Shown here in pieces: positions 1 through 64,000 of a stretch of 64,000 nucleotides of DNA; position 1 is the first letter of the stretch; each line of letters opens with the position of its first letter. Both the position numbers and the translations under genes were made by a program. This DNA comes from Georgenia muralis (GTDB taxonomy: Bacteria > Actinomycetota > Actinomycetes > Actinomycetales > Actinomycetaceae): positions 3,230,776-3,294,775 of the forward strand of contig NZ_RKRA01000001.1 in the NCBI RefSeq assembly GCF_003814705.1, given 5' to 3'. The notes under the pieces were generated by a model that saw nothing but the letters and a program-made list of their open reading frames with translations, did no database searches and was not told the origin of the DNA.

Positions 1-206
1 ACCGCGGGGATCTTGTCGGCGACGACCTCGACGACGAGGAGGACGCCCAGCACCACCAGCGCCGGGGTCGACTCCAGCCACGACCACCCCGCCGGGAGGG
101 CGAGCAGGTCGGAGAAGCGTGAGAGCAGCCCGAGGGCGATCAGCGGCACGTAGGCGTTGAGGCCGGCGGCCATCGCCATCCCGGACCCGGTCATCAGCTC
201 GAGCAC
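1..206 (-). CDS. DUF4126 family membrane protein, N-terminal fragment
   Basis: Only the first 68 or so residues lie in the window; the rest runs off the left edge. The translated start has the family pattern: a short lead, a GLNAYVPL block, a hydrophobic helix, and a second hydrophobic stretch ending in VVADKIPAV. These are hallmarks of DUF4126 integral membrane proteins, whose function is unknown. I chose the GTG at 206 because family members begin four residues before the TGSG motif; an ATG at 194 is possible. The gene is divergent from the phosphatidyltransferase at 329, with a 122-base gap that must hold both promoters. Confidence 0.75.
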   Translation of the reverse strand, partial: MLELMTGSGMAMAAGLNAYVPLIALGLLSRFSDLLALPAGWSWLESTPALVVLGVLLVVEVVADKIPA

Positions 207-328
207 GTCGTCAGCGTCCCACGACCGCGGCGTCGCCGCCGGGGGGGCGTGGTCACGGAACGGTCTCGTCCCGGTCCGGCGGCCTCGTCCGGGCCCGGGG
301 CGTCGGGGCGGCTGCGTAGGCTGGGCGG

Positions 329-934
329 GTGAGCAGCCAGGCCCCCCGGGAGCGGACTCGGACCGCCGCCCCGAGCGAGAGGGTCTGGACCGTGCCCAAC
401 GCCATCTCGGGCGTGCGGCTGCTCCTCGTGCCGGTCTTCGCGGTGCTGATCTTCACCGGTCGTGACGTCGCGGCGATCGTCGTCCTCGTCGTCGCCGGTG
501 CCAGCGACTGGCTCGACGGCGTCATCGCCCGCCGGTTCGACCAGACCAGCCGCGTAGGTCAGCTCCTCGACCCCGCCGCGGACCGGCTCTACATCTTCGT
601 CACCCTCATCGGTCTTGGGTGGCGCGAGGTCGTGCCGTGGTGGCTCGTCCTGGTCATCGCCGCCCGCGACGTCTTCCTCGCGGGGATGATCCCCACGCTC
701 AGCCGCCACGGGTACGGGCCGCTGCCCGTCCACCTCGCGGGCAAGGCGGGCACCTTCGCGCTCATGTACTCCTTCCCCCTCCTGCTGCTCGCGGGCCGCC
801 CCGGCACGCTCGGAGACGTCGCCAGCACGGTCGGCTGGGCGTCGGCGCTGTGGGGCGTGGGCCTGTACTGGTTCGCGGCGCTGCTCTACCTCGAGCAGGT
901 GGTGCGCATCGTGCGTGAGGACCGGGCCGCGTGA
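329..934 (+). CDS. CDP-alcohol phosphatidyltransferase family protein (PgsA-like)
   Basis: Membrane enzyme of 201 residues that would transfer a phosphatidyl group from CDP-diacylglycerol to an alcohol, probably in phospholipid synthesis. The full CDP-OH-P motif is visible: D60, D63, G64, A67, R68, G77, D81 and D85, with the last two Asp metal ligands intact. Several hydrophobic segments surround it. The start is GTG at 329. It is the first gene of a locus whose order matches the mycobacterial pgsA2-DUF881-sbp-DUF881-garA region, and its stop overlaps the GTG of the next gene. The alcohol substrate cannot be read from sequence; glycerol phosphate or inositol phosphate are both possible. Confidence 0.88.
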   Translation: MSSQAPRERTRTAAPSERVWTVPNAISGVRLLLVPVFAVLIFTGRDVAAIVVLVVAGASDWLDGVIARRFDQTSRVGQLLDPAADRLYIFVTLIGLGWREVVPWWLVLVIAARDVFLAGMIPTLSRHGYGPLPVHLAGKAGTFALMYSFPLLLLAGRPGTLGDVASTVGWASALWGVGLYWFAALLYLEQVVRIVREDRAA

Positions 935-1959
935 ACGCACCCGCCCACCGCACGGACCCGGCGCCGCACCGCGCGGGGCCGTCCTCGCACCGGACGGGGC
1001 CGTCGGCGCACCGGACGGGGCCGTCGGCGCACCGCCCGGCGGCGTCACCCCCGCCGCCGCGCCGCCCCGACGAGTCCATGTCGCTCCTGCGCGAGCTGCT
1101 CGACAACCCGCTCGACGCCGGCTACCGCACCGCACCCCGCAGCCCGGAGTCCGGGCCGGGCCGCCCGCTCACGTGGCGCCAGGTCATCGTGGTGGTCGCG
1201 GCGATCGTCATCGGCGCCGGTGCCGTGTGGTCGGCCCGCGAGCTGCGGGCCCCCGAGGGCACGGTGACCGCCCGCACCGTGCTCCTCGACCAGATCGTCG
1301 AGCGCCGCGCCGTCGGTGACGAGCTGCAGGCCGCCAACGAGAGCCGGCAGATCGAGATCGAGGAGCTGCGCGCCGCCGCGCTCGAGGGCGCCGACCAGGA
1401 GCTGCTGGATGAGCTCGCGGTGCTGGGGGTGGCGTCCGGGATGTCCCGGGTCTCCGGACCGGGGATCGTCGTCGAGCTCACCGACTCCGAGGCGGCGCAG
1501 GCGGGCGAGGCCGGCACGGAGGAGGAACGGGTCAAGGACATCGACCTCCAGGTCCTCGTCAACGGCCTCTGGGCCTCGGGCGCGGAGGCGATCGCCGTCG
1601 ACGGCCAGCGGCTGAGCTCGACGAGCGCGATCCGCGCGGCGGGGCAGACGATCCTCGTCAACCTCGCCCCCGTGGCCTCCCCGTACACGGTGGAGGTCGT
1701 CGGCGACCCCGTGGAGCTGCAGACCCGGCTCGCGCGCACGGTGGCCGGGGCCCACCTCGGTGTGCTCCGCTCGAGCTTCGGGATCCGTTCGGAGATCACG
1801 GTCGCCGGCGAGCTCGTCCTCTCCGCGCCGACCCTGTCGGAGCTGAGGTACGCCGAACCGCTCGGCGGTGAGGCCACCGCGGCCTCCGACGTCGGGGCAC
1901 AATCACCGGGGGCGCCGACGCAGGGGCGCCCGGGTCCCACCGACGAAGAGGGAGACTGA
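931..1959 (+). CDS. DUF881 family protein, first copy
   Basis: A 342-residue protein of unknown function with one membrane helix around residues 80-100, a coiled-coil-like stretch after it, and the DUF881 domain in the C-terminal two thirds. Paralogous to the gene at 2289; the pair flanks sbp, a conserved actinobacterial and Firmicutes arrangement. The start is ambiguous. GTG at 931 overlaps the upstream stop, but it adds a low-complexity leader of Arg, Thr, His, Gly and Pro encoded by a 21-base tandem repeat. The ATG at 1078 gives a more typical N-terminus (MSLLRELLDNPLDAGYR). I keep 931 because of the translational coupling, but 1078 is plausible. Confidence 0.85.
   Translation: MNAPAHRTDPAPHRAGPSSHRTGPSAHRTGPSAHRPAASPPPPRRPDESMSLLRELLDNPLDAGYRTAPRSPESGPGRPLTWRQVIVVVAAIVIGAGAVWSARELRAPEGTVTARTVLLDQIVERRAVGDELQAANESRQIEIEELRAAALEGADQELLDELAVLGVASGMSRVSGPGIVVELTDSEAAQAGEAGTEEERVKDIDLQVLVNGLWASGAEAIAVDGQRLSSTSAIRAAGQTILVNLAPVASPYTVEVVGDPVELQTRLARTVAGAHLGVLRSSFGIRSEITVAGELVLSAPTLSELRYAEPLGGEATAASDVGAQSPGAPTQGRPGPTDEEGD
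979..1034 (+). repeat. 21-base tandem repeat in the 5' end of DUF881
   Basis: Two and two-thirds copies of a 21-base unit beginning CCGTC and containing GCACCGGACGGGG. The unit is a multiple of three, so the frame is kept and the leader gains a seven-residue repeat (S-x-H-R-T-G-P). Confidence 0.8.
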
Positions 1960-2292
1960 GTGCTAGCGCTGATCGGACTGGTCGTGGGGGTCGTCGCCGG
2001 GGTGCTCATGGACCCCACCGTGCCCCTGTGGCTCCAGCCCTACCTGCCCATCGCGCTCGTCGCTGCCCTCGACGCCCTTTTCGGGGCGTTGCGCGCCGGC
2101 CTTGACGGCATCTTCAACGACCGGGTCTTCGTGGTCTCGTTCGTCTTCAACGTCCTCGTGGCCGGGTTCATCGTCTTCCTCGGCGACCAGCTCGGCGTCG
2201 GGGCGCAGCTGACCACCGCCGTCGTCGTGGTCCTCGGGATCCGCATCTTCTCCAACGCCGCGGCGATCCGCCGTCACGTCTTCAAGGCATGA
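1960..2292 (+). CDS. sbp: Small basic protein Sbp (DUF1290)
   Basis: A 110-residue membrane protein with three or four hydrophobic segments. The signature stretch around residues 35-60 (ALDALFGALRAGLDGIFND) is diagnostic of DUF1290. The GTG start abuts the upstream stop, and the C-terminal ATG of the next gene overlaps it, so the four genes from 329 to 3143 look like one translationally coupled unit. The Bacillus subtilis homologue lies next to cell-division genes, but the biochemical role is unknown. Confidence 0.88.
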   Translation: MLALIGLVVGVVAGVLMDPTVPLWLQPYLPIALVAALDALFGALRAGLDGIFNDRVFVVSFVFNVLVAGFIVFLGDQLGVGAQLTTAVVVVLGIRIFSNAAAIRRHVFKA

Positions 2293-3143
2293 GCACGACC
2301 AGGCACGGGGAGAACCGTCCGGACCGGGCGCCGGACCAGGCGGCGGGCCGGTCGCAGGGCGGCGCCGACGGTGGCCCCGAGCGGGTGGCCGGCGACGCGG
2401 GACAGGGCCACGCCGCTCCCGCCCGGGCGGGCGCCCGTGGCGCCCGGGCCCTGCTGGTTCCCCGGTGGAGCCCGACGCACGTCGTCGGCGCGCTGCTGTG
2501 CGTGGCCCTCGGCTTCGCCGTGGTCGCCCAGGTGAGCCAGACCCAGGACGACGTGCTCACCGGGATGCGTCAGGACGACCTCGTCCGGCTGCTCGACGAC
2601 CTCAACCAGCGCAACGCCGAGCTCACCGACGAGCAGGAGGGGCTGCGCCAGGACCTCGCGGAGCTGCGCTCGAGCACGAGCTCGCGCCAGGCGGCCCAGG
2701 AGGCCGCCGAGGAGCAGGCCCGGGTGCAGGGTGTGCTGGCCGGCACCCTGCCGGTGCGCGGGCCCGGGGTGGTGCTGACGATCCGCGACCCCGAGGACGG
2801 CGTCCGCGCGCAGCACCTCGTGACGATCCTCGAGGAGATGCGCAACGCCGGCGTGGAGGCCGTGGAGCTCTCCGGGCAGCGGCTGACCGCCAGCAGCTGG
2901 ATCCTCGACGGCGAGGACGGCATCGTCGTCGACGGCGTCGCCCTCGAGCAGCCCTGGACCTGGACGGCGATCGGGGACCCCGACGTCGTCTCGGTCGCCC
3001 TGGGGATCCCCGGTGGTGCGCTCGCCACGGTCCGGGCGGCGGGTGCGACCGTCGTGCTGCGCGAGGTCGAGGAGGTCGAGATCACCGCCGTCCGCACGCT
3101 CGACGAGCCCGAGTTCGCCGAACCGGCCGCGCCGACGGGGTGA
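2289..3143 (+). CDS. DUF881 family protein, second copy
   Basis: Paralogue of the protein at 931, 284 residues. Residues 1-55 are a Gly/Ala/Arg-rich cytoplasmic leader, followed by one membrane helix (VVGALLCVALGFAVVAQV) and a coiled-coil segment with many Gln and Glu. The DUF881 domain follows, with the conserved LPVRGPGVVLTI and ELSGQRLTASSWI blocks. ATG at 2289 overlaps the sbp stop. Function unknown; the outward-facing domain and membrane anchor suggest an envelope role (inference). Confidence 0.86.
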   Translation: MSTTRHGENRPDRAPDQAAGRSQGGADGGPERVAGDAGQGHAAPARAGARGARALLVPRWSPTHVVGALLCVALGFAVVAQVSQTQDDVLTGMRQDDLVRLLDDLNQRNAELTDEQEGLRQDLAELRSSTSSRQAAQEAAEEQARVQGVLAGTLPVRGPGVVLTIRDPEDGVRAQHLVTILEEMRNAGVEAVELSGQRLTASSWILDGEDGIVVDGVALEQPWTWTAIGDPDVVSVALGIPGGALATVRAAGATVVLREVEEVEITAVRTLDEPEFAEPAAPTG

Positions 3144-3227
3144 GCGGTGGTCACAGGTCGGTCACGGACCTCTAGAGTGGGGGAGGAGACAGCGGGCGAG
3201 CGCCCAGGACCACCAGGAGGCAGGTAC

Positions 3228-3707
3228 ATGACCAGCACCCCGGAGCAGCCCGGCCGTGAGCCCGCGGACCGCCCGGACGTGACCACGACCGCCCGGTTCG
3301 GAGCCGTGGGCCACGAGCCCGACACCGAGCTGCTGAGCCGCGGGCTCAACCCCGACGACGCCGCGGCGGTCGAGGCGCTCCCGCCGGCCTCCGCGCTGCT
3401 CATCGTCCAGCGGGGCCCCAACGCCGGCGCCCGGTTCCTCCTCGACGCCGAGCGCACCACCGCCGGGCGGCACCCGAGCTCGGACATCTTCCTCGACGAC
3501 GTCACCGTCTCGCGCAAGCACGCCGAGTTCATCGCCGTCGACGGCGGGTTCGTCGTGCGCGACGTCGGCAGCCTCAACGGCACGTACGTCAACCGTGAGC
3601 GGATCGACACCGCGACCCTGCGGGCGGGCGACGAGGTCCAGATCGGCAAGTACCGACTCACCTACCACCCCAGCCCCCAGCGCGGCGACGGCGCAGACGC
3701 CCGGTGA
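3228..3707 (+). CDS. garA: GarA/OdhI-type FHA domain protein
   Basis: A 159-residue regulator. Homologues bind and inhibit 2-oxoglutarate dehydrogenase when unphosphorylated and are switched off by Ser/Thr kinase phosphorylation of an N-terminal threonine. Here residues 18-24 (VTTTARF) hold the phosphoacceptor threonines, and the FHA domain spans about 56-140 with R81, S95 and the GSLNGTYVN loop that bind phosphothreonine. The ATG at 3228 is chosen because AGGAGG lies 8 bases upstream. gcvH, which precedes garA in mycobacteria, is absent. The 84-base gap before the start probably carries its promoter. Confidence 0.92.
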   Translation: MTSTPEQPGREPADRPDVTTTARFGAVGHEPDTELLSRGLNPDDAAAVEALPPASALLIVQRGPNAGARFLLDAERTTAGRHPSSDIFLDDVTVSRKHAEFIAVDGGFVVRDVGSLNGTYVNRERIDTATLRAGDEVQIGKYRLTYHPSPQRGDGADAR

Positions 3708-4483
3708 GCCCCGCCGCAGGACCCGCCGCGGCCGCCGGGCCGCGCCGGGAGGACCACCCGGGCGCGCCGGCGCGGGAGCAGACCTGGCCCCAGGGCGTCT
3801 CCCACGAGGCGACCATGAGCATCGGCGCGGTGCTGGCCGTCCTCCAGCCCGAGTTCCCGGCGGTGACGGTCTCCAAGCTGCGCTTCCTCGAGGAGCAGGG
3901 CCTGGTGACCCCGCGGCGCACCGGGTCCGGGTACCGCAAGTACTCCCGTGCCGACGTCGAGCGGCTGCGGTACGCCCTGACGGCGCAGCGCGACTCCTAC
4001 CTGCCGTTGCGCGTCATCCGTGACCAGCTCGCCGACCTCGACGCCGGACGCAGCGTCGAGCACCCCTCCCACGCCCGCGTCGTCACCCGTGACGGCGAGC
4101 TCGTGGCACCGGCCGCCGGGGCGCGGGTCAGCGCCGCGGAGATCTGTGAGCTCACCGGTGCCGGCGAGGCCGAGGTGGACGAGATGGCCTCGGCGGGCCT
4201 CATCATCGCCGACGCCCGGGGCCGGTTCCCGGGACGCTCGGTCCAGGTGGTCCAGGCCGCCCTCTCGCTCGCGCGGCACGGCATCAGCCCCCGCCACCTG
4301 CGTTCGGTCCGCACCGCGGCCGAGCGCGAGGCGGACCTCATCGACCAGGTGGTCGCCCCCCTCCGGGCGCAGCGTTCGGGTGCGGCACGCGAGCGCGGTG
4401 CGGCGCAGGCCGCCGAGCTGGCCGAGCTCTACGCCACGCTGCACGCCGAGCTCGTGCGGGCGGCGGTCGACCAGCTCGGCTGA
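3704..4483 (+). CDS. ftsR: MerR-family regulator FtsR
   Basis: A 259-residue MerR-type transcription factor, orthologous by position and sequence to mycobacterial Rv1828 and corynebacterial FtsR, an activator of ftsZ. The N-terminal winged helix (from about residue 33, MSIGAVLAVLQ...) contains the KLRFLEEQGL..RRTGSGYRKYS recognition pattern. The C-terminal half has a second helical domain (SAAEICELTG... ARHGISPRHLR). The GTG at 3704 overlaps the garA stop. An internal ATG at 3815 is a possible alternative; the leader between them is low complexity. Confidence 0.88.
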   Translation: MSPAAGPAAAAGPRREDHPGAPAREQTWPQGVSHEATMSIGAVLAVLQPEFPAVTVSKLRFLEEQGLVTPRRTGSGYRKYSRADVERLRYALTAQRDSYLPLRVIRDQLADLDAGRSVEHPSHARVVTRDGELVAPAAGARVSAAEICELTGAGEAEVDEMASAGLIIADARGRFPGRSVQVVQAALSLARHGISPRHLRSVRTAAEREADLIDQVVAPLRAQRSGAARERGAAQAAELAELYATLHAELVRAAVDQLG

Positions 4484-4533
4484 GCGGGTCATTCGCTGCG
4501 CGCCGCGTCCCGGGCCGTCGTACCGTTGGCCGC

Positions 4534-5223
4534 ATGCGCGAGATGGTGGTGCTCGGCGTGCGGGTGAGCGTCCCGGGGAACGAGGTCGTCGTCGTCCTGG
4601 GCGAGCCCGGCGGAACCGTGGTGCTGCCCATCGTCATCGGTCCCCGTGAGGGCGCGGCCATCGCTTCGGCGCAGGCCGGATTGGTCCCCCCGCGTCCCCT
4701 GACCCACGACCTCCTCGTCTCGATCCTGCAGACCCTCGGCGCGACCGTGGTGGAGGTGCGGGTCACCCGGGTGGTCGACGGCATCTTCCACGCCGAGCTC
4801 GTCCTCTCGGCGGGACAGGTGGTCGACGCCCGGCCCTCGGACGCCATCGCCGTGGCCCTGCGGGTCCACTGCCCGGTGCTGTGCGAGGACGACCTCCTCG
4901 AGGTGGCGGGCGTGCCGGTCGCCGACGCCGGGCTGGAGACGGCCGAGGACCAGGGCGAGATGGCCAGCGAGATGGAGGAGTTCCGCGCCTTCCTCGCCGA
5001 GGTCGAGCCGGAGGACTTCGGCCGGCCGGCCGGCGAGGGCGAACCGGGCGCCGGGCCGGACGACGCCCCTGGGCCGGACGACGCCCCTGGGCCGGACGAC
5101 GCTCCTGGACCGGACGACGCTCCTGGACCGGACGGGGACGCTCCCGGGCCGGTGACCTGGGACGACGACGCGGACGGGCCCGGCCCCGAGGCCGGACCGC
5201 CGCGCGCACCAGGAGCGGGATGA
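4534..5223 (+). CDS. Bifunctional nuclease family protein (BFN, DUF151)
   Basis: A 229-residue protein. Residues 1-150 are the BFN domain, with the diagnostic VVLPIVIGPREGAAIA and RPSDAIAVALR blocks. Plant and mycobacterial relatives show nuclease activity or a regulatory role; the bacterial role is uncertain. The C-terminal 60 residues are an acidic, Gly/Pro-rich tail built on repeats of GPDDAP, which is not part of the family. ATG at 4534. The gene sits between ftsR and the second MerR gene exactly as Rv1829 does. Confidence 0.88.
   Translation: MREMVVLGVRVSVPGNEVVVVLGEPGGTVVLPIVIGPREGAAIASAQAGLVPPRPLTHDLLVSILQTLGATVVEVRVTRVVDGIFHAELVLSAGQVVDARPSDAIAVALRVHCPVLCEDDLLEVAGVPVADAGLETAEDQGEMASEMEEFRAFLAEVEPEDFGRPAGEGEPGAGPDDAPGPDDAPGPDDAPGPDDAPGPDGDAPGPVTWDDDADGPGPEAGPPRAPGAG
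5053..5130 (+). repeat. 18-base tandem repeat encoding GPDDAP units
   Basis: Four near-perfect copies of an 18-base unit starting GGGCCGGACGACGC, with the third and fourth copies drifting (GCTCCT, GGACCG). It is in frame with the nuclease-family gene and extends its tail without changing the domain. Confidence 0.85.
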
Positions 5224-5241
5224 CCGGACCCGGGCTGGCAA

Positions 5242-5270
5242 GACTCAACGTTTGGTCGAGAGTCAGACTC
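5242..5270. promoter_or_regulatory. Inverted repeats upstream of the second merR gene, candidate MerR operator
   Basis: In the 193-base gap before the merR gene, GACTC at 5242-5246 pairs with GAGTC at 5260-5264, and GAGTC-A-GACTC forms a tight dyad at 5260-5270. MerR regulators commonly bind spaced dyads in their own promoters, so autoregulation or control by FtsR is possible. This is inference from symmetry alone. Confidence 0.35.
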
Positions 5271-5416
5271 GCCCGGCCGACACGCCTGACGCGGCGCGCG
5301 GCCAGCCTCGTTGACCAGCCCTCTCCCCGGTCATAGCGTGTGTGTATCGGCAAGTGAGGCAGCGGTACCCTCGAGATGCGAGCGTCACCCGGGGCCGCGG
5401 ACGAACGGAGATCCCT

Positions 5417-5998
5417 GTGAGCGGCACTGATGCGACGGCCGGCGCCGTCCCCGGCGTCCCCCAGCGCGCCCAGGGCATGCTCTTCGGGGACACCCTGCCC
5501 GACCTCGACCAGGACACGGGCTACCGCGGGCCGACCGCCTGCCGCGCTGCGGGCATCACCTACCGCCAGCTCGACTACTGGGCCCGCACCGGACTGGTCG
5601 AGCCGAGCATCCGTGGCGCCAAGGGCTCGGGCAGCCAGCGCCTGTACAGCTTCCGGGACATCCTCGTGCTCAAGGTCGTCAAGCGGCTGCTCGACACCGG
5701 GGTCTCCCTCCAGCAGATCCGGTCCGCCATCACCGCGCTCAAGGAGCGCGGGGTGGAGGACCTCGCGCAGATCACCCTCATGAGCGACGGCGCCTCGGTC
5801 TACGAGTGCACCTCCGCCGACGAGGTCATCGACCTCGTCCAGGGCGGCCAGGGCGTCTTCGGCATCGCGGTCGGACGCGTGTGGCGGGAGGTCGAGGGCG
5901 ACCTCGCCCAGCTGCCCACGGAGCGCGCCCACGACGAGGAGGTCCCCGACGTCGAGGACGAGTTGGCCCGCCGCCGCGCGGCCCGCAACGCGGTCTGA
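5417..5998 (+). CDS. MerR-family transcriptional regulator (Rv1830-like)
   Basis: A 193-residue regulator. After a short leader comes the invariant block GYRGPTACRAAGITYRQLDYW, then the recognition helices and wing (SGSQRLYSFRDILVLKVVKRLL) and a C-terminal dimerisation region. The sequence and position match mycobacterial Rv1830, which completes the garA locus. GTG at 5417 is chosen because CGGAG precedes it by 6 bases and the length then fits orthologues; the frame stays open back to 5342. A candidate operator lies at 5242-5270. Confidence 0.85.
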   Translation: MSGTDATAGAVPGVPQRAQGMLFGDTLPDLDQDTGYRGPTACRAAGITYRQLDYWARTGLVEPSIRGAKGSGSQRLYSFRDILVLKVVKRLLDTGVSLQQIRSAITALKERGVEDLAQITLMSDGASVYECTSADEVIDLVQGGQGVFGIAVGRVWREVEGDLAQLPTERAHDEEVPDVEDELARRRAARNAV

Positions 5999-6049
5999 GC
6001 GCTCCCGTGCCCCCGGGCCCCAGGGTGGCCCTGCGGTAAGTTGTCCCGC

Positions 6050-6952
6050 GTGCCGCACCCCCGCAGCCTCCTGAGCCTCCTCGACCTCCAGCGCATCGAC
6101 CTCGAACGTCTCTGGCTCGCCTCTGCGGGGTGGAAGGACCAGCGTTCGCGGCGCCGCTCGCGGTTCGCCGACCGACGGGTCGCCACGATCTTCGACGGCC
6201 CGGCCTTCCGGACGCGACTCGCCTTCGACAGCGCCATCGACGCCGTCGGCGCCCACCGGGTGGACCTGCCGGTCGTGCTCGGCGAGCGCGAACCGATCGA
6301 GGACACCGCCGCCATCCTCTCCGGGGCGGTCGATGCCGTCGTCGTGCGCTCCACGTCCCACGGCGCGCTCGGTGCGCTCGCCGAGGCGTGCGAGGTCCCG
6401 GTCATCAACGCGATGAGCGACGCGGGTCACCCGGTGGAGGTCTTCTCCGAGGCGTTCAGCGTGCTCGAGCGTCTCGGCCCCCTCGACGACGTCGTCCTGA
6501 CGTTCGTCGGCGAGGCCACGAACATGCTCCGGTCGTGGGCCGAGCTGACGGTGCCCTTCGCCATCGAGGTGCGCCAGCTCTGCCCGCCGGGGCACAGCCT
6601 GGAGCAGGACCTGCGTGAGGATCTCGCCGCCCGCGGCCAGCGGGGGAGCGTCCGGGTCCTGCACGACGTCGAGGAGGCGGTCACGGGCGCCCACGTCGTC
6701 TACACCGACGCCTGGCCCGCGGCGGCACGCTCGGTCGGCCGGCGGCGGCTCTCCTTCGAGCCGTACCGCGTCACCACCGAGATGCTCGACATCGCCGGCC
6801 CCCAGGCCCTGCTCATGCACGCGATGCCCGTGCGGCGCGGGGACGAGGTCACCGCGGACGCCTTCGCCGACCCCCGCTCCATCACCCTCGCCGCCAAGCG
6901 CAACCTCTCCGCCACGCACGCGGCGATCGTCGAGCGCGCACTGGAGGGCTGA
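6050..6952 (+). CDS. Divergent aspartate/ornithine carbamoyltransferase superfamily protein
   Basis: A 300-residue protein with the two-domain carbamoyltransferase layout. The carbamoyl-phosphate loop reads GPAFRTRLAF where ornithine enzymes have KPSTRTR, so two of the phosphate-binding residues differ. EPIEDTA is kept. The HPCQ motif reads GHPVE and HCLP reads HAMPVRRGDEV. The SMG motif that selects ornithine is not recognisable (TDAWPAAARSVGRR). It is therefore unlikely to be an ordinary ArgF or PyrB; the second substrate is unknown. GTG at 6050 is preferred over TTG at 6041. Downstream there is a perfect hairpin at 6961. Confidence 0.7.
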   Translation: MPHPRSLLSLLDLQRIDLERLWLASAGWKDQRSRRRSRFADRRVATIFDGPAFRTRLAFDSAIDAVGAHRVDLPVVLGEREPIEDTAAILSGAVDAVVVRSTSHGALGALAEACEVPVINAMSDAGHPVEVFSEAFSVLERLGPLDDVVLTFVGEATNMLRSWAELTVPFAIEVRQLCPPGHSLEQDLREDLAARGQRGSVRVLHDVEEAVTGAHVVYTDAWPAAARSVGRRRLSFEPYRVTTEMLDIAGPQALLMHAMPVRRGDEVTADAFADPRSITLAAKRNLSATHAAIVERALEG

Positions 6953-6960
6953 GTGCCGGA

Positions 6961-6978
6961 TGTCAGACCCCTCTGACA
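6961..6978 (+). terminator. Hairpin after the carbamoyltransferase-like gene
   Basis: Perfect 7-base arms TGTCAGA and TCTGACA with a CCCC loop, 8 bases after the stop codon. There is no clear T-run (GTCTTCG follows), so termination would be weak or structure-driven. Confidence 0.5.
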
Positions 6979-7035
6979 GTCTTCGCACAGAGGTTCGAAC
7001 GATCGGTTCGGGCCCGCGAGGCAGGGGAGTGGGAC

Positions 7036-7419
7036 ATGACTGTCGACGACGGGATCGGCACGCTCGAGATCGAGCTGGCGGAGCTCGCGCAGGGCCTGAC
7101 CGAGCCGGGTCCGGGGGAGTGCCTGCAGTGCTTCACCAACCGGATGCTCGTGGAGTTCGGGTGTGACTGCTCCCTGCGGTGGGCACGCCGCTGGCGCGAG
7201 GTCCGGGCGCCGCGGGCGTACCGGCTCCTCGAGCGTCTGGGGCGGCGTGGCGCCTACTGCGACTGCGAGATCTTCCTCAACGGCTGGGACGTCACGGTCG
7301 AGCCTGTGGTGGACCCGGTGACCGGGGAGTCGCGGTGGCCCGCTGAGGTCGACGGCTGCCGGGGCGTCCGCACCGGGTCGACCCTGCCGTGCAGCCTGTG
7401 GACGGAGCGTCGGCGCTGA
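7036..7419 (+). CDS. DUF2695 family cysteine-rich protein
   Basis: A 127-residue protein of unknown function. The conserved core is CLQCF...EFGCDCSLRWARRWREVRAPRA...LERLGRRGAYCDCEIFLNGW, with five cysteines in C-x2-C, C-x-C and C-x-C arrangements that could bind a metal (inference). The length and motif order fit DUF2695. ATG at 7036 follows a purine-rich AGGGGAGTGGG. It is separate from its neighbours and convergent with the sigma-factor pseudogene. Confidence 0.8.
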   Translation: MTVDDGIGTLEIELAELAQGLTEPGPGECLQCFTNRMLVEFGCDCSLRWARRWREVRAPRAYRLLERLGRRGAYCDCEIFLNGWDVTVEPVVDPVTGESRWPAEVDGCRGVRTGSTLPCSLWTERRR

Positions 7420-7479
7420 GGGGTACGGCGGGTTCGCCGAAGGTGGCCAGGGTGGGCGCGGGCCATCGCCGCGGGTAGC

Positions 7480-8344
7480 CCGCCGGCGGTGGCCCAGGTC
7501 CGCTCGCGGGCGCGGAGCCGCGCGGCCTGGCGGGTGAGGTGCTCGCGCTCGGCGAGACTGGGCCCCAGCAGAGCCGCCTCGGCGTAGAGCCGGGCCACCC
7601 CCGCCAGGTCGCCGTCGCGCTCGTGGAGGTACGCCCGGACCGCGGTGTGCCGCGGGATGGCGGGTCCAGCCGGTCGCGGGCGAGTGCGGCCTGCAGCACG
7701 CCGACACCCTCGGCGATCATCGTCGTGTCCCAGCTGCCCCGGTCCTGCTCCCGCAGCGCGACGAGAGTGCCGTCCGGGCGGGTCCGTGCCGGCCGACGCG
7801 CATGGTGGAGCAGCATGAGGGCGAGCAGGCCCGCCACCTCTTCGTCCTCGGTCATCGCGGCGAGCCGGCGGGTGAGCCGGATGGCCTCGGCCGCAAGGTC
7901 GACGTCGCCCGAGTAGCCCTCGTTGAAGACGAGGTAGAGCACCCGCAGCACGGTGGTGAGGTCGCCGGGCCGGTCGAACCGGACCCCGGCGACCGTTCGT
8001 TTGGCTCGGCTGATCCGCTGAGCCATCGTCGTCTCGGGGACGAGGTAGGCCTGGGCGATCTGACGTGTCGTGAGTCCGCCGACGGCCCGGAGCGTCAGCG
8101 CCACGGCCGAGGTGGGCGACAAGGAAGGGGTGGGCGCAGAGGAAGTACAGCCAGAGCGTGTCGTCCGTCCCTCCGGCGGGTCCCGGCCGGGGCTCCGCGT
8201 CGACCCTGACCTCGCGTCGACGCCGGGAGGCCTCGGCGCGCGCGTCGTCGACGAACTTGCGCCAGGCGACGGTGACGAGCCAGGCCTTCGGGTCGCGCGG
8301 CGGGGAGCGGCAGGTGTCAGGCTCCGCAGCAGGGCCTCGTCCAC
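7480..8344 (-). pseudogene. Decayed ECF sigma factor of the DUF6596 (YlaC/SigJ-like) type
   Basis: Pieces of an approximately 400-residue ECF sigma factor are spread over two frames. The first residues (VDEALLRSLTP) start at the GTG at 8344. Then region 2 is mostly missing, and the text resumes as DPKAWLVTVAWRKFVDDARAEASRRRR. At a G4 run at 8127-8130 the frame shifts by one, and the region 4 and DUF6596 part is readable (LTLRAVGGLTTRQIAQAYLVPETTMAQRISRAKR... LVFNEGYSG). Near 7665 the frame shifts again, about 90 family residues are absent, and the end (HTAVRAYLHERDGDLAGVARLY) is readable. The shifts plus two deletions make an active product implausible. Confidence 0.78.
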
Positions 8345-8347
8345 GGA

Positions 8348-8590
8348 CGGTCACTCCGTGACGGTCGGCTGCGCCGTGAGGAATGGGCGCAGCTCGAGCC
8401 ACTCGTGGATCGGCTTGCCGCCGGCGCCCGGGGCCGCGGACAGCTCGCCGGCGAGCTCCAGCCCGTGCGGCCCACGGGTATCGTGCACGAGAACGGCTTC
8501 CGGCAGACGCGGGCCGTGGCCACCCCTGCGGACGGCTCCGCCGGGCGGCACGGTGGCGGGCGCTGCCGACGAACCGAGCGGGGGGTGCTG
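8348..8590 (-). pseudogene. Remnant of a YciI-like (DGPF) gene upstream of the sigma pseudogene
   Basis: One frame ending at the TGA just before the sigma GTG gives GAGGKPIHEWLELRPFLTA. This resembles the C-terminal GxIELRPF of YciI-domain proteins, which are regularly encoded directly upstream of this type of ECF sigma factor. The rest of the domain cannot be followed in any one frame. The call rests mostly on that motif and on the context, so confidence is low. Confidence 0.35.
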
Positions 8591-8591
8591 G

Positions 8592-9020
8592 ATGGCGAGC
8601 GCACCCGATCTCTCAGGTGCCCAGGATCCCGGGCCGTTCTACCACGGCACGAAGGCGGACCTCGAGCCGGGTGACGTGCTGGAGCCCGGCTACGGCTCCA
8701 ACTACGGCGCTCGACGACGGTCGAGCTTCCTCTATGTCACGGCGACGCTGGACGCGGCCACATGGGGGGCGGAGCTGGCGGTGGGCGAGGGGAGAGGCAG
8801 GATCTACCGGGTGGTGCCCACCGGCCTCATCGAGGACGACCCCAACCTGACGGACAAGAAGTTCCCGGGGAACCCGACGAGGTCGTACCGCACCCGGCAG
8901 CCGGTGCGCGTGGTCGGTGAGGTGACGGACTGGGCCGGGCACCCACCCGAGGTCCTCCAGCGTATGCGGGAGCACCTGGAGGAGCTGGAGCGGCTCGGGG
9001 TCGAGGCGATCGAGGACTGA
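8592..9020 (+). CDS. arr: NAD(+)--rifampin ADP-ribosyltransferase (Arr)
   Basis: A 142-residue enzyme that would inactivate rifampin by ADP-ribosylating its ansa-chain hydroxyl using NAD. The match to Arr is clear along the whole length: GPFYHGTKADLEPGD near the start, YVTATLDAATWGAELA in the middle, and IEDDPNLTDKKFPGNPTRSYRT followed by VVGEVTDWAGHPPE. H18, Y48 and D82/D83 fall where the family catalytic His, Tyr and Asp lie. ATG at 8592 gives the usual length. The open frame continues upstream to 8070 as the antisense of the pseudogene. It is a single gene beside decayed DNA, as expected of an accessory gene. Confidence 0.92.
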   Translation: MASAPDLSGAQDPGPFYHGTKADLEPGDVLEPGYGSNYGARRRSSFLYVTATLDAATWGAELAVGEGRGRIYRVVPTGLIEDDPNLTDKKFPGNPTRSYRTRQPVRVVGEVTDWAGHPPEVLQRMREHLEELERLGVEAIED

Positions 9021-9167
9021 GCCGACCGGCCGACACGCCGAGTGTGGTCCGTGCTCGGCGGTGGGGTCGTCCGTATCGTCGATGGCCGGTGCTCATGGCG
9101 GAGCGCCGCACACGAGAAGGCGACGGGGCCGGGCGCGAGGCCGGCACCACGACGGAGGCGGGCGGAC

Positions 9168-9353
9168 ATGACAACGACCACCACCGACCAGGCCGCGCTC
9201 ACCTACGCCGAGGCGGCGTACCTGATGTGGTTGGAGTGGGAGGAGCGGCGCCGGCGCGACGGCGCACCGCCGATGATGCCGTGGGACAAGATGTCGGAGC
9301 CGTTCCGCCGACTGCTGGTCCTCGGGCGCTACGGCGACCGGGTGTCCGACTGA
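9168..9353 (+). CDS. Small hypothetical protein
   Basis: A 61-residue protein, not recognised. It has a Thr-rich N-terminus, a central stretch AAYLMWLEWEERRRR, and a Pro/Met-rich PPMMPWDKMSEPFRRLL block. It looks like a short soluble helical protein. ATG at 9168 has GGAGG 9 bases upstream, which supports translation. It lies between arr and the PCD-VOC gene without overlap. Confidence 0.5.
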   Translation: MTTTTTDQAALTYAEAAYLMWLEWEERRRRDGAPPMMPWDKMSEPFRRLLVLGRYGDRVSD

Positions 9354-9485
9354 ACCGGCTCCGGGTACCCGGTAGCCCCGATCCGCACTCGACGCGCGGG
9401 CAGCGTGCGTCGGCACGCAGAGCGGCAGGTTCCACTCCTCGTTGTGCCGGCGCTGCGGGCTGAGTCAGGCATAGTCTCCCCGTCC

Positions 9486-10184
9486 ATGGACATGCTGAGA
9501 GGGCAGCAGATCGCCGAGGCCGGCCTGACCGACTGGCGCAAGCTCGCCCAGGGACTGCACGCCCGGTACCTGGTCGACGACTTCGGCACCGCCGCCCGGT
9601 TCGTCGCTGCGGTGGGGGAGGCGGGCGACGCGCTCGGGCACCATCCGAGCGTGTCGATCGGCAGGGGGTACGTCGACCTCAAGCTGATCAGCGACGACGC
9701 CCGCGACGTCGCGGGTACCGAGCACGTCGTCGAGTGGGTGACCCAGCAGGACCTCGACCTCGCGCGACGGATCACCGAGATCGCCACCGAGCACAAGGTC
9801 GACGCCGACCCGGCCTCGGTCAGCCACATCGAGCTGGGCCTCGACACGGCGCGCTCCGCGACCATCGCCCCGGTGTGGGCCGCCCTGCTGACCGGCAGCG
9901 CCGAGGCCCAGGGCCGCGGGTCTCCCAGCGACGAGATCCGGGACGCCACGGGACGGGTGCCGAACCTGTGGTTCGGGGACGACGACGCACACGAGACCTC
10001 CCACCAGCGGTTCCACGTCGAGGTCTACGTGGCGCCGGAGGAGGCCGGGCGACGGATCGCCGCCGCCGTCGCGGGCGGGACCGTCGTCGATGACAGCAAC
10101 GCGCCCTCGCTCACCGTGATCGCCGACCAGGACGACAACACGGCAGTGGTGTGCGTCGACGTCTCCGCCGCGAAGACGGGTTGA
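9486..10184 (+). CDS. Pterin-4a-carbinolamine dehydratase-like domain fused to a VOC domain
   Basis: A 232-residue two-domain protein. Residues 1-100 resemble pterin-4a-carbinolamine dehydratase (DCoH), including the HHPSVSIGRGYVDLKLIS stretch with the paired histidines used in catalysis. Residues 115-225 form a glyoxalase-like VOC domain (HIELGLDTAR...LWFGDDDAHETSHQRFHVEVYVAPEEA). Such fusions are annotated in actinobacteria as VOC proteins of unknown substrate. ATG at 9486 starts right at the domain. No phenylalanine hydroxylase gene is nearby, so a classical pterin recycling role is not supported. Confidence 0.75.
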   Translation: MDMLRGQQIAEAGLTDWRKLAQGLHARYLVDDFGTAARFVAAVGEAGDALGHHPSVSIGRGYVDLKLISDDARDVAGTEHVVEWVTQQDLDLARRITEIATEHKVDADPASVSHIELGLDTARSATIAPVWAALLTGSAEAQGRGSPSDEIRDATGRVPNLWFGDDDAHETSHQRFHVEVYVAPEEAGRRIAAAVAGGTVVDDSNAPSLTVIADQDDNTAVVCVDVSAAKTG

Positions 10185-10281
10185 GTGGCGCCGCCGTCCT
10201 TCACCGTGGGGAAGTGGGCGGTCGAGATGATGCGTCCGGGCCGAGGTGTGTCCGTCTGGGGCTCCGCGGAGGCGGTCTGAC

Positions 10282-10295
10282 ATAACGTACATTAT
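10282..10295. promoter_or_regulatory. AT-rich near-palindrome, possible recombinase crossover site
   Basis: ATAACGTACATTAT is symmetric except for one base pair and is a striking AT island in this GC-rich DNA. The flanks (GTCTGAC on the left, and on the other strand ATCCGATAA) resemble the TGTCYGATAA half-sites of serine resolvases. It could be a relic res site or a regulator-binding dyad for the VOC gene at 10376. Confidence 0.3.
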
Positions 10296-10375
10296 CGGAT
10301 GTTGCCGGAAGTGAGGCGACGGATGGGGTGCTGTGGTCCACGCGAGGGTTGAGGGCGACCGATAGCATCGGCTGG

Positions 10376-10813
10376 ATGACCGCGCCGACGCTGTACATCC
10401 ATCTCCCGGGCACCGCACGTGAGGCCCTGACCTTCTACGGAGATGTCTTCGGCTGCGACGTCCAGGTCCACAGCTTCGACGAGTTCGGCAGGTCCGACGG
10501 TCCGCCCGACGCCGTCGCGCACGGCTACCTCGTGGACGGACCGGTCGTCATCTTCGCCGCCGACGCCGCCGGCGACCAGCCCCCGCTGAGGTGCGAGGGG
10601 CTGATGCTGTCCCTGCTCGGGACCTCGACCCCGTCGGTTCTGCGCGGCTGGTTCAGCAGGCTCTCCGAGGGCGGCCGGGTCGTGGACGACCTGCAGGTGC
10701 GCCCCTGGGGCGCGACGGACGGCCAGGTCGTCGACCGGTACGGCCTCCACTGGCTGATCGGCTTCGAGGGCGACGACGACCGTCACGTGCAGCGCCAGGA
10801 GTCCGACGGGTGA
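10376..10813 (+). CDS. VOC family protein (PhnB-like)
   Basis: A 145-residue single VOC domain of the PhnB type: TLYIHLPGTAREALTFYGDVFGCDVQVHSFDEF at the start, and a closing WGATDGQVVDRYGLHWLIGFE block, both typical. The substrate is unknown. ATG at 10376 is used because the domain starts there; an in-frame GTG at 10328 would add 16 residues with no homology. It is a monocistronic gene between the AT-rich dyad and the convergent phosphatase. Confidence 0.78.
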   Translation: MTAPTLYIHLPGTAREALTFYGDVFGCDVQVHSFDEFGRSDGPPDAVAHGYLVDGPVVIFAADAAGDQPPLRCEGLMLSLLGTSTPSVLRGWFSRLSEGGRVVDDLQVRPWGATDGQVVDRYGLHWLIGFEGDDDRHVQRQESDG

Positions 10814-10933
10814 CATCCCCGGTCGGGTGCTGACGGAGTTTCGGACGCCGAGCGGTCACATGACGAGTGCGATGGTGGTCCAGGTGCTGACGCCCTGACG
10901 GCGTAGCGCGTCGTCACCCCGCGTGCACATACC

Positions 10934-11596
10934 TCAGTGGTGCAGCGGCTCCGCGGCGGCGCCGTCGGTGGCCGGGTCCTCGAGGGGTGCGCCGCCGAGG
11001 GCCTGCTCCTGCCAGTGCTCGGCCCGCCAGCGTCCGGGCCGGCCGGACAGGACGAGCGCTCCGGTGTTCGACACCGCGTTCTGCGCCGCGAAGTCGACGG
11101 TGACGTTGTGGCACCGCGCAGCGGCCCAGGCGCGGATCATGGCGCCGTGGCTGAAGAGGGCCGCGACCTCGACGCCCGTGCCGGCGACCTCCCCGACGAC
11201 CTCGTCGAACCGGCCCAGGACCGCGGCGGCGCCCTCGTCGGTCCCCGGCATACGAGCGTGCGGTGCGCCGTCGGCCCACCCGAGGACGATCGACAGGTAG
11301 GTCCGGACGGACTCCTCGTCGCCGGCCATCTCCAGGTCACCCGCGGTGATCTCCCGCAGCCCGCGACGGACCTGGACGTCGAGCCCGAGCGCCCGGGCCA
11401 GCGGGTCGGCGGTCTGCTGGGTCCGCACGAGCGTGGAGGCGTAGATCGCCTCGATCCCCACCGGTCGGAGCGTGGCCGGCAGTGCGAGCGCCTGCTGCCG
11501 GCCGAGGTCGGTGAGGTCCGGGCCGGGCTCGGCGGTGTCGAGCAGGTGGTCGACGTTGGACGGTGTCTGCCCGTGCCGGATGAGAACGAGGCGCAT
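10934..11596 (-). CDS. Histidine phosphatase family protein
   Basis: A 220-residue member of the phosphoglycerate-mutase-like superfamily. The catalytic RHGQT motif is at residues 7-11 (VLIRHGQTPSNV), the second Arg is in YASTLVRTQQTA, and the second catalytic His is in LFSHGAMIRAW. The C-terminal 30 residues are a variable tail. The substrate cannot be inferred. ATG at 11596 puts the motif at the usual distance from the N-terminus, although the frame is open further upstream. Confidence 0.85.
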   Translation of the reverse strand: MRLVLIRHGQTPSNVDHLLDTAEPGPDLTDLGRQQALALPATLRPVGIEAIYASTLVRTQQTADPLARALGLDVQVRRGLREITAGDLEMAGDEESVRTYLSIVLGWADGAPHARMPGTDEGAAAVLGRFDEVVGEVAGTGVEVAALFSHGAMIRAWAAARCHNVTVDFAAQNAVSNTGALVLSGRPGRWRAEHWQEQALGGAPLEDPATDGAAAEPLHH

Positions 11597-12075
11597 GACT
11601 CGAGTATCACCCGTGGGCCGGCTCCGGGGCGTCGCCACGGAGCTGGCCGCACCCCGACCGTGCACAGCACGAGGACGCGAGCTGCCGGCCAGATGTGCGG
11701 CTGTGCGGGCTGCGCCCCTTGTAGGTCTCGGCGTCCAAGCCGGGTGGACGCTCACGCGGCACCCGCCATCTGTGGGCCGTAGGTCCCGCGATACGAGGCC
11801 GAGGCGGTCGTTTCGCGGACCGCAGATCGACCTGACGCAGGCTCGAATGTCGGGCTCCTGACCGTGGAGGTGTGACCACGCGAACGAGTCCGCGAGGCAG
11901 AAGGTGCCCCAAGTTGCGGGGGATTCACTGCCCCTTCGTACGTTCGGCCGGGATCGTGGGATGTCGGTCACAGCAACAACCGCCTCTCGGGCGGTTTGTC
12001 CGGAATGCCCCTGTGGCGTCAGCGGCCGCCTGCACATACTCGCCAGAGGTACACACAACGACGTGGAGGTGCGTC
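11597..12075. other. Intergenic stretch without a convincing gene
   Basis: About 480 bases between the phosphatase and the secreted-protein gene, both reading away from it. Open frames here have no recognisable domain and their codon use looks random. It holds a terminator-like hairpin at 11978-11997 and the divergent promoters. I see no RNA gene. Confidence 0.5.
11978..12000 (+). terminator. Terminator-like hairpin in the leader of the secreted-protein gene
   Basis: AACCGCC at 11978-11984 pairs with GGCGGTT at 11990-11996 around a TCTCG loop, followed by TTGTC. It lies 76 bases before the start of the downstream gene, so it may attenuate that transcript or end an unannotated upstream one. 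Confidence 0.45.
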
Positions 12076-12723
12076 ATGAAGAACCCCCGATCCCGAAGCC
12101 GAGCGGGTGGCGCCCTCGCCGCCACCATGGGCACGGCGGTCGCGCTAGTCGTCGCGCCCAGCACATCGGCGTTCGCGGCGACCGAGATCTTCTTCGAGGA
12201 ACAAGCCACCGCGAACTGGTCCGTCGCCCACACGTGTGCGAGCGGTGCAGTCGTGGACGCCCGCCTGCTCGTCGAGTCCACCCGGGACTTCGAGAGCCCA
12301 GACACGGAAGACGCCCAGCCCACCGTGCGGGTGCAGTACCAGGCGGTCTGCCCGGACGGCACCTCGTTCGGCTGGGTAGGCATCATCGGCGATGACCGCC
12401 CGCTCGATGAACACGCGACCATTGTGAGCGCCCCGGACCTCGAGGGCGTTCACGCCAGCGGCACCGGAACCGTTCGCGACAATCTCGGCGTCGACCACGA
12501 CGTCACGTTCGACGTCACCTGGGCCGGAACGGGGGGCCTGGAGACTGAGGTCACCGCGTTCACCGGATTCCGCGTTCTGATCCACACCGAGAAGGAGCGA
12601 AGCGCCACCGCCACCGGAACCGTGACGTTCGACGGCGCAGTGCTGGTCGACGGCGCGGCGAACCACCGCATCACCCCGGTGATCACCAGCGAGGAGGACA
12701 AGAGCATCAGCCCCGGCAACTAG
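12076..12723 (+). CDS. Secreted protein of unknown function
   Basis: A 215-residue protein with a clear Sec signal peptide: basic MKNPRSRSRAGG, then a hydrophobic stretch ending VVAPSTSAFAATE, with probable cleavage after AFA near residue 34. The mature part is rich in Thr, Val and Asp with beta-strand-like alternation and two cysteines (C in VAHTCASG and AVCPDG) that could form a disulphide. No family is recognised. ATG at 12076 has GGAGGT 6 bases upstream. Its TAG stop overlaps, tail to tail, the stop of the UvrA-like gene. Confidence 0.72.
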   Translation: MKNPRSRSRAGGALAATMGTAVALVVAPSTSAFAATEIFFEEQATANWSVAHTCASGAVVDARLLVESTRDFESPDTEDAQPTVRVQYQAVCPDGTSFGWVGIIGDDRPLDEHATIVSAPDLEGVHASGTGTVRDNLGVDHDVTFDVTWAGTGGLETEVTAFTGFRVLIHTEKERSATATGTVTFDGAVLVDGAANHRITPVITSEEDKSISPGN

Positions 12724-15119
12724 CGGGCCAGGTCCGCGCCCACGTAGGCGGCGAGGTACTCACCGGTCAGGGTCGAGCGTGCCGCCACGAGGTCGGCGGG
12801 CGGGCCCTCGAAGACCACCCGGCCGCCGTCGTGGCCGGCGCCGGGGCCGAGGTCGACGATCCAGTCCGCGTGCGCCATGACCGCCTGGTGGTGCTCGATG
12901 ACGATCACCGACCTTCCCGAGTCGACGAGCCGGTCCAGCAGCCCGAGCAGCTGCTCGACGTCGGCGAGGTGCAGACCCGTGGTCGGCTCGTCGAGGACGT
13001 AGACCTCTCCCCTCTCCCCCATCTGGCTGGCCAGCTTGAGCCGCTGCCGCTCGCCGCCCGACAGCGTCGTCAGCTGCTGCCCGAGGCTGAGGTACCCCAG
13101 GCCCACGTCGGCGAGCCGGCCGAGGATCTTGTGGGCGGCGGGCGTGCGCGCGGCGCCGTCGGCGAAGAACTCCTCGGCCTCCGTCACCGGCATCGCGAGG
13201 ACCTCGGCGATGTTCTTCCCGCCGAGCGTGTACTCCAGCACCGCCGCCTGGAACCGTCTGCCCTCGCACTCCTCGCAGGTGGACTCGACCGTGGCCATGA
13301 CGCCCAGGTCGGTGTAGATGACGCCGGCGCCGTTGCAGGTGGGGCAGGCGCCCTCGGAGTTGGAGCTGAACAGCGCGGGCTTGACCCCGTTGGCCTTGGC
13401 GAACGCCTTGCGGATGGGGTCGAGCAGCCCGGTGTACGTCGCGGGGTTGCTCCGGCGGGAGCCGCGGATCGCGCCCTGGTCGATGACCACCACGCCGTCG
13501 CGCCCGGCCACCGACCCGCTGACGAGGGAGCTCTTGCCCGAGCCGGCCACGCCGGTGAGCACGCAGAGCACCCCCAGCGGGAGGTCGACGTCGACGTCCT
13601 TGAGGTTGTGCGTGGCCGCCCCGCGCACCTCGAGGGTGCCGGCGGCCGTCCGCACCGACTCCTTGAGCCGCGCCCGGTCGTCGAGGTGGTGGCCGGTGAC
13701 GGTGTCACTTCCCCGCAGTCCCTCGACGTCGCCCTCGAAGCAGACGGTGCCACCCTGCGTGCCGGCGCCGGGACCGAGGTCGACGACGTGGTCCGCGATC
13801 GCGATCGTCTCGGGCTTGTGCTCGACGACGAGCACCGTGTTGCCCTTGTCCCGCAGCTGCAGCAGGAGGGTGTTCATCCGCGCGATGTCGTGGGGGTGCA
13901 GGCCGATGGTGGGCTCGTCGAAGACGTAGGTGACGTCGGTGAGCGAGGAACCGAGGTGCCGGATCATCTTGGTGCGCTGGGCCTCTCCCCCGGACAGGGT
14001 GCCCGCGGGCCGGTCGAGCGAGAGGTAGCCCAGCCCGATCTCGTCGAAGGAGTCCAGGAGGTGCCGCAAGCCCGTGAGCAGCGGGGCCACCGACGGCTCG
14101 TCGAGCTCGCGGACCCAGCCGGCGAGGTCGCTGATCTGCATCGCGCAGAGCTCGGCGATGTTCTTCCCCCGGATCCTCGACGAGCGGGCCTCGGGGCTCA
14201 GCCGCGTGCCGTCGCACTCCGGGCACGTGGTGAAGGTGATCGCACGGTCCACGAAGGCGCGGATGTGCGGCTGCATCGCCTCCGGGTCCTTGGACAGCAT
14301 CGACTTCTGGATCTTGGGGATGAGGCCCTCGTAGGTGAGGTTGATGCCCTCGACCTTGATCTTCTCGGGCTCGGCGTAGAGCAGCTTGTGCAGCTCCTTC
14401 TTCGTGAACGTCCCGATCGGCTTGGCCATGGGCAGGCCGGCCCCGGCGAAGATCCGGCCGTACCAGCCCTCCATGCTGTACCCGGGCACGGTCAGCGCGC
14501 CCTCGCTGAGCGACCTGGTGTCGTCGTAGAGCGCGGTCAGGTCGAAGTCGGTGACCGACCCCATTCCCTCGCAGCGCGGGCACATGCCGCCCAGGCGCGT
14601 GAAGGTGGCCTTCTCGGCCCTGGTCCTCTCCCCGCGCTCTATCGTGATCGCGCCGCTGGCCCGCACCGTGGGGATGTTGAACGAGTACGCGTTCGGTGAG
14701 CCGATGTGGGGCTGCCCGAGCCGGCTGTAGAGGATCCGCAGCAGCGCGTTGGCGTCCGTGGCGGTGCCCACGGTCGATCGCGGGTTCGCCCCCATCCGCT
14801 CCTGGTCGACGATGATCGCCGTCGTGAGCCCCTCGAGCCGGTCGACGTCGGGCCGGGCGAGGGTGGGCATGAAGCCCTGGACGAAGGCCGAGTAGGTCTC
14901 GTTGATCATCCGCTGGGACTCCGCGGCGATGGTGTCGAACACCAGCGAGCTCTTGCCCGAGCCGGACACGCCGGTGAAGACCGTGAGGCGTCGCTTGGGG
15001 ATCTCGACATGGATGTCCTTGAGGTTGTTCTCCCGCGCGCCCTCCACGCGGATGAGGTCGTGGGTGTCGGCGACCGTGCGACTGCCCTGGTCGGTGTCGG
15101 TCCGCGTACCTGTGCTCAT
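12720..15119 (-). CDS. UvrA-like ABC ATPase (UvrA2 type)
   Basis: A 799-residue paralogue of excinuclease subunit UvrA, shorter than the usual 950. Two ABC ATPase halves are visible: Walker A GVSGSGKSS near residue 50 and GVAGSGKSS further on; signatures LSGGEAQRTK and LSGGERQRLK; and Cys pairs CPRC, CPEC, CPTC and CEEC for zinc. UvrA2-type proteins are linked to drug tolerance or DNA repair, but lack the canonical UvrB-binding insert. ATG at 15119 follows the VOC gene in an AraC-VOC-UvrA-like operon, suggesting one inducible response (inference). Confidence 0.85.
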   Translation of the reverse strand: MSTGTRTDTDQGSRTVADTHDLIRVEGARENNLKDIHVEIPKRRLTVFTGVSGSGKSSLVFDTIAAESQRMINETYSAFVQGFMPTLARPDVDRLEGLTTAIIVDQERMGANPRSTVGTATDANALLRILYSRLGQPHIGSPNAYSFNIPTVRASGAITIERGERTRAEKATFTRLGGMCPRCEGMGSVTDFDLTALYDDTRSLSEGALTVPGYSMEGWYGRIFAGAGLPMAKPIGTFTKKELHKLLYAEPEKIKVEGINLTYEGLIPKIQKSMLSKDPEAMQPHIRAFVDRAITFTTCPECDGTRLSPEARSSRIRGKNIAELCAMQISDLAGWVRELDEPSVAPLLTGLRHLLDSFDEIGLGYLSLDRPAGTLSGGEAQRTKMIRHLGSSLTDVTYVFDEPTIGLHPHDIARMNTLLLQLRDKGNTVLVVEHKPETIAIADHVVDLGPGAGTQGGTVCFEGDVEGLRGSDTVTGHHLDDRARLKESVRTAAGTLEVRGAATHNLKDVDVDLPLGVLCVLTGVAGSGKSSLVSGSVAGRDGVVVIDQGAIRGSRRSNPATYTGLLDPIRKAFAKANGVKPALFSSNSEGACPTCNGAGVIYTDLGVMATVESTCEECEGRRFQAAVLEYTLGGKNIAEVLAMPVTEAEEFFADGAARTPAAHKILGRLADVGLGYLSLGQQLTTLSGGERQRLKLASQMGERGEVYVLDEPTTGLHLADVEQLLGLLDRLVDSGRSVIVIEHHQAVMAHADWIVDLGPGAGHDGGRVVFEGPPADLVAARSTLTGEYLAAYVGADLAR

Positions 15120-15183
15120 GAGTTCTCCGTCCGGCGTCGCTCGGTCTGGTGGGTGAGGAACGCGCGGCGGCGTCCGTCGTCGG

Positions 15184-15594
15184 TCAGCGCCGCTCCTGGA
15201 TGCGGATGAGGTTGCCCGAGGGGTCGCGGATCGCGCAGTCTCGCACACCGTACGGCTGCTCGGTGGGCTCCTGGACCACCTCGACGTCGTCGGCCACGAC
15301 CTGCTCGAAGGTCCCGTCGAGGTCCGGCGTGGCCAGGTTCACCCCGAAGAAGCTGCCCTTGGCCATGAGGCCGGAGATGGTGCGACGCTCGTCGTCGGTG
15401 AGCCCCGGTGTCGCGGCGGGCGGGTGCAGGACGATCGAGGTGTCGGGCTGCCCGGCCGGGCCGACGGTGATCCACCGCATCCCCTGGTAGCCGACGTCGC
15501 CACGCACCTCGAAGCCGAGGACGTCGCGGTAGAAGGCCAAGGAGGCGTCGGGGTCGGTGTGCGGGAGGAAGCTCTGGTGAATGGTGAGGTCCAT
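15184..15594 (-). CDS. VOC family protein
   Basis: A 136-residue glyoxalase/bleomycin-resistance fold protein. It has the paired beta-alpha-beta motifs of the family: DLTIHQSFLPHTDPDASLAFYRDVLGFEVR and a second FFGVNLATPDLDGTFEQVV..YGVRDCAIRDPSGNLIRIQE with the terminal Glu metal ligand. The substrate is unknown. ATG at 15594 lies 6 bases after the AraC gene stop, so the two are co-transcribed, with the UvrA-like gene 64 bases further on. Confidence 0.85.
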   Translation of the reverse strand: MDLTIHQSFLPHTDPDASLAFYRDVLGFEVRGDVGYQGMRWITVGPAGQPDTSIVLHPPAATPGLTDDERRTISGLMAKGSFFGVNLATPDLDGTFEQVVADDVEVVQEPTEQPYGVRDCAIRDPSGNLIRIQERR

Positions 15595-15599
15595 GGCGT

Positions 15600-16082
15600 T
15601 CACGGTAGGCGCGGCCCGGCCGCGGGCGCTTCTCGATTCCTGACCGGTCTGGTGACCGCCTTGGCGACGCACGGCGCCATCCCGGTCGTCGCCAGGCCCG
15701 CCTGGCGCCGGTAGACGCTGGGCGGCACCCCGACCAGCTCGGTGAACCGGGTGCTGAACGTCCCCAGGGAGGAGCAGCCGACGGCGAAGCAGACCTCCGT
15801 GACGGTGCGGTCGCCGTGGCGCAGCAGGGCCATCGCGCGCTCGATGCGCCGTGTCATGAGGTAGGCGTAGGGAGACTCGCCGTAGGCCCTGCGGAACTGC
15901 CGGCTCAGGTGCCCGGCGGAGACGTTGGCGCCGCGGGCGAGGGCCTCGACGTCGAGGGGCTGCGCGTACTCGCGGTCGATCCGGTCGCGGACCCGGCGGA
16001 GCCCGGCGAGGTCGCGCAGCCGCGCAGCGTCGCGCTGCTGCGCCAGGTCGCGTGGCCGCGCGGCGTCAGCCCGGGTGCTCAC
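15600..16082 (-). CDS. AraC-family transcriptional regulator
   Basis: A 160-residue regulator made almost only of the AraC DNA-binding domain. The two helix-turn-helix units are visible: DVEALARGANVSAGHLSRQFRRAYGESPYAYLMTRRIERA and TVTEVCFAVGCSSLGTFSTRFTELVGVPPSVYRR. A short leader has repeated R-D-L-A motifs. No ligand domain is present. GTG at 16082 is preferred; an ATG at 16115 is in frame. It heads the operon with the VOC and UvrA-like genes, which it probably controls. Confidence 0.85.
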   Translation of the reverse strand: MSTRADAARPRDLAQQRDAARLRDLAGLRRVRDRIDREYAQPLDVEALARGANVSAGHLSRQFRRAYGESPYAYLMTRRIERAMALLRHGDRTVTEVCFAVGCSSLGTFSTRFTELVGVPPSVYRRQAGLATTGMAPCVAKAVTRPVRNREAPAAGPRLP

Positions 16083-16151
16083 CCGGACGATCGTGCCACG
16101 TCCGCCCGGCGCCATCCAGGGCCGGCGAGCTCCAGGGCCGGCGCGGGCAAG

Positions 16152-16883
16152 TCACGCCGCGGTGGCGGGGACCGCGATCCAGGTGGACCGCGCCCGACCG
16201 ACCACCCTTCCGTCCTCGCCGTACAAGGTCGTGGCGGTGAAGGACTTGCGCCCCTCGGTCGCGAGGAGCTGGCCCATGACGACGCAGCGTTCGCCGGGCC
16301 GGGTCGTGCCCGGGACCTCGGCGGTGATCCGCCCCAGCACCATGGGTCGGCCCTCGATCGGCGCCGCCCAGCCGCCGGGGCAGTCCAGGGCGGCCCACAC
16401 GAGCTCGGCCCGACCGGCCAGGTCCGGCGCGACGGTCCACACGCAGGCGGTCCGGCCGTGGTCGATGCGCCCGGGTCGCAGTCCCATGGCGTCCTCCCCG
16501 CGCGCCGTCCCGCACACGAAGCACTCCGGGAAAGGGTGGCGCCGCAGCCCCGCGTAGGTGCTCGAGGCCTCTGCGGCCTGCTCCGGACCGACCGGGGGGA
16601 CCGTGACGAGATCCGTGACCGTGGCCCGTGTCGCCTCGGCGACGAGGTCGTCGCCGTGGTGGAGGGTCACACCGTCGCGGAGGGTCACGCCGTCGTGGAG
16701 GCCGTCCCCCACCGGTTGGACCACCATGGGCGTCTCGAGCGGCGGCGGGAGCCGCAGCGTGACCGTGACGGCGCCGACGTCGGCACCGAGGCGGGCGGCG
16801 AGCACACCCGCGGTGTACCCGCCGTTGCCGGACGTCGTCGGGCCACGGAACCGGTGCGGCACGAGGAGTGTCACGCTGTGCAC
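16152..16883 (-). CDS. Hotdog-fold thioesterase-like protein
   Basis: A 243-residue protein. The C-terminal half has the pattern of a PaaI/hotdog protein: PFPECFVCGTAR..AMGLRPG, then ELVWAALDCPGGWAA and VVMGQLLATEGRKSFTATTLYGEDGRVVGRARSTWIAV. The N-terminal 90 residues hold no recognised domain. Acyl-CoA thioesterase activity is possible but the catalytic residues are not certain. The start is GTG at 16883, giving VHSVTLLVPHRFRGP. It is divergent from the PIN gene, with an 87-base gap for both promoters. Confidence 0.6.
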   Translation of the reverse strand: MHSVTLLVPHRFRGPTTSGNGGYTAGVLAARLGADVGAVTVTLRLPPPLETPMVVQPVGDGLHDGVTLRDGVTLHHGDDLVAEATRATVTDLVTVPPVGPEQAAEASSTYAGLRRHPFPECFVCGTARGEDAMGLRPGRIDHGRTACVWTVAPDLAGRAELVWAALDCPGGWAAPIEGRPMVLGRITAEVPGTTRPGERCVVMGQLLATEGRKSFTATTLYGEDGRVVGRARSTWIAVPATAA

Positions 16884-16970
16884 GCTAGCGCCGTCGGGCT
16901 GGCACCCGTGGCGCCACGCGGGTCGAGCCCGCCGGTGTCGTCCGAACGCGGGGTGTCTACGCTGCAGCGC

Positions 16971-17372
16971 ATGGCTCGCTACGCGATCGATGCCCCGACC
17001 CTGCTGCACCTGGTGGACGCGGGCCTGTCCGTGCACCCCGGCCACCAGCTCGTCGCGCCCAGGTCGATCCACTCGGCGGCGCTGGAGCTGCTGCTGCGCG
17101 AGGTCCGGCTCGGCGCACGCAGCGAGAAGGAGGCCCTGGAACGCCACGACCGGATGACGGAGCTGAAGATGCGCCTGCTCGGTGACCGGGTGTCGCGCAG
17201 AACGGCATGGCAGATCGCGCGTGAGCACGACTGGGACGGGCTCCGCGACGCCGAGTACCTCGCGATCGCCCGACTCCAGGCGGACGCCCTGGTCACCGTC
17301 GATGCGGATCTGGCAGCCAGGGCGGCGGGGATCACCAGGGTGGCCACGGTCCAGGGCCTGCTCGCCGCGTGA
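16971..17372 (+). CDS. PIN-domain (VapC-like) protein
   Basis: A 133-residue PIN-fold protein. The first acidic residue is in YAIDAPTLLHLVD, and the later pair lies in DAEYLAIARLQADALVTVDADLAARA, the usual VapC order of metal-binding acids. VapC proteins are ribonucleases neutralised by a small antitoxin. I find no VapB-like gene immediately upstream or downstream, so this is either an orphan or a solitary member. ATG at 16971 starts at the domain. Confidence 0.72.
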   Translation: MARYAIDAPTLLHLVDAGLSVHPGHQLVAPRSIHSAALELLLREVRLGARSEKEALERHDRMTELKMRLLGDRVSRRTAWQIAREHDWDGLRDAEYLAIARLQADALVTVDADLAARAAGITRVATVQGLLAA

Positions 17373-17468
17373 CCGGCACTTCACCGGCCCGCCGCCGGGT
17401 CGGGTACCTCGCGGACTCACCAGCCTCGCGGCACGACCGTCACCGGAGCCGGCGCCCGCGCGGACCGC

Positions 17469-17855
17469 TCAGGCGGGTGGCGCGATGACGTCCCAGAGGT
17501 TGCCGTACAGGTCGCGCAGGATGACCACCCGGCCGTGCGGCTCGTCCCGGGGCGCCTCCGTCGCCTCGGCCCCCGCCGCGAGGGCCGCGGCCAGCGTGGC
17601 GTCGAAGTCCTCGACGTGGAGGAAGAACCCGACGCCGCCACCGAGCTGGTCGCCGACCCGGGCGAGCTGCTCGGGCGTGCGGGCCAGGGCCAGCCTGAGC
17701 CCCGCACCACGTCCGGGCGCACCGACCACCACCCAGCGCTTGCCCCCGCCCTGCGCGGTGTCCTCCAGGAGGCTCAGCCCGAAGGCCCGCGTGTAGAACG
17801 CGATCGCCTCGTCGTAGTCGCGCACCAGCACGGTGACCATCGGCACGTGCGTCAT
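17469..17855 (-). CDS. VOC family protein
   Basis: A 128-residue VOC-fold protein: VPMVTVLVRDYDEAIAFYTRAFGLSLLED, a GVGFFLHVEDFDATLAAALAAGAE middle, and EPHGRVVILRDLYGNLWDVIAP at the end. These are the conserved blocks of the family, and resemble glyoxalase-like proteins of the YaeR type. ATG at 17855 overlaps the stop of the esterase gene (ATGA), so it is the last gene of the bioY-esterase-VOC operon. Confidence 0.85.
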   Translation of the reverse strand: MTHVPMVTVLVRDYDEAIAFYTRAFGLSLLEDTAQGGGKRWVVVGAPGRGAGLRLALARTPEQLARVGDQLGGGVGFFLHVEDFDATLAAALAAGAEATEAPRDEPHGRVVILRDLYGNLWDVIAPPA

Positions 17856-18628
17856 GAGGTCGGGTCCTTCCGATGCGCCAGCGGGAGCCAGGCGAGAACG
17901 TCCTGGATGCGGGCGTCCCAGTACGCCCAGTCGTGCCGGCCCGGACCCGCGGACCACGTCAGGGGCACGTCCGCGGCCCGCGCGGCGGCGACGAACGTCT
18001 CGTTGCCGGGGAGGAGCTCGTCCTCCGTCCCGCACACCGCCCACAGCCGTGGGACCGTGGCGGTGTCGACGTCGGCGAGCCGGGCGACGAGGTCGTGGCG
18101 GCTCCCGCCGACCGGGCCGGGCCCGAACACGGGCTCGAGGTCGGGTCGGGCGGACCGCAGGCCCGCGAGGTCGAGGACGCCCGAGAGGCTCGCGGCGGCG
18201 GCGAACCGCTCGGGGCGGTCCAGCGCCCAGCGGAACGCGCCGTAGCCGCCCATCGACAGCCCGGCGACGAAGGTGTCCTCGCGACGGTCGGAGACGCGGA
18301 AGAACCGCTGGACCAGCGCGGGGAGCTCGTCCTGGACGAACTCGCCGTACCGGGAGCCGTGGTGCTCGTCGACGTAGAAGCTGCGGCCCACCTGCGGCAT
18401 GACGACGGCGAGGCCGAGCTCGGTGGTGTAGCGCTCGATCGAGGTGCGCCGGACCCACGTGGTCGCGTCGTCGCTCATGCCGTGCAGGAGGTACAGGACC
18501 GGCGGCTCGGCAACGGGTGCCGCGCCGGTCAGGCCGATCTGGGCCGACGTCGGCTGGGGGAGGATGACCGACATGGACGTCCCCACCCCGAGGACGTCGG
18601 AGAAGAAGTCGCAGCGCAGGAGGGCCAC
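17852..18628 (-). CDS. Esterase of the EstA/S-formylglutathione hydrolase-like family
   Basis: A 258-residue alpha/beta hydrolase. LLHGMSDDATTW is the oxyanion-hole region, the nucleophile Ser is in GLSMGGYGAF, and the closing His lies in PGRHDWAYWDARI. The beginning VALLRCDFFSDVLGVGTSMSVILPQ matches the tributyrin esterase/mycolyl-like esterase family, which supports GTG at 18628. No signal peptide, so cytoplasmic. The true substrate is unknown. It lies 5 bases after bioY. Confidence 0.82.
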   Translation of the reverse strand: MALLRCDFFSDVLGVGTSMSVILPQPTSAQIGLTGAAPVAEPPVLYLLHGMSDDATTWVRRTSIERYTTELGLAVVMPQVGRSFYVDEHHGSRYGEFVQDELPALVQRFFRVSDRREDTFVAGLSMGGYGAFRWALDRPERFAAAASLSGVLDLAGLRSARPDLEPVFGPGPVGGSRHDLVARLADVDTATVPRLWAVCGTEDELLPGNETFVAAARAADVPLTWSAGPGRHDWAYWDARIQDVLAWLPLAHRKDPTS

Positions 18629-18633
18629 GGCCG

Positions 18634-19203
18634 TTACCGCCCGGAGGTCCCGAGCAGGCGCCAGGCCCCCGGCAGGAGCAGCGCCGCGGCGGCGGCCTTG
18701 ACGACGTCGCCCACGAGGAAGGGCAGGACGCCCAGCACGAGGGCGCGCTCGAGGGAGAGGTCGGCGAAACCCATGAGCCACGGCACGCCGGCGGCGTAGA
18801 CGAGGGCGGTCGCGGCGACGGCGGCGGCCACCATGCGGCCGGCGGAGCGGTCCGCCCCCCGGCGGGCGAGCGCCCCCGCGAGGAGCGCGGCGGGCAGGTA
18901 GCCCAGCGCGTAGCCGAAGGAGGCCGCGGCCCAGCCGGAGCCGCCCCCGGCGAGGACCGGGGCGCCGGCCAGGGCGGCGAGCAGGAAGAGCGACATCGAG
19001 GCACCGGCGCGCGCCGGTCCGAGCGCGGACCCCACGAGGAGCACCGCGAAGGTCCCCAGGGTCAGCGGGACGGGCGTGAAGGGCAGCGGGACGGCGATCT
19101 GGCCGACGACGGCGACCAGGGCCGCGCCGCCCACGACCAGGGCGACGTCGCGGGCCCGGGATCCGGGCAGGGCGTCGGCGAGGACGGCGGTGGTGGCGGA
19201 CAT
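18634..19203 (-). CDS. bioY: Biotin transporter BioY
   Basis: A 189-residue membrane protein, the substrate-binding S component of an ECF-type biotin importer. Six hydrophobic segments are visible; the family blocks are IAVPLPFTPVPLTLGTFAVLLVGSALGPARAG and WAAASFGYALGYLPAALLAGAL. No ATPase (BioM) or T component (BioN) is encoded beside it, so it must use a shared EcfAT module from elsewhere or act alone. ATG at 19203. It is the first gene of a three-gene operon with an esterase and a VOC protein. Confidence 0.9.
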   Translation of the reverse strand: MSATTAVLADALPGSRARDVALVVGGAALVAVVGQIAVPLPFTPVPLTLGTFAVLLVGSALGPARAGASMSLFLLAALAGAPVLAGGGSGWAAASFGYALGYLPAALLAGALARRGADRSAGRMVAAAVAATALVYAAGVPWLMGFADLSLERALVLGVLPFLVGDVVKAAAAALLLPGAWRLLGTSGR

Positions 19204-19358
19204 GCGTGGCTCCCGGGGGCTGGACGGCGTCGTGCGGGCCCTAGCATGCCCGAACCCGGCGGTCGCGCGCTCCCCCGGCCGGCGCCCTCCCGCCTTCCCG
19301 GCTCGTGGGCGCTCGCGCCGGGGTGGGAGCCACCTCACAGGAGCGGTGCCGCTGTCCT

Positions 19359-19384
19359 GGAACACAACGGGGTGCGGCGGCGTT
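19359..19384 (+). promoter_or_regulatory. SigR/SigH-type promoter upstream of rbpA
   Basis: GGAAC at 19359-19363 and GTT at 19382-19384 are separated by 18 bases, matching the GGAAT-N18/19-GTT consensus of the thiol-stress sigma factor SigR/SigH. In Streptomyces rbpA is a SigR target, so the element predicts disulphide-stress induction here. It sits 96 bases before the start codon. Confidence 0.6.
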
Positions 19385-19479
19385 GGACATGACAGACACA
19401 GCGGGCGGTGGGTCCTCAGACCCCCGCGACCCGGGCGGCAGGACGGTCCCCGGACGAGTGACGAGCGAGGGAGAAGCAC

Positions 19480-19830
19480 ATGGCGGAACGCTCACTGCGC
19501 GGCATGAAGATCGGTGCCAACAGCATGGAGTCCGAGGAGGGTGTCGACTTCGCCCCCAGGATGATGGCCAGGTACACCTGCCCCGACGGTCACAGCTTCC
19601 AGCTGCCCTTCGCGGCGGACGCCGAGGTGCCCCCGGTGTGGGAGTGCCGCTGCGGCAAGGAGGCGCTCCTGCTGGACGCCACGAAGCCGGAGCCCAAGAA
19701 GCCGGTGAAGCCGCCGCGCACCCACTGGGACATGCTTCTCGAGCGGCGCTCGATCGGCGAGCTCGAGGTCCTTCTCGAGGAGCGCCTGGAGCTGCTGCGC
19801 AGCGGCCAGGCACGTCGCCGCAGCGCCTGA
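19480..19830 (+). CDS. rbpA: RNA polymerase-binding protein RbpA
   Basis: A 116-residue actinobacterial transcription factor that binds the principal sigma factor and stabilises open complexes. The core matches the family: SMESEEGVDFAPRM, then the Cys-rich barrel YTCPDGHSFQLPFAADAEVPPVWECRCG, and the sigma-interacting helix KPPRTHWDMLLERRSIGELEVLLEERLELLR. ATG at 19480 follows GAGGGAGAAG. RbpA can raise basal rifampin tolerance in some species, which is notable next to arr 10 kb away. Confidence 0.95.
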   Translation: MAERSLRGMKIGANSMESEEGVDFAPRMMARYTCPDGHSFQLPFAADAEVPPVWECRCGKEALLLDATKPEPKKPVKPPRTHWDMLLERRSIGELEVLLEERLELLRSGQARRRSA

Positions 19831-19863
19831 TCGCAGCGCCGGGCATCGCCGCGGCGCACCACG

Positions 19864-19897
19864 GAGGGCCCGCCAGGTCATGACCTGGCGGGCCCTC
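19864..19897. terminator. Perfect 34-base palindrome between convergent genes
   Basis: GAGGGCCCGCCAGGTCA is followed immediately by its exact reverse complement. It lies between the convergent rbpA and ppm1 and would form a long hairpin in either transcript, so it is a probable bidirectional terminator although no T-run follows. Confidence 0.75.
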
Positions 19898-19935
19898 GCG
19901 CGTCCGGCGGCTCAGCCTCTCGCGCGTCCGGCCGC

Positions 19936-20697
19936 TCAGCGTGACCGGCGACCGAACGGGGCCACGACGGCGCGGCGCACCTGACCGGCCCGGTGGGCGA
20001 CTCCCCACGCGGTGGTCCGCCACAGCGCCTCGAGGACGATGGCCCGGCTCATCTTCGAGCTGCCCTCGGCCCGCTCGACGAAGCTGATCGGGACCTCGAC
20101 GATGCGCCCGCCGGCCCGCTGGAGCCGCCAGGTCATGTCCACCTGGAAGCAGTAGCCCTGCGACTGGATCTCCTGCAGCGGCAGCAGCCGCAGCGCCGAG
20201 GCACGGTAGACCCGGAACCCGCCGGTCGCGTCGCGCGCCTCGAGGCCCAGCGCGAGACGCACCCATAGGTTGCCCCCGCGCGAGAGGAGCTCGCGGTGCG
20301 CCGGCCAGTTGACCACCTCTCCCCCGGGCACCCACCGGGAGCCGAGGACCAGGTCCGGGGCGTCGTCGGCGTGGGCGCGGTCGAGCAGGCGGCGCAGCTC
20401 CTCCGGGCGGTGCGAGCCGTCGGCGTCCATCTCGACCACGTGGTCGTAGCCCCGATCGAGCGCCCAGCCGAAGCCCGCGACGTACGCGCGTCCCAGCCCC
20501 TCCTTGGCGGTGCGGTGCAGGACGTTCACGTGCGGGTCGTCCGCCGCGAGGGCGTCGGCGACCGTGCCCGTCCCGTCGGGGCTGGCGTCGTCGACCACCA
20601 GGACGTCGGCCTCGGGGACCGCGGCGCGGGTCCGGGTGACGGCCTTGGGCAGCGTGTCCCGCTCGTTGTAGGTGGGGACGATGACGAGGGTCCTCAC
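19936..20697 (-). CDS. ppm1: Polyprenol monophosphomannose synthase (glycosyltransferase family 2)
   Basis: A 253-residue GT2 enzyme that would transfer mannose from GDP-mannose to a polyprenyl phosphate, supplying lipoglycan and protein mannosylation. The family blocks are visible: VIVPTYNERDTLPKAV, VVDDASPDGTGTVAD, EMDADGSHRPEEL (the DXD-type motif) and DATGGFRVYR. GTG at 20697 overlaps the lnt stop. In mycobacteria Ppm1 is fused to the Lnt domain; here the two are separate, coupled genes. Confidence 0.9.
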   Translation of the reverse strand: MRTLVIVPTYNERDTLPKAVTRTRAAVPEADVLVVDDASPDGTGTVADALAADDPHVNVLHRTAKEGLGRAYVAGFGWALDRGYDHVVEMDADGSHRPEELRRLLDRAHADDAPDLVLGSRWVPGGEVVNWPAHRELLSRGGNLWVRLALGLEARDATGGFRVYRASALRLLPLQEIQSQGYCFQVDMTWRLQRAGGRIVEVPISFVERAEGSSKMSRAIVLEALWRTTAWGVAHRAGQVRRAVVAPFGRRSR

Positions 20698-22439
20698 CGG
20701 CTCGACCTCGTTCCCGGCCGGCGGCCGGCCGCGGCCCGCTCCGGGGGCCGGGCCGCTCCGCGGGCGACGCCGGCCCGGCCGGTCGGGGCGCCCGCGCCGC
20801 GGCCCCGCACGTTCGTCGGTGCGCCCCGCCCCGCCGCCGGGCGGCCGCGCCGGGACCCGCCGGTGCGCCGCCGTCGGCGAGCCTCACGGTGGTGCCGCGC
20901 GGTCGCGACGAGGCCGGCGAGGAGGGCGAGGGCCGCGACGACCTCCACCGTGGCCGCGGGCCAGCCACCCAGCCGGGCCGCGAGCGTCGTGGTCGTGCGC
21001 AGCGGGAGCGCCTCGGTCATCTGTGCCGCCGTGAACAGCTCGGTGGAGTCCATGACCACGCCGTTCGGGCTGATGATCCCGCTGACGCCCACGGTCGAGA
21101 CCTGGACGACGGCGCGCCCGTGCTCCACCGCCCGGAACCGCGACATCGCCAGCTGCTGGGTGGACTCCTGCGTGTACCCGAAGGAGGCGTTGTTCGTCGG
21201 GATGACGAGGACCTCCGCCCCGGCCGTGACGGCGTCGCGGATGAGGTCGTCGTAGGCGACCTCGAAGCAGATCCCGACACCGACGGGGACGGCGCGGCCG
21301 AGTCGGTCCACCGGGACCGGGACGAGCCCCGTGCCCGTCCCGGCCGCCATGTCGACGGTGATGAGGTCCACGGCCGTGGTGAACTTCCGGAAGAAGTCGC
21401 GGTAGGGCATGTACTCCCCGAACGGGACGGGGTGCTGCTTGGTGTACGTCACGTCCGTCGGGCCGCCCGGCTCCCACAGGACCATCTCGTTGTAGCGGAT
21501 CCGCAGGCCCTCCTGGTCGGGGTCGTCGACGTAGCGCTGGGTGCCGAGCAGGATCGGGGCGTCGACGGCGCGGGCCGCGGCGTCGACCGTCGAGGCGATG
21601 TCGGCGTCGGTGCGCGGGTCGATGTCGGACGCGCTCTCGGGCCAGAGCACCACGTCCAGGGTCCCGGGCGCGCCGGGCAGCGCCTCCGTGCCGGCCGCGT
21701 GGTTCGCCGCGACCTCACGCGCCTGTGACGTCGCCTCGGCGCCCACCGTGGGGACGTTGCCCTGGACCGCGCCCACCCGCAGGGTCCCCGCCTCGGCGCG
21801 CGACGGCAGCGGGACGAGCCACGGACCGGCGACCACCACGGCCGCGAGGACGATCGCCGCGCTGGCCGAGCCGACCCGCCACGTCCGCAGGTGCACGGCC
21901 GCCAGGGCCAGGAGGGCGCCGACGACGACCACGAGCAGGCTCACGACGGTGGTGCCGCCCAGGGATGCCGCCCGCACGAGCGGGGCGTCCGTCTGGGAGA
22001 AGGCCAGGACGCCCCACGGGAACCCGCCGAAGGGCCAGCTCGACCGCAGCTGCTCCACCGCCACCCACAGCACCGCGACGGTCAGGACGCGGGCCCACCC
22101 GTGCCGGGCCACCCAGGGGATCCGCCGCACGAGCACCCAGCTCGCGCCGAAGAGCCCGACGGCGCCCGCCTCGGCGACCGAGAGCGCCACCCACCCGATG
22201 GGCTCGCCCACCGCCTCGTTCGCCCACCACAGGTGCGGCAGGAAGAACCCGAGGCCGGCGACCGTGCCGACGACGAAGCCCCACGGCGCGGAGTCGCGGC
22301 GCAGGGCGAGCAGGAGCAGGGCGATCCCGACGTAGGCCATCGGCCACCACGACCGGTCCGGGAAGGCGGTGTCCAGGCTGAGGCCGCCGGCGGCGGCGAG
22401 GAGCAGGGTCCACCTGCGCCGGGGGAAGTCGTGGGCCAC
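20694..22439 (-). CDS. lnt: Apolipoprotein N-acyltransferase
   Basis: A 581-residue membrane enzyme that N-acylates the diacylglyceryl-cysteine of lipoproteins. Residues 10-210 contain about six to seven membrane helices; residues 220-480 form the nitrilase-like periplasmic domain. The catalytic triad is intact: E268 in WPESAS, K334 in YTKQHPVPFGEYMP and C391 in GICFEVAYDD. The last 70 residues are an Arg/Gly-rich basic tail. ATG at 22439. It is upstream of and overlaps ppm1, the known partner. Confidence 0.92.
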   Translation of the reverse strand: MAHDFPRRRWTLLLAAAGGLSLDTAFPDRSWWPMAYVGIALLLLALRRDSAPWGFVVGTVAGLGFFLPHLWWANEAVGEPIGWVALSVAEAGAVGLFGASWVLVRRIPWVARHGWARVLTVAVLWVAVEQLRSSWPFGGFPWGVLAFSQTDAPLVRAASLGGTTVVSLLVVVVGALLALAAVHLRTWRVGSASAAIVLAAVVVAGPWLVPLPSRAEAGTLRVGAVQGNVPTVGAEATSQAREVAANHAAGTEALPGAPGTLDVVLWPESASDIDPRTDADIASTVDAAARAVDAPILLGTQRYVDDPDQEGLRIRYNEMVLWEPGGPTDVTYTKQHPVPFGEYMPYRDFFRKFTTAVDLITVDMAAGTGTGLVPVPVDRLGRAVPVGVGICFEVAYDDLIRDAVTAGAEVLVIPTNNASFGYTQESTQQLAMSRFRAVEHGRAVVQVSTVGVSGIISPNGVVMDSTELFTAAQMTEALPLRTTTTLAARLGGWPAATVEVVAALALLAGLVATARHHREARRRRRTGGSRRGRPAAGRGAPTNVRGRGAGAPTGRAGVARGAARPPERAAAGRRPGTRSSR

Positions 22440-22521
22440 CGGCCCAGTCTAGGTGCGCCGCCGCACCGGCTCCGTCGCCGGGGCCCGAGGACCCCGGCGG
22501 CGCCGGCTGCGTCGCGGCGCC

Positions 22522-22596
22522 GGGCCCGCGTGCCCTTCGGACCGTCGGGCCCCGCTGATGGGCGGGGCCCGGCGTTTTCTACGGGGCACGCGGGCC
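22522..22596. repeat. Outer inverted repeat enclosing a terminator hairpin
   Basis: GGCCCGCGTGCCC at 22522-22534 is exactly complementary to GGGCACGCGGGCC at 22584-22596, with the strong hairpin at 22543-22575 inside. The two together can fold as a long cruciform. Confidence 0.65.
22543..22580 (+). terminator. Intrinsic terminator-like hairpin, plus-strand polarity
   Basis: CGTCGGGCCCCGC pairs with GCGGGGCCCGGCG around a short loop and is followed by TTTTCT on the plus strand. No annotated plus-strand gene lies just upstream; both neighbours read the other way. Confidence 0.6.
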
Positions 22597-22762
22597 TGGT
22601 CACTGCTTTCCTCACGAGCCGGTCCACGCACAGCGGAGCCCGTCGTGGTGTGCCTGCTCGGCGGAGGGACAGGGCATGAACCTAGCGCCTGGGCGCGCGC
22701 GGAGACAACCACGCGTCGGTGCAGGTCGGCGTCGACGGCGCAGGTCACGGCCGAAGAGACGG

Positions 22763-22784
22763 ACCGACACCTCGGCGTGTCGGT
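22763..22784. terminator. Hairpin just downstream of helY
   Basis: ACCGACAC and GTGTCGGT pair around CTCGGC, 35 bases past the helY stop. It is a plausible 3' end for the tatA-tatC-helY transcript, without a T-run. Confidence 0.4.
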
Positions 22785-22818
22785 GACCGAGCGTGTCGCG
22801 CGGTGGTGGTGGCCGACG

Positions 22819-25614
22819 TCAGACGCTCGACCAGGCGACGACGCCCCGGCGGACCAGGCCCATCGCCTCGTGCGCCCGCTGGGCCATCCGGGCCGACGGC
22901 GCGGCCGTGGCGAGCTGGTCGAGCACGTCCAGCACCTGCTTGCACCACCGCACGAAGTCGCCGGCGCCCAGCTCGGCCACCCGCAGGACCTCGGCGAGGT
23001 TCTCGCCCCGCGCCCACAGGTGCACCGCGCCGACGAGGCCGAGGTCGACCGGGTCGGTCACGCGCACACCGTGCTCCCGCTCGAGCTCGGCCAGCCGGGC
23101 ACTGAGACCCACCGTGGCGTCCAGCGCCTGGCCCAGCATCCCGTTGCGACCGCCGGGCAGCGGCCCGGGGCCGCGCTGCTCCTCGGTGCGGGAGGAGTAG
23201 ACCGTGGTGGAGACGACGGCGGCCAGCTCGGCCGACCCGAGGTGGTCCCAGGCGCCCGTGCGCAGGCACTCGGCGAGGAGGAGGTCCTTCTCCGCGTACA
23301 GGCGCGCCAGCCACCGGCCCTCCTCGGAGACCTCGAGGTTGCCGCCCTCGACCTCGCGCAGGTAGCCCAGCTCGGCGAGGATCGCGCCCACCTTGTCGAA
23401 GTCGGCGGCGATCGAGCCGGTCCGGCTCTCGATCCGCCCGAGGAGCTCCTCGTGCTCCTCCTTCGCACGCGCCCACCGCTGCGACCACCGGGCGTGGTCC
23501 TCCCGGTCGGCGCACCCGTGGCAGGGGTGGGCGCGCAGCTCCTCGCGCAGGCGCGAGAGGGACTCGTCGCCGGTGGCCGGCGGGCGGTGCCGCCCGCGTG
23601 GCACGTCGGTCGGGGCGCGGCCCACTGCGTTGCGCAACGAGGAGGCCAGGTCGCGGCGCTGCGCGGGGTTGCGGGGGTTGAAGTTCTTGGGCACCCGCAC
23701 ACGGGCCACCACCTCCACCCCGTGCGGCACCTCCGTGGTGGACAGCGTCCGGACCTGTCGCTCCTCGGTGAGGAGGCGGAGCTCGGGTCCGGCGAAGGAG
23801 CCCTCGAGCGTCTCGAGCACCACGCCGTGCGAGAGCCGGCGCCCGCGCGCCCACGAGACGACGTCGCCGCGCCGCACCGCGGCCATCGACCGGCGCGCGT
23901 CGGAGCGCTGGGCGTGCGAGCGCTCCCGGGACAGGTCCGCCTCGCGGTTCTTGATACGCCGGCGCAGGTCGGCGTACTCGGCGAAGTCGCCGAGGTGGCA
24001 GCTCATGGCCCGCTCGTACTCGGTGAGGGTCTGCGCGTGGCGGGCCGCCTGCCGGGCCAGGCCCACTACGCCGCGGTCGGCCTGGAACTGGGCGAAGGAG
24101 GTCTCCAGCACCTGGCGGGCCTGGTGGACCGACATCGTGCCCAGGAGGTTGACCGCCATGTTGTACGTGGGGTGGAACGCCGAGCGAAGCGGGTAGGTGC
24201 GGCGCGAGGCCAGGCCGGAGACGGCGACGGGGTCGATCTCGTCGGAGTACAGCACGACGGCGTGGCCCTCGACGTCGATGCCCCGGCGCCCCGCCCGGCC
24301 GGTGAGCTGGGTGTACTCCCCCGGGGTCAGCTGGACGTGGGCGCTGCCGTTCCACTTCACGAGCGACTCGAGGACGACCGACCGGGCGGGCATGTTGATG
24401 CCCAGCGCGAGGGTCTCGGTGGCGTAGACGACCTTGACCAGGCCCGCGGCGAAGAGCTGCTCGACGGTCTCCTTGAACACCGGCAGCAGGCCCGCGTGGT
24501 GGGCGGCGACGCCCCGCTCGAGGGCGAGCGCCCAGGCGTCGTAGCCGAGCACCGCGAGGTCCTCCGGCGGGACGGCGGCCGTGGCGGCCTCGACGGCCGC
24601 GCGGATCCGGGCGGCCTCCGCGGCCGAGGTCAGTCGCACCCCCGCGGCGAGGGTCTGACGCACCGCGGCCTCGCAGCCGGCGCGGGAGAAGATGAACACG
24701 ATCGCCGGCAGCAGGCCGTCGCGGTCGAGGCGCTCGACGACGACCGGCCGCGGGGCGGGGCGCACCCGCTCGGCCAGCGGCTCACGGCCGCGCCGGGGAC
24801 CGCCCGAGCGGCGCCCGGCGTCCGAGCGGCGACCGGGGAGCACGCGGGCGCTGCCGGTGCGCTGGGCCCGGCGGATGGCGTCGACGAGATCGGGGCTGAG
24901 CGGGGGGTCGGCCCGCACGTCGGTGGGGTCGACGTGCGCCGAGTACAGGTCCAGCAGGCGCGGGCCCACCATCATGTGCTGCCACAGCGGCACCGGTCGC
25001 CGCTCGGAGACCACGACCTCGGTGTTGCCGCGCACCATCGTCAGCCAGTCGCCGAACTCCTCGGCGTTGGACACCGTCGCGGAGAGGGAGACCACCTGGA
25101 CGGACGGGTCGAGGTGGATGATGACCTCCTCCCACACCGGTCCGCGGAAGCGGTCGGCGAGGTAGTGCACCTCGTCCATGACCACGAACCCGAGGCCGTC
25201 GAGGGTGGCCGAGCCGGCGTAGAGCATGTTCCGCAGGACCTCGGTGGTCATCACCACCACCGGTGCGGAGCCGTTGATGGTCGTGTCCCCGGTGAGCAGG
25301 CCGACGTTCGCCCGGCCGTGCGCGGCGACGAGGTCGAGGTACTTCTGGTTGCTCAGCGCCTTGATGGGCGTGGTGTAGAACGCCTTGCGCCCCGTGGCGA
25401 GGGAGAGGTGGACGGCGAACTCCCCCACGACCGTCTTGCCGGCGCCCGTCGGGGCGGCGACGAGGACGCCGTGCCCGGACTCCAGCGCCTCACACGCACG
25501 CACCTGGAAGTCGTCGAGCTCGAAGGCGAGGCCACGGCGGAACCGCCCCAGCTCGCTGCGCTCGGCCTGCTGGCGGCGCTTCGCCGCGGCGTACCGCTCC
25601 GCCGGTGAGGTCAT
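22819..25614 (-). CDS. helY: Ski2/Mtr4-like DEAD/DEAH-box helicase HelY
   Basis: A 931-residue superfamily 2 helicase. Walker A is in LVAAPTGAGKTVVGE near residue 53, the DExH box is MDEVHYLAD, motif III is SLSATVSN and motif VI is TGRAGRRGID. The C-terminal half carries the DSHCT-like domain of Ski2 relatives, so RNA unwinding or processing is the likely activity. An Arg/Pro-rich linker of about 40 residues after the first RecA domain looks like an insertion. ATG at 25614. It ends the tatA-tatC-kinase-helY block, as in mycobacteria. Confidence 0.92.
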   Translation of the reverse strand: MTSPAERYAAAKRRQQAERSELGRFRRGLAFELDDFQVRACEALESGHGVLVAAPTGAGKTVVGEFAVHLSLATGRKAFYTTPIKALSNQKYLDLVAAHGRANVGLLTGDTTINGSAPVVVMTTEVLRNMLYAGSATLDGLGFVVMDEVHYLADRFRGPVWEEVIIHLDPSVQVVSLSATVSNAEEFGDWLTMVRGNTEVVVSERRPVPLWQHMMVGPRLLDLYSAHVDPTDVRADPPLSPDLVDAIRRAQRTGSARVLPGRRSDAGRRSGGPRRGREPLAERVRPAPRPVVVERLDRDGLLPAIVFIFSRAGCEAAVRQTLAAGVRLTSAAEAARIRAAVEAATAAVPPEDLAVLGYDAWALALERGVAAHHAGLLPVFKETVEQLFAAGLVKVVYATETLALGINMPARSVVLESLVKWNGSAHVQLTPGEYTQLTGRAGRRGIDVEGHAVVLYSDEIDPVAVSGLASRRTYPLRSAFHPTYNMAVNLLGTMSVHQARQVLETSFAQFQADRGVVGLARQAARHAQTLTEYERAMSCHLGDFAEYADLRRRIKNREADLSRERSHAQRSDARRSMAAVRRGDVVSWARGRRLSHGVVLETLEGSFAGPELRLLTEERQVRTLSTTEVPHGVEVVARVRVPKNFNPRNPAQRRDLASSLRNAVGRAPTDVPRGRHRPPATGDESLSRLREELRAHPCHGCADREDHARWSQRWARAKEEHEELLGRIESRTGSIAADFDKVGAILAELGYLREVEGGNLEVSEEGRWLARLYAEKDLLLAECLRTGAWDHLGSAELAAVVSTTVYSSRTEEQRGPGPLPGGRNGMLGQALDATVGLSARLAELEREHGVRVTDPVDLGLVGAVHLWARGENLAEVLRVAELGAGDFVRWCKQVLDVLDQLATAAPSARMAQRAHEAMGLVRRGVVAWSSV

Positions 25615-25623
25615 ACCGGAACA

Positions 25624-26598
25624 CTACGTCCGGTCGGTGCCGCCGGCTTCCCGGCGCACCAGCACGCCGACGGCGCCGGGGTGCACGTCGCACTGGAGCG
25701 GGAGCGCCTCGAGCCGCTCGCCGTCGGCGAAGGCCACCGGCGGGGTGGCCCCGGCTCCCTCGAGGGGCTCGATGACCACCGACCGGGCACGGCGCACCTC
25801 GACGGCGGGGTGCCGCACGTGCGTGCCCGGGTAGATCCGGGGGAACAGCCGCAGCAGGCCCGCGCGGCTCAGACCCCGCGCGAGGACCACCTCGAGCAGC
25901 CCGTCGTCGGGCTCGGCGGACGGGGCGATGCGCATCCCCCCGCCGAAGGACGGCGTGTTCGCCACGACGACGAGGGTGCCTTCCCCCTGCCAGACGTCCC
26001 CGTCGAGGGTGACCTTGTAGCCGTAGGGCCGGAACGAGCCGAGCTCGGCCAGGAGGGCGCGCACGTAGCGGCCGCCCCCCGAGGGCCAGGACATCGCGTT
26101 CGCCCGCTCGTTGACGGCGGCGTCGAGCCCGCACGACAGCGACGCCATGTACCAGTGGGCCGTGGGCCCGCCCGGCCTCGAGACGGCGACGGCGTCCAGG
26201 CGGCGCACACCCGCGCCGGCGGTCCTGGTCAGCGCGTCGCAGACCACCGCCACGGAGGCCTCGACGTCGCCGACGGGCAGGCCCAGGTCCCGGGCGACGT
26301 CGTTGCCCGAGCCGACCGCCACGACGCCCAGCGGGACCGCGGTGCCGGCCAGGGCGCCCACGCCCAGGTGGACCATGCCGTCCCCGCCGACGACGACGAG
26401 GGCGTCCAGGCCCCGGGAGAGCCCCGCGCGGGAGTTGGCCACGGCACGCTCGACGTCGGCCCCGGAGAGGTCGACCGGCTCCAGGCCCGCGGCCGCCAGT
26501 GCCCCGGCGACCCGGCTGTGGACGCGCGTGCCGCGGCCCCTGCCGGCCGTGGGGTTGACGACGAGGCCGACCCGCCCGGTGGGCGGGGGCGGTGTCAC
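25624..26598 (-). CDS. Diacylglycerol kinase family (YegS/DgkB-like) lipid kinase
   Basis: A 324-residue lipid kinase. NPTAGRGRG and VVVGGDGMVHLGVGAL are the nucleotide-binding blocks, followed by GVVAVGSGNDVARDLGLP, and the C-terminal half has the substrate-lobe fold. It would phosphorylate diacylglycerol or a related lipid. The gene is inserted between tatC and helY relative to M. tuberculosis. GTG at 26598 overlaps the tatC stop, and helY starts 10 bases after its stop. Confidence 0.86.
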   Translation of the reverse strand: MTPPPPTGRVGLVVNPTAGRGRGTRVHSRVAGALAAAGLEPVDLSGADVERAVANSRAGLSRGLDALVVVGGDGMVHLGVGALAGTAVPLGVVAVGSGNDVARDLGLPVGDVEASVAVVCDALTRTAGAGVRRLDAVAVSRPGGPTAHWYMASLSCGLDAAVNERANAMSWPSGGGRYVRALLAELGSFRPYGYKVTLDGDVWQGEGTLVVVANTPSFGGGMRIAPSAEPDDGLLEVVLARGLSRAGLLRLFPRIYPGTHVRHPAVEVRRARSVVIEPLEGAGATPPVAFADGERLEALPLQCDVHPGAVGVLVRREAGGTDRT

Positions 26599-27404
26599 AG
26601 CGCCGCCGCGGCGTCGGCCGCGTCCTGGGCGGCCCGGCGGCGGGCGACCCGGCGGTCCCGCAGGAACGAGATCCCGACGGCGGCGAAGTACAGCCCGCAC
26701 AGGGGCAGTGCCATCGCGATCATCGACCATGCGTCGGGCAGGGGGTTGGCGAAGGCGGTGAAGACGAACGAGCCGAGGACCGCCCAGCGCCACGCCTTGA
26801 GGTAGGCGGCGCCGGAGACCACGCCGAGGAAGTTCAGCCCGACCATGACCAGGGGCAGGAGGAAGGCCACGCCGAAGGCGAGGATCACCCGCATGAAGAA
26901 CGTGAAGTACGTGCGTGCGTCGAGGATGTTCACTGCGAGGTCGGGGGTGAACGAGGTAAGCACCTGGACCGCGTGCGGAAGGATGTACCACGCCAGCCAG
27001 CCGCCCGAGACGAACAGCAGCGCACCGGCGGCGACGAAGGAGATGGAGTAGAGCCGCTCCTTCCGGGTCAGGCCCGGCGTGATGAACATCCACATCTGCC
27101 CGATCCACCACGGGCTGGCGATGAACAGCCCGAGGAAGAGCGAGACCTGGATCTTCAGGTCGAACGCGGAGCCGACCGTGCCGAAGTTGAGGTCCGCCTG
27201 CTGGCCGCGGTCGTTGATGACCTCCAGCGGGGAGACCATCATCGCCACGATGGGGTCGTAGAGGATCCAGCCGACGACGGCGCCGACGACGACGCCCAGG
27301 CCCGCCCAGAGGATGCGTCTGCGCAGCTCGCGCAGGTGGTCACCCAGGGGCATCCGCCCTTCGGGGTCCTTCTTGCGCGGGCGCGCGGTGGTCTCCGCGC
27401 CCAC
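26595..27404 (-). CDS. tatC: Sec-independent protein translocase subunit TatC
   Basis: A 269-residue integral membrane receptor of the twin-arginine pathway. The N-terminal MPLGDHLRELRRRI block precedes six hydrophobic segments. The conserved PGLTRKERL loop and the SPWWIGQMWMFITPGL stretch are visible. GTG at 27404. It lies 3 bases after tatA, and together they form the minimal TatAC translocase seen in Gram-positive bacteria. Confidence 0.95.
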   Translation of the reverse strand: MGAETTARPRKKDPEGRMPLGDHLRELRRRILWAGLGVVVGAVVGWILYDPIVAMMVSPLEVINDRGQQADLNFGTVGSAFDLKIQVSLFLGLFIASPWWIGQMWMFITPGLTRKERLYSISFVAAGALLFVSGGWLAWYILPHAVQVLTSFTPDLAVNILDARTYFTFFMRVILAFGVAFLLPLVMVGLNFLGVVSGAAYLKAWRWAVLGSFVFTAFANPLPDAWSMIAMALPLCGLYFAAVGISFLRDRRVARRRAAQDAADAAAAL

Positions 27405-27407
27405 CCG

Positions 27408-27821
27408 TCAGGGCTGCAGCGGGCTCTGGCCCTGCGGCGGGTAGGGCTGCTGGGGGGCCTGCTGCGGCGGGTAGGGCACCTGCTGGGGCGGGTACGGCTC
27501 CTGCGCCGCCTGCGGGGGGTCCTGGACCGGCGGGTACGGCGCCGTGGCCCCGGGCGGCGGGTAGGGCGCGCCCGCCGGCGGGGCGCTCTGCGGGTAGGTC
27601 GGGTAGGTGGTCTGCGGCGGCTGACCGCCCGTGGCGGTGTAGGAGGACGGCGCGGCCGAGGAGTCGTCGTCCTCGCGCAGCTCCTTGACCTCCTTCTTGA
27701 ACACCTTGAGCGACTTGCCGATGCTCCCCGCGATCTCCGGCAGCTTCGATGCGCCGAAGATGAGGAGGATCACCAGCAGCAGGATGATGATGTGCGAGGG
27801 CTGGAGGCCGTTGCGGAGCAT
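27408..27821 (-). CDS. tatA: Sec-independent protein translocase subunit TatA
   Basis: A 137-residue pore subunit. The membrane helix is residues 10-25 (HIIILLLVILLIFGASKLPEI), followed by the amphipathic helix (GSIGKSLKVFKKEVKEL). The FGASKLPE hinge is diagnostic. The C-terminal 80 residues are an unusual Pro/Gln/Tyr-rich tail with YPPQQ repeats, which is longer than the E. coli form. ATG at 27821. The divergent gene at 27986 shares a 164-base promoter gap. Confidence 0.93.
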   Translation of the reverse strand: MLRNGLQPSHIIILLLVILLIFGASKLPEIAGSIGKSLKVFKKEVKELREDDDSSAAPSSYTATGGQPPQTTYPTYPQSAPPAGAPYPPPGATAPYPPVQDPPQAAQEPYPPQQVPYPPQQAPQQPYPPQGQSPLQP

Positions 27822-27985
27822 CTGGGCACCTTCGGTCGTCGTCGGGTTCCTCCCAGGATACTCACGGCGCGTCGGCGCCGAGCCGGACCGGCCCTGCCAC
27901 CGCCGCGGCGCCCTCGCCCCGGCCGGCACCTCGCTCGTCGTGGGGGCGCCCGTAGGATGCCCGGCGGAGAGAGCCCGGAGGACGT

Positions 27986-28939
27986 ATGAGCACCCAGCAG
28001 ACCCCCGCCCTGCCCTGGCGGCCGGGGACCACACAGGTCCTGGGGCACCGTGGGGCCCGCGGCCTGGCCCCCGAGAACACGCTCGTGGGGTTCCTCCACG
28101 CCCACCGGGTGGGCGCCACCGCGATGGAGCTCGACGTCCAGCTGAGCGCTGACGGCGAGGTCGTCGTGTGGCACGACCCGGTGCTCACCGCCGACAAGGC
28201 GGTCGACACCGCGCCGGCCACCCGTGAGGACCCGTTGTTCCCCTACGTCGGCTCCCGCCTGCGCGAGCTGACCTACGGCCAGCTCGCCTCGGTGGACGTC
28301 GGCCGGCGCACGGCGGCGGCGTTCCCCGAGCAGCGGCCCCGGCCCGGGGCGCGCATCCCGCTCCTCGGCGAGGTCCTCCAGGCCCTGGCCGAGGTCGACC
28401 CCGAGGTGTGGACCCTGGTCGAGATGAAGACCGACCCCACCGACCCCGGCGCCGAACCCGAGGCACTCGTGCGCGCGGTCGTCGAGGTGGTCCGGGCGTG
28501 CGGGGCGGGGTCGCGGGTGGTGCTGCAGTCCTTCGACTGGCACGCCGTCGACCTCGCGGGGCGGGCTGCCCCGGACCTGCCGCGAGCGGCGCTGGCCGTG
28601 CCCGGCCTGACGTTCGCACGAGGCAGTGCCTGGCTCGGTCCGGTGCACTACGACGACCACGACGGGGACCTGGCCGCCGCCGCGCACGCGCTCGGCGTCC
28701 AGGCGGTCGCGCCCGCGTACGCGTCGCCCTACGGTGCGCGGGCGGGTGACGACGGCTTCGCCCTCGTCACCGACCGGGCGTTCGTCGACCACGCCCACGA
28801 GGTCGGGCTCGCGGTCCTGCCCTGGACGGTCAACGGCGACGACGACCTCGCCCACGTCCTGGCCGCGGGGGTCGACGGGGTGATCAGCGACCGACCGGAC
28901 CGGGCCGCAGCGCTCGTGGCCGCCGGCAGGCCCGGGTAG
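27986..28939 (+). CDS. Glycerophosphodiester phosphodiesterase
   Basis: A 317-residue TIM-barrel hydrolase that would release glycerol 3-phosphate from phospholipid head groups. The catalytic HRGARGLAPENT block is at residues 21-32, the metal-binding ELDVQLSADGEVVVWHDP follows, and the closing PWTVNGDDD..GVDGVISDRPD fits the family. There is no signal peptide, so it is cytoplasmic. ATG at 27986 follows GGAGGAC. It is convergent with ribH, with only 2 bases between. Confidence 0.9.
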   Translation: MSTQQTPALPWRPGTTQVLGHRGARGLAPENTLVGFLHAHRVGATAMELDVQLSADGEVVVWHDPVLTADKAVDTAPATREDPLFPYVGSRLRELTYGQLASVDVGRRTAAAFPEQRPRPGARIPLLGEVLQALAEVDPEVWTLVEMKTDPTDPGAEPEALVRAVVEVVRACGAGSRVVLQSFDWHAVDLAGRAAPDLPRAALAVPGLTFARGSAWLGPVHYDDHDGDLAAAAHALGVQAVAPAYASPYGARAGDDGFALVTDRAFVDHAHEVGLAVLPWTVNGDDDLAHVLAAGVDGVISDRPDRAAALVAAGRPG

Positions 28940-28941
28940 TG

Positions 28942-29412
28942 CTACGAGCCGAGCGCGGCGCAGGCGCGGACGGTGGCGAGGGCGGCCTGAGCCGCCTCCG
29001 CACCCTTGTCCTCGCGTGAGTCGGGCAGGCCGGCGCGGTCGAGGGCCTGGGCCTCGTCGTCGGTCGTGAGCACGCCGAAGCCGACCGGCACGCCGGTGCG
29101 CACCGAGACCTCCGTCAGCCCGACCGTGGCGGCCTGGCAGACGTAGTCGAAGTGGGGTGTCTCGCCGCGGATGACGACGCCGAGGGCGACCACGGCGTCC
29201 GCGCCGGCGGCGACGGCCCGCGACGCCGCGACGGGCAGCTCGAAGGAACCGGGCACCCGCACGAGGGTCGTCGTGGCCCCCGCCTCCACCAGCGCCCGCA
29301 GGGCACCGGCGACGAGGCCGTCCATGACGGTCGTGTGCCAGCTGGCCGCGACCACGGTGACCCGCAGTCCCCGGCCGTCGGTGGTGATCGTCGGTGCTCC
29401 TGCTCCGCTCAT
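28942..29412 (-). CDS. ribH: 6,7-dimethyl-8-ribityllumazine synthase
   Basis: A 156-residue enzyme of riboflavin synthesis that condenses the ribB and ribD products. The family stretches are [48 protein letters not shown] and [18 protein letters not shown], with the last Arg-containing helix present. ATG at 29412 overlaps the ribB stop. It is the last gene of the riboswitch-controlled operon ribD-ribE-ribB-ribH. Confidence 0.95.
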
Positions 29413-30194
29413 GCGTGGGTCTCCTCGTCGGTGTGGTGGGTGTCGGTGTGGGGGTCGTCGGGGGTGCGGGTGCCGGTGTGGTCGTGGCCGGGCCGGCGGC
29501 GAGGACGGCGGGTCTCCTCGGCGCGCGCCCCGGACACGTGGGCGACGACGTCGGCGATCGTCAGCAGGACCAGGTCTTCCCGGTCGGCGAGGGCGGCGGC
29601 CTGGCGCCGCCGGGTCATGGTGCCGTCGTCCTCGACGAGCTCGGCGATCGCCGCCACCGGTGCGACGCCCGCGAGCCGGCACAGGTCGACGGCGGCCTCG
29701 GTGTGCCCGGGCCGGGCCAGGACGCCGCCGGGGACGGCACGCAGCGGGAGGACGTGGCCCGGACGGATGAGGTCGCCGGGCCCGGCAGCGGTGTCGGCGA
29801 GGGTGCGCAGGGTCGCCGCGCGGTCGGCCGCGGAGATGCCGGTGCCCACGCCGCGTGCGGCGTCGACGCTCACCGTGTAGGCCGTGCCTCGCGGGTCCTG
29901 GGACCGGGCGACCATGAGCGGCAGCTCGAGGTCGTCCGCCCGCTCGGCCGGGAGCGGGGCGCAGAGGTAGCCGGAGGTGTGACGCACCGTCCAGCCCACC
30001 CAGTGCTCGGTCGCGTGGGCGGCGGCCAGGACGACGTCGACCTCGTCCTCGCGGTCCTCGCCGTCCGCCACGAGGACGGGTCGGCCGGCGCGGAGGGCGG
30101 CCAGCGCCCGGGCGACGAGGTCGTCGGCGTCGGCGGGTCCGCCATGGACTGCGGGGTCCGCGGCCGGGCGCCCGGCCGTCGCGGGGGCGCTCAC
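29409..30194 (-). CDS. ribB: 3,4-dihydroxy-2-butanone 4-phosphate synthase (RibB only)
   Basis: A 261-residue enzyme making the four-carbon precursor of riboflavin from ribulose 5-phosphate. The metal and substrate motif [12 protein letters not shown], the later [25 protein letters not shown] and the ELVEDDGTM stretch are intact. In most actinobacteria this domain is fused to GTP cyclohydrolase II (RibA). Here the protein ends after the RibB domain with a short Thr/His/Asp/Arg-rich tail, so the RibA half is missing. GTG at 30194 overlaps the ribE stop. Confidence 0.93.
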
Positions 30195-30790
30195 GAGGCG
30201 CCCCCGACGCCGAGCAGCCGCTCGACGTACTTGGCCAGCACGTCGACCTCGAGGTTGACCGGGTCGCCCACGGCCAGGGTGCCGAGCGTGGTCGCACCGA
30301 GGGTGGTGGGGATGAGGGCGACACCGAAGGAGTCCTCCCGGGCGGCCGTCACCGTGAGGGAGACGCCCTCGACGGTGACCGACCCCTTCTCGGCGACGTA
30401 CCGCGCCAGCGGTGCGGGTACCGAGACGTCGACCTCGTCCCACCGCGGGCCGGGACGGCGGGCGTGGACCGTCCCCACGCCGTCGACGTGACCCTGCACG
30501 AGGTGCCCGCCGAGGCGGCCGCCCGCGGCGAGGGCCCGCTCGAGGTTCACGCCGCGGCCGGGCGTGAGGGTCCCGAGAGTGGTGCGCCGCAGCGTCTCGG
30601 GCATGACGTCGGCGGTGAAGCCGGCACCGTCCAGGGCGGTCACGGTCAGGCACACGCCTGCGACCGCGACCGAGTCGCCCTCGCGCAGGTCGGTCGTCAC
30701 GGTGGTGGCCGCGACCGACAGCACGGCGGCGCCGTCGGCGTCGGTCCGCCCGCGGACGGTCCCGACCTCCTCGATGAGTCCGGTGAACAT
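30191..30790 (-). CDS. ribE: Riboflavin synthase, alpha type
   Basis: A 199-residue enzyme with the two lumazine-binding repeats: [12 protein letters not shown] and [16 protein letters not shown] in the first, [13 protein letters not shown] and [12 protein letters not shown] in the second. The intact MFTGLIEE start fixes the ATG at 30790. It dismutates the lumazine to riboflavin. It overlaps both ribD upstream and ribB downstream by a few bases, supporting a translationally coupled operon. Confidence 0.95.
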
Positions 30791-31881
30791 CAGTGCTTCC
30801 TCTCGGTTCGGCGGGCGACGACGAGGACGTCCTCGCCCAGGCGGTGGGTCTCGTGGGTGTGCCAGCGCTGCGCCTGCGCCAGCGTGGCGATGTCGAGGTC
30901 GGGCACCGCGGCGGTGCCGGCGCCGAGCAGCACGGGCGCGAGGTAGGCGTGCAGCTCGTCCACCAGCCCCGCGCGCAGCGCGGCGCCGAGGAGGGTCGGG
31001 CCGCCCTCGAGGAGGACCCGGCGGGCGCCGTCCTTCCCGAGCTCGTCCAGGACGGCGGCGAGGTCGTGGGTGGCGGCGTGGCGCCACGTCCCGGGTCCGC
31101 GGCGCACCGCGGCGTCCGGAGGCACGGCGCGCCGGCCGACGACCACGCGCACCGGCTGGCGCGCGTGGTGCGAGCCGTCCGGGCGGCGGGCGGTGAGCGC
31201 GGGGTCGTCCGTCAGCACCGTCCCGGTGCCGGCGACGATCGCGTCGACCGCGGTGCGGACGGTGTGGGCGTGGGCCCGGGCGGCGGCACCCGTGATCCAG
31301 CGGGAGGTGCCGTCGGCGGCGGCCACGCGTCCGTCGAGGCTCGTGGCGGTCTTGCCGGTGACCCACGGCCGGCCGAGCGTCCACGGTGCCGCCCACGGCT
31401 CGAGGAGCCGGTCCGCCCGGTCGAGGACGTGCGGCGAGGCGCCGGAACGGCTGCCGGTGCGGACCTCGACGCCGTGGCGCGCCAGCCAGGCGGCGCCGCC
31501 GGCCGCGACGGGGTTGGGGTCGGCGCACGCGTACACGACCCGCGCGACACCCGCGTCCCGCAGCGCCACCGAGCAGGGGGGCGTGCGCCCGCTGTGGTGG
31601 CACGGCTCGAGGGTGACGACTGCCGTCGCGCCCCTCAGCCGGGCCCGGTCGGCCGACGCGAGGGCTGCTGCCTCGGCGTGCGGGGTGCCCGCACCGTGGT
31701 GCCACCCCTCCCCCACGACCGCGCCCGCGGGGTCGACGAGCACGCACCCGACCTGGGGGTTGGGTCCGTCCGCGGGACCGCGGGCGGCCAGGACGAGGGC
31801 GCGCTCCAGCGCCCGGTCGACGGCGCGGCCGTCAGGCGCCCGGTCGATGGCGCGTCCCGCGTCGGCGGTGAGGTCCTGCAC
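30790..31881 (-). CDS. ribD: Bifunctional diaminohydroxyphosphoribosylaminopyrimidine deaminase/reductase
   Basis: A 363-residue two-domain enzyme of riboflavin synthesis. Residues 25-150 are the deaminase: HAEAAAL zinc motif and PCHHSGRTPPC. Residues 160-350 are the reductase: VTGKTATSLDGRVAAADGTSRWITG and LLEGGPTLLGAAL. GTG at 31881 is chosen because GGAAGGAG precedes it by about 5 bases and the upstream frame has no homology. It heads the operon. The site lies 80 bases below an FMN riboswitch. Confidence 0.94.
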   Translation of the reverse strand: MQDLTADAGRAIDRAPDGRAVDRALERALVLAARGPADGPNPQVGCVLVDPAGAVVGEGWHHGAGTPHAEAAALASADRARLRGATAVVTLEPCHHSGRTPPCSVALRDAGVARVVYACADPNPVAAGGAAWLARHGVEVRTGSRSGASPHVLDRADRLLEPWAAPWTLGRPWVTGKTATSLDGRVAAADGTSRWITGAAARAHAHTVRTAVDAIVAGTGTVLTDDPALTARRPDGSHHARQPVRVVVGRRAVPPDAAVRRGPGTWRHAATHDLAAVLDELGKDGARRVLLEGGPTLLGAALRAGLVDELHAYLAPVLLGAGTAAVPDLDIATLAQAQRWHTHETHRLGEDVLVVARRTERKH

Positions 31882-31907
31882 CGGTCTCCTTCCACGACGT
31901 GGACCGG
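31881..31907 (-). promoter_or_regulatory. Hairpin enclosing the ribD ribosome-binding site
   Basis: GACCGG at 31881-31886 (minus strand) can pair with CCGGTC at 31902-31907, with a CCACG/CGTGG inner stem, and the AGGAG site lies between. This is the layout of a translational expression platform for the riboswitch. It is inferred from pairing only. Confidence 0.5.
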
Positions 31908-31960
31908 AGATGTGCGGACGCGAACGCAACGCCGCCGGGCGCAGGCGCGCACGACGACGT

Positions 31961-32091
31961 CACGTGCTGCCTCCCATCCGGACTCTCACCGTCGGTCCCG
32001 GAGTTCCACCAGGTCAACCGCCCACCAGGAGGTGGTCGGGTCGCGGACTGTCACCGCCGGCTCGGAATTTCACCGACCCCGGAGCACGTGC
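31961..32091 (-). promoter_or_regulatory. FMN riboswitch (RFN element) of the ribD operon
   Basis: On the minus strand the aptamer reads, in order, GGGGTCGGTGAAATTCC, CCGGCGGTGACAGTCCGCGA, the variable arm, TTGACCTGGTGGAACTCC, and GACCGACGGTGAGAGTCCGG followed by ATGGGAGG. This is the consensus RFN order. P1 is formed by GCACGTGC at both ends. FMN binding should reduce ribD expression. Confidence 0.95.
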
Positions 32092-32159
32092 TTGCTCGTG
32101 GAGGATCCTGGCACGGACACGCGGCCCTGCCCAAACCGGCAGCTGGGATGACGGCGGGG

Positions 32160-32199
32160 TGCCGGTTCAGCCGGCGAGGTGCGGGTTCAGCCGGTGAGG
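32160..32199. repeat. 20-base tandem duplication at the 3' end of the membrane-protein gene
   Basis: Two adjacent copies of a unit starting TGC and containing GGTTCAGCCGG, differing at two positions. The second copy contains the stop codon of the gene at 32187, so the duplication may have moved its end. Confidence 0.6.
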
Positions 32200-32504
32200 C
32201 CCAGGCTGCGCCAGCGGGCGGTGGCCCGGTCCAGCCGGGCGCGACGGCGGGCGGCGCGGGCCGCCCTGACACGCCGGTGGGTGGCACGGGCGCGGTCCAG
32301 GGCGGCCGGGTCCCCCGTCACCCCCGGGACGTGGCGGGCCGGTGCCGGCGGCTCACCGGTGTCGGCGAGCCGGTTGCCGAGCTCGCCGGCCGCGGAGACC
32401 TCGGCCCCCAGCGCCTTGACCCGGCGCCACAGCCACAGTCCGGTCAGTGCCAGCGCGGCGAGGGCGCCGAGGACGAGCAGCGCCCACACGAGCCACGAGA
32501 TCAT
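32187..32504 (-). CDS. Small single-pass membrane protein
   Basis: A 105-residue protein with one strong membrane helix at residues 3-25 (SWLVWALLVLGALAALALTGLWLW) and a long basic Arg/Ala-rich cytoplasmic tail. No family is recognised. ATG at 32504 overlaps the pafC stop, so it is translationally coupled to pafBC. A 20-base tandem duplication sits at its 3' end. Confidence 0.6.
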   Translation of the reverse strand: MISWLVWALLVLGALAALALTGLWLWRRVKALGAEVSAAGELGNRLADTGEPPAPARHVPGVTGDPAALDRARATHRRVRAARAARRRARLDRATARWRSLGLTG

Positions 32505-33475
32505 GGTGCCGAGGATAGGCGCTCGTACGCGTCAAGCGCGGCACGGGCCCGACCCGCCACCTCGCCGGCGACGTCGGCCGGCTCGACGGCCAGGACGGAC
32601 TCGCCGAGCGAGAGCAGCAGATTCGCCGTCCAGGCCGGGTCCACCGCCCGCAGGCGCACGCGCAAGGTGCCGTCGTCGAGGTCCGTGACCTCCTCGACCG
32701 GGGTGTGCTCGGCCACCCACCGCGCCTGGGAGGGCAGGTGCAGGACCACCTCGCGCCCGCCGACGTCCCAGGCGGGCACCTCGGCCGTCATCTCCGGGTG
32801 GGGTGCGGCGGCGTCGTCGAGGACGCGGGCCTGGAGGATCCGGTCGAGGCGGAAGGTGCGGGGGCCCCCGGCGCGGTGGCACCAGGCGCGCAGCGACCAC
32901 GACGCCCCGTCCGTGCGCAGCTCCACGGGGTCGACGTCGCGCTCGGTGACGACGTCCGCGGCCGAGACGTAGCGCAGGTGCACCCGCCGGTCCCGTGCCA
33001 GCGCGTCGCGCAAGGTCTCGGCCGTCCCGGCCGGAGCCGGTGCCCCGCCGGTGACCTCGACCGGGGCCGCCTCGTCCGCCGCGCGGCCGGCCGCGGCGAG
33101 GAGCTTCTCGTTTGCGGAGGCGAGCGCGGTCTGCGCCGCGCCGAGCCCGTCGGGCACCAGCTCGGCCAGCGCCCGCAGGCCGACCAGGAGGGACATGGCC
33201 TCGGAGGTGCTCAGCCGCAACGGGCGGTCCATCCCGCGCGCCTGGGTGAGGACGATCTCGCCGTGGTCGAGGGCGTCGGCCGAGAAGTCGATGAGGTCGT
33301 CCGGGAGGTAGCCGGGCGTGCCCGTGACCCACAGGAGGTTGACGTCGGCGAGCACCTGGGCCTCGGTGGTGCCGAAGTGCGCCGCGACGGCCGGCACGGG
33401 GGCGCCCGGGTTGTCGCGCAGGTACGTCATGAGCGAGAGCAGGCGGGTGAGCCGCTCGGCGGTGGGTTCAGCCAC
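32501..33475 (-). CDS. pafC: WYL-domain regulator PafC
   Basis: A 324-residue member of the PafBC pair. The N-terminal winged helix (ERLTRLLSLMTYLRDNPGAP) is followed by the WYL and C-terminal extension regions (VHLRYVSAADVVTERDVDPVELRTDGASWSLRAWCH). In mycobacteria PafB and PafC form a heterodimer that activates the LexA-independent DNA-damage response. GTG at 33475 overlaps the pafB stop by 8 bases. Confidence 0.9.
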   Translation of the reverse strand: MAEPTAERLTRLLSLMTYLRDNPGAPVPAVAAHFGTTEAQVLADVNLLWVTGTPGYLPDDLIDFSADALDHGEIVLTQARGMDRPLRLSTSEAMSLLVGLRALAELVPDGLGAAQTALASANEKLLAAAGRAADEAAPVEVTGGAPAPAGTAETLRDALARDRRVHLRYVSAADVVTERDVDPVELRTDGASWSLRAWCHRAGGPRTFRLDRILQARVLDDAAAPHPEMTAEVPAWDVGGREVVLHLPSQARWVAEHTPVEEVTDLDDGTLRVRLRAVDPAWTANLLLSLGESVLAVEPADVAGEVAGRARAALDAYERLSSAP

Positions 33476-34460
33476 GCGGTGCCTCCTGGTCGAGGCGGGC
33501 GACCGCCCGCAGACGGCGCAGGACCGCCTCGCGCAGCTCCGGCGGGTCGAGGACGAGGACCGCCTCGGCGTAGGTGGCCAGCTCCTCGGCGAGGTCCTCG
33601 AGGTCGGCGAACGGCACGACGACGACGTCCCGGTCGGTGAGCGGGCCGGTGGGCGAGGGCGGGGGCCCGGACCGGCCGCGGGCGCGCAGCGCGGCCCCGC
33701 GCTCGGGGAGCACGGCCAGGCGGGCGGTGCCGGCGCGCGGGGTGCTGCGCTCGAGGAGGGCGGCGACGTCGACGTCGGCCGGGACCGCGAACGACCCGGG
33801 CGCACCGGTCGACCGCACGCGGCCCTGGATGCGCGAGAGCCGGAATGCGCGCGGCGCGGCGCGGTCGACGTCCCGGCCGACGAGGTACCAGCCCCGGTTG
33901 CGGCTGAGGATCCGCCAGGGCTCGACGGTGCGCCGCGCGACGGCGCCGGTGCTCGCCGCGCGGTAGGTGAACGTGACCGGCTGACGGGCGTCGATCGCGG
34001 CGAGGAGGGGTGCGAAGGCCTCCTCGGGCCCGCGGACCCGCAGCGCCAGGCCGGCGTGGGCGACCGGGTCCGCGGCCGGGGCGACGGCGCGCAGCTTGGT
34101 CATGCCGCGGTTGGCCGGGGACCGCAGTGAGGCGTCCTGCCACAGCTCGGCCGCGAGGGAGAGCACCCCGATCTCCGCGGCCGTGAAGGACACGGGCGGG
34201 AGGGTGTAGCCCGCGGCGTCGATGCGGTAGCCGATGTCGTCCTCGTGGAGCGGGTCGTGCGCGACGACGAGCGGGACGCCCATCTCCCGGAGCAGGTCCT
34301 TGTCACGCTCGAACATCCGCTCGAAGGCCTCCGCGGAGGCGGCGTCGGCGTAGCCGTGCACCTGGGTCCGGATCTGACGCTTGGTCATCCACCGCTGGGT
34401 GTGCGAGAGCGCGATGACGAGGTCGAGCAGGCGCTCGGCCGCCTCCACACGCTGGGCCAC
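33468..34460 (-). CDS. pafB: WYL-domain regulator PafB
   Basis: A 330-residue partner of PafC. It has an N-terminal HTH (AERLLDLVIALSHTQRWMTKRQIRTQV..YADAASAEAFERMFERDKDLLREMG) and the WYL domain (VTFTYRAASTGAVARRTVEPWRILSRNRGWYLVGRD). ATG at 34460. The Pup ligase gene pafA, which precedes pafB in mycobacteria, is not next to it; a DNA ligase gene is. The link to DNA repair genes fits the regulator's role. Confidence 0.9.
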   Translation of the reverse strand: MAQRVEAAERLLDLVIALSHTQRWMTKRQIRTQVHGYADAASAEAFERMFERDKDLLREMGVPLVVAHDPLHEDDIGYRIDAAGYTLPPVSFTAAEIGVLSLAAELWQDASLRSPANRGMTKLRAVAPAADPVAHAGLALRVRGPEEAFAPLLAAIDARQPVTFTYRAASTGAVARRTVEPWRILSRNRGWYLVGRDVDRAAPRAFRLSRIQGRVRSTGAPGSFAVPADVDVAALLERSTPRAGTARLAVLPERGAALRARGRSGPPPSPTGPLTDRDVVVVPFADLEDLAEELATYAEAVLVLDPPELREAVLRRLRAVARLDQEAPRG

Positions 34461-34526
34461 CCCTGCACGCTACCGGCCCGGCGGCCCGTGGCTCGCACCG
34501 GCGGCGCCCGCGCGCCGCGGGGCCGG

Positions 34527-35600
34527 TCAGGCGGGCGCCGGCCCGCCGAGGATGTCCGCGAGCCGGTAGCCCACCGGCTCCTCGAGCTGGTCGTAGGTGC
34601 ACGAGGCCGGGTCCCGGTCGGTGCGCCAGCGGCGGAACTGGGCGGTGTGGCGGAACCGGTCGCCCTCCATGTGGTCGTAGGCCACCTCGACGACGAGCTC
34701 GGGTCGCAACGGCACGAACGACAGGTCCTTGGTGGCGTTCCACCGGCTGACGGCGCCGGGCATGCGCCGGTCCGGGTGCGCGGACTGGTCCGCCCAGGAC
34801 CCCCACGGGTGCCCGGCGAGGTCGACCTCGCGGTAGGGCGCGAGCTCGTCGAGCAGACTCTTGCGCCGGGCCATGGGGAAGGACGCCGACACGCCGACGT
34901 GCTGGAGCCGCCCGTCGTCGGTGTACAGCCCCAGGAGCAACGAGCCGACGACGTCGCCGCTCTTGTGCCACCGGAACCCGGCGACGACACAGTCGGCGGT
35001 GCGCAGGTGCTTGATCTTGAACATCGTCCGCTTGTTGGGCTCGTACGGCCGCTCGGGCGGCTTGACGACGACGCCGTCGAGCCCGGCACCCTCGAACCGG
35101 GTGAACCACTCCTGGGCCTGGGCGAGGTCCGCCGTCGCCGGGGTGACGAACACCGGTGCCCGGGCGTCGGCGAGGGCGCCGACGAGGTGCTCGCGGCGCT
35201 CGCGGAAGGGCCGGCGCATGAGGTCCTCGTCGTCCACGGCGAGCAGGTCGAACGCGACGAAGGACGCGGGGGTCTGCTCGGCCAGCAGGCGCACCCGGCT
35301 GTCCGCCGGGTGGATGCGCTGCTGGAGCGCGTCGAAGTCGAGCCGGTCGTCCGCCACGAGGACGATCTCACCGTCGATGACGCACCGCTCGGGCGTGTTC
35401 GCCCGGATGGCCTCGACCAGCTCGGGGAAGTACCGGGTCATCGGCTTCTCGTTCCGGCTGCCGAGCACGACCTCGTCGCCGTCGCGGAAGACGATCGTGC
35501 GGAAGCCGTCCCACTTGGGCTCGGCGTGGCCGAGGTCGGGGATCTCCGGCACGGACTTGGCCAGCATCGGGGCGACGGGCGGCATGACGGGCAGGTCCAT
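34527..35600 (-). CDS. ligC: ATP-dependent DNA ligase, LigC type
   Basis: A 357-residue ATP-dependent ligase. The nucleophile K29 is in AEPKWDGFRT, followed by motifs EKP..RYFPELVEAI, VIDGEIVLV, FVAFDLLAV, DGVVVKPPERPYEPNKR and MFKIKHLR. A C-terminal OB-fold ends with VAYDHMEGDRFRHTAQFRRWR. It would reseal nicks in repair, probably with the primase-polymerase encoded at 36414. ATG at 35600 is at the usual distance from the lysine; the frame is open upstream. Confidence 0.9.
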   Translation of the reverse strand: MDLPVMPPVAPMLAKSVPEIPDLGHAEPKWDGFRTIVFRDGDEVVLGSRNEKPMTRYFPELVEAIRANTPERCVIDGEIVLVADDRLDFDALQQRIHPADSRVRLLAEQTPASFVAFDLLAVDDEDLMRRPFRERREHLVGALADARAPVFVTPATADLAQAQEWFTRFEGAGLDGVVVKPPERPYEPNKRTMFKIKHLRTADCVVAGFRWHKSGDVVGSLLLGLYTDDGRLQHVGVSASFPMARRKSLLDELAPYREVDLAGHPWGSWADQSAHPDRRMPGAVSRWNATKDLSFVPLRPELVVEVAYDHMEGDRFRHTAQFRRWRTDRDPASCTYDQLEEPVGYRLADILGGPAPA

Positions 35601-35763
35601 GGTGTGATCCTGCCCGCTCGGGGCGGGATGCGCCCCCGGCACCACGACGGATCTCGTCGGCGCGGCGCCGGCCGGTGGCAGGAACAGGTCGGCCCCGCGC
35701 CGGTGGCGAAACCGGGCGGGGCCTGGCGCTCACCTGTGGAAGAGGATCGCGTTGCGCACCAGC

Positions 35764-36249
35764 CTACCGCGCGGCGCCCTTCAGGGTGCCGGTGACCGCT
35801 CCCGCGGGGTCGACCAGGAGGCAGACGACCTCGCGGTCGTCGAAGCCGTTCCACGACTCCTCGGTCGGGAAGTACGTGCCGAAGTCGAGGGTGGAGTCCT
35901 CGTAGGCCGCGCCCACGAACTCCGCGAACGCGCCGTAGCAGCCCTCGTCCGCCGAGCCCATCACCGCCTCGTCGCCGGGGAACTCGCCGTCGGCGAGGTC
36001 GAACACGGCGTACACCTCGGAGTCGTGCGACTCGGCGCAGGGCACCACCTCGACCTGCGAGACCTCGACGACCTCCTCGGAGGCCTCGGCGCCGCCCTCG
36101 CTCACGCAGTCGCCGAGCGCCACGGAGAACGCGTCCACCGTGCCCGCGGTGGCGACCGCACCGGTGTCGTCACGCACCGCGGTCGGGCCGCAACCGGTGA
36201 GCCCGACGAGGAGGAGGAGGGGAAGGACGATCGACGCAGCACGCTTCAT
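35764..36249 (-). CDS. Septum-formation family lipoprotein
   Basis: A 161-residue lipoprotein. A Lys/Arg start, a hydrophobic signal and the lipobox LVGLTGC put the lipidated Cys at about residue 20. The mature part has the septum-formation domain pattern: DAFSVALGDCV, VEVVPCAESHDSEVYAVFDLADGEFPG, GCYGAFAEFVG and CLLVDPAG, with four cysteines in two pairs. The function is unknown. ATG at 36249. It lies between the ligase and polymerase genes. Confidence 0.75.
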   Translation of the reverse strand: MKRAASIVLPLLLLVGLTGCGPTAVRDDTGAVATAGTVDAFSVALGDCVSEGGAEASEEVVEVSQVEVVPCAESHDSEVYAVFDLADGEFPGDEAVMGSADEGCYGAFAEFVGAAYEDSTLDFGTYFPTEESWNGFDDREVVCLLVDPAGAVTGTLKGAAR

Positions 36250-36413
36250 CACGGTCGGGCTCTCTGGGAAACGCGGCGGAGGGACGGTCGTCCCCCTCGT
36301 TCCGGCGTGGCCGAGCCTAGGGGCACCGCCAGGCGGGCAAGGCGGGATCGCGCGCCTGCGTGCCATGTGAGGTGCGTCACACGAGGATGGACCTCGCGAG
36401 GGGCGCGACCGGG

Positions 36414-37463
36414 TCACTCCGTGCGGCGCTCGCGCGAGGGCTGGACCCGTTTGGGCTCCCCCGGCATCTTGGGGTACTCCGGTGGGTAGGGCATGTCCCC
36501 CAGCTCCGCCTCGTCCCGGGCGTACCACTCGAGCAGCGGGGTGAGGTCGTGGGCGACGTCGTCGATGCCGGCGTGGAGGTCGCCCCGCTCGGCGAAGCGC
36601 GCGGGCATGGTCAGGACCGTGAGGTCGCGCGGGTCGACGTCGACCAGCTCGTCCCACGCCACCGGGGCGGAGACCGGCGCGTGCGCCAGCGGACGGATGC
36701 TGTACGCGCTGGCGATCGTGCGGTCGCGGGCGTTCTGGTTGTAGTCGACGAAGATCGTCTCGCCGCGCTCCTCCTTCCACCACCTCGTGGTGACCTTCCC
36801 GGGCATGCGGCGCTCGAGCTCGCGGCCGAGCGCGATGGCCGCGTGACGCACGTCGGTGAAGGTCCACCGGGGGGCGATGCGCACGTAGATGTGCACGCCC
36901 CGGTTGCCGGAGGTCTTCGGGTAGCCCGTGATCCCCAGCTCCTCGAGCAGCTCCCGGGCGACGCCGGCCACGGCGACCGCGTCGGAGAAGTCGGTGCCGG
37001 GCTGGGGATCGAGGTCGATCCGGAGCTCGTCGGGGTGGTCGACGTCCGCGCGGCGCACCGGCCAGGGGTGGAAGGTGATCGTCCCCAGGTTCACGGCCCA
37101 GGCCACCGCGGCGAGCTCGGTGGGGCACAGCTCGTCGGCCGTGCGGCCGCTGGGGAAGGCGATCGTCGCCGTCTCGATCCAGTCCGGCACGCCCTTGGTG
37201 GGGACCCGCTTCTGGAAGAAGGCGTCGCCGTGCGGGTCAGCGCGCGTGGCCATCTTGACGTTGTCGCGGACGCCGTGCGGCCACCGCTCGAGGGTGACGG
37301 GGCGCTCGCCGAGGGCCCGCATGATCCCCTCACCGACGCTCAGGTAGTACTGGACGAGCTGGAGCTTGGTGATGCCCGGTCCGGCGAAGTACACGCGGTC
37401 GGGGTTGGTCACGCGGACGGCGCGGCCGTCGACGTCGAGCTCGATCGCCGGGGTGGCTGCCAT
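36414..37463 (-). CDS. LigD-type primase-polymerase (PolDom/Prim-Pol)
   Basis: A 349-residue stand-alone polymerase domain of bacterial non-homologous end joining, of the archaeo-eukaryotic primase fold. The start VTNPDRVYFAGPGITKLQLVQYY, the two catalytic Asp in RIDLDPQPG, the SGNRGVHIYVRI stretch and DYNQNARDRTIASAYSIRP match the family. It resembles the PolD1/Rv3730c group, which is found beside ligC. It could fill gaps or add ribonucleotides at breaks. Neither a nuclease domain nor ku is in the window. ATG at 37463. Confidence 0.9.
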   Translation of the reverse strand: MAATPAIELDVDGRAVRVTNPDRVYFAGPGITKLQLVQYYLSVGEGIMRALGERPVTLERWPHGVRDNVKMATRADPHGDAFFQKRVPTKGVPDWIETATIAFPSGRTADELCPTELAAVAWAVNLGTITFHPWPVRRADVDHPDELRIDLDPQPGTDFSDAVAVAGVARELLEELGITGYPKTSGNRGVHIYVRIAPRWTFTDVRHAAIALGRELERRMPGKVTTRWWKEERGETIFVDYNQNARDRTIASAYSIRPLAHAPVSAPVAWDELVDVDPRDLTVLTMPARFAERGDLHAGIDDVAHDLTPLLEWYARDEAELGDMPYPPEYPKMPGEPKRVQPSRERRTE

Positions 37464-37520
37464 GTCGGCACGCTACACGCGCGGCCACGTCGGCGGCCCG
37501 CCGGTAGCGTGGCCGCCGTG

Positions 37521-38741
37521 ATGATCTGGCGCGAGGGCGTGGTGCGGCGGCTCGGCAGGACGTGGCCGGGCGCGGCTGAGCTGGAGGTGGAGGTCACCGG
37601 AGGAGCCTCCGTGGCGGCGGGCGAGCCGGCCGCGGACGCCGGTGCGCCGGTCACCTCCGTGCCGGCGGGGCCCGTGCCGGCGGGTCCTGTGCCGGCCGGC
37701 ACGCTCGTCCGGGCGCTCGCCTACCCGGCGCTCGTCGGCGAACCGGCGCCGGGCGACCGCGTCCTGCTCTCGGCGGCGGCGCTGGCCCGCGGGCTGGGCA
37801 CCGGTGGCTACGCCATGGTGGTCGCGCTGCCCGACCGGCTCCCCGCCGACCCGGCGCCCGGCCCCGGTCACCTCGTCAAGGCGCGGTACACCCCGCTGCA
37901 GACCCTCGTCCTCGGCGCCGACGAGCAGGAGTCCGAGCACCACGAGATCCTGCGCGACGCCGACGACCTGGCCGGTCTGCCGGTCGTCGTGGCCGACCTG
38001 CACTCTGCGCTCCCGGCCGTGGTGGCCGGTGTCCGCGCCGCCTGGAACGGCACGACCACCCCGCGGGTCGTGTACGTCATGACGGACGGCGGGGCGTTGC
38101 CGGCGTGGTTCTCGCGCTCCCTCGCGGGGCTGCGTGAGGCGGGTGCTCTGGCCGGCTCGGTGACGGTGGGGCAGGCGTTCGGCGGTGACCTGGAGGCGGT
38201 CAGCCTCCACTCGGGCCTGCTCGCCGCCCGGCTCGTCCTCGGGGCCGACGTCGTCGTCGTCGCCCAGGGGCCGGGCAACCTCGGCACCGGGACCCGGTGG
38301 GGGTTCTCCGGGACCGTGTGTGGCGACGCCGTCAACGCCGTCGCCGCTCTCGGGGGGCTGGCCGTGGCGTCGCTGCGCGTCTCGGGCGCCGACCCGCGTG
38401 AGCGCCACCTCGGGGTCTCGCACCACTCGCTGACCGCGTACGGGCGCGTCGCCCTCGCCCCGGCCGACGTCGTCGTCCCCCGGTTCGACGACGCCCTGGC
38501 CGCCGCGCTGCCCGAGGGCCTGGCCGCGCGCATCGACGACCAGGTGGCCGGCCTCGTCGCGCCCGTGGGCATCCATCGGCTCGTCGAGGTGCCCACCGGC
38601 GGGCTGCTCGAGGCGCTCGCGGACTCGCCCGTGGCGCTCTCGACGATGGGGCGCGGCCTCGACGCCGACCCGGCGGCGTTCGTCGCCGCGGCCGTCGCCG
38701 GGGTCCACGCGGCGCGGGTGGCCGGGCGGCGCGTCCGGTGA
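37521..38741 (+). CDS. DUF3866 family protein
   Basis: A 406-residue actinobacterial protein of unknown function. Conserved features include the start MIWREGVVRRLGRTWPGA, a PLQTLVLGADEQESEHHE block, VVYVMTDGGALPAWFSRSL, and VSHHSLTAYGRVALAPADVVVPRFD. A low-complexity VPAGPVPAG insertion at residues 45-65 is repeat-derived. No signal peptide, so cytoplasmic. ATG at 37521 matches the family start; GTG at 37518 is just before it. It is divergent from the polymerase gene with a 57-base gap. Confidence 0.8.
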   Translation: MIWREGVVRRLGRTWPGAAELEVEVTGGASVAAGEPAADAGAPVTSVPAGPVPAGPVPAGTLVRALAYPALVGEPAPGDRVLLSAAALARGLGTGGYAMVVALPDRLPADPAPGPGHLVKARYTPLQTLVLGADEQESEHHEILRDADDLAGLPVVVADLHSALPAVVAGVRAAWNGTTTPRVVYVMTDGGALPAWFSRSLAGLREAGALAGSVTVGQAFGGDLEAVSLHSGLLAARLVLGADVVVVAQGPGNLGTGTRWGFSGTVCGDAVNAVAALGGLAVASLRVSGADPRERHLGVSHHSLTAYGRVALAPADVVVPRFDDALAAALPEGLAARIDDQVAGLVAPVGIHRLVEVPTGGLLEALADSPVALSTMGRGLDADPAAFVAAAVAGVHAARVAGRRVR

Positions 38742-38839
38742 GAACCCGTCCGGTGAGTGAGCAGCTTGCGGCGCGGGTCAGCGGGTCCGGCGCTCCTGGC
38801 TCATCCCGGAAGGTCCTGACTGACCCCGCAGGCCCTGAC

Positions 38840-38857
38840 TCACACCGGGGGGTGTGA
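38840..38857. terminator. Hairpin between convergent genes
   Basis: TCACACC and GGTGTGA pair around a GGGG loop in the 176-base gap after DUF3866 and before the PH-domain gene, which read toward each other. No T-run, so this is a structure-only call. Confidence 0.4.
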
Positions 38858-38917
38858 CCGGGCGGGAGCCGCGGAGCGGCGGACGTGCCGAGAGGCCGCG
38901 GACGTGCCGCCCGGCGT

Positions 38918-39364
38918 TCAGTCCCGTGGCTCGTGCAGCGCGATGAGCGTGGCGAGGCGCCGCGCCTCGCTGTGTCCGCGCTCGCCGTCGGCCCGCTGGA
39001 TCGCCATGACGGCGAGGGTGGAGCCGTCGGTAAGGTCGAGCTGCGCCCACGGGGTGCCGTCGCCGAAGCCGAGGGAGACGATCTCCGCCCACCCCACGTC
39101 GCGGGAGTGGATGAGGTTGCGCACGTGCAGGCCGTCCTCGTCCGGGCGTGCGAGCACCCCGCCCTGGCGCCACAGGAACCAGCAGATGAGGCCGGCGAGG
39201 CCGACCGTGCCCGCCGCGTCCGCCGGGCCGTACGCGATGCCCGCCGCCGGCAGGAACAGCACGACGGCCACCGCGCCGAGCACGGTCAGGACGCCCAGCA
39301 CCCACGAGACGGCCCGCGCCGCCCGGGGCCGGAACGGCCGGTGGAGCTCGGCGCGGTCAGCCAT
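38918..39364 (-). CDS. PH-domain membrane protein
   Basis: A 148-residue protein. Residues 20-70 hold two membrane helices (VSWVLGVLTVLGAVAVVLFLPAAG and TVGLAGLICWFLW), followed by a bacterial PH (bPH-type) domain: GLHVRNLIHSRDVGWAEIVSLGFGDGTPWAQLDL. The function is unknown; it follows hisG in many actinobacteria. ATG at 39364 overlaps the hisG stop by 1 base. Confidence 0.75.
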   Translation of the reverse strand: MADRAELHRPFRPRAARAVSWVLGVLTVLGAVAVVLFLPAAGIAYGPADAAGTVGLAGLICWFLWRQGGVLARPDEDGLHVRNLIHSRDVGWAEIVSLGFGDGTPWAQLDLTDGSTLAVMAIQRADGERGHSEARRLATLIALHEPRD

Positions 39365-40212
39365 CAGATCCGGCAGGCGTGGATGGAGGTGGTGAGGATG
39401 GCGCGGGCGCCGACGTCGTAGAGGGAGTCCATGACCCGGTTGGTGTCCTCGCGGCGGACCATCGCCCGCACCGCCACCCACTCGCCGTTGTGCAGCGGCG
39501 AGACGGTCGGGGACTCCAGCCCCGGGGTGATCGCGACCGCGGCCTCGACGTCGGTGACCCGCACGTCGTAGTCCATGAGGACGTACTGGCGGGCGACGAG
39601 GACGCCCTGGAGCCGACGGTCGAGCACGCTGAGCCCGGCGGGCACCTCGGCGCCGCCGTCGTGTCGGATGAGGACCGCCTCCGAGCGCAGGATCGGCTCG
39701 CCGAAGGTGGCCAGGCCCGCTGCGCGCAGGGTGGAGCCGGTCTCGACGACGTCCGCGACGAGGTCGGCGATGCCGAGCTGGACCGAGGACTCCACCGCGC
39801 CGTCGAGGTGGACGACCTCCGCGTCGACGCCGTGGGCGGCGAGGTAGTCGCCCACGAGCACGTCGTAGCTGGTCGCGACCCGCTTGCCGGCGACCTGCTC
39901 GAGGGAGGTGATCTCCCCGGCGGGCGCGGCGAAGCGGAACGTGGACCGGGCGAAGCCGAGGGGGCGGTGCTCGACCGCCGCGGCACCGGAGTCGAGCAGC
40001 AGGTCGCGGCCGGTGATCCCGACGTCGACCGTGCCCGAGCCGACGTACACCGCGATGTCGCGGGGGCGCAGGAAGAAGAACTCGACGTCGTTGCCCGGGT
40101 CGGCCAGGACGAGCTCGCGCGAGTCACGACGCTGGCGGTAGCCCGCCTCGGAGAGGATCTCGGCGGCGGGGGCGGACAGGGAGCCCTTGTTGGGCACGGC
40201 GATGCGCAGCAC
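39364..40212 (-). CDS. hisG: ATP phosphoribosyltransferase, long form
   Basis: A 282-residue enzyme catalysing the first step of histidine synthesis from ATP and PRPP. The family blocks are visible: [45 protein letters not shown], and [20 protein letters not shown], which binds the phosphoribosyl group. The C-terminal third is the regulatory ACT-like domain of the long form, ending [18 protein letters not shown] at 40212. It is the partner of hisE 35 bases upstream. Confidence 0.94.
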
Positions 40213-40247
40213 TTTCGCTCCGTTGGTTGGGTTGGTGGTCGGCCGCC

Positions 40248-40511
40248 TCAGAGGTGGCGGTAGACGTCCTGCAGGGTCAGGCCCCGCGCGATCATCATCA
40301 CCTGGAGGTGGTACAGGAGCTGGCTGATCTCCTCGGCCGTGGCCTCGGCGCCCTCGTGCTCGGCGGCCATCCACACCTCGGCCGCCTCCTCGACGACCTT
40401 CTTGCCGATGGTGTGGATCCCGGCGTCGAGCTCGGCCACGGTCCCCGAGCCCTCGGGACGGGTGGCGGCCTTGTGCTCGAGCTCGGCGAAGAGCTCCTCG
40501 AACGACTTCAC
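40248..40511 (-). CDS. hisE: Phosphoribosyl-ATP diphosphatase
   Basis: An 87-residue enzyme doing the second step of histidine synthesis. The MazG-like motif is visible: [17 protein letters not shown] and [28 protein letters not shown] at 40511 lies only 10 bases after the end of the binding-protein gene, so hisE-hisG-PH are probably in the same transcript as the FMN-riboswitch-controlled transporter. Confidence 0.93.
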
Positions 40512-40521
40512 GGGCGCCAGC

Positions 40522-41562
40522 CTAGTTGCTCGCGGCGGGCAGGAACCGGTCGGTCCACGCCTGGGCGGGGTCGACGTCGGCCTCGAGCAGACCCGCGTCG
40601 GTCAGGAGGGTGACCATCTCCTCCCACACACCGGCCTCGTGGGCGCCCGGCTCGCCGGCGCCCTCGTAGAGCGGGACGGTGGCCTCGAGCGTGGCCAGGG
40701 CCGCCTGGCGCTGCTCGGGCCGGTCGAGGTCGGGGACCTGGGCGGCGGAGATCTCCACCGCGGCCTCGGGGTCCGCCGCGACGTCGGCGACCCCGCGCAG
40801 GCTCGCCTCGACGAACGCGGCGACGTCCTCGCCCCGCTCCTCGGCCGTCGCCTCGAGGGTGCCCAGCGAGATGCCGACGAGGGGCACCTCACCCTCGGCG
40901 ATCTCGATGGTGCGCACGGGCGTGCCCGCCTCGGCGAAGCGCACGGCGTCGTTGTTGACGAAGCCCATGACGGCGTCGACGTGCCCGCCGGTCAGGGCGG
41001 CCTGCTGGGTGAACCCGATGTGCTCGACCGTGACGTCGTCCTCGGTCAGCCCGGCATCCTGCAGGAGCGCGACGAGGCCGAAGTAGGTCTCCCCGAACGG
41101 TCCCGGGATGCCGACGGTGCGGCCGGCGAGGTCGGCGGCGGAGCGGATGTCGGAGTCCTCCGGGACGATGAGCGCGACGGGGTACTGCTGGTACAGGGTG
41201 GCGACGGACACCAGCGGCACCCCCTGGGAGCGCGCCTGGAGCATCTCGTCCCCGCCGGCGACGACGACGTCCTCCTCCTCGGCGCTGATCGCGGTGAACA
41301 GGCCCTCGCTCTGGCCGTGGTGGCGCAGGGTCACGTCCAGGCCGGCCTCCTCGTAGTACCCCTTCTCGGCCGCGACGTAGAAGGGCGCGAACTGGATGTC
41401 GGGGACGTAGGTGAGCCCGAGGGTCAGGGGGGCGGGTTCGGCGGCCGTCGTGGCGGGGTCGGTCGCGGCCGGGGCCGTCTCCGGCTCCGCCGCGCAGGCG
41501 GCGAGGGTCAGGGCGGTGGCGGTGGCGGTGGCGGCCAGGAGGGCGAGCGGGCGGCGGGACAT
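40522..41562 (-). CDS. ribY: RibY-like flavin ABC transporter substrate-binding lipoprotein
   Basis: A 346-residue lipoprotein of the NMT1/THI5-like binding-protein family. The lipobox is LTLAAC near residue 22. The core [45 protein letters not shown] is typical of ThiY/RibY proteins. ATG at 41562. RibXY riboflavin transporters of this type are known; the riboswitch upstream of the neighbouring permease supports flavin as the ligand, but binding is not shown by the sequence. The gap to the permease gene is 162 bases. Confidence 0.8.
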
Positions 41563-41609
41563 GGGGCTCCTCGGGTGCGGCGGTCCGGGGCGCGGACGCC
41601 GGACGGTGT

Positions 41610-41650
41610 GCTGGGTGGTGGTCGGGTGGTCGGGTGGTCGTGTGGTCGGG
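41610..41650. repeat. Low-complexity GGTCGGGTG repeat between the transporter genes
   Basis: A run of short GGTGGTCGGGTGGTC-type units lies in the 162-base gap between the permease and binding-protein genes. It is not in any gene, and no open frame crosses it with recognisable content. Confidence 0.55.
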
Positions 41651-41724
41651 TGGACGTCGGTTCGTGGAAGTGGTGGTGGTCGGGTGGCGCCTGGTCGCGG
41701 CGGCGGGTGGCGGTCCCGGCGGGA

Positions 41725-42702
41725 TCAGTCGGCCGTGCGGCGCTCGAGCGCACCGAGGAGGCCGTAGATGGTCATGGCCAGGGCGCACAGGACGATGAGG
41801 GCGGAGAAGATGCCGGTCGTGTCGGCGGCGAGGCCGCGGGCGGACAGCAGCATCCCCAGGCCGTGCCCGCCCATGACGAACTCCCCCACGACCGCGCCGG
41901 TCACCGACAGGGTGAAGCCGTTGCGCACGCCGGTGAGGATCGAGGGCCAGGCCAGGGGCAGCTCGACGTGGCGCAGGAGCGACCACGAGCCCGCCCCGTC
42001 CAGTCGCGCGGCAGCGACGACGTCGGGGTCGAGGGTGCGCAGGCCGAGGACGGTGGCGAGGAGGATCGGGAAGAACACCAGCAGCGCGCAGAGGACCACG
42101 ATCGGCAGGAGACCGTAGCCGAGCCACAGGACGAGGAGCGGGGCCAGCGCCACCGCGGGGATCGCCTGGGACGCGGCGATGTACGGCTCGAGCGCCGCCG
42201 AGGCGTGCCGGCTGCGGAAGACGAGGTAGCCCAGCGGCAGCGCGACCGCCGCCCCCAGCGCGCTGCCGAGAACGGCCTCGACGAGGGTGGGCAGGACGTA
42301 CCGCGCCAGCCCACCGGTGGTGAGGTCCTCCGCCAGGCGCTCGGCGACGGCCGTGGGGGCGGGCAGGAAGACGGCGGGGACGAGCCCCGTGCGCGCGACG
42401 GTCTCCCACACGACGACGAGCACCGCGCCGAGGACGAGCGCCGGCAGGATCCGGCGGCGACGGGCGGCCGGCCGGGCCGCGCGCGTCGCGGCCGGTCCCG
42501 TGGCGGCTGTGCCGGAGGTTGCCGCGCCGGCCGTGACCGTGCCGGCGGTGGTCGTGGCGCCGGTCGCGGCGCCGCGGGCGCGCGGGCGGGCGGACCGCAC
42601 GGCGGCCGACGACCGGTCGTGGGCCGGTGCGCCGGTCGGCAGGGTCGCCGGCGGGTCCTGCGACGGTGTCGCGGCGGCGGGTGCGCCGAGGTCGGTGCTC
42701 AC
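41725..42702 (-). CDS. ribX: RibX-like flavin ABC transporter permease
   Basis: A 325-residue inner-membrane permease. After an 85-residue low-complexity Ala/Thr/Gly leader come about six membrane helices, with the EAA-type loop (AARLDGAGSWSLLRHVELPLAWPSIL) that contacts the ATPase. GTG at 42702 has GGAGG 5 bases upstream; the frame extends into the riboswitch but that part is not translated. Only one permease and no ATPase are encoded in this operon, so an ATPase must come from elsewhere, possibly 45743. Confidence 0.8.
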   Translation of the reverse strand: MSTDLGAPAAATPSQDPPATLPTGAPAHDRSSAAVRSARPRARGAATGATTTAGTVTAGAATSGTAATGPAATRAARPAARRRRILPALVLGAVLVVVWETVARTGLVPAVFLPAPTAVAERLAEDLTTGGLARYVLPTLVEAVLGSALGAAVALPLGYLVFRSRHASAALEPYIAASQAIPAVALAPLLVLWLGYGLLPIVVLCALLVFFPILLATVLGLRTLDPDVVAAARLDGAGSWSLLRHVELPLAWPSILTGVRNGFTLSVTGAVVGEFVMGGHGLGMLLSARGLAADTTGIFSALIVLCALAMTIYGLLGALERRTAD

Positions 42703-42711
42703 GAAGTCCTC

Positions 42712-42732
42712 CCGGTCCTGGACGTGGACCGG
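42712..42732 (-). promoter_or_regulatory. Hairpin next to the ribX ribosome-binding site
   Basis: CCGGTCC and GGACCGG pair around a 7-base loop and end right before the GGAGG of ribX. Its first half shares the sequence CCGGTCCACGTC with the hairpin at the ribD ribosome-binding site, suggesting a related riboswitch expression platform. Confidence 0.5.
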
Positions 42733-42772
42733 GGCCGGACGGGTGACGGCGTGTGCCGTCGCCAGCCCTCGA

Positions 42773-42791
42773 CGTGCGCCGAGGGCGCACG
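42773..42791 (-). promoter_or_regulatory. Hairpin between FMN aptamer and ribX leader
   Basis: CGTGCGCC and GGCGCACG with a three-base loop lie just downstream of the aptamer. This could be the terminator arm of the switch or a spacer; no T-run is present. Confidence 0.4.
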
Positions 42792-42793
42792 CC

Positions 42794-42924
42794 GCGTGCA
42801 TCCTCCCATCCGGACTTTCACCGTCGGTCCTGGAGTTCCACCAGGTCAACCGGGAACCCGAGGGTGCACGGCTCGCGGACTGTCACCGCCGGTTCGGACT
42901 CTCACCGACCCCGGAGCACGTTGC
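42794..42924 (-). promoter_or_regulatory. FMN riboswitch (RFN element) of the transporter operon
   Basis: The minus strand carries the full consensus order: GGGGTCGGTGAGAGTCC, CCGGCGGTGACAGTCCGCGA, a variable arm, TTGACCTGGTGGAACTCC, GACCGACGGTGAAAGTCCGG and ATGGGAGG. It is about 90 percent alike to the switch at 31961 in these blocks. It lies upstream of ribX-ribY-hisE-hisG. Confidence 0.95.
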
Positions 42925-43117
42925 TTGCGCGTCGATGATATCCCTTCCGCCCCACCGGCGGGGTGTCGGCCCCGTGAGACCCCGCGCACGTAGACGTGGC
43001 GCACGTGAGCCGTGGCCAACGTGAGACGCCGCGGACCGGGGTCCCGCCCGGCCGCGCCGTCGGGCATGCTGGGCGCGGTGCGGGCTCCTGCGCACCTGCA
43101 CCGACCGGAGGACACCT
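42925..43117. other. Divergent promoter region between the two transporter operons
   Basis: A 193-base gap. GATATCAT at 42935-42942 on the minus strand is a candidate -10 for the riboswitch transcript. Four ACGT cores lie at 42984-43024, including CACGTGAG and AACGTGAG, a possible operator for the plus-strand operon. I see no gene. Confidence 0.4.
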
Positions 43118-44101
43118 ATGCGACCACTCCCCCTCGCGCCGGCGGCCGCAACGGTCGTGCTCGCGCTCGCGGCCTGTGCCGGCGGGGGCCAGGACGGTGA
43201 CCCGGCCACCACGGCCGCCGACGGTGACCCATCAGCGGTTCTCACAGCGATCACCGTGGGGGTGCTGCCCATCGTCGACACCGCCCCCATCTGGCTGGGG
43301 GTCGAGGAGGGGATCTTCGCCGAGCACGGCCTCGACGTCGAGCTCGCCGTCGCGCAGGGCGGTGCCGCCGTCGTGCCGGCCGTCGTGGCCGGGGACTACC
43401 AGTTCGGGTTCTCCAACGTCACCTCCCTCCTGCTCGCCGAGTCCCGGGGTCTGCCCCTGCGCCTCGTCGCGCCGGGCAGCTTCACCACGGGGGACACCGA
43501 CGCCGACATCGCGGCCGTGGTGACCCAGCCGGCCAGCGGCATCACCTCCCCCGCCGACCTCGCCGGCCGGACCGTCGCGGTGAACACCCTGGGCAACATC
43601 GGTGAGTCCACGGTCCGCAAGGTCGTCGAGGACGCCGGGGGCGACCCGGCGGCCGTGCGGTTCGTCGAGCTGGGGTTCCCCGACATGCCCGCCGCCGTCG
43701 CCGGTGGCCAGGTCGACGCCGCGTGGGTGAACGAGCCGTTCCTCACCATCACGAAGGACCAGGGCGCGCGCGTCGTGAGCCACACCTTCGCGGCGGTCGA
43801 CCCCGAGATGCTCATCGCCGCCTACTTCACCTCAGCGGAATACGCCGCGTCCGACCCCGGCACGGTGGAGGCGTTCACCGCCGCGATGGCCGAGGCGTCC
43901 GCCCGCGCGGCCGAGGACCCGGACGCGGCGCGGGAGATCCTCGGCACCTACACCGAGATCGGCGACGACGTCATCGCGCGCATGGTGGTGCCCCGCTACG
44001 CCGGGGAGATCCCCGAGGACTCGGTCCGGCTCCTCGCGGACCTGGCGCTGCGCTACGGCCTCGTCGACGACGCGATCGACGTCAGCGCCCTGCTGCGGTG
44101 A
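43118..44101 (+). CDS. NMT1-type ABC transporter substrate-binding lipoprotein
   Basis: A 327-residue lipoprotein of the ThiY/SsuA-like family. The lipobox LALAAC is near residue 19, followed by ITVGVLPIVDTAPIWLGVEEGIFAEHGLDVELAVAQGG, and later DLAGRTVAVNTLGNIGESTVRKVV. ATG at 43118 has GGAGGA 4 bases upstream. It is divergent from ribX and only distantly like RibY. Ligand candidates are a flavin, a thiamin precursor or an aromatic sulphonate; the neighbouring FMN riboswitch favours a flavin-related compound (inference). Confidence 0.82.
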   Translation: MRPLPLAPAAATVVLALAACAGGGQDGDPATTAADGDPSAVLTAITVGVLPIVDTAPIWLGVEEGIFAEHGLDVELAVAQGGAAVVPAVVAGDYQFGFSNVTSLLLAESRGLPLRLVAPGSFTTGDTDADIAAVVTQPASGITSPADLAGRTVAVNTLGNIGESTVRKVVEDAGGDPAAVRFVELGFPDMPAAVAGGQVDAAWVNEPFLTITKDQGARVVSHTFAAVDPEMLIAAYFTSAEYAASDPGTVEAFTAAMAEASARAAEDPDAAREILGTYTEIGDDVIARMVVPRYAGEIPEDSVRLLADLALRYGLVDDAIDVSALLR

Positions 44102-44883
44102 CACCGTTGGGGCCCGTGCACCGGACGGCGCTGGGACTGGCGGGGGTCCTCGCCGTCGTCGCCCTGCTCGAGATCCTTCCCCGGACCGGCGCGGCGGACC
44201 GGCGGTTCCTGCCTCCCTCCACCGAGATCGCCGCCGCGCTCGCGGACCGGGCGGCGACGCCGGCGTTCTGGTCCGCGCTGGGGCAGACCCTGACCACGTG
44301 GTCGATCGGCCTGGCGGCGGCCACGATCGCCGGGGTCGTGCTCGGTGCGGTGATCGGCTCGGCCGGGTGGGTGCGCGCGGCCACGTCGTCGACGATCGAG
44401 TTCCTGCGTCCCATCCCGTCGGTGGCCCTCATCCCCCTGGTCGTCCTCCTCCACGGCACCGGTGTGGCCGCGACGCTGCTCCTCGTGGTCTACGCCGCCT
44501 TCTGGCCGGTGCTGCTGCAGGTCCTCGCCGGCGTCGCCGACGTCGACCCCCTCACACGCGAGACCGCTCGGGTGTACCGCTACCGACGGCTCACCGTGGC
44601 CACCCACGTGGTGGGGCCCAGCGCCCTGCCGTACGTCATCACGGGGTTCCGCCTCGCTGCCTCCGTGGCCCTGGTCCTCACGCTCACCGGTGAGCTCGTG
44701 ATCGGCACACCGGGCCTCGGCCGGCTGCTCGCCGTCGCCCAGCAGTCCGGCGCCGTAGCGCCGATGTACGCCCTGGTGGTCGTCACCGGGCTGCTGGGTG
44801 TGGCGGTCAACCTCGGCGTGCGCGCGCTCGAGCGGCGGGTCCTGCGGTGGCACCCGTCGGTCCGTCGGGAGGTGCCGGCGTGA
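44098..44883 (+). CDS. ABC transporter permease
   Basis: A 261-residue membrane permease with about six helices. The coupling loop is EAA-like (ETARVYRYRRLTVATHVVGPSALPYVITGFRLA), and GELVIGTPGLGRLLAVAQQSGA is typical of the TauC/SsuC family. GTG at 44098 overlaps the binding-protein stop. A second permease follows directly, so the channel is probably a heterodimer. Confidence 0.85.
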   Translation: MTPLGPVHRTALGLAGVLAVVALLEILPRTGAADRRFLPPSTEIAAALADRAATPAFWSALGQTLTTWSIGLAAATIAGVVLGAVIGSAGWVRAATSSTIEFLRPIPSVALIPLVVLLHGTGVAATLLLVVYAAFWPVLLQVLAGVADVDPLTRETARVYRYRRLTVATHVVGPSALPYVITGFRLAASVALVLTLTGELVIGTPGLGRLLAVAQQSGAVAPMYALVVVTGLLGVAVNLGVRALERRVLRWHPSVRREVPA

Positions 44884-45743
44884 CCGCGACCGGGGGCCGG
44901 GCTGCCGGCACCGGCCGTGGCCGGGCCGGGGGCGGCGCGCCGCGCGACCGGTCGCGAGAGGTCGGCGCGGGCGTCCTGCGGCGGGTGGGGGCTGCCGTCG
45001 CCCTGCCCGCCGTCCTCCTCGCCGCATGGTGGTTCGCCTCGGCGGGGAGCGAGTCGTTCTACTTCCCGCCGCTGTCGGCGATCGTCGACGCGTTCGGCCC
45101 CGCGTGGTTCGAGGGCAGGCTCGTCACCGACGCCGCCCCGAGCCTCGCCCGGCTGCTCGCCGGCTACGCGGTGGCGCTCGTCGTCGGCGTCGCGGCGGGG
45201 GTCGCGATCGGGTCCTCCCCCGTGCTGCGGGCCCTGACCGAGCCGGCCCTGGAGTTCTTCCGGGCGATCCCCCCGCCGGTGATGATCCCCGTGACGATGC
45301 TCTTCCTGGGCATCTTCACCCCCATGAAGGTGTTCGTCATCGCCACCGGGGCGCTGTGGCCGATCCTGCTCAACACGGTCGAGGGGGTGCGCGGTGTCGA
45401 CGAGATCCTCCGCGACACCGCCGCGGTGTACCGGCTCCGTCGGCGCACGGCGCTGCGCACCCTCGTGCTGCGGGCCGCCTCCCCCCAGATCATGACCGGC
45501 GCCCGGCAGGGGCTCTCGCTCGCCATCATCCTCATGGTCATCAGCGAGATGTTCGCCGCCAACAACGGCCTCGGGTTCACCGTCGTGCAGTTCCAGCGCT
45601 CGTTCGCCGTCCCCGAGATGTGGACCGGCATCATCGTGCTCGGGGTGCTCGGCGTGGTGCTGTCCGCGCTGCTGCGGGTGGTCGAGCGGCGCGTGCTCGC
45701 CTGGCACCGCGGCCTGCGACGGACCGCCCGGGAGAGCCGCTGA
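44880..45743 (+). CDS. ABC transporter permease, second subunit
   Basis: A 287-residue permease. After an Arg/Gly-rich leader there are about six helices. The coupling loop is RDTAAVYRLRRRTALRTLVLRAASPQIMTGARQGLS, and MVISEMFAANNGLGFTVVQFQR resembles SsuC/TauC proteins. GTG at 44880 overlaps the preceding stop. It is similar to, but clearly distinct from, the permease at 44098, so a recent duplication is unlikely. Confidence 0.85.
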   Translation: MTATGGRAAGTGRGRAGGGAPRDRSREVGAGVLRRVGAAVALPAVLLAAWWFASAGSESFYFPPLSAIVDAFGPAWFEGRLVTDAAPSLARLLAGYAVALVVGVAAGVAIGSSPVLRALTEPALEFFRAIPPPVMIPVTMLFLGIFTPMKVFVIATGALWPILLNTVEGVRGVDEILRDTAAVYRLRRRTALRTLVLRAASPQIMTGARQGLSLAIILMVISEMFAANNGLGFTVVQFQRSFAVPEMWTGIIVLGVLGVVLSALLRVVERRVLAWHRGLRRTARESR

Positions 45744-46564
45744 TGCCCGCCGTGCCCGACCGCCGGCCGCCCACCGGCACGCCGATGCTGCGGGTCGACG
45801 CCCTGCACAAGGTCTACGGGACCGCGGACGGCGGGGTGGAGGCCATCCGCGACCTCACCTTCGAGGTTCGTGCCGGCGAGATGGTCTGCGTCGTCGGGCC
45901 CTCCGGCGCCGGCAAGACCACGCTCCTGCGGTGCCTCTCGGGCCTGCTCGAACCGACGTCGGGCGAGGTGGTGCTCGAGGGGCGGCGGGTGCACGGGCCA
46001 CCACCGGGCATGGCCATGGTCTTCCAGGACTATGCGCGCTCGCTGTTCCCGTGGCACACCGTCGAGCGCAACGTCGAGCTGCCGCTGCGGGAGAAGGGGG
46101 TGGGCCGGGCCGAGCGGCGGCGACTGGTCGGGCAGTCGCTGGCGGCCGTGGGTCTCGCCGATGTGCCCACCGCCTACCCCTGGCAGCTGAGCGGCGGCAT
46201 GCAGCAGCGGGTGGCGATCGCGCGGGCGGTGGCCTACGAGCCGCACATCCTGCTCATGGATGAGCCCTTCGCCGCCGTCGACGCCCAGACACGCGCCGAC
46301 CTCGAGGACCTCGTCCGCGAGCTCTGGCACCGTCTGGGCATCACCCTGGTCCTCGTCACCCACGACATCGACGAGGCCGTCTACCTCGGCCAGCGCGTGC
46401 TCGTCCTGTCCGGCCGGCCCACCGTCGTGCTGGCCGACGTCGCCGTCGACCTGCCCGACCGGCGCGACCAGCGCACCACCCGCAGCTCGGAGGAGTTCGC
46501 CCGGCTCCGCGCCCGCGTCTACGACCTCGTCCAGCAGGCCCGCCGAGGTCCGACGAACTCGTAG
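45743..46564 (+). CDS. ABC transporter ATP-binding protein
   Basis: A 273-residue ATPase. Walker A is GPSGAGKTTLL, the Q-loop is MVFQDYARSLFPWHTV, the signature is LSGGMQQRVAIARA, Walker B is ILLMDEPFAAVD and the switch His is in LVTHDIDEAVYL. It is of the SsuB/TauB/ThiZ type. ATG at 45743 overlaps the permease stop (TGATG). It is the only transporter ATPase near the RibXY-like operon and could serve both (inference). Confidence 0.9.
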   Translation: MPAVPDRRPPTGTPMLRVDALHKVYGTADGGVEAIRDLTFEVRAGEMVCVVGPSGAGKTTLLRCLSGLLEPTSGEVVLEGRRVHGPPPGMAMVFQDYARSLFPWHTVERNVELPLREKGVGRAERRRLVGQSLAAVGLADVPTAYPWQLSGGMQQRVAIARAVAYEPHILLMDEPFAAVDAQTRADLEDLVRELWHRLGITLVLVTHDIDEAVYLGQRVLVLSGRPTVVLADVAVDLPDRRDQRTTRSSEEFARLRARVYDLVQQARRGPTNS

Positions 46565-46585
46565 GTGCGTCGCCGGAGCACGAGG

Positions 46586-46656
46586 GGCCGCCGCTCGACG
46601 GCGGCGGCCGTGGTCAACGAACGCACGAGGGCCGCCGCCTGTCGGCGACGGCCCTC
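46586..46656. terminator. Two hairpins between the ABC operon and putP
   Basis: GGCCGCCG with CGGCGGCGGCC near 46586-46609, and GAGGGCCG at 46627-46634 with CGGCCCTC at 46649-46656, lie in the 105-base gap between convergent genes. They are likely a bidirectional terminator, though no T-run follows either stem. Confidence 0.55.
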
Positions 46657-46669
46657 GGTGTGCGACGTC

Positions 46670-48217
46670 TCAGGCGGTCGTGCGGCCCGCGGCGCGGGCG
46701 TCGGCGGCGTCCGCGCGAGCAGCCGCGGCGTCGGACTCGTCGTCGTCGAGCAGCTGCAGGGCAGCGTCGAACTCGTCGGTGACCTCCTGGTCGTGCCGGT
46801 GCACGACCAGGCTCACCACGACGGCGACGAACAGGTTGAGGACGAAGCCGGGGACGATCTCGTACAGGTCGAGGATGCCGCCCTCGAGGTTGCCCCAGAC
46901 CGCGACGGTGACCGCCCCGACGACCATGCCGGCGAGCGCACCCGCGGCGGTGAGCCGGCGCCAGTACAGGGCCAGGAGGATCGTCGGGCCGAACGCGGCG
47001 CCGAAGCCGGCCCACGCGAAGGCCACCAGGCCGAGGATGGTGTCATTCTGCGTCCAGGCCATGGCCGCGGCCACGAGCGAGACGAGCAGGACGCCGAGGC
47101 GACCCAGGATGACGAACTGTCGGTCCGAGCCGTCCTTGCGCACGGCGGTGCGGTAGAGGTCCTCGACCAGCGCGGAGGAGCTGACGAGCAGCTGCGAGGA
47201 GATCGTGCTCATGATCGCGGCGAGGACGGCGGCGAGGAGGAACCCGGCGACCAGCGGGTGGAAGAGGACCTGGCCCATGGTGATGAACACGGTCTCGGGG
47301 TCGCCGAGGTCGGCGCCGGGGTTCTGCTGGAAGTAGGCCACACCGACCAGGGCGGTGGCGAGCGCACCGAGGACGGACAGGATCATCCACCCCAGCCCGA
47401 TGCGGCGGCCGGCCTTGGCCTCGGCCGAGCTCCGGATCGCCATGAAGCGCACGATGATGTGGGGCTGACCGAAGTAGCCCAGGCCCCAGGCGAGCGCCGA
47501 GACGACGCCGAGCACGGTGGCACCGCTGGTCAGGCTCAGCAGACCGGGGTCGACGTCGCGGATGGACGCGGCGGCGCCGGCGGGCCCGCCGACGACGGTC
47601 AGGCCGACGAGCGGCACCGCGAGCAGGGCGAGGAACATCATGACGCCCTGGACGAAGTCGGTGTAGCTGACGGCGAGGAAGCCGCCGAAGAGGGTGTACG
47701 CCACCGTGACGGCGGCGACGAGGAGCATGCCGGTGCGGTAGTCCCAGCCGAAGGAGCTCTCGAAGAACACCCCGCCCGCGACCATGCCGGAGGAGACGTA
47801 GAACGTGAAGAACGCCAGGATGATGATGCCGGAGGCGATGCGCAGGGCGCGTGAGGTGTCCTTGAGGCGGCTCTCGAGGAAGCTCGGGATCGTGATCGAG
47901 TTGCTCGAGACCTGGGTGTAGGTGCGCAGCCGCGGTGCGACGAACTTCCAGTTCAGCCACGCGCCGACGGTGAGCCCGACGGCGATCCAGGCCTCGACGA
48001 GACCGGCGGCGTAGATGGCGCCGGGCAGACCCATGAGGAGCCAGCCGGACATGTCCGACGCTCCGGCGCTCAGGGCGGCCACGCCGGGTCCGAGACCTCG
48101 TCCGGCGAGCATGTAGTCACCGAGGTCGGTGGTCTTGCGGAAGGACCACCAGCCGATGAACAACATCGCTGCCAGGTAGATGATCATGGCCAGGGCTTGG
48201 TACGCCTGATCGCTCAC
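46670..48217 (-). CDS. putP: Sodium/proline symporter PutP
   Basis: A 515-residue sodium:solute symporter (SSF family) with about 13 membrane segments. The family signature is visible: DYMLAGRGLGPGVAALSAGASDMSGWLLMGLPG at the start, then VAYTLFGGFLAVSYTDFVQGVMM and GQPHIIVRFMAIRS. The close match to PutP suggests proline, although pantothenate or other solutes are not excluded. The C-terminal 60 residues are an acidic/Ala-rich tail. GTG at 48217. It is not in an operon with its neighbours. Confidence 0.88.
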   Translation of the reverse strand: MSDQAYQALAMIIYLAAMLFIGWWSFRKTTDLGDYMLAGRGLGPGVAALSAGASDMSGWLLMGLPGAIYAAGLVEAWIAVGLTVGAWLNWKFVAPRLRTYTQVSSNSITIPSFLESRLKDTSRALRIASGIIILAFFTFYVSSGMVAGGVFFESSFGWDYRTGMLLVAAVTVAYTLFGGFLAVSYTDFVQGVMMFLALLAVPLVGLTVVGGPAGAAASIRDVDPGLLSLTSGATVLGVVSALAWGLGYFGQPHIIVRFMAIRSSAEAKAGRRIGLGWMILSVLGALATALVGVAYFQQNPGADLGDPETVFITMGQVLFHPLVAGFLLAAVLAAIMSTISSQLLVSSSALVEDLYRTAVRKDGSDRQFVILGRLGVLLVSLVAAAMAWTQNDTILGLVAFAWAGFGAAFGPTILLALYWRRLTAAGALAGMVVGAVTVAVWGNLEGGILDLYEIVPGFVLNLFVAVVVSLVVHRHDQEVTDEFDAALQLLDDDESDAAAARADAADARAAGRTTA

Positions 48218-48284
48218 GCCGCTCCTTAGGTTGGGTTCGGGGCGCGGCGACGTTACCGCGGCTCAGCGGCGGGATCCAGCGGTT

Positions 48285-48304
48285 TGCCCCTGCTGCGAGG
48301 GGCA
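48285..48304. terminator. Hairpin between rpe and putP
   Basis: TGCCCCT and AGGGGCA pair around GCTGCG. It lies about 140 bases beyond the rpe stop on the minus strand and could end that transcript before putP. No T-run. Confidence 0.4.
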
Positions 48305-48439
48305 TTGTGAGGGGACTCTCAGTGCTCGAGGGCGTGGGCGCAGCACGTCAGGTCGGAACCACGGTGCATGGCACAGGGGTGGTCACGCAGGGGCTCCCGT
48401 GGGGCCTCAGCACGCCCTCACCGGCCGTCCCGACGTCCC

Positions 48440-49108
48440 TCACCGGTGGTGGTGCGCCCCGGCGGCGAGGTCGCGCAGGGCGTCGACCTCGGCGGCCGCG
48501 TCCTCGGCGCGGTAGACGGCGCTGCCGGCGACGAAGACGTTCGCCCCGGCGTCGGCGGCCCGCTCGATCGTCTCACGGGAGATCCCGCCGTCGACCTGCA
48601 CCCACACGTCGAGACCGGCCTCGGTCACGGCCTTGCGGGTCCGGGCGATCTTCGGCAGCGTCGCATCGATGAAGCTCTGCCCGCCGAAGCCCGGTTCGAC
48701 GGTCATCACGAGGATCATGTCGAACTCGGGCAGGAGGTCCAGGTACGGCTCGACGGCGGTCGCCGGGCGCAGCGCGAGGCCGGCCCGCGCACCCAGGCCG
48801 CGCAGGTCCCGGGCGAGCTTGACCGGGGCCGCCGCGGCCTCCGCGTGGAAGGTCACCGAGGCGCACCCGGCCTCGGCGTAGGCCGGGGCCCACCGGTCGG
48901 GGTCGTCGATCATGAGGTGTGCGTCGACCGGGACGGGGCTGACCTCGAGGATCCGCTCCACCACCGGCAGCCCGAGGCTGAGGTTGGGCACGAAGTGGTT
49001 GTCCATGACGTCGACGTGGGCGAAGTCGGCGCCGGCGATCTTCGCGAGCTCCCCGCGGAGGTCGGAGAAGTCCGAGTTGAGGATGCTGGGCGAGATGACG
49101 ATGCTCAC
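48440..49108 (-). CDS. rpe: Ribulose-phosphate 3-epimerase
   Basis: A 222-residue TIM-barrel enzyme interconverting ribulose 5-phosphate and xylulose 5-phosphate. The conserved [55 protein letters not shown] and VDGGISRET blocks are present, with the two catalytic Asp. Its product pool also feeds RibB. GTG at 49108. It is at the end of the rsmB-fmt-priA-metK block, where riboflavin genes follow in many actinobacteria but not here. Confidence 0.94.
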
Positions 49109-49119
49109 GGTGCCCGAGC

Positions 49120-50880
49120 CTATCGGCGGCGCAGCAGCGCGAGGAACATCGCGTCGGTGCCGTGCAGGTCGGGCCAGAGCTGGACGTACGGGCCGGTCAG
49201 TCCCGGCAGCGGCTCCACGGTGATGTCGTCGAGGACGGCGACGGCGTCGAGGACCTCGACGTCGTCGCGGCGGCGCAGGACGTCCTCGACGACCGCCCGG
49301 GTCTCGGCCAGGTGGGGCGAGCACGTCACGTACGCGACCACTCCCCCGGGCCGGACCGATTCGAGCGCCGACGTGAGCAGGTCGCGCTGGAGCGGCGAGA
49401 GGGCGGTGAGGTCCCCGGGCGTGCGCCGCCAGCGTGACTCCGGCCGACGGCGCAGCGCACCCAGGCCCGTGCAGGGGGCGTCGACCATGACGCGGTCGTA
49501 GCTCGCCGGGAACAGCTCCCCGACCTCGCGGCCGTCGCCTACCCGCACCTCGACCGTGCCGGCAGGGACCGCTGCGACCGACCCGCGCACCAGGCCGGCC
49601 CGGTGCGGCGCGACCTCGTTGGCCAGGAGGTGGGCGCCGCGCTGGTGGGCGAGGGCGCCGAGGAGGGCCGCCTTGCCGCCGGGCCCGGCGCACAGGTCGA
49701 GCCACTGCCGGTCGTGGGCGGCGCCCTCGCGGTCCGGGCCCAGCGGGGCAGCGGCCAGCGCCAGGGCGACGAGCTGGGAGCCCTCGTCCTGGACGCCGGC
49801 GGCGGCCCGGCGGACCGAGGGCAGCAACGCCGGGTCGCCGCCGCCCGGTACGAGGGCCACGGGCGACCAGCGGCCCCGCCGGACCCCGGACTCCCCCGCG
49901 CGGGCAGCCTCGTCGGCCAGCGCGTCGGTGGTCACCAGGCCTGGGCGGGCGACGAGCGCCACCCGGGGTGCGGCGTTGTCCGCGGCGAGCAGACCCGGCA
50001 GGTCGGCTGCGGGGCGACCGTGGGCCACCAGGGCCTGCCGCAGCGCGCGGGTGATCCACTCCGGGTGGGACTCGGTGCGCGACAGGACGGCGACGTCGTC
50101 GCCGAGTGGCGCGTCCTCGGTGGCGTCCCGCTCCCCCGCTCCGTCCGCTCCGTCGGTGCGGTCGGTGCGGTCGGTGCGGTCGGTGCGGTCGGTGCGGCCG
50201 GCGCGGTTGGTCCGGTCGGTGCGGTCGGTGCGGTCGGTGTGGCCGGCGCGGTTGGCCTTGCCGGCGGGCGGGGCGAGCACGGCGAGCCACTCCTGGAGAC
50301 TGCGCCGGGCCACCGCGCGCAGCACGGCGTTGACCAGCCCGGCCGGGGCGGGCCCCACGCTCGCGCGGGTGAGGGTGACGGTCTCGGAGACCGCTGCGTG
50401 GACGGGCACGCGCATGCCGAGGATCTGGTGGGCGCCCAGGCGCAGGAGGTCCAGGACGGGGGCGTCCAGTGCGGTGAGCGGACGGCCGTTCGTGCACTGC
50501 TCGAGCACGGCGTCGTAGCGGCCGCGCAGCCGCAGGGTGCCGTAGGCGAGCTCGGTGGCGAAGGCGGCGTCGCGCCCGGTGAGGCCGCGCTCGCGCAGGA
50601 GGACCGGCAGGACGAGGTTCGCGTAGGCGTCGGACTCCCGGACCTCGCGCAGAACTTCGTACGCCACGGCCCGGGCGGGGTCGGGCCTGCCCGGCCGCCG
50701 CGCGCCGTCCCGGCGGACCGCTCCGTCGCGGCCCTGGCCGTCCCGGCGGACCGCTCCGTCGCGACCCTGGCCGTCCCGGCGTCTGCCGCTGTCACGGCCC
50801 GGCGGACGGCCGCGGTCGTGCCCGGAGTCCCCGCCCGACCGGCCCGCTCCGCCGGCGCGCCCCGTCCGGTCCGGGCTCAC
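49120..50880 (-). CDS. rsmB: 16S rRNA cytosine-C5 methyltransferase, RsmB type
   Basis: A 586-residue rRNA methyltransferase, longer than the usual 430-480. The N-terminal NusB-like domain is residues 55-200 ([14 protein letters not shown]... [13 protein letters not shown]). The catalytic part has [16 protein letters not shown] for SAM, the conserved PC motif in [15 protein letters not shown], and the nucleophile Cys in [13 protein letters not shown]. Two repeat-rich low-complexity segments are inserted: Arg/Asp/Gly repeats at the N-terminus and a T-D-R repeat between the domains. GTG at 50880 overlaps the fmt stop. Confidence 0.92.
50152..50255. repeat. 9-base minisatellite within rsmB
   Basis: About ten copies of a GTCGGTGCG-type unit, with GCGCGGTTG variants, in frame with rsmB. 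They encode a run of Thr-Asp-Arg triplets between the RNA-binding and catalytic domains. Confidence 0.85.
50708..50780. repeat. 33-base repeat near the 5' end of rsmB
   Basis: Two near-identical 33-base copies carrying CGGCGGACCGCTCCGTCGCG, which encode a repeated [11 protein letters not shown] segment before the NusB-like domain. Confidence 0.75.
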
Positions 50881-51815
50881 GAGGACGGCCCGAGGATCGT
50901 CCCGGGCGCCGGGCGGGCGCCGCGCGCCCAGGCCTCCGCCGCCATCCAGCCCTTCCCCGCCGGGGCGACGTCGCCCAGCGCCACCGCGACCGAGCCCGTG
51001 CCGACGAGCACCTCGTGCTTGCCGGCCCGCATCTCGCCCGGGCGCAGGTCGTCCACGTCGGGCCGGGGCCGGACCGGGGCGAGTTTGAGTCGCGACCCGT
51101 CCGGGAGTGTCGTCCACGCGCCGGGCGCAGGCGTGCACCCGCGCACGAGGCGGTCCACGGCGAGGGCCGGGTCGACCCAGCGGACGCGGGCGTCGGCCGC
51201 CTCGAGCTTGGCGGCGTGGCTCAGCCCGTCGGTGCCCTGCGGCTGGGGCCGGGCGGAGCCGTCGGCGATGGCGTCGAGGGTGGCGACGAGCAGACCGGCA
51301 CCGGAGACGGCGAGACGCGCGAGGAGCTCACCGGCGGTGTCGCGGGGGCGGACGTCCTCGGTGAGCGTGCCGTAGACCGGGCCGGTGTCCAGGCCCTGCT
51401 CGATCCGGAAGGTGCTGGCACCGGTGACCTCGTCGCCGGCGATGAGGGCCCGCTGCACGGGCGCGGCACCGCGCCAGGCGGGCAGGAGCGAGAAGTGCAG
51501 GTTCACCCAGCCGTGGGTGGGGACGTCCAGGAGGTGCGCCGGGATGATGTTGCCGTAGGCGACCACCGGTGCGGCGTCGACGCCGAGGTCCGCGAGCTGC
51601 TCGGCGACTCCGTCCTCACGCAGGGTGCGCGGGGTGAGGCGGCGGATGCCCTCCTCCCGGGCGAGCGCCGCGACGGGGCTGGCCGCCATCCCCCGGCCCC
51701 GGCCGCGCGGGGCGTCGGGACGGGTGAGGACGGCGACGACGTCGTGGGCCGAGCCGATGAGGGCGCGCAGGGAGGGAAGGGCCACCTCGGGGGTGCCGGC
51801 GAACAGCAGGCGCAT
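50877..51815 (-). CDS. fmt: Methionyl-tRNA formyltransferase
   Basis: A 312-residue enzyme that formylates initiator Met-tRNA. The formyltransferase core is visible: [20 protein letters not shown], then [61 protein letters not shown] with the catalytic Asn-His pair. The C-terminal OB-like domain follows. ATG at 51815. It overlaps rsmB, an arrangement conserved in actinobacteria. Confidence 0.95.
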
Positions 51816-51837
51816 GGTCGGCAAGTCTAGGTGCCGC

Positions 51838-53889
51838 TCACCACAGGTCCGGGGGGTCCACCTGGACCCGGACCGAGCCCTCCTCCTTCCGGGCGCTGCG
51901 CACGGCGGAGGCCTGGGCGAGACGTCGGCCAAGACCCGTCCCGCTCCGGCGCCCCACCCGCAGGACCGCCCGGACGCCGTCGTCGGCCGGGACCGGCCCG
52001 AGGACCTCCAGCCCGGGCAGCCCCTCGCCGGCGCGGAGGTGGTCGAGGAACGAGCGCACGGCCGCCGCCGGGCCCTCGACGATCGCGAGCCGGACGGCCG
52101 GTGGGAAGGACAGCTCGGTCCGCTCGGCGAGCTCGCGCGCGGCGAAGCCGGCCGGGTCCCAGCGCACGAGCGCCTGCGCCGGGACCGGCGCGGGCCGGCC
52201 CAGGAGCATGACGCGTCCGCCGTCGGCCGCGGCCCGGACGAGCGCGGCCGCCCCGGTCCACCGCCGCAGCGCCTCGGCCGATGCCCACAGCTCCGGTCGG
52301 GAGGTCAGGACCGCGCCGTCGAGCAGGAGGGCGCCGGCGTAGCCGCCGCGGGCCACCGGCTCCGCGCCCGGGGTGGCGACCACGAGCCGGGGACGGTCGT
52401 CCACGGTCTCGACCACCCCGTGCGCGGCGGTGGTGCCCGAGACGACGACCGGGACCGAGGGGAAGGCCCGCCCGAGCTCCTCGGCGGTCCGGTCCGAGCC
52501 CACCCGCGCCGCGCGCAGCGCCGTGTGCGCGCAGGTGCTGCACGACCAGTCCACCGCGGGCCGGCCGCACCACGAGCAGGCGGGCACGGCGCCGGCGCGG
52601 TCGAGCCGGAGCGGGCCGTGGCAGGCACGGCACCGCGCCGGCTCGTGGCACCGGGCGCAGGCGACGACCGGTAGGTACCCCGAGCGTGGCACCTGGACGA
52701 GGACGGGCCCGGTCTCGAGCGCGGTGCGGGCGAGCTGCCACGCGGCGTGCGGGATGCGGGCCGCGGCGGCGGGGCCCTCGCGGGCGAGGTCGACGTCGGT
52801 GGGGGCCTCGACCCGCGGCGCGGCACGGCGCACGACCGCGCGGGGCGGCTGGACGGGGTGCGCCCAGCCGGTCTCGACGAGGAGCTGGGCCTCCACCGTC
52901 CGCGTGTGCCCGCCCAGCAGGAGCGCGGCGCCCTCCTGCTCGGCCCGCAGGACCAGGACCTGCCGGGCGTGCGGGTAGGGCGCGCGGGGCTCGGCGAGGC
53001 GGTCGTCGCCGTCGTCGAAGCAGGCGACGAGACCGAGTCGCCGCACCGGGGCGAAGGCTGCGGCACGGGTGCCCACGACCACTCGCGCCTCGCCGCGCAG
53101 CACCCGTAGGAAGCTGCGGTAGCGCCGGGCGGGGCCGTCCTCGGCGACGAGGCGCACGACCGGCTCGGCGGCGAGCTCGACGGTGAGCGCGGCGGTGACG
53201 GCCTCGACGTGGCGCGAGGTCGGTACGACGACGAGGACGCCTCGCCCGGACGCGAGCGTGGCGCGGGCGGCGAGGGCGAGCGCGCTCTCCCAGCCGGCGG
53301 CCGGCGTGGCTGCCGCCGGGGCGGCCGTCCACACGGCTCGGGGGCTGGCGCCGTCGGCGAGGTGCCGCAGGAACGCCGGGCCGCCGGTGAGGTCGGTCCA
53401 CGGGCCGGGCTCGGGCGCGTCGACCTCGGCGTCGGCCGGCGGCGCTGCCTTCTCCAGGACCGAGCGCTCGGTCGTGGCGTGCCGAGGCGGAACAGCCAGG
53501 CGGACGACGTCGACGAGGGTGCCGGCGTACCGGTCCGCGACGGCGCGGCACAGACGCAGGACCGCGGGTGTGAGCACCGGCACCGGCGAGACGGCGCGGC
53601 GCAGGGGGCTCAAAACCGAGCCGTGGTCGGTGTCGGAGCGTCGCTCGAGGACGTAGCCGGGCCGGTCCTGGCCCGCGAAGCGCACGTGCACGCGCGTCCC
53701 CGGCAGGGCGTCCTGCGACATGGACGGCGGGACGAGGTAGTCGAAGGGGTGGTCGAGGTGGGCCAGCGGGACGTCGACGACGACGCGGGCGACCGGGTCG
53801 GCGACGTCGCCGCCGTCGACCCGTACCGGCGCGGCCGCCGGCAGGTCGAGGAGCACCTCCTGCCGTCCCGCCGTCGTCATGGGTGTCAT
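51838..53889 (-). CDS. priA: Primosomal protein N', PriA-like, without helicase motifs
   Basis: A 683-residue protein with the PriA layout: an N-terminal 3' DNA-binding domain ([23 protein letters not shown]), central RecA-like lobes and the Cys-rich zinc region ([15 protein letters not shown]... CSWCGRP... CSTC). The Walker A position reads [17 protein letters not shown] with no GKT, and there is no DEAH box, as in other actinobacterial PriA proteins annotated as probable replication restart factors. It is therefore unlikely to be an ATP-driven helicase. ATG at 53889 is preferred; 53880 and 53910 are alternatives. Confidence 0.85.
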
Positions 53890-53965
53890 CTCATCACGGC
53901 CCGGGGACACGGGCGGTCGAGGGCGCCCGGGCCCCGCCGTGCTCGAGCCGCGGCTCGGCCGACAC

Positions 53966-55174
53966 TCAGGCCACGAACTCCTGCAGCGCCTCGGCGCGGT
54001 CGGTCCGCTCCCAGGTGAACTCGGGCAGCTCGCGGCCGAAGTGGCCGTAGGCGGAGGTGTGACGGTAGATCGGGCGCAGCAGGTCCAGGTCGCGGACGAT
54101 CGCGGCCGGGCGCAGGTCGAACACCTGACGCACGGCGTCGACGATCTTGTGCACGGGAACGCTCTCGGTGCCGAACGTCTCGACGAACAGGCCGACCGGG
54201 TGCGCCTTGCCGATGGCGTAGGCCACCTGCACCTCGCACCGGCGCGCCAGCCCGGCGGCGACGACGTTCTTGGCCACCCAGCGCATCGCGTACGAGCCGG
54301 ACCGGTCCACCTTCGAGGGGTCCTTGCCCGAGAACGCCCCGCCGCCGTGGCGGGCCATGCCGCCGTAGGTGTCGACGATGATCTTGCGCCCGGTCAGGCC
54401 GGCGTCGCCCATGGGTCCGCCGACGACGAACTTGCCGGTCGGGTTGACCAGCAGGTCGTGCCGGGCGGTGTCGAGATCGAGGTCGAGCTGGGCGAGCACC
54501 GGGGTGACGACCTCCTCGGCGACGGCCGAGCGCAGCCACCGCTGGGTGACGTCCTCGTCGTGCTGGGTCGAGACGACGAGGGTCTGCAGGTCGACGGCCC
54601 GGTCGCCCTCGTAGCCGATGGTCACCTGGGTCTTGCCGTCGGGTCGCAGGCCCGGGAGGATCCCCTCGCGCCGGACCGCGGCCAGGCGCTCGGCGAGGCG
54701 GTGCGCGAGGTGGATGGGCAGCGGCATGAGCGCGGCGGTGTCGTCGCAGGCGTAGCCGAACATCAGGCCCTGGTCGCCCGCGCCCTGCAGGTCGAGCGGG
54801 TCGTGGTCGCTCGCGTCGTCGCGGATCTCCAGCGACTTGCTCACGCCGGCGGAGATGTCCGGGGACTGCTGGCCGATCGAGACCGAGACGCCGCACGAGT
54901 CGCCGTCGAAGCCGACCGCGGAGGAGGTGTAGCCGATCCGGTTGACCTCGTCGCGCACGATCTGGGGGATCTCGACGTACGCCTCGGTGGTCACCTCCCC
55001 CACCACGTGCACCAGACCCGTGGTGACGACCGTCTCGACGGCCACCCGGGCGTCGGGGTCCTGCTCGAGGAGGGCGTCGAGGATGGAGTCGGAGATGCGG
55101 TCGCAGACCTTGTCGGGGTGTCCCTCGGTCACCGACTCGGAGGTGAACTGGCGCAGGCGGGGTGCTGAGGTCAC
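53966..55174 (-). CDS. metK: S-adenosylmethionine synthetase
   Basis: A 402-residue enzyme making SAM from methionine and ATP. The signatures [39 protein letters not shown] and [19 protein letters not shown] are intact, with the catalytic His and Lys residues within them. GTG at 55174 overlaps the coaBC stop. It provides the methyl donor for RsmB and for much of metabolism. The priA gene follows 76 bases downstream. Confidence 0.96.
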
Positions 55175-56454
55175 CGGACGATCGTAGTCGCCGCGGCCAG
55201 ACGGGCGGTGATGGCGTCCAGCAGGGCGTCGGCGACGTCGTCCTTGGTCCCCGCGGCGCGGGCGACGACCTCGCCGGCGGCGTCCAGGACCGTGACCGAG
55301 TTCGGGACGTCGCCGAAGCCGGCCGCGGTGCCCACGGCGTTGACCGCCATGAGGTCCGCCCCCTTGCGGCGGGCCTTGGCGCGGCCGTGCTCGAGGACGT
55401 CCGCGTCGTCGTCGCCGGTCTCCGCGGCGAACCCGACGACGACCTGCCCCGGGCGAAGCCTCTCCGCGGCGAGCTCGGCGAGGATGTCCGGGTTCTCCAC
55501 GAGGGTGATCGGGGCGGGGGTGCCGCCGGGGGTCTTCTTGATCTTGTGCGCGGCGCTGGTGGTCGGACGGAAGTCCGCGACCGCGGCGGCCATGACGACG
55601 ACGTCGGCGGAGCGGGCGGCGTCGCGCACCGCCTCGCGCAGCTCGGCGGTCGTCTCGACGGGCACGACGGTCAGGGCGCCGAGCGGAGCGGTGAGAGCGG
55701 CGTCGACGTTGGCGGCGACGAGGGTGACCCTGGCCCCGCGCCGCGCCGCAGCGGCGGCCAGGGCGATCCCCTGTCGTCCGGACGAGCGGTTCCCGAGGAA
55801 ACGCACGGGGTCCAGGGGTTCGCGGGTACCGCCGGCGGAGACCACGACCTCGAGGCCGGCGAGGTCCGCCGTCGGGCTCGGCCGGCCCACGAGGGCCAGT
55901 GCGGCGGCCGCGATCGCCTCGGGCTCGGGCAGGCGACCGGCCCCGGTGTCGGTTCCGGTGAGGCGGCCGACGTCCGGGTCCAGGACGTGCGTGCCGCGGG
56001 CTCGCAGGGTGGCGACGTTGGCCTGCGTGGCGGGGTGGAGCCACATCTCGGTGTGCATCGCGGGGGCGAGCAGCACCGGGCACGTGACGGTGAGCAGGGT
56101 CGCGGTGAGGAGGTCGTCGGCCATGCCGGTGGCGGCGCGGGCGAGCAGATCCGCCGTCGCGGGGGCCACGACGACGAGGTCGGCGCCGCGGCCCAGGGCC
56201 ACGTGGTCGACGTGCTCGGCGTCGTCGAAGACGGAGGTGCGCACCGGCTCGCCGGACAGGGCCTCCCAGGTGGGGCGGCCCACCATCTGCAGGGCCGCCT
56301 CGGTGGGGACGACCCGGACGCGGTGGCCCGCCTCACGGAAGCGGCGAAGCAGGTAGGCGGCCTTGTAGGCGGCGATCCCGCCGGTGACCCCCAGGACGAT
56401 GCGCAGCGCGCCGCCACCCGGGGTGCCGGGGGCGGCGCGCACGTCGTCGGTCAT
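55171..56454 (-). CDS. coaBC: Phosphopantothenoylcysteine decarboxylase/synthetase
   Basis: A 427-residue bifunctional enzyme of coenzyme A synthesis. The FMN-dependent CoaC half is residues 15-190 ([44 protein letters not shown] with the catalytic His). The CoaB half is 200-420 ([49 protein letters not shown]). ATG at 56454, 10 bases after rpoZ. It uses FMN, so its need for flavin relates to the riboflavin genes. Confidence 0.94.
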
Positions 56455-56464
56455 GACCGGCCGG

Positions 56465-56728
56465 TCACTCCTCGATGGGGGTGAGGGTGAGCATGCCCTC
56501 GTTGATCTCACGCATCGCGATGGAGAGCGGCTTGTCCTCCTGCGCGGCGGGCACGAGCGGGCCGACGAACTCCAGGAGGCCCTCCTGCAGCTGGGCGTTG
56601 TAGGTGTTGATCTGACGGGCGCGCTTGGCCGCGTAGATCACCAGGGCGTACTTGGAGTCGACCTTCTCGAGCAGCTCGTCGATGGGCGGGTCGGTGATGC
56701 CCTCGGGGGCGGCGACGGTTCCGTACAT
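56465..56728 (-). CDS. rpoZ: RNA polymerase omega subunit
   Basis: An 87-residue subunit that aids assembly of the beta-prime subunit. The block [31 protein letters not shown] is the conserved omega core, with the acidic C-terminus ([15 protein letters not shown]). ATG at 56728. It lies between gmk and coaBC in the conserved order. Confidence 0.94.
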
Positions 56729-56795
56729 GCGTGACCTTCTCTTCCAGCCGGGGGTGCGCTGCCGCTGGGCGCGCGCACGCATACAGCCGCCCAGT

Positions 56796-57407
56796 CTACC
56801 TGGCGGCCAGGCCCATCAGCGCCAGCACCTCGTCCGTGGCGCGCGTCACGTCGTCGTTGACCACGACGTGGTCGAACTCGGCGACGGCGGCGAGCTCCTC
56901 CCGGGCGGTGGCCAGGCGGCGCGCACGCTCCTCCTCGCTCTCGGTGCCACGTCCGACGAGCCTGCGCACGAGCTCGTCGAAGTCCGGCGGCGCCAGGAAC
57001 ACGAACCGCGCCTCCGGCATCGCCGCGCGGACCTGCCGGGCACCCTGGAGGTCGACCTCGACGAACACGGGCCTGCCGGCCGACAGCTGCTCCTCGACCG
57101 GCAGGCGGGGGGTGCCGTAGCGGTTGCGGCCGTGCACGAGCGCCCACTCGAGCATCTGCCCGGAGGCGACCAGCTCGTCGAAGCGTTCGTGGCTGATGAA
57201 GTGGTAGTGGACCCCGTCGACCTCGCCGGGGCGAGGCGGTCGCGTCGTGGCCGAGACGGAGATCCAGAGGTCGGGGTGGCGACGGCGCATCTCGGCCATC
57301 ACCGTTCCCTTGCCCACCGCGGTGGGACCGGACAGGACGGTCAGGCGCGCGGCGTCCGGCCGGGTCACGGGCACGCTTGTCGGGAGGGCGTCGGTCATGG
57401 CGGACAT
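56796..57407 (-). CDS. gmk: Guanylate kinase
   Basis: A 203-residue enzyme converting GMP to GDP. The phosphate loop is [12 protein letters not shown], then [23 protein letters not shown] for GMP binding, and [38 protein letters not shown]. Note the Ala-Val in the P-loop (SGPTAVGKG), which is within family variation. ATG at 57407; 57398 is an in-frame alternative. The rpoZ gene lies 67 bases downstream. Confidence 0.94.
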
Positions 57408-57569
57408 CCTGCCATCGGCGGCTGACAGGATCTCCCGGCCACGGACCCGCGGCGGCCCGCCCGGCGAGGGTCCGTCGGTCCGGGCACTGATGGTGCGGTC
57501 CGGCGCCGACGGTGCGGCGCGGCGCGGGCGGTGCAGGGTCTGGGCGTGCAGGGGCCCGGGCGTGCGAGC

Positions 57570-57911
57570 TCAGCCGAAGCGGTCGACGAGTGCGGCGCTC
57601 TGGTGCGGACCCAGGCCTCGGACACGCCGTGCCTCGGAGATACCGATCTCGGCCATGAGGTTCCGGGCGGTGGCCTTCCCCACGCCGGGCATGGACTCGA
57701 GGAGCGAGACGACCTTGAGTTTGCCTAGCGCCTCGTCCGTCTGGGCGGCCTCGAGGACCTCGGAGAGCTTGACCTGGGAGTACTTCAGCTTGTTCTTGAC
57801 CTCGGCGCGTGTGGCTCGGGCGGCAGCCGCCTTCCGCAGGGCGTCGGCTCGCTGTTCCGGGGTCAGCGGGGGCAGTGCCACGGCGGTCACCTCGTCGGGT
57901 CGCAGGGACAT
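57570..57911 (-). CDS. mihF: Integration host factor, actinobacterial type (mIHF)
   Basis: A 113-residue actinobacterial nucleoid protein, unrelated to E. coli IHF. The family core is visible: KLKYSQVKLSEVLEAAQTDEALGKLKVVSLLESMPGVGKATARNLMAEIGISEARRVRGLG, containing a helix-hairpin-helix-like element. It bends DNA and is essential in mycobacteria. ATG at 57911. It lies next to gmk, as in M. tuberculosis. Confidence 0.94.
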   Translation of the reverse strand: MSLRPDEVTAVALPPLTPEQRADALRKAAAARATRAEVKNKLKYSQVKLSEVLEAAQTDEALGKLKVVSLLESMPGVGKATARNLMAEIGISEARRVRGLGPHQSAALVDRFG

Positions 57912-58211
57912 AGCACGGACGTCATCAGCGACGTTGTGCTGAACGTAGCGACTCCCCCGGGGTCCGGCAACGGTTGAGGTTTGCGGTCCTAGGCATCGGA
58001 ATCTCTGGGTCCTCCGCGGTGTGTCGCTGCCACGGTCCGGATCTCATCCGAGCTGCCCGCGCACCACCGATCCACCCTGCACATGGCTGCGCGCCCGTGG
58101 TTGTCCACACCCGTTGAGCCGGTGTGGGTGGGCCGGTCTAGCGTTCTGTACAGACGTTCTACCTGGTCGGTCGGTCGGCAAGAGGGGGTGGTCCTGGTGG
58201 CGGAGGGTGTG
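57912..58211. other. Promoter gap between mihF and the DUF222/HNH gene
   Basis: 300 bases with no gene. It contains the promoter of mihF on the left, a TTGTCCACA match to a DnaA box at 58101-58109, and a GTTCTGTACAGACGTTCT repeat at 58143-58160 near the promoter of the HNH gene. No RNA gene seen. Confidence 0.5.
58101..58109 (+). promoter_or_regulatory. Single DnaA-box-like sequence
   Basis: TTGTCCACA matches the DnaA box consensus of high-GC actinobacteria. A single box in a promoter region is not an origin, and may be chance or a DnaA-regulated site. Confidence 0.35.
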
Positions 58212-60464
58212 ATGGCGGCGCAGGCACCGCCCGTGTCGCCGGCGGGGTCGGTGTCGGTGGGGTCGGGATCACCGGCGTCGCCGTCGGTGGTGTCGGCGGA
58301 GAGCTGTTCGGCGTCGCCGTTGGGGTTGGTGGTGGGGGTGCGGTCGGCGGTCGCGGGGCTGCGCGCGGGGGCGGCGGGGTCGGGTGCGGCGGAGTGGTCT
58401 GATGGTGAGCGGGTGGCGGTGATCGAGGGGCTGGACGCGGCCCTGCGGGAGTTGACGGTCTACCGCGGTGAGGTGCTGCTGGCGCACCGGCAGGGTGGGT
58501 CGTGGTCGTCCGGGCGGGACCGGGACTTCCCGGACTGGCGGGCGCGGGTCACCGGCGCCGGGCGGGGCGCAGCGCTGGGTGAGCTTCAGGTCGCGGAGGG
58601 GTTGGAGCTGATGCCCGAGGTCGCCGCGGCAGTCGCGGGCGGTGAGTTGACGTTGGAGCACGCGAGGGTGTTGGCGCGGGTGCGGGCGGGCGGGTCGCGG
58701 GAGGTCAAGGAGTCCTTGACGGGTGCGGTGGTGGCGGATCTGGTCGAGCGCGGCAAGTCGCTGTCAGCGCCGGAGCTGGGACGGGAGGCGCGCAAGGTCG
58801 CGGCGCGGATCGATGCGCAGGCGGCGCAGGAGAGCTATACGGCGGTGTGGCGGCGCCGCAAGGTCACCACGAGCGGGGTCGCGGGTGGGGGTCGGAGGGG
58901 TGAGTGGTTCCTCGATGATGTCGGGGCGGCGATCGTCGAGACGGCGTTGGACGCGGTGGTCGGGACCCCGGCGAAGGACGACACGCGCTCGCGTGAGCAG
59001 CGGTGGGCTGACGCGCTGGTGATGATGGCTGGGCGGGTCCTGCAGGTCGGGAACGATCTGACCGGGGCGCAGGTCCGCCCGCACCTGGCGCTGTTGGTCC
59101 AGGACCGGACGTGGGCGGCGCTTCGGCTGTGGCGCCAGCAGCAGGCGGGCACCGGCCAGGACGGCTCCGTGTGCGGAAACGCCGGAGGTGACGCGGGCGG
59201 TGGAGGCGCCGGCGCCGGGGAGACCTCCGCCGGGGCGGGGTTCGGGCTCACCGGTGCGGCCCGGCCCGAAATCGGTTGCACGTTCGTCTCGGGCCGGCCC
59301 GGCCCACGCGTCACCGGCCCGCGCGTCACCGGCCCGGGCGTCACCGGCCCGGATGCCACCGCGCCGGGCGCCACCGGTCCGGTGCCAGCGGTGGCCGCGC
59401 TGCCCGATGTCGATCCCGGTGAGCTCGAGGACGGCACGGTGATCCCGTTGGGTGAGTTGGAGCGGTTGATGTGTGACTGCGAAGTCACCCGGATGGTCGT
59501 GGACGCGACGGGGGTGCCGTTGGACGTGGGCCAGACCCAGCGCACCTACGCCAAGGAGCTGCGTCGGGCGGTGACGACACGGGATCGTCACTGTCAGTGG
59601 CCGGGGTGCGCGATCCGGGCGTCGTGGTGCGAGGTCCATCACCTGTGGTGGTACTCCCGGGGTGGGCCGACCTCGGTCGAGCTGGGGCTGACGGTGTGCA
59701 GCTTCCACCATCACCGCATCCACAACGAGCACGTGAGTGTGACGATCCTGGCCGACGGGTACGACTTCCACCACCGTGACGGCCGCCCTATCGGTACCAC
59801 CCGACGGCACCCGAGGACCGCTGGGCGGCGGCGGGACGCCGGTGACGGGCTGAGCCCGCCGCGCTGCACCGCGGACGGCCCGGAAGCGGTCCTCCTCGCA
59901 TCGTGGCCCCCGGCCCTGACTGGCGCCCGGCCGCCAACGGCGCAGCGGCCTTCACTCGGCTCTTCCGGCGCGATCCCGGACGCCGCGACCGGCACCGACG
60001 CGGGCGCCGCCGCCGACGTCGGTGGGGGTGGACCTGGCTCGCCGCCCCGCACGGGCGACCCCCCGGTTCAGGGGCGAATGGTCGTCGACAGCACCCGCGG
60101 GTCACCGCCCGCGACGGCCGGCAAGTCCTACCCGGGTGCGCCCGATGAAAGCCGGTCGGCGCCGGAACCTGCGAAGGGAGCCAGGGCGGCGCCGGACACG
60201 CCGGACCGGACGCGGGCCGTGCTGGCGAGCCCGCCCCAGACCCGGCGACCTGGCAGCGCGCCGCCGGCCAGGCCCGACGGGCCGCCGAGACCCGGAACGA
60301 CCACGCCCACAGACCACCCGACCGGGCGAGAGCGGCGCGAGCGGAGTGGGCGAACCTCGGCACGGACCCACCACGCACAGCCAGACCTGTGGGACAGTGG
60401 CCCCTGGGACGGCAACACCATGCTCGACCCCCGCTACACCAAGACCCTCGACCCGCCGTTCTGA
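58212..60464 (+). CDS. DUF222 and HNH endonuclease domain protein (13E12-repeat family)
   Basis: A 750-residue protein of the large actinobacterial family related to the mycobacterial 13E12 repeat proteins. The DUF222 domain spans residues 20-340, the HNH nuclease domain is about 450-545 (DRHCQWPGCAIRASWCEVHHLWWYSRGG...LTVCSFHHHRIHNEH), with Cys pairs and His for metal. Two low-complexity stretches are present, the first repeat-derived, the second a Pro/Arg-rich tail of 200 residues. ATG at 58212 has GGAGG 5 bases upstream. It sits as an insertion between mihF and pyrF, a likely mobile or accessory gene. Confidence 0.85.
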   Translation: MAAQAPPVSPAGSVSVGSGSPASPSVVSAESCSASPLGLVVGVRSAVAGLRAGAAGSGAAEWSDGERVAVIEGLDAALRELTVYRGEVLLAHRQGGSWSSGRDRDFPDWRARVTGAGRGAALGELQVAEGLELMPEVAAAVAGGELTLEHARVLARVRAGGSREVKESLTGAVVADLVERGKSLSAPELGREARKVAARIDAQAAQESYTAVWRRRKVTTSGVAGGGRRGEWFLDDVGAAIVETALDAVVGTPAKDDTRSREQRWADALVMMAGRVLQVGNDLTGAQVRPHLALLVQDRTWAALRLWRQQQAGTGQDGSVCGNAGGDAGGGGAGAGETSAGAGFGLTGAARPEIGCTFVSGRPGPRVTGPRVTGPGVTGPDATAPGATGPVPAVAALPDVDPGELEDGTVIPLGELERLMCDCEVTRMVVDATGVPLDVGQTQRTYAKELRRAVTTRDRHCQWPGCAIRASWCEVHHLWWYSRGGPTSVELGLTVCSFHHHRIHNEHVSVTILADGYDFHHRDGRPIGTTRRHPRTAGRRRDAGDGLSPPRCTADGPEAVLLASWPPALTGARPPTAQRPSLGSSGAIPDAATGTDAGAAADVGGGGPGSPPRTGDPPVQGRMVVDSTRGSPPATAGKSYPGAPDESRSAPEPAKGARAAPDTPDRTRAVLASPPQTRRPGSAPPARPDGPPRPGTTTPTDHPTGRERRERSGRTSARTHHAQPDLWDSGPWDGNTMLDPRYTKTLDPPF
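59301..59375 (+). repeat. 15-base tandem repeat within the DUF222/HNH gene
   Basis: Five copies of a GGCCCGCGCGTCACC-type unit, in frame, encoding a repeated Gly-Pro-x-x-Thr motif between the DUF222 and HNH domains. Confidence 0.82.
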
Positions 60465-60498
60465 TGAGCCCGGCCCGACGCCGGCGGTGCGACGCTCG

Positions 60499-60538
60499 CG
60501 TACCGGCGTACCGGCGTACCGGCGTACCGGCGTACCGG
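60499..60538. repeat. 8-base tandem repeat CGTACCGG
   Basis: Five perfect copies in the 91-base gap between the HNH gene and pyrF. Each unit is nearly self-complementary (CCGGTACG), so the array can form alternative hairpins. A unit of 8 bases can vary in number without a reading-frame constraint. Confidence 0.88.
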
Positions 60539-60555
60539 CGAGCCTCGCGGGCGGC

Positions 60556-61545
60556 TCAACCCTGAAGCGCCTCGCGCGCCTGGTCGACCGTCGCGGCAAG
60601 CGCCGAACGCAGCGAAGCGGCTTCTGGACCGGCCGCCAGGACCGCGCGCGACGTCGAGGCGAGAACCTGGCGGCGTGCGGGTCCGAACACCTCCGCAAGC
60701 TCTCGCGCACCGGCCCCCTGGGCACCGACACCCGGGGCCAAGATGGCCCCGCCCATCCGGGTGAGGTCGATGCCCAGGTCAGCAACTGCCGAACCCGTGG
60801 TCGCGCCCACGACCAGACCCACCGAGCCCAGCCGCGCGGCCGCGTCGGTCGAGGCAACGTCGGTGGGTGCCGGGTCACCCGCGGCAGCAGCAGCCGGGCT
60901 CTCGACCGTCGGGTGTTCGAGTGGCGCGTGCTCGACCGTCGGGTGCTCGACCGCCGCGTTCTCGACCGCCGCGCCCTCGGCGATCCGCGCAGCCACGGCG
61001 ACACCACCGTCGAGCGCGTGCTGGATGGAGGCACCCTCCGGGTTGGACGTCAGCGCCAGGACGAAGATGCCCCGGCCGGTCTGCCGGGCGAGATCGAGGG
61101 CCGGGCGCAGCGATCCGAACCCGAGGTAGGGCGAGAGCGTGACGGCGTCCGCCGCCAGGGAGGAGCCGTCGCGCAGATAGGCGTCGGCGTAGCCGGCCAT
61201 CGTCGATCCGATGTCGCCCCGTTTGACGTCGAGGACGGTGAGGGTGCCGGCCGCCGCGGCGGCTGCCAGGACCTCCTCCAGGACGGCGACGCCCGCCGAG
61301 CCGTGCCGCTCGAAGAACGCCGACTGCGGCTTGAGAGCAGCGACGCGGCCACCGAGCGCCTCGACCACTCCGAGCGAGAAGCGGCGAAGCCCCTCCACGT
61401 CGTCACCGAGTCCCCAGGCGCGAAGAAGTGCGGGATGCGGGTCGATGCCGACGCAGACGGGACCGTGTTCGGCCATCGCCTCGGCGAGCCGGGCGCCGAA
61501 CGGCACCGGCTGCCGGCCGGACAGGACAGGCGCGGATGGCGCCAT
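60556..61545 (-). CDS. pyrF: Orotidine 5'-phosphate decarboxylase (PyrF type 2)
   Basis: A 329-residue decarboxylase, longer than the usual 275-290 of the type 2 group. The catalytic Asp-x-Lys-x-x-Asp is in LDVKRGDIGSTM, and VCVGIDPHPALLRAWGL and GGAILAPGVGAQGAG match the family. Residues 190-225 are a repeat-derived insertion (VEHPTVEHAPLEHPTVES). It makes UMP. ATG at 61545 overlaps the carB stop. It is downstream of carB in the conserved pyrimidine order. Confidence 0.93.
   Translation of the reverse strand: MAPSAPVLSGRQPVPFGARLAEAMAEHGPVCVGIDPHPALLRAWGLGDDVEGLRRFSLGVVEALGGRVAALKPQSAFFERHGSAGVAVLEEVLAAAAAAGTLTVLDVKRGDIGSTMAGYADAYLRDGSSLAADAVTLSPYLGFGSLRPALDLARQTGRGIFVLALTSNPEGASIQHALDGGVAVAARIAEGAAVENAAVEHPTVEHAPLEHPTVESPAAAAAGDPAPTDVASTDAAARLGSVGLVVGATTGSAVADLGIDLTRMGGAILAPGVGAQGAGARELAEVFGPARRQVLASTSRAVLAAGPEAASLRSALAATVDQAREALQG
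60901..60975. repeat. 15-base repeat inserted within pyrF
   Basis: Five units of CTCGACCGTCGGGTG type with substitutions, in frame, encoding a run of VEHPT/VEHAP motifs. The core TIM barrel on both sides is intact. Confidence 0.82.
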
Positions 61546-64000
61546 CAGTGCACCCCGGTCGCGGTGGCCGAGCCGGCGGGGGCCGACATGACGGCGGCTG
61601 CCGCGCCGACCAGCGCCGCCGACGCTGACGCCGCGGCCTCACGGCGGACGAGACGGGCGGCGTCGTGGTCCTGGAGGCTGCGGACCCGGAACGGCCCGGC
61701 CGTCAGGGCCTCCACCGCGAGCACGGCGGCGCCGAACTCCTGGACGGTGGTGATGATGGGCTTGTCGGCCGCGGTCGTGGCCGCGCGGATCTCGTAGCCG
61801 TCCGCTCGCGCGCCCTGACCGCTGGGTGTGTTGATGACCATGTCGACGTCGCCGTCGGAGATGAGGTCGATGATCGTCGGCTCACCCCCGGGACCGCGGC
61901 CCTGGGACGCCTTGCGCACCACGGTGGCGTGGATGCCGTAGCGGCGCAGCACCCCGGCCGTGCCCTCGGTCGCGAGGATCTCGAAGCCCAGCTCGACCAG
62001 CCGGTTGACCGGGAAGATGATCGATCGCTTGTCCCTGTCCGCGACCGAGACGAACACCCGCCCCGTCGTCGGCAGACCGCCGTACGCCGCGGACTGGGAC
62101 TTGGCGAACGCGCGCGGGAAGTCCACGTCGAAGCCCATGACCTCGCCCGTCGAGCGCATCTCGGGCCCGAGGAGGGTGTCCACGATCGTCCCGCGGGCGG
62201 TGGCGAACCGCTTGAACGGCAGCACGGCCTCCTTGACCGCCATGGGCGAGTCGAGGTCGAGCACCCCGCCGTCGTCGACGGGCAGGATCCCCCGCTCGCG
62301 CAGCGAGGCGATGCTCTCCCCCGCCATGACCAGCGACGCGGCCTTGGCCAGCGGGACGCCGGTGGCCTTGGCGACGAAGGGCACCGTCCTCGACGCCCGC
62401 GGGTTCGCCTCGATGACGTAGAGGACGTCGGAGACGAGCGCGAACTGGATGTTGATGAGGCCGCGCACGCCCACGCCCTCCGCGATCGCCTCGGTGGAAC
62501 GGCGGATCCGGGCGATCTCCGTCTGGGAGAGCGTCACGGGGGGCAGGACGCACGCGGAGTCGCCGGAGTGGATGCCCGCCTCCTCGATGTGCTCCATGAC
62601 CCCGCCGAGGTAGAGCTCGGTGCCGTCGTAGAGCGCGTCGACGTCGATCTCGATGGCGTCGTCGAGGAAGCGGTCGATGAGCAGGGGGGCCACCCGCCGG
62701 GTGGCGTCACCGGCCTCGACGGCCGAGCGCGCGATGTAGTCCCGCAGCCCCGGCTCGTCGTACACGATCTCCATCCCCCGACCGCCCAGGACGTAGCTCG
62801 GGCGCACGAGGACGGGGAAGCCGATGGACGCGGCAACCTCGAGGGCCTGCTCGGGCGAGGTCGCGGTCCCGAACGCCGGCGCCGGCAGCCCGGCCCGTCC
62901 CAGCACCGCGCCGAATGCCCCGCGGTCCTCGGCGAGGTCGATCGACTCCGGCGAGGTGCCCATGATGGGCACCCCCGCGTCGGCGAGGCGCTGGGCCAGC
63001 GACAGCGGGGTCTGACCGCCCAGCTGGACCACGACGCCGGCCACGGGACCGGCGGCGAGCTCGGCGTGGTAGATCTCCAGGACGTCCTCGAACGTCAGCG
63101 GCTCGAAGTAGAGCCGGTCGGAGATGTCGTAGTCCGTCGAGACGGTCTCCGGGTTGCAGTTGACCATCACGGTCTCGTACTTCTCCGCCAGCGCCAGGGC
63201 GGCGTGGACGCAGGAGTAGTCGAACTCGATGCCCTGCCCGATGCGGTTCGGCCCGGAGCCCAGGATGATCACGGCCTCGCGCTCGCGCGGGGCGACCTCG
63301 GTCTCGAGGTCGTACGCCGAGTAGTGGTACGGGGTGCGTGCGGCGAACTCGGCGGCGCAGGTGTCGACCGTCTTGTACACCGGGCGCAGTCCGTAGGCGT
63401 GGCGCACCTCGCGCACCGCCTCCTCCCCCAGCCCGCGCAGCCGGCCGATCTGCAGGTCGGAGAAGCCGTTGCGCTTGGCCAGGCGCAGCACCTGCTCGGT
63501 GAGGGCCGGCGCGGTGCGCACCGCCTCGGCGACCTCCTCGATGAGGACGAGCTGGTCGAGGAACCACGGGTCGATCGCCGTCGCCTCGAACACCTCCTCG
63601 ACGGTGGCGCCGCCGCGCAGCGCCTGCTGGACGTCGACCAGGCGCGTCTCGGTGGGGGTGCGCACCGACTCCAGGAGGGCCGCCGTCGTCTCCGCGTCGG
63701 GGGCCGGGCCGTCCCAGTGGAAGCTCGTGCCGCGCTTGTCGATCGAGCGCTGCGCCTTCTGCAGGGCCTCGGTGAAGTTGCGGCCCATCGCCATCGCCTC
63801 CCCCACCGACTTCATGGTCGTGGTGAGGGTGGGGTCGGCGGCAGGGAACTTCTCGAACGCGAACCGCGGGACCTTGACGACGACGTAGTCGAGCGTGGGC
63901 TCGAAGCTGGCCGGGGTGGAGCCGGTGATGTCGTTGGGGATCTCGTCGAGGGTGTAGCCCACGGCGAGGCGGGCGGCGATCTTGGCGATGGGGAACCCGG
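61545..64000 (-). CDS. carB: Carbamoyl-phosphate synthase large subunit, fragment
   Basis: About 818 residues of an enzyme normally about 1100 long; the N-terminal quarter lies beyond the window's right edge. The visible part starts at [23 protein letters not shown] and includes part of the first ATP-grasp, the oligomerisation domain, and the second ATP-grasp (ECEN-like [26 protein letters not shown]). The C-terminal allosteric MGS-like domain follows ([35 protein letters not shown]). It supplies carbamoyl phosphate for arginine and pyrimidines. Stop overlaps pyrF. Confidence 0.95.

Follow-up and report, generated by a model that had tools for sequence, protein, structure and literature searches.

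At the Georgenia muralis locus considered here, which lies in a window of 64,000 nucleotides (the whole stretch of DNA that was analysed, to which all coordinates refer), an FMN riboswitch (RFN element) precedes the genes of a probable vitamin B2 (riboflavin) importer, ribX and ribY, and these are followed by hisE and hisG. Taken as a whole, it is quite likely that an old flavin slot has had ribXY swapped into it, with hisEG being largely a bystander provided with a leaderless promoter of its own. In this explanation, a slot framed by rpe and hisE-hisG-PH would have carried an ancestral FMN riboswitch driving the riboflavin biosynthesis (rib) genes. In the lineage of the G. muralis family and one neighbour, the genes behind the switch would then have become ribX-ribY, which have no ATPase gene of their own. 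In some members the biosynthetic operon would survive at another site, controlled by a second switch, ribH apparently being missing in most of the members sampled. Binding of FMN would repress ribXY, and hisE-hisG would be transcribed as a leaderless message from a promoter whose -10 element overlaps the ribY stop, the distance between the two genes following promoter geometry. No description of the RFN-ribXY-hisEG arrangement was found in the literature searched, outside which most subscription journals lay.

Gene content and the second riboswitch

The sequence-only reading had described a full RFN element followed by a permease, a binding protein and, after 10 bases (40512-40521, from the ribY stop to the hisE start), by hisE, hisG and a PH-domain gene, all on the minus strand, and this layout was borne out in every part (Table 1). 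Only two RF00050 matches with E <= 0.001 were detected in the 4.14-Mb genome, both spanning model positions 1-138 and exceeding the gathering score of 66.2 bits.

Table 1. Features of the rpe-hisE interval and of the biosynthetic operon (window coordinates)
Feature	Coordinates	Strand	Evidence
rpe, marking the ancestral rib locus on its upstream side	48440..49108	-	PF00834, single genome match; TIGR01163 above cut-off
Divergent ABC operon separating rpe from switch 1: NMT1-type SBP, two permeases, ATPase	43118..46564	+	
FMN riboswitch (RFN element), switch 1, precedes ribXY	42793..42922	-	RF00050, 92.1 bits, model 1-138
ribX-like ABC permease, BPD_transp_1; GTG start, GGAGGAC immediately 5'	41725..42702	-	PF00528, 4.3e-32; sequence
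ribY-like NMT1/THI5-type substrate-binding protein	40522..41562	-	PF09084, 6.5e-47
Predicted hisE promoter: -10 TAGGCT (40524-40519), 7-base spacer, hisE GTG	40512..40524	-	sequence pattern
hisE, phosphoribosyl-ATP pyrophosphatase (PRA-PH)	40248..40511	-	PF01503; NF001610 equivalog above cut-off
hisG, ATP phosphoribosyltransferase with C-terminal domain (HisG_C)	39364..40212	-	PF01634, PF08029; TIGR00070
PH-domain protein gene (bPH_6)	38918..39364	-	PF10756
FMN riboswitch, switch 2, precedes biosynthetic operon	31960..32091	-	RF00050, 90.0 bits
ribD	30790..31881	-	PF01872, PF00383; TIGR00326 above cut-off
ribC (riboflavin synthase)	30191..30790	-	PF00677, two stretches
ribB, DHBP synthase only	29409..30194	-	PF00926 alone; TIGR00506 above cut-off
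ribH (lumazine synthase)	28942..29412	-	PF00885; single genome match

The second match belongs to a ribD-ribC-ribB-ribH operon situated 7.3 kb downstream of hisG, which the earlier reading had not reported. The presence of these four genes rules out a loss of riboflavin biosynthesis in the G. muralis genome. No GTP cyclohydrolase II domain was matched in ribB by domain profile search; this other half of ribBA is encoded by a separate copy elsewhere in the genome, outside the rib operon. A recent duplication of, or gene conversion between, the two riboswitches was also considered and is unsupported by the identities observed within the genus. Copies of switch 1 are 90-100% identical to each other, those of switch 2 are 88-99% identical, and pairs of switch 1 with switch 2 share 83-89%, so that copies group distinctly by switch in the case of switch 1 but only slightly in that of switch 2.

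The rpe-hisE interval in related genomes

Fetched relatives display the frame rpe - RFN - cassette - hisE - hisG - PH, in which the cassette is most commonly made up of rib biosynthesis genes, sometimes of ribM alone and, in one clade comprising the G. muralis family and one neighbouring family, of ribXY. It had been assumed in the sequence-only reading that rib genes normally lie directly ahead of hisEG, and the synteny of the locus agrees with this: rib genes are located upstream of hisE and adjoin it in 16 of the 20 class-level and 14 of the 40 order-level loci fetched. The known actinobacterial rpe-RFN-rib-hisE-hisG-PH locus thus resembles that of G. muralis in its landmarks, in the position of the switch and, in most cases, in the box at hisE described below, but it carries biosynthesis genes in the slot where G. 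muralis carries the importer. Because relatives share this frame, the view that the importer now sits in the ancestral rib slot is supported; the direction of the swap would have been from rib to ribXY. The proposed replacement of the biosynthesis genes by the importer accordingly holds for the site, but not for the genome, where these genes survive in the second operon.

Of 40 fetched same-family loci with hisG, 32 have ribXY ahead of hisEG in the same orientation, 31 of them within 500 bases; the same arrangement is found in all four fetched loci of the neighbouring family. Across 36 ribXY loci the gap to hisE ranges from -4 to 200 bases, and in L035 it is about 1.5 kb. Nine fetched relatives have no hisG match and yet keep RFN-ribXY (L043-L046, L048-L052). 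In L025-L027, hisEG and RFN-ribXY point towards each other, as they do in Actinomyces gerencseriae and A. haliotis, and no riboswitch adjoins hisEG in L025-L027, L030, L038, L041 and L042.

In a tree of 73 loci (HisE+HisG+Rpe; a quick build without class outgroup) the two ribXY-bearing families together form one side of a branch with an SH-aLRT value of 99.7, the neighbouring family being placed inside that of G. muralis. A contig profile scan for further loci returned at least 80, with few named close kin. The text-pattern RFN finder applied to relatives gave some false matches, many on the opposite strand, and some misses (L048); covariance-model matches were preferred where available.

An FMN riboswitch was detected in 150 of 151 family genomes and a ribH match in 40; the switch occurs without a ribH match in 111. 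The locus would present a clear case of a riboswitch whose position and neighbours remain constant while the regulated genes shift from vitamin synthesis to import, and the shift falls in a family in which most sampled genomes show no lumazine synthase.

A conserved box upstream of hisE

A TANNNT hexamer located 6-9 bases 5' of the hisE start was found in 89 of 100 loci, class loci included, and in all 36 ribXY loci. In the set without class loci it is present in 77 of 81, compared with an average of 1.8 and a maximum of 8 in shuffled sequences. The same test applied to neighbouring genes gave 2/78 for hisG, 2/43 for PH, 1/28 for ribX, 1/34 for ribY, 1/12 for ribD, 0/33 for ribC, 0/15 for ribBA, 0/34 for ribH, 7/38 for DUF3866 and 1/9 for SBP2. 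Given the 11 hisE genes without a box and the value for DUF3866, the test is imperfectly specific; one locus without a box is L042, whose hisEG lacks an adjacent riboswitch. A Shine-Dalgarno (SD)-like string precedes hisE in 6 of the 11 loci without the box versus none of the 89 with it, and none was seen just upstream of hisE in G. muralis.

The TAGGCT of G. muralis, with its 7-base spacer, has the form of a leaderless promoter, in which TANNNT precedes the start codon by about 7 bases. No good -35 was discernible by eye before hisE; TANNNT promoters of M. tuberculosis are described as having no conserved -35 in a passage of PMC3898074. According to passages of PMC3896937, hisEG of Corynebacterium glutamicum is leaderless (authors' then unpublished RNA-Seq), with a TANNNT -10 at 7 +/- 1 bases before the common start of transcript and translation and no 5' UTR. 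The C. glutamicum promoter has a TGn extension, however, where G. muralis has AAC, and flavin genes are not mentioned next to hisEG in these passages. In the loci compared, hisE appears to carry a leaderless-type promoter of its own, whichever cassette lies upstream.

The TAG stop codon of ribY is the first half of the predicted hisE -10. Among loci with a gap of 9-11 bases, the upstream stop forms the first -10 triplet in 14 of 14 ribXY and 5 of 5 rib loci. Since the stop lies inside the -10, a gap of 10 bases agrees with promoter spacing and does not by itself point to an operon. In high-GC actinobacteria, therefore, so short a gap need not mean cotranscription and may instead mark a leaderless promoter whose -10 also supplies the upstream stop codon; this suggests a rule by which hidden promoters within apparent operons might be detected from sequence alone.

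Importer substrate and the reach of the riboswitch

As in the FMN riboswitch-RibXY systems of Chloroflexi and Actinobacteria outlined in parts of PMC4418817 and PMC3766115, the G. muralis switch is followed by a permease and an NMT1-type binding protein with no ATPase in the operon. It differs from them in that ribXY stands directly next to hisE in the rpe-hisE slot; neither hisE nor histidine occurs in the main text of PMC4418817, and neither hisE nor hisG in that of PMC3766115. RibXY might instead carry a thiamin pyrimidine or another ligand, the placement of the riboswitch being incidental: RibY belongs to the NMT1/THI5 family and its closest solved relative by sequence (3ix1, 2e-20) binds N-formyl-aminomethylpyrimidine, so that it is the riboswitch and relatives that speak for flavin. 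This is nevertheless highly improbable in view of the 111 family genomes that combine the switch with no ribH match, the FMN riboswitch found 5' of ribXY in all fetched loci of both families that reach far enough (L009 ends at a contig edge), and the rescue of an E. coli riboflavin auxotroph by C. aurantiacus RibXY, as stated in a part of PMC4418817.

The sequence-only reading went further and proposed that the initial reactions of histidine synthesis might be governed by flavin status, which a single riboswitch-governed ribX-ribY-hisE-hisG-PH transcript would explain. The shared strand and the short gap speak for such a transcript, and a promoter/terminator scan of 38800-43150 found neither a terminator-like nor a sigma-70-type site, either of which, between ribY and hisE, that reading would have counted against itself; the conserved -10 box at hisE, however, does count against it. 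A transcript of this kind is quite unlikely, since the box is kept whatever the upstream neighbour, gap length varies widely over the clade, hisEG may be convergent with RFN-ribXY, and relatives without a hisG match retain RFN-ribXY. With the box in every ribXY locus, hisEG hardly seems dependent on an upstream transcript. Mixed control, in which the hisE promoter provides a base level and riboswitch read-through adds a flavin-sensitive share, deserves somewhat more, though still tentative, credence: read-through from ribXY into hisEG is possible, no terminator-like site having been found between them, and the gap could permit translational coupling, but no SD-like string precedes hisE that could serve it within a longer mRNA, and the spacing is inconstant. 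Rather doubtful is the combined view that the rpe-hisE interval is an exchangeable flavin slot (synthesis, RibM or RibXY), in which the TAG of the -10 frequently serves as stop codon of the upstream gene, plus flavin-responsive read-through into hisEG. Because hisEG appear to keep their own promoter, any flavin effect on them would probably be at most a side effect, and control of histidine synthesis beyond that is unlikely; the proposal is left unsupported by the box and by relatives whose hisEG adjoins no riboswitch.

For ribXY itself, translational control is the likelier mode, as no terminator-like site was found in the region scanned. The predicted fold of the switch 1 leader, computed from a single sequence, has a hairpin extending into the ribX SD, which fits masking of that site.

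Flavin genes of the window

The arrangement proposed by the sequence-only reading, an FMN riboswitch followed by permease, binding protein, hisE, hisG and a PH-domain gene, was found with every element in its place on the minus strand, and 10 bases separate the ribY stop from the hisE start.

Features of the flavin and histidine loci in the window
Feature	Position	Strand	Remarks
Switch 1 (FMN riboswitch)	42922-42793	minus	RF00050, full-length match, 92.1 bits
Permease (ribX)	42702-41725	minus	downstream of switch 1, same strand
NMT1-type binding protein (ribY)	41562-40522	minus	
hisE	40511-40248	minus	
hisG	40212-39364	minus	
PH-domain gene	39364-38918	minus	
Switch 2 (FMN riboswitch)	32091-31960	minus	RF00050, 90.0 bits
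ribB	29409-30194	minus	DHBP synthase the only match
NMT1-type ABC operon	43118-46564	plus	SBP, two permeases, ATPase; complete
LigD polymerase and ATP-dependent ligase genes	34527-37463	minus	between DUF3866 and switch 2

Switch 2, on the same strand as hisG and 7.3 kb downstream of it, is followed by ribD, ribC, ribB and ribH. Genome-wide search of the single 4.14 Mb contig revealed only these two FMN riboswitches, and one copy each of ribH and rpe. The ribB product is devoid of the GTP cyclohydrolase II half, which is kept at the rib locus in 5 of the 7 other ribH-bearing genomes of the genus; the single genome match to this enzyme is found at a distance of ∼1.5 Mb and is not part of the riboswitch operon. 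Within the genus, switch 1 sequences share 90-100% identity and switch 2 sequences 88-99%, against 83-89% for pairs of one with the other, so a recent duplication does not account for the two. The claim that an importer replaced the riboflavin genes at their ancestral site stands in part: ribX-ribY does occupy the slot between rpe and hisE, but biosynthesis has been kept in this genome, since ribD-ribC-ribB-ribH persist behind switch 2.

The ABC operon is divergent from switch 1 and lies between rpe and switch 1; no riboswitch was found on it by Rfam search. Counterparts of its genes occupy the same position in five related loci (L003, L006, L008, L010, L020), with the ATPase visible in L020 only, as the other four stretches stop before it. 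L004, L005 and L007 have no LigD polymerase/ligase pair at this spot; in L008-L010 the ligase gene has the opposite orientation at the corresponding place.

Contents of the slot upstream of hisE

Searches for hisG in 151 family, 119 order and 60 class genomes (the sets overlap slightly) gave matches in 109, 113 and 58, respectively. Around hisG, 40 family, 40 order and 20 class loci were fetched, hand-picked for different genera or families with long contigs preferred and leaving out family f12 and 12 class genomes with hisG identity under 40%; 20 further family loci were fetched around riboswitches.

Riboflavin genes were found at this site in both wider samples. In the class they are the closest recognised genes upstream of hisE in 16/20 loci, counting L187 despite a 402-base gap and L184 with ribH only, because its contig ends there. 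They are preceded by rpe in 12 of these 16, and a text-pattern match to the riboswitch element falls between the rpe side and the rib genes in 11. Four class loci have no rib genes there: L188, where rpe directly precedes hisE, L197, L200 and L203. The 14 order loci with adjacent ribH span families f4, f5, f8, f9, f14, f15, f17 and f20.

Slot contents in the 40 order loci
Content	Loci	Identifiers
ribH ≤500 bases from hisE	14	L066-L068, L070, L071, L078, L080, L081, L090, L091, L093, L095, L097, L102
rib operon, gap ∼3 kb or more	2	L069, L092
ribM-type gene (5 of NMN_transporter family by Pfam, 4 called by tblastn)	9	L072, L073, L075, L083-L085, L094, L096, L098
ribX-ribY (all f13)	4	L086-L089
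rpe directly before hisE	7	L063-L065, L079, L082, L099, L101
Other genes	4	L074, L076, L077, L100

In the window's family, f1, the elements and their order are conserved in most loci: ribX-ribY lies upstream of hisE on the same strand in 32/40 loci, within 500 bases in 31 and ∼1.5 kb away in L035. Three loci (L025-L027) carry hisEG and riboswitch-ribXY convergently, and five (L030, L036, L038, L041, L042) have no ribXY nearby. Actinomyces gerencseriae and A. haliotis (L117, L119) share the convergent layout, a hint that f1 may be the Actinomyces family. Riboswitch-ribXY is also retained in nine loci centred on riboswitches (L043-L046, L048-L052), whose genomes gave no hisG match. FMN riboswitches occur in 150/151 family genomes and ribH in 40/151 (8/9 in the window's genus, the exception being G076); cross-counting the two tables, ribH is present in 26 of the 27 genomes with two switches, and a switch is present in each of the 111 genomes that lack a ribH match. 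One of the latter, G072, has a second riboswitch followed by ribC, the sole rib match at that locus (L058), likely the remains of a rib operon.

A quick HisE-HisG-Rpe tree was built from 73 loci (33 f1, 4 f13, 36 other order loci), leaving out eight f1 loci and all class loci. On it a single branch (SH-aLRT 99.7) separates f1 and f13 from the other loci, with f13 placed inside f1; ribXY versus the rest requires 5 changes owing to losses in f1. Given the rib genes of the class loci and this branch, one exchange of rib genes for ribXY at the base of f1 and f13 would be the simplest history.

The hisE promoter and flavin control

In 77/81 family and order loci, hisE is preceded by a TANNNT hexamer whose end lies 5-8 bases ahead of the start codon, start codons being placed by tblastn and then at the nearest ATG or GTG; shuffled upstreams gave a mean of 1.8/81 and a maximum of 8 (500 shuffles). 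The same test yielded 2/78 for hisG, 2/43 for PH, 1/28 for ribX, 1/34 for ribY, 1/12 for ribD, 0/33 for ribC, 0/15 for ribBA, 0/34 for ribH, 7/38 for DUF3866 and 1/9 for SBP2. With class loci included and a spacer of 5-9, the box is found in 89/100 loci: 36/36 below ribXY, 25/30 below rib genes, 9/9 below ribM, 8/12 below rpe and 11/13 below other genes. A Shine-Dalgarno-like string precedes hisE in 6/11 loci without the box and 0/89 with it, the pattern expected from a leaderless promoter. Leaderless hisEG has been described in Corynebacterium glutamicum, with the -10 seven bases upstream, according to unpublished RNA-Seq cited in PMC3896937; window hisE likewise has such a box, TAGGCT. According to PMC3898074, TANNNT is the main -10 of Mycobacterium tuberculosis, and a conserved -35 was not found.

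Where the gap is 9-11 bases, the upstream stop codon forms the first triplet of the -10 (14/14 ribXY and 5/5 rib loci), and in the window the TAG stop of ribY lies inside TAGGCT. The closeness of ribY and hisE is thus explained by an upstream frame ending on a TAG supplied by the predicted his promoter. Close packing is not a conserved trait: across the 36 ribXY loci the gap varies between -4 and 200 bases. The suggestion that flavin status controls hisEG consequently lost ground, given a conserved box under every cassette type and a 10-base gap matching this overlap. Expression of hisEG from its own predicted promoter appears the better reading; read-through from the riboswitch transcript is possible.

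At switch 1, FMN would reduce expression of ribXY; masking of the ribX Shine-Dalgarno sequence is the probable means, since a hairpin in the folded leader extends into it and a scan of 38800-43150 found no terminator-like site. RibXY probably imports riboflavin using an ATPase from elsewhere; the divergent ABC operon could be the source of the one it lacks. Riboswitch-controlled RibXY systems of Actinobacteria have been published (PMC4418817). No earlier description of an exchangeable flavin-cassette slot or of the stop/-10 overlap was found in the literature searched, subscription journals being mostly outside it.

In two class loci, L190 and L201, hisE and ribH overlap by 4 bases and hisE has no promoter box; L201 hisE also has a Shine-Dalgarno-like string, and L190 a riboswitch-like match upstream. 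Both are candidates for true rib-his operons.
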